Positions 1-12,270 of a DNA stretch of 12,270 nt are shown here, in pieces. Made by a program: the position numbers and the translations under genes. Source of the DNA: a bacterium (GTDB lineage Bacteria; Dependentiae; Babeliae; Babeliales; RVW-14); NCBI GenBank assembly GCA_010027825.1, contig RGUK01000034.1, positions 1 to 12,270 on the forward strand. Direction: 5' to 3'. Position 1 is the first letter of the stretch; every line of letters starts with the position of its first letter. The notes below the pieces were generated by a model. It was not told the DNA's origin. It saw only the letters and a list, made by a program, of their open reading frames with translations, and did no database searches.

Positions 1-12
1 AGGAGCACCCAT

Positions 13-360
13 ATGAAAAGATTTTTACTTGGGACGATTTGGGGAATTCTGTTGGTGGGGAATTCGGCAATTGCAGCGGATGTCTTGCTGGCATTTACCG
101 CCGAATGGTGCGGGCCGTGTCAGCAATTTAAAGCCGACTATATGGCCGATAAAAATCTGGTGGCCGGATACGAGACCGAAATCATTAATGTAGACAAGGC
201 CAAGGAATTAGCCCGGGATTTCGATGTCAAAAGTTATCCGACTTTTATTGTTATCAAAGTAGAAGACGACGGCACCTGGCGGAAAGACAATATCGTCAAG
301 CGCAAGTCAGGCTACGACAGCCCCAAGAAGTTTAAAAAATGGCTCGAGGAAAAGTCCTGA
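13..360 (+). CDS. Exported thioredoxin-like protein
   Basis: A 115-residue protein with a thioredoxin fold. Residues 1-22 form a signal peptide (MKR, hydrophobic core, Ala-Ile-Ala-Ala cleavage region), so it should work outside the cytoplasm. The redox motif is Trp-Cys-Gly-Pro-Cys, with Cys33 and Cys36, and the cis-proline loop is Ser-Tyr-Pro76-Thr. After removal of the signal it is about 93 residues, a minimal thioredoxin. Family knowledge: CGPC proteins reduce or exchange disulfides; the partner here is unknown. The start follows AGGAG at 1-5 by 7 nt. It is the only plus-strand gene in the left half and converges on the minus-strand genes at the terminator just after its stop. It may act on the cysteine-rich secreted proteins of the same element, but that is inference. 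Confidence 0.9.
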   Translation: MKRFLLGTIWGILLVGNSAIAADVLLAFTAEWCGPCQQFKADYMADKNLVAGYETEIINVDKAKELARDFDVKSYPTFIVIKVEDDGTWRKDNIVKRKSGYDSPKKFKKWLEEKS

Positions 361-365
361 TAGCT

Positions 366-409
366 AAAAAAAATCGGGGGGAGTAAACCCATGCTCCCCC
401 CGACTTTTT
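366..409. terminator. Bidirectional intrinsic terminator
   Basis: A perfect 10-bp stem (TCGGGGGGAG at 374-383 with CTCCCCCCGA at 394-403, 10-nt loop) is flanked by A8 on the left and CTTTTT on the right, so it can stop transcription from both sides. It separates the convergent genes; the TAA stop of the minus-strand gene lies at the edge of the T-tract. Confidence 0.9.
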
Positions 410-713
410 ACGGATTTTCAGAATCCGGCTCAGCCCGCGAACGGTTTTCCGCCTGAAGCAGTGCCTCCTGCACAGCCAGCGGATCCGCCTGCACTACCCA
501 TTGGTCGCCGATAAGAACTCGGTCGAAATGGGCGTTCTCAGGATCGGATCCTTCTTCGACTTCCTGCACGACCGACACCGGTGCCGGCTCCGGCTGCGGC
601 GGAAATAACCGCACGCCAACGTACAGGCCCGCCGCTATCACCAACGGAACCAGCGACAGAAAAAACCGCGCCATGCCAGCGTCGTAGCCATCGACGGTGT
701 AACTGCGATTCAT
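408..713 (-). CDS. Small single-pass membrane protein, unknown
   Basis: Not recognised. 101 residues from the ATG at 713, chosen because AGGAG (721-725) lies 7 nt upstream; the longer reading frame to 758 has no such site. Residues 15-33 form one hydrophobic segment (FFLSLVPLVIAAGLYVGV). A proline-rich linker (PPQPEPAP) and an acidic, probably soluble tail of about 60 residues follow. By the positive-inside rule the short N-terminus is cytoplasmic, but there are few charges to decide. It lies downstream of another small membrane protein (773-1282) with a 59-nt gap and is probably cotranscribed with it. Confidence 0.75.
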   Translation of the reverse strand: MNRSYTVDGYDAGMARFFLSLVPLVIAAGLYVGVRLFPPQPEPAPVSVVQEVEEGSDPENAHFDRVLIGDQWVVQADPLAVQEALLQAENRSRAEPDSENP

Positions 714-772
714 GCTGAATCTCCTGTACAAGGAAAGAAACACCCAGAACACCACCAACGGCCCGAGAACTC

Positions 773-1282
773 TTAATAGAGTTCCGGGACCGTTAGAATC
801 TCCACAATAGCCGGCAAATACTTCTGCCGGTCGGCGTTGTGAGCCAGTTCCAGTGCCTCGTCAAGTTCGTCCAACCGCGGCATGCCGTTGGCAACAATCT
901 TGTCGAAAGACCTGGCCATCAACTCCTTCAGCCGCGGGGCCACAATGTCTTCAACTACAACACGGTGCGACGGCGTGTTGTACTGCAGACTCACTTCGCG
1001 AGCACCTTCCATGAACCAGTCGGCAATCTCCTGCGTCGAGATGTCCTCGAACTCCTCGCGCCACTTCGTCCGCGGCGTGATCGCGAGAAACTCGTCGACC
1101 AGGGCGTCGAGCTTTTCCACCTCGCTCGTCGAAAGCGTCCGCGTTTCGGGCACGCTGTCCTCGACAACGTTGCCGGTGTAGATGTCATAGACAACCATCG
1201 CCGCCACCAACGCACCGAGCAGGAACAGGGACCGCTTGACCGTCGTCCAACCGCAGTCCAGAACGTAAAGAACCGTGTTCAT
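773..1282 (-). CDS. Membrane-anchored helical protein, unknown
   Basis: Not recognised. 169 residues; the start is fixed by AGGAGG (1291-1296) 8 nt upstream. Residues 17-37 form one membrane segment (RSLFLLGALVAAMVVYDIYTG). The remainder is hydrophilic, charged and apparently all-helical, ending in a Leu/Glu/Asp-rich region (LDELDEALELAHNADRQ). It is probably an inner-membrane protein with a large soluble domain. It is the first gene after the repeated promoter at 1351-1383, and its leader holds a hairpin (1310-1341). Confidence 0.8.
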   Translation of the reverse strand: MNTVLYVLDCGWTTVKRSLFLLGALVAAMVVYDIYTGNVVEDSVPETRTLSTSEVEKLDALVDEFLAITPRTKWREEFEDISTQEIADWFMEGAREVSLQYNTPSHRVVVEDIVAPRLKELMARSFDKIVANGMPRLDELDEALELAHNADRQKYLPAIVEILTVPELY

Positions 1283-1309
1283 CGTGCATACCTCCTAGAC
1301 ACCCAAAAC

Positions 1310-1341
1310 AGCCTCGCGAATTCACATTCGCACCAAAGGCT
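1310..1341 (-). promoter_or_regulatory. Leader hairpin after first shared promoter
   Basis: GCGAAT (1316-1321) and ATTCGC (1326-1331) form a 6-bp stem with a 4-nt loop, extended by AGCCT (1310-1314) and AGGCT (1337-1341) around a 5-nt bulge. It would lie near the 5' end of the transcript from the 1351-1383 promoter, ahead of the AGGAGG of the 773-1282 gene. Similar structures follow the other three copies of the promoter. Confidence 0.5.
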
Positions 1342-1350
1342 AAGCGGGTG

Positions 1351-1383
1351 TACTTAATATGCCGTTAAATAAACAGTTATTTA
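1351..1383 (-). promoter_or_regulatory. Shared bipartite promoter motif, copy 1
   Basis: Read on the minus strand: CTAAATA, 15 nt, then GCATATTAAGTAC. TAAATA is at 1378-1383 and GCATATT at 1356-1362. CATATT resembles a -10 box; TAAATA then sits 16 nt upstream at the -35 position but does not look like TTGACA. The start codon at 1282 is about 74 nt further on. The spacer also makes a palindrome with the -35-like half (TAAATAA / TTATTTA), which is not shared by the other copies. Confidence 0.7.
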
Positions 1384-1399
1384 GATACCGCTGATAACT

Positions 1400-1447
1400 A
1401 AAAAAAGCAGGCACGTTGGAGTGCCGCAGCACTCCAGCGGCGCTGCT
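1400..1447 (-). terminator. Intrinsic terminator, minus strand
   Basis: On the minus strand AGCAG (1443-1447) pairs with CTGCT (1406-1410) at the base, TGGAGTGC pairs with GCACTCCA near the tip with a 4-nt loop, and a T-run to 1400 follows. It lies just after the stop of the 1456-1773 gene and before the next promoter, so it closes that transcription unit. The internal loop makes it less regular than the other terminators. Confidence 0.65.
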
Positions 1448-1455
1448 CTTTGCGG

Positions 1456-1773
1456 TCAGCGGAAATACCGCTGAGCCAACTCGGCCGTGATGACCGCCAC
1501 CGCCATGATGAGCAACGGAATGCCCACCAGCAGCGACGTCAACCCACCGACGAGGCCAAGGATGGGCAGGATGATGCCCAGCCAGGCGTTCAGGTAGGCC
1601 ATCGACATCGGCAACGAAACCGCCAGCACGAACGTGACAGCGAGGGCAATCCCCAGCAGATACAGCGTCGCCTGGCCGAACTGGCCACAGGCTTCGCAAT
1701 ATCCGGGCGTGGCCGCCAGGGTGTTAAGGGCCCGCACGCACGCCTTGTGGAGTTGCACAAAGAACAGTTTCAT
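1456..1773 (-). CDS. Small multi-pass membrane protein, unknown
   Basis: Not recognised. 105 residues. The N-terminal 35 residues are hydrophilic and carry three cysteines, two of them in Cys-Glu-Ala-Cys (residues 26-29). Two or three hydrophobic stretches follow (about 37-57, 60-80 and 80-97), rich in Leu, Ile, Val and Gly. GGAG (1781-1784) lies 7 nt upstream of the start. It is a one-gene unit: copy 2 of the shared promoter lies about 70 nt upstream and a terminator lies just after its stop. Its ribosome site directly abuts the U-tract of a leader hairpin (1785-1807). Confidence 0.75.
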   Translation of the reverse strand: MKLFFVQLHKACVRALNTLAATPGYCEACGQFGQATLYLLGIALAVTFVLAVSLPMSMAYLNAWLGIILPILGLVGGLTSLLVGIPLLIMAVAVITAELAQRYFR

Positions 1774-1784
1774 GGAAACGCTCC

Positions 1785-1807
1785 AAAAAGGTTATATGCC
1801 GATAACC
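1785..1807 (-). promoter_or_regulatory. Leader hairpin with U-tract touching ribosome site
   Basis: Minus strand: GGTTAT (1802-1807), 6-nt loop, ATAACC (1790-1795), then TTTTT (1785-1789) running straight into GGAG (1781-1784). The stem is only 6 bp and AT-rich, so as a terminator it would be weak. It could instead gate ribosome access. The same arrangement recurs at 4596-4627 and 9909-9939. Confidence 0.45.
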
Positions 1808-1837
1808 ACGCGGACAGACGGAATACGTATCCCTCTG

Positions 1838-1870
1838 TACTTAATATGCCCGGCTTTATGTTGGTATTTA
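1838..1870 (-). promoter_or_regulatory. Shared bipartite promoter motif, copy 2
   Basis: Minus strand: CTAAATA, 15 nt, GCATATTAAGTAC. TAAATA is at 1865-1870 and GCATATT at 1843-1849. It is identical to copies 1 and 3 in both conserved blocks and in spacing, while the 15-nt spacer differs. It lies about 70 nt upstream of the gene starting at 1773. Confidence 0.7.
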
Positions 1871-1885
1871 GTCTCCAATAGTTAA

Positions 1886-1917
1886 AAAAAAGCGGGCACA
1901 CGTGCCGCCCGCTTTTT
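1886..1917. terminator. Bidirectional-looking intrinsic terminator
   Basis: GCGGGC (1892-1897) pairs with GCCCGC (1907-1912) across a 9-nt loop, flanked by A-runs on the left and TTTTT on the right, so the stem extends through A-T pairs. On the minus strand it ends the unit containing the 2030-2350 gene, immediately before the copy 2 promoter. Confidence 0.85.
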
Positions 1918-2029
1918 CGGAGATTACGCTCCGACGGTGGGCATATTGCCCGTATGGCGCCGCTGAAAGCCTCCCGCTTCAGACAACGGTGGGTTTAGAA
2001 ACGGGGACCACACCCCAAAACAACAAGGC

Positions 2030-2350
2030 TCAGCGAACGTACCGCATGCGACCGCACGGCATCTGCTGCCAGATGTCGGCCACCGTTTCGACGGTTTCGC
2101 TGATGCGGGCAACCCTGCGAAGAAACATCTCGCCGAGGGCGAGTGTTGCAAACACAAGGCCGAAGCCCATCATCGCGAGCGTGAACCGGTGCGTAATGCC
2201 CGCCATGCCGAACGGATCGAACGCTCCGTAGAGCAATCCGACAGCGGCGAAACCAGCACACACCACGCCGGCAGCCAGTGCCGCGAACACGAAGACCTGG
2301 AACAGCACGTACACCGTGATGGACAGGATCTTGTTGGTGTAGAAGAACAC
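2030..2350 (-). CDS. Small two-pass membrane protein, unknown
   Basis: Not recognised. 106 residues from a GTG at 2350, chosen because AAAGGAGG (2356-2363) ends 5 nt upstream; the open frame to 2446 has no such site and its extra N-terminus does not look membrane-like. Two hydrophobic segments, about residues 8-37 (ILSITVYVLFQVFVF onward) and 50-68 (FTLAMMGFGLVFATLALGE), are followed by a charged C-terminus of about 35 residues with VARISETVETVADIWQQ. It is the first gene downstream of the long structured gap; if that gap is transcribed on this strand, the gene may share its transcript. Confidence 0.7.
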   Translation of the reverse strand: MFFYTNKILSITVYVLFQVFVFAALAAGVVCAGFAAVGLLYGAFDPFGMAGITHRFTLAMMGFGLVFATLALGEMFLRRVARISETVETVADIWQQMPCGRMRYVR

Positions 2351-2546
2351 GCGAACCTCCTTTACATAAAGACAGGAACCGAACACACGAGCCACGATTG
2401 CTTGCACAGGCAACGTCCGCAGGAAGGAGCATTCAAACGGGGGCAAACCCGCTCAAAGTCCTCCAACGTCCGACAGGGTGTAGTCCCTTTAGCAACACAT
2501 TCACTCTACGTCTGGTATGCCTACCAAACGCAGGAGCACCTAGTTC

Positions 2547-2574
2547 GTTAACACAACTGGCCGGTCGTGTTAAC
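2547..2574. repeat. 28-bp near-perfect palindrome with GTTAAC ends
   Basis: GTTAACAC (2547-2554) and GTGTTAAC (2567-2574) are perfect inverted arms, and the centre (AC, then GGCC, then GT) continues the symmetry with two mismatched or wobble positions. It could be an RNA hairpin at one end of the structured region or a dyad binding site for a dimeric protein. Confidence 0.6.
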
Positions 2575-2857
2575 GCATTCGGTTTACGCTCTGGAACATG
2601 ACCGGAGTGATTACCGGCACCGAACCCTCCTCTAGCGTCATTTGTGTTGAGCTAGCGGTCCGGGGCGCTCAGAGATGTATTTTGCGCGGCTTCACACGCC
2701 ACCACGGAGGCTTGCGACCTCACATCTCCTCCTTCCGCACTCGACCTCACCTGCCCGAACTTTTCACAAGCGGGGTGTATCTCCGCTTTGCCTTTGGGCC
2801 AAGGATCGCCCAACGTTCGGCCACTGAGGACGCTGCCTGTGCAGGCAACTTGTATTG

Positions 2858-2893
2858 GCAGGTATTTGTACGCGCGTTAACCTGCAACGCGCG
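2858..2893 (-). other. Predicted H-type pseudoknot A
   Basis: Plus-strand order: GCAGGT (2858-2863), CGCGCGTT (2871-2878), ACCTGC (2880-2885), AACGCGCG (2886-2893). The first pairs with the third and the second with the fourth, giving crossing helices of 6 and 8 bp. Read on the minus strand the loops are 0, 1 and 7 nt, close to classical H-type geometry if one pair opens. Confidence 0.45.
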
Positions 2894-3144
2894 GGCATTC
2901 ACGGCACACACAGCCCAACGTGGGGCGGCCGTCGGTATTGCCATACCGTTTTTGTTGGTCACGCTAGTTTACGTCCAGCGTGAAGACGAGCGGAGACGTG
3001 CCACCGCCACGGTAGAGGCCGCGCTTCTCTACGTCACGGCTAGACGGCCCCGTGACCGCCGGCTAGGGAGCCGGTCCATGTCTGCGTTACATTAGAGGCC
3101 CAGACATTCGCCCGCTCCGTTTAACGCCCAGCTTGGCGGAAAAA

Positions 3145-3188
3145 GCGTCGCATTGCCATATTCCCACGTTACGCGACGCGATACGTGG
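3145..3188 (-). other. Predicted H-type pseudoknot B
   Basis: Plus-strand order: GCGTCGC (3145-3151), CCACGT (3164-3169), GCGACGC (3173-3179), ACGTGG (3183-3188). These are crossing perfect helices of 7 and 6 bp. On the minus strand the loops are 3, 3 and 12 nt, which suits an H-type fold (short loop over the deep groove, long loop over the shallow groove). The plus-strand reading would need a 3-nt loop across a 7-bp shallow groove, which is strained. Confidence 0.5.
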
Positions 3189-4036
3189 AGCACACGGGTA
3201 CTTTTAACGCCACGATCCCGATGGGGCGAAAACACACATGCGAACCCATAGCGGTGTTCGCTCTCGGCATGTGTGTGCCGCAGCATGCCGTAACGCATTA
3301 ACGCCCTTGGCCTTTGTATCGGCCGGCGTCTGAGGCTGCGTGGCTAACCCAAGCTGGTGGGCCCAACGTTCTGCCAGATGACGTTGACTCTCGCTGTTAA
3401 CCTACAACAAGTAAAGGACACAGAGCACGGCATACCACCGTGTTGATTACCGGGTAGTCTTGCTACCCGTGGCCAGCACTTTTGCCTTCGACGCATCCCG
3501 GCTGGCCGGGTGCGTAACTGAAGCTCTCGGTTACAGTTCCGTCCAGCGTTGCTCCGCTGGATGAGGCCGCTTCTTTCGTAGCGTCACGTTCACGCCGCCC
3601 CCTAACGCGGCTGTGTTATAGGGATAGCCTTGGGATATACCCAAGGACTTATACATGCTGGGCCAAGAAACAACCGTGAGGTGTTTCCGCTCCTTCAAAT
3701 TGAAGAAGCCCGTTGGCGTGCAGCTTTGACCTCGGCCATGTACGTGGCCGCTATGGTGAGAACAGTTTTTACTGTTCACGGTAATGTCCCATAGTCCGGA
3801 TTCCACGGGGTCCGCTCTTTTTTTTACGTGTCGGCTCCACACGTGAAACATTGGTTGGGTATCCGGCACCGCCACGGGGAGGCTGTTTCGTGGTGCCATG
3901 TATGCCGCGTTGTCAGCGCGGGCTACGGTTGCGGCTTGTTAGGCCCTGCGGTGCTTCCCCGCAGTATTACGACAGGACTTGTCCTGTATTCAGCCCATGT
4001 TGAGTAACACACCCATGGGCAGGTGCGGGGTGCTGG

Positions 4037-4327
4037 TCAGGCACCCAGGGGGTCGGCCGCCGACTCGAGCTTCGCCACCAACCGACGGGCAGCCCGCAAG
4101 GCTTCGGTGTACGTGTTGTACACCTTGTCCTCGTAGGAGTTGCCCATCAGGTAGGGTGCGTGCTCGCGGCAGACGAAATCCGACACCACGTCATAGGACC
4201 CCGCCTCGACGTCCTTGCGGACGGCGACGACGATGGCCCCAGCCGGGGTGGAGTTTCGCCACCGCCAGTCATTCTTGCGAATGACCGGAGCGACCTTGAC
4301 CTCACCGACGACCTTGAACTTGAACAT
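4037..4327 (-). CDS. Small protein, unknown
   Basis: Not recognised. 96 residues. Two ATGs are possible: the one at 4333 is only 1 nt from AGGAG, whereas the one at 4327 has 7-nt spacing and is preferred. The N-terminal half looks like beta strands (FKFKVVGEVKVAPVI, AGAIVVAVRKDV) and the C-terminal third is a basic helix (YTEALRAARRLVAKLE). There are no membrane segments, so it is probably cytoplasmic. It is driven by copy 3 of the shared promoter and is followed directly by the structured gap; a 6-bp stem (4028-4033 with 4041-4046) spans its stop codon. Confidence 0.75.
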   Translation of the reverse strand: MFKFKVVGEVKVAPVIRKNDWRWRNSTPAGAIVVAVRKDVEAGSYDVVSDFVCREHAPYLMGNSYEDKVYNTYTEALRAARRLVAKLESAADPLGA

Positions 4328-4359
4328 TCGCATGCTCCTTTCTAAGGGGGGTGGTGAAG

Positions 4360-4379
4360 CCCGGATGGATATATCCGGG
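4360..4379 (-). promoter_or_regulatory. Hairpin at predicted transcript start
   Basis: CCCGGAT (4360-4366) pairs with ATCCGGG (4373-4379) across a 6-nt loop. It lies immediately downstream of the -10-like box of promoter copy 3, so the transcript of the 4037-4327 gene would begin with or very near this stem. It may stabilise the mRNA 5' end. Confidence 0.5.
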
Positions 4380-4381
4380 TG

Positions 4382-4414
4382 TACTTAATATGCCCGCTTT
4401 TTTGTTGTTATTTA
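4382..4414 (-). promoter_or_regulatory. Shared bipartite promoter motif, copy 3
   Basis: Minus strand: CTAAATA, 15 nt including an A6 run, GCATATTAAGTAC. TAAATA is at 4409-4414 and GCATATT at 4387-4393. Both blocks and the spacing match copies 1 and 2. It is about 60 nt upstream of the start at 4327 and just after the stop of the preceding gene (4426). Confidence 0.7.
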
Positions 4415-4425
4415 GCAGGCACATT

Positions 4426-4584
4426 TCAACTCACGTCCCACCCGTTCAGGCGGACGTAGACGTTTTCCAGACGCTTGGCGACCATGCGGTTGATCCGGTG
4501 GTTGTTCCGCTTGAGCCGTTTCTTGCCCTTAGCGGCGTTCCGGGTCTTTCCGCAGTACCGCCACGCCCGCTGCCAATCAGTCAT
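4426..4584 (-). CDS. Small very basic protein, unknown
   Basis: Not recognised. 52 residues from the ATG at 4584, chosen because GGAG (4590-4593) lies 5 nt upstream. A longer open frame runs on to 4941, but only as a shadow of the next gene. It is strongly basic, with a KKRLKRNNHR run and many Arg and Lys, no acidic patch and no hydrophobic segment, so nucleic-acid binding is plausible but unproven. Its ribosome site sits directly behind a terminator-like hairpin (4596-4627), leaving no room for a promoter between them; expression should need read-through or relief of termination. Confidence 0.65.
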   Translation of the reverse strand: MTDWQRAWRYCGKTRNAAKGKKRLKRNNHRINRMVAKRLENVYVRLNGWDVS

Positions 4585-4595
4585 GTGAACTCCAG

Positions 4596-4627
4596 AAAAA
4601 AGAACGCAACCACTTAACGCTGGTTGC
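4596..4627 (-). terminator. Terminator or attenuator abutting a ribosome site
   Basis: Minus strand: GCAACCA (4621-4627), 8-nt loop, TGGTTGC (4606-4612), then GTTC and TTTTTT (4596-4601), then CT and the GGAG of the next gene. The stem is a perfect 7 bp. It stands between the 4691-5047 gene and the 4426-4584 gene, so it could be a simple terminator, an attenuator or a processing site. Confidence 0.65.
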
Positions 4628-4690
4628 ATACGTGTGCACACATTGAGTCGCGTGCTCGTGTGCTCCAAGCCCGTTGTAGGTTCGCTACGC

Positions 4691-5047
4691 CTACTGGGAG
4701 TCGTTGAGGCACGGCTCGACAATCCCACCGTGTTTATTAACCACGGCTTCAACCACCTCGACCGGCACGTGTCCGTAGACAGTTTCGGTCGGGAAGTCGG
4801 GACTCTCGGCGTACTCCATAAACTCCTCGACCCGCTCAGTGGGATAACCGATTTCCACGGTAACCCACGGCCCCACGCCATTCCGCGGCGAGCAGTAGTG
4901 CGTAGAACTCGCCTGCACGGAGAGTTCCAGCCCGTCTGCACACGTAATGGGTCGAACCTGGCGCCAGCCCTGGGCGAGCAAATGCTCTGGCCAGCCTGGC
5001 TTCAGGTTCGCGGGGTCGAGCAGGTAGGCGTTTAAGTCAAACGCTAT
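4691..5047 (-). CDS. Conserved-looking phage protein; possible ATA start
   Basis: Not recognised by function. The first ordinary start in the frame is a TTG at 4981 (96 residues), but coding-like sequence continues upstream (AFDLNAYLLDPANLKPGWPE). There is no ATG, GTG or TTG between the TAG stop upstream and that TTG. GGGGAGAG lies 6 nt before an ATA at 5047, which would give 118 residues and puts the start about 70 nt from the copy 4 promoter, as at the other copies. I favour the 5047 start. It is a soluble protein with mixed alpha/beta composition; the C-terminal part has PVEVVEAVVNKHGG. A pseudoknot occupies its leader. Confidence 0.65.
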   Translation of the reverse strand: MAFDLNAYLLDPANLKPGWPEHLLAQGWRQVRPITCADGLELSVQASSTHYCSPRNGVGPWVTVEIGYPTERVEEFMEYAESPDFPTETVYGHVPVEVVEAVVNKHGGIVEPCLNDSQ

Positions 5048-5066
5048 GACTTTCTCTCCCCAGCCC

Positions 5067-5106
5067 GCAGTCGAAAAGAGTGCCCCGCACGGTGACTGCT
5101 AACCGT
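5067..5106 (-). promoter_or_regulatory. Leader H-type pseudoknot
   Basis: Minus strand: ACGGT (5102-5106), TA, GCAGTC (5094-5099), ACCGT (5089-5093), 16 nt, GACTGC (5067-5072). The two helices (5 and 6 bp, the first extendable by a G-U and a G-C pair) cross with loops of 2, 0 and 16 nt, which is textbook H-type geometry. It lies between the copy 4 promoter and the GGGGAGAG of the 4691-5047 gene, as expected for a translational control element. Confidence 0.55.
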
Positions 5107-5118
5107 ACAGGACAATGG

Positions 5119-5145
5119 ATATGCCGCGTTTTTGTTAGTTATTTA
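5119..5145 (-). promoter_or_regulatory. Shared bipartite promoter motif, copy 4 (diverged)
   Basis: Minus strand: TTAAATA, 15 nt, GCATAT. TAAATA is at 5140-5145 and GCATAT at 5119-5124. The spacing equals that of copies 1-3, but TAAGTAC is replaced by CCATTG. This copy indicates that TAAATA and GCATAT are the core. It begins immediately after the stop of the 5147-5404 gene. Confidence 0.65.
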
Positions 5146-5146
5146 A

Positions 5147-5404
5147 CTACGCGGAAACCCGTGCTTTGTGAAAGTTCGCCGGCGGTTCAAACGACCGCTG
5201 ATAAAACAACTCTTCGGCGCGGCGGAGAGACATCTCGCCGGACAGCGGCGGTTCGCCGTCCCGGAAGTGTCCGTGAAGCGAACAACCAGTGCAGTTGTTT
5301 TCGCGGAGCAGCCGCAGAAGGCTCAGGGCCGTCACAGGGTCGTACGCCACGCCGACCATGTCATCGTTGAACGCACCGCCGATACCGTAGATCACCACCT
5401 GCAT
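5147..5404 (-). CDS. Small protein with CxxC, unknown
   Basis: Not recognised. 85 residues from the ATG at 5404, which has AGGAG 8 nt upstream; the frame open to 5452 lacks a site. The N-terminus (MQVVIYGIGGAFNDD) looks like a strand and glycine loop. The middle has a leucine-rich helix (ALSLLRLLREN) followed by Cys-Thr-Gly-Cys. With only one Cys pair plus nearby His residues (SLHGHF), metal binding is possible but not shown. There is no membrane segment. It is the second gene of a pair with 5427-5633, 22 nt apart. Confidence 0.75.
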   Translation of the reverse strand: MQVVIYGIGGAFNDDMVGVAYDPVTALSLLRLLRENNCTGCSLHGHFRDGEPPLSGEMSLRRAEELFYQRSFEPPANFHKARVSA

Positions 5405-5426
5405 AAGAAGTTCTCCTATGGGAACG

Positions 5427-5633
5427 TTACCGAACCTGTGCCCGCAAAACACGATTTACACGGGCTAATCCAATCAGCACGGCAGACGTGTTTTCCACGC
5501 CTTGTTTTGCCTGTTTCAAGTCGTAAACAAGCCGTTCAACCTCAGACGGCATTAGAGTTACCGCCGTATCTTTTGGCTCGGCCATGAGGATGTCGATCCA
5601 GTATTGCAGGCGCTCTTTAGTGGTAGCAGGCAT
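5427..5633 (-). CDS. Small helical protein, unknown
   Basis: Not recognised. 68 residues; AGGAG lies 5 nt upstream of the ATG at 5633. It appears entirely helical, with charged heptad-like stretches (ERLQYWIDILM, SEVERLVYDLKQAKQGVEN, VLIGLARVNRVLRAQVR) suggesting a small coiled coil or helical bundle. It is the first gene downstream of the second structured gap and has no copy of the shared promoter in front, so it may be transcribed with that region. Confidence 0.75.
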   Translation of the reverse strand: MPATTKERLQYWIDILMAEPKDTAVTLMPSEVERLVYDLKQAKQGVENTSAVLIGLARVNRVLRAQVR

Positions 5634-5639
5634 AACGCT

Positions 5640-6165
5640 CCTGGAAAGGAAACGCCCCGTTGCAATTTAACTCTTCACACACGGGACCACATGCGTGAGC
5701 GAGGGATTGGTTTCAATCTCGGTACAGGCGCCCACTCCCGTAAGCGCTGCCCAGAGACCCTGCTTGTCGCACCACGTCAACCGTCAAGCAAAACTTGAGA
5801 GTTGGATGTGCGCCGGCTCAGGGCTGCCGGGAGTTGAAGATCTCGCCGCTGGGATGTGGTGATATCGGGCGGTTAACGCTACCTCCCACGCACATTAAGG
5901 CTCGTAACTTCCCCCAGCATTTCGCAGCGCTGTACACACGTTGCCGAGATAAAGATTCCAGCGGGCCATTGACGTTCCGGCCCTATTACCCGCACCAGAC
6001 AGTAGTGTGACTACACGCTTCCGATTTGGAACCGCCCACGCCAGCGAACTGGAGGTGACGGCTACTGGAAAAATGAACCGCTGATTGTCCCCTTGCCGTG
6101 TGACGGCTGGTTTCGACCAGACAACTAGGTGCCGTTTACAAGGCGGCTTTACCAGCAGCGGTAAG
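5640..6165 (-). ncRNA. Second candidate structured RNA region
   Basis: About 525 nt with no credible gene, immediately downstream of the tmRNA on the same strand. Visible pairings include ACCGCTG (6078-6084) with CAGCGGT (6155-6161), a long-range helix enclosing two adjacent hairpins, GCCGT/ACGGC and CTGGT/ACCAG (loop CGAA on the minus strand), within about 6094-6120. Other stems are GGGCC/GGCCC near 5963-5983, CCGGC/GCCGG near 5813-5830 and GATTG/CAATC near 5704-5720. It could be a separate RNA or a tmRNA trailer. No family was recognised; it is less dense in long stems than the 2370-4036 region. Confidence 0.35.
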
Positions 6166-6509
6166 TGGAGCCGAGGGGAGTCGAACCCCTGTGTCGTGAT
6201 AATTCCGATAAAAACGTCTACATGCGTAGCGGGTTATCTCGCTAACCCAGCAAGCCAGCCAGAGTTATCGGCGTCAGGTGGTTACCACCATCTTACCCTT
6301 TCTGTCTGGGTCAGAGCAGCCGATTATCGGCGTCAACTTGATTCGGTGATGAGGCTCAAGCCGCCTCACCCGGTCACTGCTCAGGCAGCGAGAGCGGGAG
6401 CGCTGTTGAAGGCGCCAATTAACATGTGGGCGATTTTTAACGTGGCCATTCGTCCAACCACGGCATGCAATCTAAATCTTCCTTATCCGATCGATACCAG
6501 TACGGCCCC
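6166..6509 (-). ncRNA. ssrA: Transfer-messenger RNA (tmRNA)
   Basis: Rescues stalled ribosomes by acting first as tRNA-Ala and then as mRNA for a degradation tag. The 5' end is GGGGCCG (6503-6509), followed by a stretch like the usual tmRNA D-region. The 3' end is a T-arm (GGGG, TTCGACT, CCCC) and CGGCTCC (6167-6173), which pairs with the 5' end and keeps the G3-U70 pair used by alanyl-tRNA synthetase. GCATGCCGTGG and CCACGTTAAAAATC match the conserved lead-in to the tag. The tag frame runs GCC at 6431 to TGA at 6381-6383: AHMLIGAFNSAPALAA, ending in the typical ALAA. A pseudoknot follows (GGTGAGGC stem; loop CTTGA pairs with TCAAG). CCA is not encoded. The tag is longer than the 10 residues that E. 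coli tmRNA encodes. Confidence 0.93.
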
Positions 6510-6511
6510 AG

Positions 6512-6585
6512 TAGTGCGGGCGGGAGTCGAACCCGCAACATGCAGATTTTGAGTCTGCCTTCTCTGCCAATTGGAATACCGCACC
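6512..6585 (-). tRNA. tRNA-Leu(CAA), short variable loop
   Basis: Acceptor GGTGCGG (6579-6585) pairs with CCGCACT (6513-6519), with G1-U72. Anticodon arm GCAGA, CTCAAAA, TCTGC gives anticodon CAA. T-arm is GCGGG, TTCGACT, CCCGC. Discriminator A, CCA not encoded. It is 74 nt, with a variable region of only 5 nt, which is odd for a leucine tRNA. It ends 2 nt before the tmRNA 5' end. Confidence 0.85.
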
Positions 6586-6595
6586 AACATTGTAA

Positions 6596-6669
<74 letters not shown>

Positions 6670-6676
6670 AATTTAA

Positions 6677-6705
6677 TTGTTACGCAAACAATAATTAACT
6701 ATACT
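6677..6705 (+). promoter_or_regulatory. Sigma-70-like promoter for HNH gene
   Basis: TTGTTA (6677-6682), 17-nt spacer, TATACT (6700-6705). It is only 25 nt from the HNH start codon and points away from the tRNA-Asp gene. It differs from the TAAATA/GCATAT motif of the minus-strand units, which fits an independently acquired gene. Confidence 0.6.
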
Positions 6706-6729
6706 ATACACAACAGGTTCGAATCAATT

Positions 6730-7359
6730 ATGACAAAACTCGCACAAAAAATACTCGAACTGCGTGAACGCGGTTTGTCGTATAAACAAATTGTGAGAAA
6801 ACTTCATTGTGCTCGCAGCACTGTTTGCTATTACTGCGGAACAAATCAAAAACAAAAATTTAACAACAGGCAGCAGAAGCGGCGCAACAAAACTTCGACA
6901 ATTGCACGAAAGTTACAAAAATTTCAAACACGAAAACAACACGTTAAAGACTTCGTGCGTGTTATTGATAAGGCAATAAAAGCCAGACTACGCGAAAGAA
7001 TTTTGCGTTTTAGCTTTGATTCACGTACAGGGAGGTACGCATCAATGAAATTCACCGTGGAGCAGTTGTTAGAAAAAATCGGCTCTGCACCAACATGTTA
7101 TTTGACTGGGCGTGCAATAGATCTAACAAAGACACGCACGTACCATCTCGATCACATTGTTCCTGCAAGCAAAGGCGGCGACAATTCTTTAAAAAATTGT
7201 GGCCTTGCGTGCCGAGAAGCAAATCAAGCAAAAAACGATATGTCAGTTGAAGAATTTGTGCAACTATGCCGAGATGTTATCGCACATCACGAAACAATTA
7301 GCGCTACGGAGAATCGAACTCCGGTCTCGACCTTGAAAGGGTCGCGTCCTAACCACTAG
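6730..7359 (+). CDS. HNH homing-type endonuclease with N-terminal HTH
   Basis: 209 residues from the ATG at 6730; the frame is open from 6571, but only through antisense of tRNA-Asp. Residues 9-36 look like a helix-turn-helix (LRERGLSYKQIVRKL, RSTVCYY). Residues 40-80 are very basic. The HNH domain is residues 120-170: CYLTGRAIDL, then His139, Asp141-His142 as the catalytic region, Asn156 and Asn165 in CREANQAKND. Family knowledge: free-standing HNH enzymes of phages cut DNA site-specifically and spread by repair of the cut. It is the only gene on this strand among the tRNAs, visibly AT-richer than its neighbours, and its last 20 codons are antisense to tRNA-Glu. The ribosome site is weak. 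Confidence 0.88.
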   Translation: MTKLAQKILELRERGLSYKQIVRKLHCARSTVCYYCGTNQKQKFNNRQQKRRNKTSTIARKLQKFQTRKQHVKDFVRVIDKAIKARLRERILRFSFDSRTGRYASMKFTVEQLLEKIGSAPTCYLTGRAIDLTKTRTYHLDHIVPASKGGDNSLKNCGLACREANQAKNDMSVEEFVQLCRDVIAHHETISATENRTPVSTLKGSRPNH

Positions 7360-7370
7360 ACGATAGCGCC
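7299..7370 (-). tRNA. tRNA-Glu(TTC)
   Basis: Acceptor GGCGCTA (7364-7370) with TAGCGCT (7300-7306; G1-U72), D-arm with GTCTAGTGGTTAGGAC typical of Glu, anticodon arm CGACC, CTTTCAA, GGTCG (anticodon TTC), T-arm CGGAG, TTCGATT, CTCCG, discriminator A. CCA not encoded. The 3' coding end of the HNH gene overlaps it on the other strand through 7359. Confidence 0.95.
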
Positions 7371-7418
7371 ATTCGCAGCCATTGTGCCATATTTTTACGA
7401 CATAACAACTGCGGCACA

Positions 7419-7973
7419 TTACTTATCGGCGGTCGTGCCGATCCAGTGCGTCAGGTCGTCGAGCATCCTGTCCACCCGCTGACGCACCTGAAACAACTGT
7501 CTCTCCGTGTCCATAATGTGATTCTTGAGCAAGACAAGATCCCGGACGGCACGGTCGGGCATGGGGAGCTTTTCGCTCTCCATTTCCGCGTGCTTCCGGT
7601 CCAGTTTCTTTTGCTCTTCGCGCCACACTTCAATAGCGTCGTCGGCGTACACAACGCCGTCAATCTCGAACTGCTCGGCTTCGGGAATTCTGTGGTGCAC
7701 GCCAGCGATGAACGAATCATCGCATTGGTGCACGTGAACCCGCACAACCCGGTCGCCGCTTGCCTCGGCCTGCTCAATGGCGGCAGTGAACTCTTCTGAG
7801 CTGGACGGCATTGCACCCGGCACGACGCGCGGAACCGGCACAAGACAACTCAGACCTTTCATGGTTTTCCACAGGCGAACGAATTCGTTGAACTCGCTTT
7901 CTGTGAGAACCGACATCCAGTCCCGGTAGCCGTACTCTTCGTCAATCAGCAGGATGACCTTGTTTTCTTCCAT
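7419..7973 (-). CDS. Cytoplasmic protein, unknown
   Basis: Not recognised. 184 residues; AAGG lies 6 nt before the ATG at 7973. Acidic N-terminus (VILLIDEEYGYRDW), a middle section with HVHQC and GVHHRIP, then a charged helix (EVWREEQKKLDRKHAEMESEKL) and a C-terminal helix (MDTERQLFQVRQRVDRMLDDL) that looks like a coiled coil. There is no signal or membrane segment. It begins 18 nt after the stop of the 7992-8396 gene and is the last of a five-gene run lying between tRNA-Ile and tRNA-Glu. Confidence 0.8.
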   Translation of the reverse strand: MEENKVILLIDEEYGYRDWMSVLTESEFNEFVRLWKTMKGLSCLVPVPRVVPGAMPSSSEEFTAAIEQAEASGDRVVRVHVHQCDDSFIAGVHHRIPEAEQFEIDGVVYADDAIEVWREEQKKLDRKHAEMESEKLPMPDRAVRDLVLLKNHIMDTERQLFQVRQRVDRMLDDLTHWIGTTADK

Positions 7974-7991
7974 GCTACACCTTTTTAAAAG

Positions 7992-8396
7992 TTAGTTGAT
8001 GCCAGCGCCGCACATGAACTGCGAGAACCCGGGCAGCATCTTCTGCATCTGCGGGCTGGTCTTTGTATAGCCAGCAGGGTTGCGAAGATACGCCCGAATC
8101 CGCTCACACCACGCCTGTGCCTCTGTCGGGTACAGGTCGACGATCCACCGCCGACCGCGGCGGGTATACCAAAGGTTCACTTCCTTGGGTGCCGTGGCCC
8201 AGCACGCAGCCAGGCGTTCGGCGGTCCACTTCTTCCAACCCATGATTTCCCAGATCTCGTGAATTGGGAAACACCGTTCAATCGGCCGACCCTTGTCCTG
8301 ATCGGCGACCACCACGAAGATGCCGTGACGCTTGTAACCGTCCTTGCGAGCACCAGCCTTGCGGCAGATCGTCCGAAGCACCGTGCGGGAAGCCAT
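7992..8396 (-). CDS. Basic tryptophan-rich protein, unknown
   Basis: Not recognised. 134 residues; AAAGGAG lies 6 nt upstream of the ATG at 8396. Basic and aromatic (IWEIMGWKKWTAERLAACWAT, NLWYTRRGRRWIVDLY, AQAWCERIRAYL). The first 30 residues are Arg/Lys-rich and could touch nucleic acid; a helix-turn-helix-like stretch around WEIMGWKKWTAERL is possible but not secure. It is 14 nt downstream of the S4-like gene and in one operon with it. Confidence 0.8.
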   Translation of the reverse strand: MASRTVLRTICRKAGARKDGYKRHGIFVVVADQDKGRPIERCFPIHEIWEIMGWKKWTAERLAACWATAPKEVNLWYTRRGRRWIVDLYPTEAQAWCERIRAYLRNPAGYTKTSPQMQKMLPGFSQFMCGAGIN

Positions 8397-8410
8397 GCGA
8401 ACTCCTTTAA

Positions 8411-8587
8411 TTAGTTGTTAACGATATAGACCTTGCCGTCATATTCAACTTCAGAAAACGGCGGCACTTTGACCGCCGGATTTTCTTCGACTTTGTTGTC
8501 TATTTTCACTTCGCCCTGCACGATCAGTCGCCTGGCAACCGAGGCACACACCCCAGTTTTTTCAACTAGCAAATTGACCAGGTACAT
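8411..8587 (-). CDS. Small S4-like RNA-binding domain protein
   Basis: 58 residues that look like a lone S4 domain: LVNLLVEKTGVCASVARRLI, then VQGEVKIDNKVEENPAVKV and a C-terminal VEYDGKVYIV. The pattern (helix, S-x-A-R-R-L-I, QG-x-V-x-I-[N/D]) is that of S4 modules in ribosomal protein S4, TyrRS and YlmH/RluB-type proteins, which bind structured RNA. The start is the ATG at 8587, with AAGGAG 8 nt upstream; a GTG at 8593 is only 2 nt from that site. Two nt separate it from the stop of the upstream gene. In this RNA-rich element a tRNA, rRNA or tmRNA target is possible. Confidence 0.65.
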   Translation of the reverse strand: MYLVNLLVEKTGVCASVARRLIVQGEVKIDNKVEENPAVKVPPFSEVEYDGKVYIVNN

Positions 8588-8589
8588 AG

Positions 8590-8841
8590 TCACTGCTCCT
8601 TAAACGTGGGACACTCTTTCGGAATCACAAACGCCGTAAACTCTTTTCCCCGCCCCGACTGCGGCTGCTGCGTGACAGCACGAAGAAACGTCGAGTTGGC
8701 AAAACCGATCGGAATGCCGCCTGTATAGACAGCATTGAGATCGTCGGTGTATTGCCCGCGGGTAGTGCCGCACAAACACGACTTTTCAACTTCTTTGAGA
8801 TTAAATACATCGCCGCAGTCGGGGCAAAGGAGCAACTTCAC
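8590..8841 (-). CDS. Small zinc-ribbon-like protein
   Basis: 83 residues beginning with a GTG at 8841. Cys-Pro-Asp-Cys at residues 6-9 and Cys-Leu-Cys-Gly at about 22-25 give three or four Cys ligands for a small zinc ribbon at the N-terminus; the rest is unassigned (GGIPIGFANSTFLRAVTQQ). Its start overlaps the stop of the upstream gene by 4 nt (GTGA), which indicates translational coupling. The ribosome site (AAAGGCGG) is imperfect, consistent with coupling. Confidence 0.8.
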   Translation of the reverse strand: MKLLLCPDCGDVFNLKEVEKSCLCGTTRGQYTDDLNAVYTGGIPIGFANSTFLRAVTQQPQSGRGKEFTAFVIPKECPTFKEQ

Positions 8842-9017
8842 GAGACAACCGCCTTTCTTTGAAGTGCCGCTTCCACTTCCTTCTGTGGATAAAAGCGGGT
8901 GTACGTGCCCTTGATCACCGTGACGCCGGTCGCAAAGATCGCCGTAACCTTACCGCCATTGAAATCACCGCCGATGGCGATCACCTTCTTGGTCGAATTT
9001 TCGGTCTCGTTGGACAT
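8838..9017 (-). CDS. Small beta-rich protein, unknown
   Basis: Not recognised. 59 residues from the ATG at 9017, which has AAGGAGG close upstream; the frame open to 9089 runs into tRNA-Ile. A hydrophilic N-terminus (SNETENSTKK) precedes probable beta strands (KVIAIGGDFNGGKVTAIFATGVTVIKGTYTRF) and a short helix. It is the first gene of the five-gene run, 19 nt after tRNA-Ile, and overlaps the next gene by 4 nt. Confidence 0.75.
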   Translation of the reverse strand: MSNETENSTKKVIAIGGDFNGGKVTAIFATGVTVIKGTYTRFYPQKEVEAALQRKAVVS

Positions 9018-9035
9018 GGAATCCTCCTTGGAAGT

Positions 9036-9105
9036 AGCCCGCTGTGGAGTCGAACCACACGTAGGGACCTTATAAGAGTCCGTTGCCAACCGGTTTCCGC
9101 GGGCC
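9036..9105 (-). tRNA. tRNA-Ile(TAT)
   Basis: Acceptor GGCCCGC (9099-9105) with GCGGGCT (9037-9043; G1-U72). Anticodon arm GGACT, CTTATAA, GGTCC gives anticodon TAT, reading ATA. T-arm is TGTGG, TTCGACT, CCACA; discriminator A; CCA not encoded. The D-arm is short, giving 70 nt in total. A genomic TAT anticodon means ATA is read without needing the lysidine-modified CAT tRNA. Confidence 0.9.
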
Positions 9106-9106
9106 G

Positions 9107-9153
9107 AAAAGGGGCGGGCACCACAGCCTTGGGCAAACCGCAGTGCCCGCCCC
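9107..9153 (-). terminator. Strong hairpin, probable terminator
   Basis: GGGGCGGGCAC (9111-9121) and GTGCCCGCCCC (9143-9153) form a perfect 11-bp GC-rich stem with a 21-nt loop. On the minus strand it is followed by TTTTC and 2 nt later by tRNA-Ile. The T-run is short, so it may act partly as a processing boundary between the 9188-9523 mRNA and tRNA-Ile. Confidence 0.6.
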
Positions 9154-9187
9154 GAAACCGGTATCTTAACGCCTTACGGCAAACCGA

Positions 9188-9523
9188 CTAGCGGTAGCGC
9201 TTGCACGCGTACCACTTACCATTTCGACCACGGGCAACGCCCTGATCGACAACTCGCATGCCGCTGCGGCTGTAGCAGCAACGATTGAGTGCCTCTTCGG
9301 GTGTTGATCCCATGCCGACGCCTTCGTAACCGTGGTTACCGCCCACATGACCCATCGAGCACCGGTTAGCTTGAATTTCAGCGGCACCCTGGGCGGTACT
9401 ATTGTTCGGCACGTACGTTGTGTAGGCCCGCGTTTGTGCTAACCGACACTGCCCATTTAAGCAGTTCTGCCCAAACGCCTGACTGCCACAAACCAAAAAC
9501 AAAGCCACAAGAATCGTTCGCAT
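9188..9523 (-). CDS. Secreted Cys-rich protein of planctomycete type
   Basis: 111 residues. Residues 1-18 form a signal peptide (MRTILVALFLVCGSQAFGQ). The mature N-terminus has Cys-Leu-Asn-Gly-Gln-Cys-Arg, and the C-terminal half has MGHVGGNHGYEGVGMG, then ALNRCCY and GVARGRNGKWYACKRYR. From memory this His/Gly block, EGVG, CC and final GVARG-WYA-RYR arrangement matches an uncharacterised family common in Planctomycetes; I could not check this. The cysteines suggest disulfides outside the cytoplasm. AAGGAGG lies 8 nt upstream of the start. It is one of three exported proteins in the window. Confidence 0.85.
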   Translation of the reverse strand: MRTILVALFLVCGSQAFGQNCLNGQCRLAQTRAYTTYVPNNSTAQGAAEIQANRCSMGHVGGNHGYEGVGMGSTPEEALNRCCYSRSGMRVVDQGVARGRNGKWYACKRYR

Positions 9524-9553
9524 TGGAACATCCTCCTTGATGTGAAATCGAAC

Positions 9554-9895
9554 TCAAACGTAAGCGAACGCAGCAGTCTTGCCACGCCACCGCTTAATCG
9601 CCCCCTTGGACTTCGGGCTGTTGCCATGAGCCACCACAGCCTTCAGCAGCTTCCGCGTGCGGGCTTTAGAAAACCCGTACGTAAGGCCGAACATCTTTGT
9701 CGGCAAATAGGGATTGCGGATGCAACCGCCTTCCCAGTCTCGCTCCTTTTTTGCGAACGCCGTGTCACAGTGCCGTTGGGCCAGTTTTGCTCTGACCACG
9801 TACACCGTGTGCACGCTCACTCGCCGGCCAACAATCTTGCTGGCTTCGTTCGCAATGTCGGTCGCCGTGTTCACGCACTCGCAATTGATAGCCAT
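9554..9895 (-). CDS. Basic possible DNA-binding protein, unknown
   Basis: 113 residues from the ATG at 9895, which has AAGGAG 5 nt upstream. Residues 6-35 (VNTATDIANEASKIVGRRVSVHTVYVVRAKLA) look like a small helix-turn-helix or winged element. The C-terminal 40 residues are very basic (FSKARTRKLLKAVVAHGNSPKSKGAIKRWRGK). Nucleic-acid binding is therefore likely, but no family was recognised. Its ribosome site directly follows a strong terminator (9909-9939), with no space for a promoter, so expression depends on read-through or processing. Confidence 0.75.
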   Translation of the reverse strand: MAINCECVNTATDIANEASKIVGRRVSVHTVYVVRAKLAQRHCDTAFAKKERDWEGGCIRNPYLPTKMFGLTYGFSKARTRKLLKAVVAHGNSPKSKGAIKRWRGKTAAFAYV

Positions 9896-9908
9896 GATGG
9901 CTCCTTGC

Positions 9909-9939
9909 AAAAAGAAAAAGGCCCGCACACGCGGGCCTT
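9909..9939 (-). terminator. Strong terminator abutting a ribosome site
   Basis: Minus strand: AAGGCCCGC (9931-9939), 4-nt loop, GCGGGCC (9920-9926), then TTTTTCTTTTT (9909-9919), GC and AAGGAG. It is a textbook intrinsic terminator, placed between tRNA-Val and the 9554-9895 gene and touching that gene's ribosome site. It is the clearest of three such cases. Confidence 0.85.
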
Positions 9940-9948
9940 ATCAACCAA

Positions 9949-10021
9949 TAGCCGCAGAGGGATTCGAACCCCCAACATCCTGCGTGTAAAGCAGGCGCTC
10001 TAACCGTTGAGCTATGCGGCT
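9949..10021 (-). tRNA. tRNA-Val(TAC)
   Basis: Acceptor AGCCGCA (10015-10021) with TGCGGCT (9950-9956), D-arm TAGCTCAACGGTTAGAGC, anticodon arm CCTGC, TTTACAC, GCAGG (anticodon TAC), T-arm GGGGG, TTCGAAT, CCCTC with a G-U pair, discriminator A. CCA not encoded. Confidence 0.95.
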
Positions 10022-10027
10022 ACGTTG

Positions 10028-10360
10028 TCAGTCTGGAATCACATAGTCGGGCGGCAACGGCACCCAACTCTTTGCACGTTCTTCGTCGTAGGGCATCCAC
10101 CACGGCGCGTCATCAGCGTCACACACGCCCCAGTCGTTATTAATAAACTTGTTGTGGTTGATCGCGTCGATGACGTGTTGCGGCATGTCTTCTTCTACCA
10201 GTTTGCCGTCAGGACCCTCATAGCAGCACCTGGTTTCCACGGTCGGATCGAACCTGCCGATGTGGAGACCGATGTTGTGGCCGAAGTAATAGACCATTTG
10301 GCCTTTCTCCGGCAACTGAGCACGTGATCGAATCCAGCCGCGCTCTTCTGCTGTTTTCAC
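10028..10360 (-). CDS. DUF551-like small phage protein
   Basis: 110 residues from a GTG at 10360 preceded by GGAGGAGG. The pattern WIRSRAQLPEKGQMVYYFGHN near the N-terminus and a C-terminal AKSWVPLPPDYV resembles the short DUF551-type phage and prophage proteins (W-x-x-V...LP-x-x-G-x-x-V and W-x-P-LP-x-P). Function unknown. The GTG overlaps the stop of the upstream gene by 4 nt, so the two are translationally coupled. It lies just 6 nt from tRNA-Val, which follows it in the transcript. Confidence 0.7.
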   Translation of the reverse strand: MKTAEERGWIRSRAQLPEKGQMVYYFGHNIGLHIGRFDPTVETRCCYEGPDGKLVEEDMPQHVIDAINHNKFINNDWGVCDADDAPWWMPYDEERAKSWVPLPPDYVIPD

Positions 10361-10614
10361 TCTTCCTCCTCCGGAAACATGTTGTCCCAGCACGAATCAC
10401 AAATCCCCGAGATGAGAAACTCGCGCTGCCCCGCCGTGAGATAATGAAAGCAATCTTGGGCGAATTTACCTGCACGAAAATCGTCTAGATCTTTGGTGTC
10501 AACGCGTAACGTCTGCTGTGTTTTGCAGCTGTAACACGGACCAGAAACAACAGTCCGCGGCCCTGCTGCTTCCAGAAGACAATCCCGAAACGCGTACTTT
10601 GTTATCAAAGACAT
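10357..10614 (-). CDS. Small four-Cys zinc-binding phage protein
   Basis: 85 residues; GGGAGGG lies upstream of the ATG at 10614. Cys-Tyr-Ser-Cys (27-30) and Cys-Asp-Ser-Cys-Trp (about 72-76) are separated by about 42 residues and should bind one zinc. Between them is FRAGKFAQDCFHYLTAGQREFLISGIC, a pattern I remember from small uncharacterised proteins of many tailed phages. Function unknown. The acidic C-terminus (FPEEEE) overlaps the next gene by 4 nt. Confidence 0.8.
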   Translation of the reverse strand: MSLITKYAFRDCLLEAAGPRTVVSGPCYSCKTQQTLRVDTKDLDDFRAGKFAQDCFHYLTAGQREFLISGICDSCWDNMFPEEEE

Positions 10615-10633
10615 GAAATTCCCTCCCGAGGAA

Positions 10634-10706
10634 TAGGAGCGGTGGGACTCGAACCCACACTTGAAGGATTTTAAGTCCTTTGACTCTGCCGTTGGTCTAC
10701 GCTCCC
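10634..10706 (-). tRNA. tRNA-Leu(TAA), short variable loop
   Basis: Acceptor GGGAGCG (10700-10706) with CGCTCCT (10635-10641; G1-U72), D-arm GAC/GTC, anticodon arm AAGGA, CTTAAAA, TCCTT (anticodon TAA), T-arm GTGGG, TTCGAGT, CCCAC, discriminator A. It is 73 nt, with about 5 nt where a bacterial leucine tRNA normally has a long variable arm. CCA not encoded. Confidence 0.88.
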
Positions 10707-10800
10707 GCCGTAACTTGTTGCCAGGAAAGAACTTACGTCGAGAGGGTTATTCCCGCCTGTCGTAAATTCAGTCCTGACAACACGTTAGGCTTTGTTTGCG

Positions 10801-11094
10801 TCAATCCCGCTCGCGCAGCCATTTATTCATGGACTGTTCGTCACCCCAGCAAAGGGCCGGCGGAAAATCCGTAAACCACTGCACGTACAGCCCGATAAGC
10901 TTTACGTTTTCATCGTCGGCGTAATCAAACGCACGGCGCAGGTTGTTGGTGATGACCGCCGTGAGAAAACTCCCCGGTTTAACTCGGTCAATCACGTACC
11001 GCTTGATTGCGTCCTGCATCCGCTCGGGTATCAGGCTGTACTGGCCAGTAAACCACTCTTCTACCGGACGTTCGAATTGAAGGGTTGATTCCAC
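10801..11094 (-). CDS. Conserved-looking small protein, unknown
   Basis: 97 residues from a GTG at 11094, with AGGAG 8 nt upstream; the frame open to 11133 lacks a site. The sequence IPERMQDAIKRYVIDRVKPGSFLTAVITNNLRRAFDYADDEN, followed by YVQWFTDFPPALCWGDEQSMNKWL, resembles a short uncharacterised family (helix, PG-x-F-L-x-A-V-x-x-N-x-L, then W-x-x-x-x-P-x-x-x-W-G) that I recall from phages and bacteria. Soluble, mostly helical. It overlaps the 3' end of the upstream gene by 34 nt. The 94 nt after its stop, up to tRNA-Leu, contain nothing I recognise. Confidence 0.75.
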   Translation of the reverse strand: MESTLQFERPVEEWFTGQYSLIPERMQDAIKRYVIDRVKPGSFLTAVITNNLRRAFDYADDENVKLIGLYVQWFTDFPPALCWGDEQSMNKWLRERD

Positions 11095-11297
11095 GCGATC
11101 TGCTCCTGTACCGGTTGCTGCCAAACGTACCACTGACCGTTTTCAAGTTTCCACCACCGGCCCTCGTGGAAAGTGATATACGGCTGCGGTTGCTGCTGCG
11201 GCGCCATCTTGGCTTGCATTCGTTGCACGCCGTTGTGGACCATCGGTTGAACGACGGGCACGATAATCGCCAGCAGCAGCGTCAAAAGCCAGTTCAT
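11061..11297 (-). CDS. Small membrane-anchored or secreted protein, unknown
   Basis: 78 residues; AAGGAGG lies just upstream of the ATG at 11297. Residues 1-20 are hydrophobic (MNWLLTLLLAIIVPVVQP) and could be a signal anchor or an uncleaved signal; no clear cleavage site is seen. The rest is Gln-rich and aromatic (APQQQPQPYITFHEGRWWKLENGQWYVWQQPVQEQ). The EGRWWKLENGQWYVW stretch suggests a short beta hairpin. It lies 36 nt after tRNA-Lys and is coupled by overlap to the next gene. Confidence 0.75.
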   Translation of the reverse strand: MNWLLTLLLAIIVPVVQPMVHNGVQRMQAKMAPQQQPQPYITFHEGRWWKLENGQWYVWQQPVQEQIAWNQPFNSNVR

Positions 11298-11333
11298 CTC
11301 GCCCTCCTTGTGTGAGAAAAACCAACCAAACAG

Positions 11334-11406
11334 TGGGCCCTCTGGGACTCGAACCCAGAACCAACGGATTAAAAGTCCGATGCTCTACCGATTGAGCTAA
11401 AGGCCC
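11334..11406 (-). tRNA. tRNA-Lys(TTT)
   Basis: Acceptor GGGCCTT (11400-11406) with AGGGCCC (11335-11341), D-arm TAGCTCAATCGGTAGAGC, anticodon arm TCGGA, CTTTTAA, TCCGT (anticodon TTT), T-arm CTGGG, TTCGAGT, CCCAG, discriminator A. CCA not encoded. Confidence 0.96.
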
Positions 11407-11609
11407 GAAAAAACGACACGGTTGCCGCACTTCCACCACCGAGTTCCCCGGCAGCGGCTTTGCAACTTTTCATACTCTGTCTGCAAATCAGAGGCCCGCC
11501 CTACCTTATCGTTTTGCAGCCATTGCAGCGACTGTTGGCCAATAAGGTCGAGGCGTGTCGTTCTCGCATACGGTTGGCCACGTGGAGACCTGGTTCCAAC
11601 CGCATACAC
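11397..11609 (-). CDS. Doubtful small ORF ending in tRNA-Lys
   Basis: A 70-residue frame whose last part reads like protein (LDLIGQQSLQWLQNDKVGRASDLQTEYEKLQSRCRG, then RWWKCGNRVVF). No ribosome site precedes its only ATG, and its TAG stop lies 10 nt inside tRNA-Lys. It could be a real gene with an unrecognised start, a decayed gene, or non-coding. The upstream stretch (11610-11664) has two stems, GGGCGG/CCGCCC and CTAGGC/GCCTAG. Confidence 0.35.
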   Translation of the reverse strand: MYAVGTRSPRGQPYARTTRLDLIGQQSLQWLQNDKVGRASDLQTEYEKLQSRCRGTRWWKCGNRVVFSGL

Positions 11610-11677
11610 ACCGGGCGGTTTAAGTCCCGCCCACGCACTAGGCTTAAGTGCTATTTAAAGCCGCCTAGTCGGCTACA

Positions 11678-12268
11678 TTACTTGAACACACTCGTCGTGC
11701 TGGACGGCCGCTGCTTGCGGCACTGACCGTTCGGGCAGTCTGCCACAACCGGGGCTGTTTGCCTATCCCCGCCTTTTTCGACGGGGCTGGGCTTGGTGAC
11801 GATCTGCCACAAACGCCATTTGCCGCCTTCCTTTTTGAACGTCTGGATGTATTCCACACGTTCGTACTCGGGCAGAAGCATGGTGTGGTTCCTGTAAAAC
11901 CGCTGGCGTTCGTTCGGATTATTCCGCACGTTTTCATCTGCTGGAAGGGTCACCTGCACCACACGGGCCGCTGCGAACGGCAACTGCTTTTTGACGAGTT
12001 CAAACTCTTCAAGGCGCAGGTACACATCAGTATCGGCAAACATATCCTTGGCCTCTTGACGAAATTGGTCAAGGTCGGCCTTGCACAGTCCGCGAGCCTG
12101 GGTGTCCATGAGCAATTCCAGATCCTCTTTGTTGCAGGCCTGGAAATTATCCTCCAAGACCGCTCGGATCTTTTCGGCGTCAGTGTCGGCTCCATTAACG
12201 ACCGCCGCAAAGACGCAACCGGACACAAACGCCAGGGCCAGCACCAACCACTTACGCCAAGTTTTCAT
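11678..12268 (-). CDS. Exported protein, possible NTF2/SnoaL-like fold
   Basis: 196 residues, complete from the ATG at 12268 although its ribosome site is outside the window. Residues 1-27 are a signal peptide (KTWRKWLVLALAFVSGCVFAAVVNGA); Cys18 lies inside the hydrophobic core rather than at a clear lipobox, so it is probably not a lipoprotein. The middle (DTDAEKIRAVLEDNFQACNKEDLELLMDT, later FELVKKQLPFAAARVVQVTLPA, YIQTFKKEGGKWRLWQIVT) follows the helix-then-curved-sheet order of NTF2-like domains. The C-terminus has Cys-Pro-Asn-Gly-Gln-Cys-Arg, nearly the same motif as in the 9188-9523 protein. Confidence 0.78.
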   Translation of the reverse strand: MKTWRKWLVLALAFVSGCVFAAVVNGADTDAEKIRAVLEDNFQACNKEDLELLMDTQARGLCKADLDQFRQEAKDMFADTDVYLRLEEFELVKKQLPFAAARVVQVTLPADENVRNNPNERQRFYRNHTMLLPEYERVEYIQTFKKEGGKWRLWQIVTKPSPVEKGGDRQTAPVVADCPNGQCRKQRPSSTTSVFK

Positions 12269-12270
12269 CT

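Follow-up and report, generated by a model that had tools for sequence, protein, structure and literature searches.

The closest described counterparts of the locus considered here are the large ornate RNAs GOLLD and ROOL, which are borne by phages near tRNA genes. According to excerpts of PMC12286853, GOLLD (833 nt) and ROOL (659 nt) form RNA-only cages, of 14 copies in GOLLD and octameric in ROOL, and have no described function. Phages also carry HDV-like self-cleaving ribozymes. The tRNA-associated theta ribozymes are defined by the tRNA 3' end, from which their cut lies at most 5 nt away. Other phage HDV-like ribozymes lie in non-coding regions, and the excerpted text of PMC10879173 describes their function as not known.

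We analysed a window of 12,270 nt (contig RGUK01000034.1, the whole stretch of DNA under study) that is probably phage DNA, judging from its relatives in IMG/VR. It encodes a tmRNA and six tRNA genes at 6165-11406, with the tmRNA about 2.1 kb from position 4036. An earlier note on this DNA had singled out the stretch 2370-4036, near these tRNA genes, as free of credible protein genes and packed with perfect stems, and had read it as one 1.65-kb structured RNA or several, from the GOLLD or ROOL families or from an undescribed one. The location near phage tRNA genes, a feature that the stretch shares with GOLLD, was borne out (phage origin again resting on the IMG/VR relatives). The idea of a uniform RNA was not: the stretch consists of two distinct blocks, A (2857-4036) and B (2399-2856), and a related phage contig, L004, has B without A. 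Block B corresponds to a conserved folded RNA of about 450 nt on the minus strand (2397-2849), here called RNA440. The proposal of a large structured RNA thus stands for block B, with a conserved fold in two copies, and block A is left with no homologue found.

Searches with Rfam 15 detected no GOLLD, ROOL or HEARO RNA to E 5 in the whole window or to E 10 in the 2370-4036 stretch, these models having been run with no positive control, and membership of these families is not supported. Rfam 15 gave nothing in the stretch at E up to 5 and, at E up to 10, only a sub-threshold match to RF02682. With no match above threshold, the RNA probably belongs to an undescribed family, as had been supposed.

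Organization of the locus

All features described below are read on the minus strand. A promoter-like motif, CTAAATA-N14-GGCATATTAAGTACA (4380-4415), precedes the putative operon. It is followed by a gene encoding a small protein of 96 aa (4037-4327), by block A (about 1.18 kb, hairpin-dense and with no credible gene; its strand is assigned from context), by RNA440, by a gene for a 106-aa protein directly 3' of RNA440 (2030-2350; GTG start chosen by eye), and by a terminator-like hairpin with a T run (1884-1916). The last was read by eye and, with a loop of 9 nt, exceeds what the terminator scan accepts; that scan lists no minus-strand terminator inside block A or B. The order in L004 is motif, RNA440, a gene encoding 83 aa, a further non-coding stretch (folding z -2.0) and a terminator, also read by eye, and the motif lies directly in front of RNA440. 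In both phages the small gene after RNA440 starts about 40-50 nt downstream, with no terminator seen between.

The GGCATATTAAGTACA half of the motif has three exact minus-strand copies in the window, each 14 nt after CTAAATA, compared with 0.13 expected when up to three mismatches are allowed. A shorter form (TAAATA-N14-GGCATAT) occurs 28 times in ten records, chosen for holding the motif, and at least twice in seven of the ten. It keeps to one strand per record, and the reversed pattern, used as a control, has no occurrence in the ten records. We regard the motif as a putative promoter.

The 96-aa protein of the window and the 83-aa protein of L004 are homologous (28% identity) and belong to a family of nine proteins recovered by family search, the two queries included. 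A gene of this family adjoins RNA440 in both phages, but on opposite sides. Searches of Pfam and PHROG to E 0.1 gave no match for the 96-aa protein. By eye, the 106-aa gene that follows RNA440 in the window looks unrelated to the 83-aa gene that follows it in L004. Eight chosen ORFs (seven from the window stretch, one from L004) have no credible Pfam match, two weak ones (E 0.058 and 0.066) lying below the cut-off, in line with the earlier description of the stretch as lacking a credible protein gene.

RNA440 and its second copy

The second copy of RNA440 lies in one of four loci obtained by scanning IMG/VR with a two-part motif, the 76.6-kb phage contig L004. Over 473 nt, positions 1759-2217 of L004 are 78% identical to 2856-2399 of the window (E about 1e-95), and the immediate flanks of RNA440 differ between the two. 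Both records have the tRNA order Lys(ttt)-Leu(taa)-Val(tac), and thus the two phages are relatives. Neither a tmRNA nor an above-threshold Pistol ribozyme was found in 38 kb of the L004 record.

The two-row alignment of the window and L004 sequences (A6) gives a consensus fold of -166.5 kcal/mol, compared with -94.8 +/- 5.6 in 60 column shuffles (z -12.7) and -96.8 +/- 7.2 in a second set of 60 (z -9.6). Its 133 pairs comprise 103 unchanged, 14 with one-sided changes and 16 with compensatory changes, and none is broken. In the folds of shuffled alignments, compensatory pairs number 6.9 +/- 2.2 (maximum 12) and pairs with one-sided changes 17.6 +/- 3.3. Because the consensus was fitted to both rows, we also made a less circular test based on single sequences. 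When the window sequence alone is folded, 12 of the 14 pairs changed on both sides stay paired in L004 (5.8 +/- 1.8 by chance, maximum 12 in 2000 draws), and in the reverse test, with L004 alone folded, 13 of 18 stay paired (8.1 +/- 2.0, maximum 15). In the window-only fold, one-sided changes survive no more often than by chance (17 of 44; null 14.8 +/- 2.6), so some of its helices must be wrong; in the reverse test they survive somewhat more often than by chance (22 of 43; null 16.1 +/- 2.6). The search for homologues and covariation that had been proposed for the stretch thus succeeded for block B, with one homologue and the 16 compensatory pairs, and yielded none for block A.

The strand and ends, left open in the earlier note, can now be assigned for the conserved part by comparison. 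On the plus strand, 26 of the 133 pairs are lost. The best consensus fold there reaches only -121.1, although it still beats its own shuffles (z -6.6), as is expected for a complement. The same terminal helix of 19 pairs with one mismatch (2843-2824 with 2422-2403) occurs unchanged in the two phages, where four more pairs, one of them compensatory, extend it, and it sets the ends of both copies. In every frame counted, substitutions are spread evenly over codon positions (36, 32 and 36 of 104), and there are several single-base indels, so RNA440 does not look like a gene. On this comparative evidence RNA440 is almost certainly a real structured RNA, and we are just as confident in its assignment to the minus strand.

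Further copies were sought in several ways. A covariance model of the core recovered, among 14 related or candidate records, the L004 copy and no third one, and within the window it recovered the known site only. Annotated phages were searched with the window stretch, two small proteins and the L004 RNA, which gave no homologue; 27-nt matches in 34 records of Erwinia, Salmonella, Enterobacter and Hafnia phages (E 0.5) were dismissed as chance. No homologue of the L004 RNA was detected in plasmids, two RNA patterns matched only L004 in IMG/VR, the same 18-mer in GTDB genomes gave six loci that share just 18-20 nt there, and protein-guided scans added no new record. Full-text searches of PMC on large phage RNAs and self-cleaving ribozymes turned up no report recognisable as RNA440, bearing in mind that text cannot reveal an unnamed sequence.

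RNA440 resembles GOLLD in being phage-borne, large, elaborately folded and near tRNA genes, and the locus has a conserved 3' part and a less conserved 5' part, as GOLLD does in the excerpts of PMC12286853. Unlike GOLLD, it has no Rfam match, its conserved part is only about 450 nt long and carries its own closing helix, and L004 has the 3' part without any counterpart of block A before it. With ROOL it shares phage carriage, proximity to tRNA genes, a complex fold and no evident protein partner; it differs in having no Rfam match and in being shorter than the 659-nt ROOL of the same excerpts, a comparison that does not extend to helix plans. We consider it a further candidate of the large ornate phage RNA kind, without a match to the GOLLD or ROOL models. 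With defined ends and a clear strand, RNA440 is short enough for direct probing and cryo-EM.

One arm of RNA440 (2546-2575) has little sequence identity between the two phages, yet it folds in both. The palindrome of its apical loop reads GGCC/CCGG in the window; in L004 it is TGCATGCA. The palindromes were noticed after the fact and in two sequences only, and we take them as a lead: self-association of RNA440 through this loop may occur, but we hold it as doubtful.

Block A and a candidate HDV-like ribozyme

The longest stem reported earlier, of 10 bp (3232-3241 with 3267-3276), is exact. When a perfect stem is defined as at least 6 Watson-Crick pairs around a loop of 3-25 nt, and arms may share no base, the stretch 2370-4036 contains 27, among which two pairs interleave and cannot both form in one nested fold. 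The picture of stems laid end to end holds in block A, which has 24 stems compared with 5.8 +/- 2.0 in dinucleotide shuffles (maximum 10; 24 reached by 0 of 200), and 5.9 +/- 2.2 in a second run (maximum 13; 0 of 300). It does not extend to block B, where three stems are within chance (1.7 +/- 1.2; reached by 42 of 200 shuffles). The spacing of less than 20 nt ascribed to many stems applies in block A, by our own count, to 8 of the 23 intervals that separate one stem from the next, and two more neighbours interleave.

Three coding controls from the window have no excess of stems (6 vs 4.5, 3 vs 2.6 and 2 vs 1.4). An excess was seen in GC-rich coding DNA of a related phage (L107, 1560-1910; 10 vs 2.4), and in 13,416 windows of 300 nt, taken from all loci gathered to that point and averaging 1.9 stems, block A peaks at 8 and other places reach 9. 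Thus, stem density alone is no proof of an RNA; as a general RNA detector it was rejected, since it also picks GC-rich coding stretches. Folding energy is more favourable than that of shuffled sequence in both blocks (block A z -4.6 with 24 shuffles and -6.2 with 20; block B z -5.4 with 80), but coding stretches of the window match these values (7422-8396, z -5.3; 4037-4333, z -5.8), so energy alone decides nothing. Folded whole, block A gives a mean pair probability of at least 0.7 for 15 of its 24 stems.

The possibility that block A contains further copies of RNA440 was dropped after pairwise comparison and the scan with the core covariance model. In the comparison of seven stretches (21 pairs), only block B and its L004 copy scored clearly above shuffles. 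The stretch following the tmRNA (5650-6164), which has no folding excess (z -0.8), scored 34 with the stretch before tRNA-Lys, equal to the maximum of 40 shuffles.

At lax thresholds, two Rfam models match the same 58-76 nt of block A, at the site 3845-3897. RF02682 (HDV ribozyme of F. prausnitzii) scores 16.5 bits (gathering threshold 44; E 4.6 and 0.51) and RF00094 (HDV ribozyme) 15.0 bits (gathering threshold 50; E 4.7), the latter only when 181 nt were given; both scores are far below gathering. The third match of the lax search, to mraW on the plus strand (11.6 of 50 bits), was taken as chance.

The site has the nested double pseudoknot order of HDV ribozymes (P1, P2, P3, P3', P1', P1.1, P2'). 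P1 is GGCACC/GGTGCC (6 bp), J1/2 has 2 nt, P2 is GAAACA/TGTTTC, and P3 is GCC/GGC with a 7-nt L3, TCCCCGT. GG is available for P1.1, and CCAA before P2' holds the proposed catalytic C as aligned by the Rfam HDV model. P2 forms the pseudoknot and is unpaired in the printed structure lines of the Rfam models. The nested fold of block A, which cannot represent the pseudoknot, gives P1 a probability near zero. The site differs from the HDV-like and theta ribozymes, which it otherwise resembles, in lacking P4 (6 nt in place of the model's 33) and in its scores below the Rfam thresholds. Minimal HDV-like ribozymes can lack P4. Minimal HDV-like forms are cited in the excerpts of PMC10879173. The site in block A is also not at a tRNA 3' end, as the tRNA-associated theta ribozymes are, no tRNA being called within 2 kb of 3897.

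Two descriptors of the site, both written after it was seen, were run on the window and on both strands of 1.43 Mb of other loci, with redundant sequence left in. With constraints on L3 and the catalytic letters, there was one match in the window, none in the other loci and none in 1.84 Mb of shuffled window. Without these constraints, the window again had one match and the other loci two, both with A at the catalytic position; this rate predicts about 0.03 matches in the window. Varying the catalytic letter is a control of the kind used in PMC10879173, as excerpted. The 6-bp P1 of the site is admissible, since most HDV-like ribozymes have a P1 of 6 or 7 bp, according to excerpts of PMC4908430. 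The same excerpts describe one HDV-like ribozyme that had no activity without a J1/2 spacer, little with 1 nt and more with 3 and 7 nt, and by these tests of a single ribozyme the 2-nt J1/2 of our site is short. From this structural model, an active HDV-like ribozyme at 3845-3897 is plausible, if a little short of probable.

A Pistol ribozyme was identified above threshold at 11606-11674 (59.4 bits; gathering 34.5). Its position is similar: on one side is an ORF of 196 aa, and on the other 11407-11605, which is folded (z -4.1) and precedes tRNA-Lys.

A model for the locus and its alternatives

We propose that transcription from the putative phage promoter at about 4380-4415 covers the minus strand of 2397-4036 within one RNA, which, from the layout, would contain the 96-aa gene, block A, RNA440 and another small gene, in that order. 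RNA440 would act in trans as a stable structured RNA, a reading suggested by the surrounding genes, which differ between the two phages while RNA440 is kept, and it would likely work in the manner of ornate phage RNAs like GOLLD and ROOL. With a self-contained fold closed by the terminal helix, it could associate with itself or with a partner by loop-loop contacts. The P4-less ribozyme, as predicted from its topology, would cut just before G3897 and free the 3' RNA from the upstream small-gene mRNA; no such cut would be needed in L004, since RNA440 starts at the promoter there. If active, it would suggest a role, the freeing of structured RNA, for phage HDV-like ribozymes away from tRNAs, whose function is left open in the excerpts of PMC10879173. 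We judge trans action of RNA440 to be rather likely, and the explanation as a whole, ribozyme release included, to be evenly poised.

The main rival to trans action is that RNA440 is a cis-acting 5' leader controlling the translation or stability of the small gene that follows, with block A as an extended upstream region. The short distance from RNA440 to that gene in both phages fits this, as does the absence of listed minus-strand terminators inside either block, but the genes that follow look unrelated by eye (in L004 a gene of the 96-aa family, in the window one encoding 106 aa), and the terminal helix folds RNA440 back on itself ahead of the ribosome-binding site. We find a leader unlikely, while taking it seriously. 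Two copies with near-perfect terminal inverted repeats and different flanks are also what a MITE-like mobile element would leave, the repeat being a transposase end and the internal fold incidental. Compensatory changes and intact pairing inside the element point instead to selection on an RNA, no target-site duplication was seen by eye at either copy, the L004 record has no further copy and the window none of the core, and both copies lie beside tRNA genes of related phages; such an element is very improbable. A divergent GOLLD or ROOL would likewise be large, ornate, phage-borne, near tRNA genes and closed on itself. The failure of the Rfam models to match at E up to 5 in the window or 10 in the stretch (searches with no positive control) and the length of about 450 nt, compared with 659 nt for ROOL and 833 nt for GOLLD in the excerpts of PMC12286853, make this identity extremely unlikely.

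RNA440 acting in trans remains the reading that we prefer, and for block A two further alternatives have to be weighed against a role as part of its transcript. Block A could act as DNA, forming cruciforms or single-strand hairpins for replication, recombination or packaging. The counted stems are perfectly Watson-Crick, although the count was defined that way, and the two strands have a similar folding excess (z -4.6 and -4.3); against this, block A is flanked by a gene and a conserved minus-strand RNA, downstream of a promoter-like motif, and candidate folded RNAs lie behind the same motif in L045 and L057 (see below). We consider a DNA role quite unlikely. Block A could also be decayed coding sequence or junk whose GC-rich composition produced stems by mutational chance. 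No homologue was found, a coding stretch of a related phage shows a stem excess, other places reach a similar density, and the MFE z is similar in two coding stretches of the window, all of which would fit. However, none of 200 shuffles approached the 24 stems (5.8 +/- 2.0), and phage genomes rarely keep 1.2 kb of junk, so that this origin is decidedly unlikely.

The possible wider group was explored from the motif. A looser motif scan gave 42 loci, many of them probably chance. Among the best 40 lines of matches, relatives of the window by synteny or tblastx, beside the L004 record, are L026, L029/L052, L040, L045 and L058. Considering 32 motif sites (the window and 16 loci), an open frame of at least 60 codons lies in the next 450 nt at 29; this is no proof of a gene, since the 29 include the RNA440 site (76 codons) and L057 (106). 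The L057 frame was rejected as a gene because, by eye, it continues past a terminator-like hairpin and enters the next promoter motif. Apart from the RNA440 site, two motif sites precede folded stretches judged to have no credible gene, in L045, a related phage, and in L057, a candidate related one. These candidate non-coding RNAs share the promoter motif with our locus, and differ from it in that no sequence similarity to block A or B was found.

A more far-reaching reading joins these elements into a composite RNA of 1.6 kb, with release by the HDV-like ribozyme, about two dozen different hairpins in the 5' part and a new ornate family in the 3' part that self-associates by kissing loops. 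The palindromic kissing loops (GGCC in one phage, UGCAUGCA in the other) would build a protein-free RNA particle parallel to GOLLD and ROOL, and other, non-homologous folded RNAs behind the same promoter in related phages would mark a fast-changing RNA locus. Taken as a whole, we think this reading rather improbable. The L057 stretch folds strongly (z -8.3 for 450 nt and -7.8 for a 317-nt unit) with no excess of perfect stems (2 vs 1.3), and the L045 stretch has 6 stems vs 1.9 with a modest z of -2.2. The common promoter motif offers a handle for finding more members of the group.

A two-part promoter-like motif

The minus strand of the window carries a two-part promoter-like motif, CTAAATA-N14-GGCATATTAAGTACA, at 4380-4415, 1836-1871 and 1349-1384, with a variant, also on the minus strand, near 5119-5145. 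Among ten phage records that were chosen for holding this motif, seven contain at least two copies, and in each of the ten it is confined to one strand. The motif may be recognised as a promoter by a phage polymerase or sigma factor. In L057, a candidate relative (16350-17010 of the 204-kb record G008), 131 nt located after the second of two motif sites recur at 17691-17822 of the same record with 83% identity.

tmRNA, Pistol ribozyme and tRNA-like sequence

We identified phage-borne tmRNA genes in the window (6165-6509, minus strand; tag peptide GAFNSAPALAA) and in the related phage loci L045 (12862-13203; GTFNSVPALAA) and L026 (9748-10106; ADQTLRGAPLALAA). No tmRNA was found in the 38 kb read of the L004 record, another relative.

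A Pistol ribozyme that exceeds the Rfam threshold (59.4 bits) is encoded at 11606-11674 on the minus strand, followed on that strand by a folded stretch (11407-11605) and then by tRNA-Lys. In L020, a relative, a stretch located 5' of tRNA-Lys (1252-1466) shows neither a Pistol ribozyme nor a folding excess over shuffled sequence (z -0.3).

At ~9030-9100 (minus strand), a sequence resembling a tRNA was spotted by eye; its anticodon appears to be TAT, and neither ARAGORN nor Rfam calls a tRNA there. In the relatives L026 and L029, tRNA-Ile(tat) adjoins tRNA-Val.

ORFs and a conserved stretch upstream of a gene

Between tRNA-Asp and tRNA-Glu, on the opposite (plus) strand, lies an HNH endonuclease ORF (6571-7359) whose start overlaps tRNA-Asp and which probably encodes a homing endonuclease. 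A 60-aa ORF at 8411-8593 (minus strand) resembles, as judged by eye, an S4 RNA-binding domain.

Window positions 5645-5721 (minus strand) share 81% identity with L045 11095-11173 over a 79-nt stretch that, in both phages, is directly 5' of a gene start. In L045 these 79 nt fall within the 3' end of a repetitive region (11082-11564, minus strand) rich in GGCAGG/CACGG.
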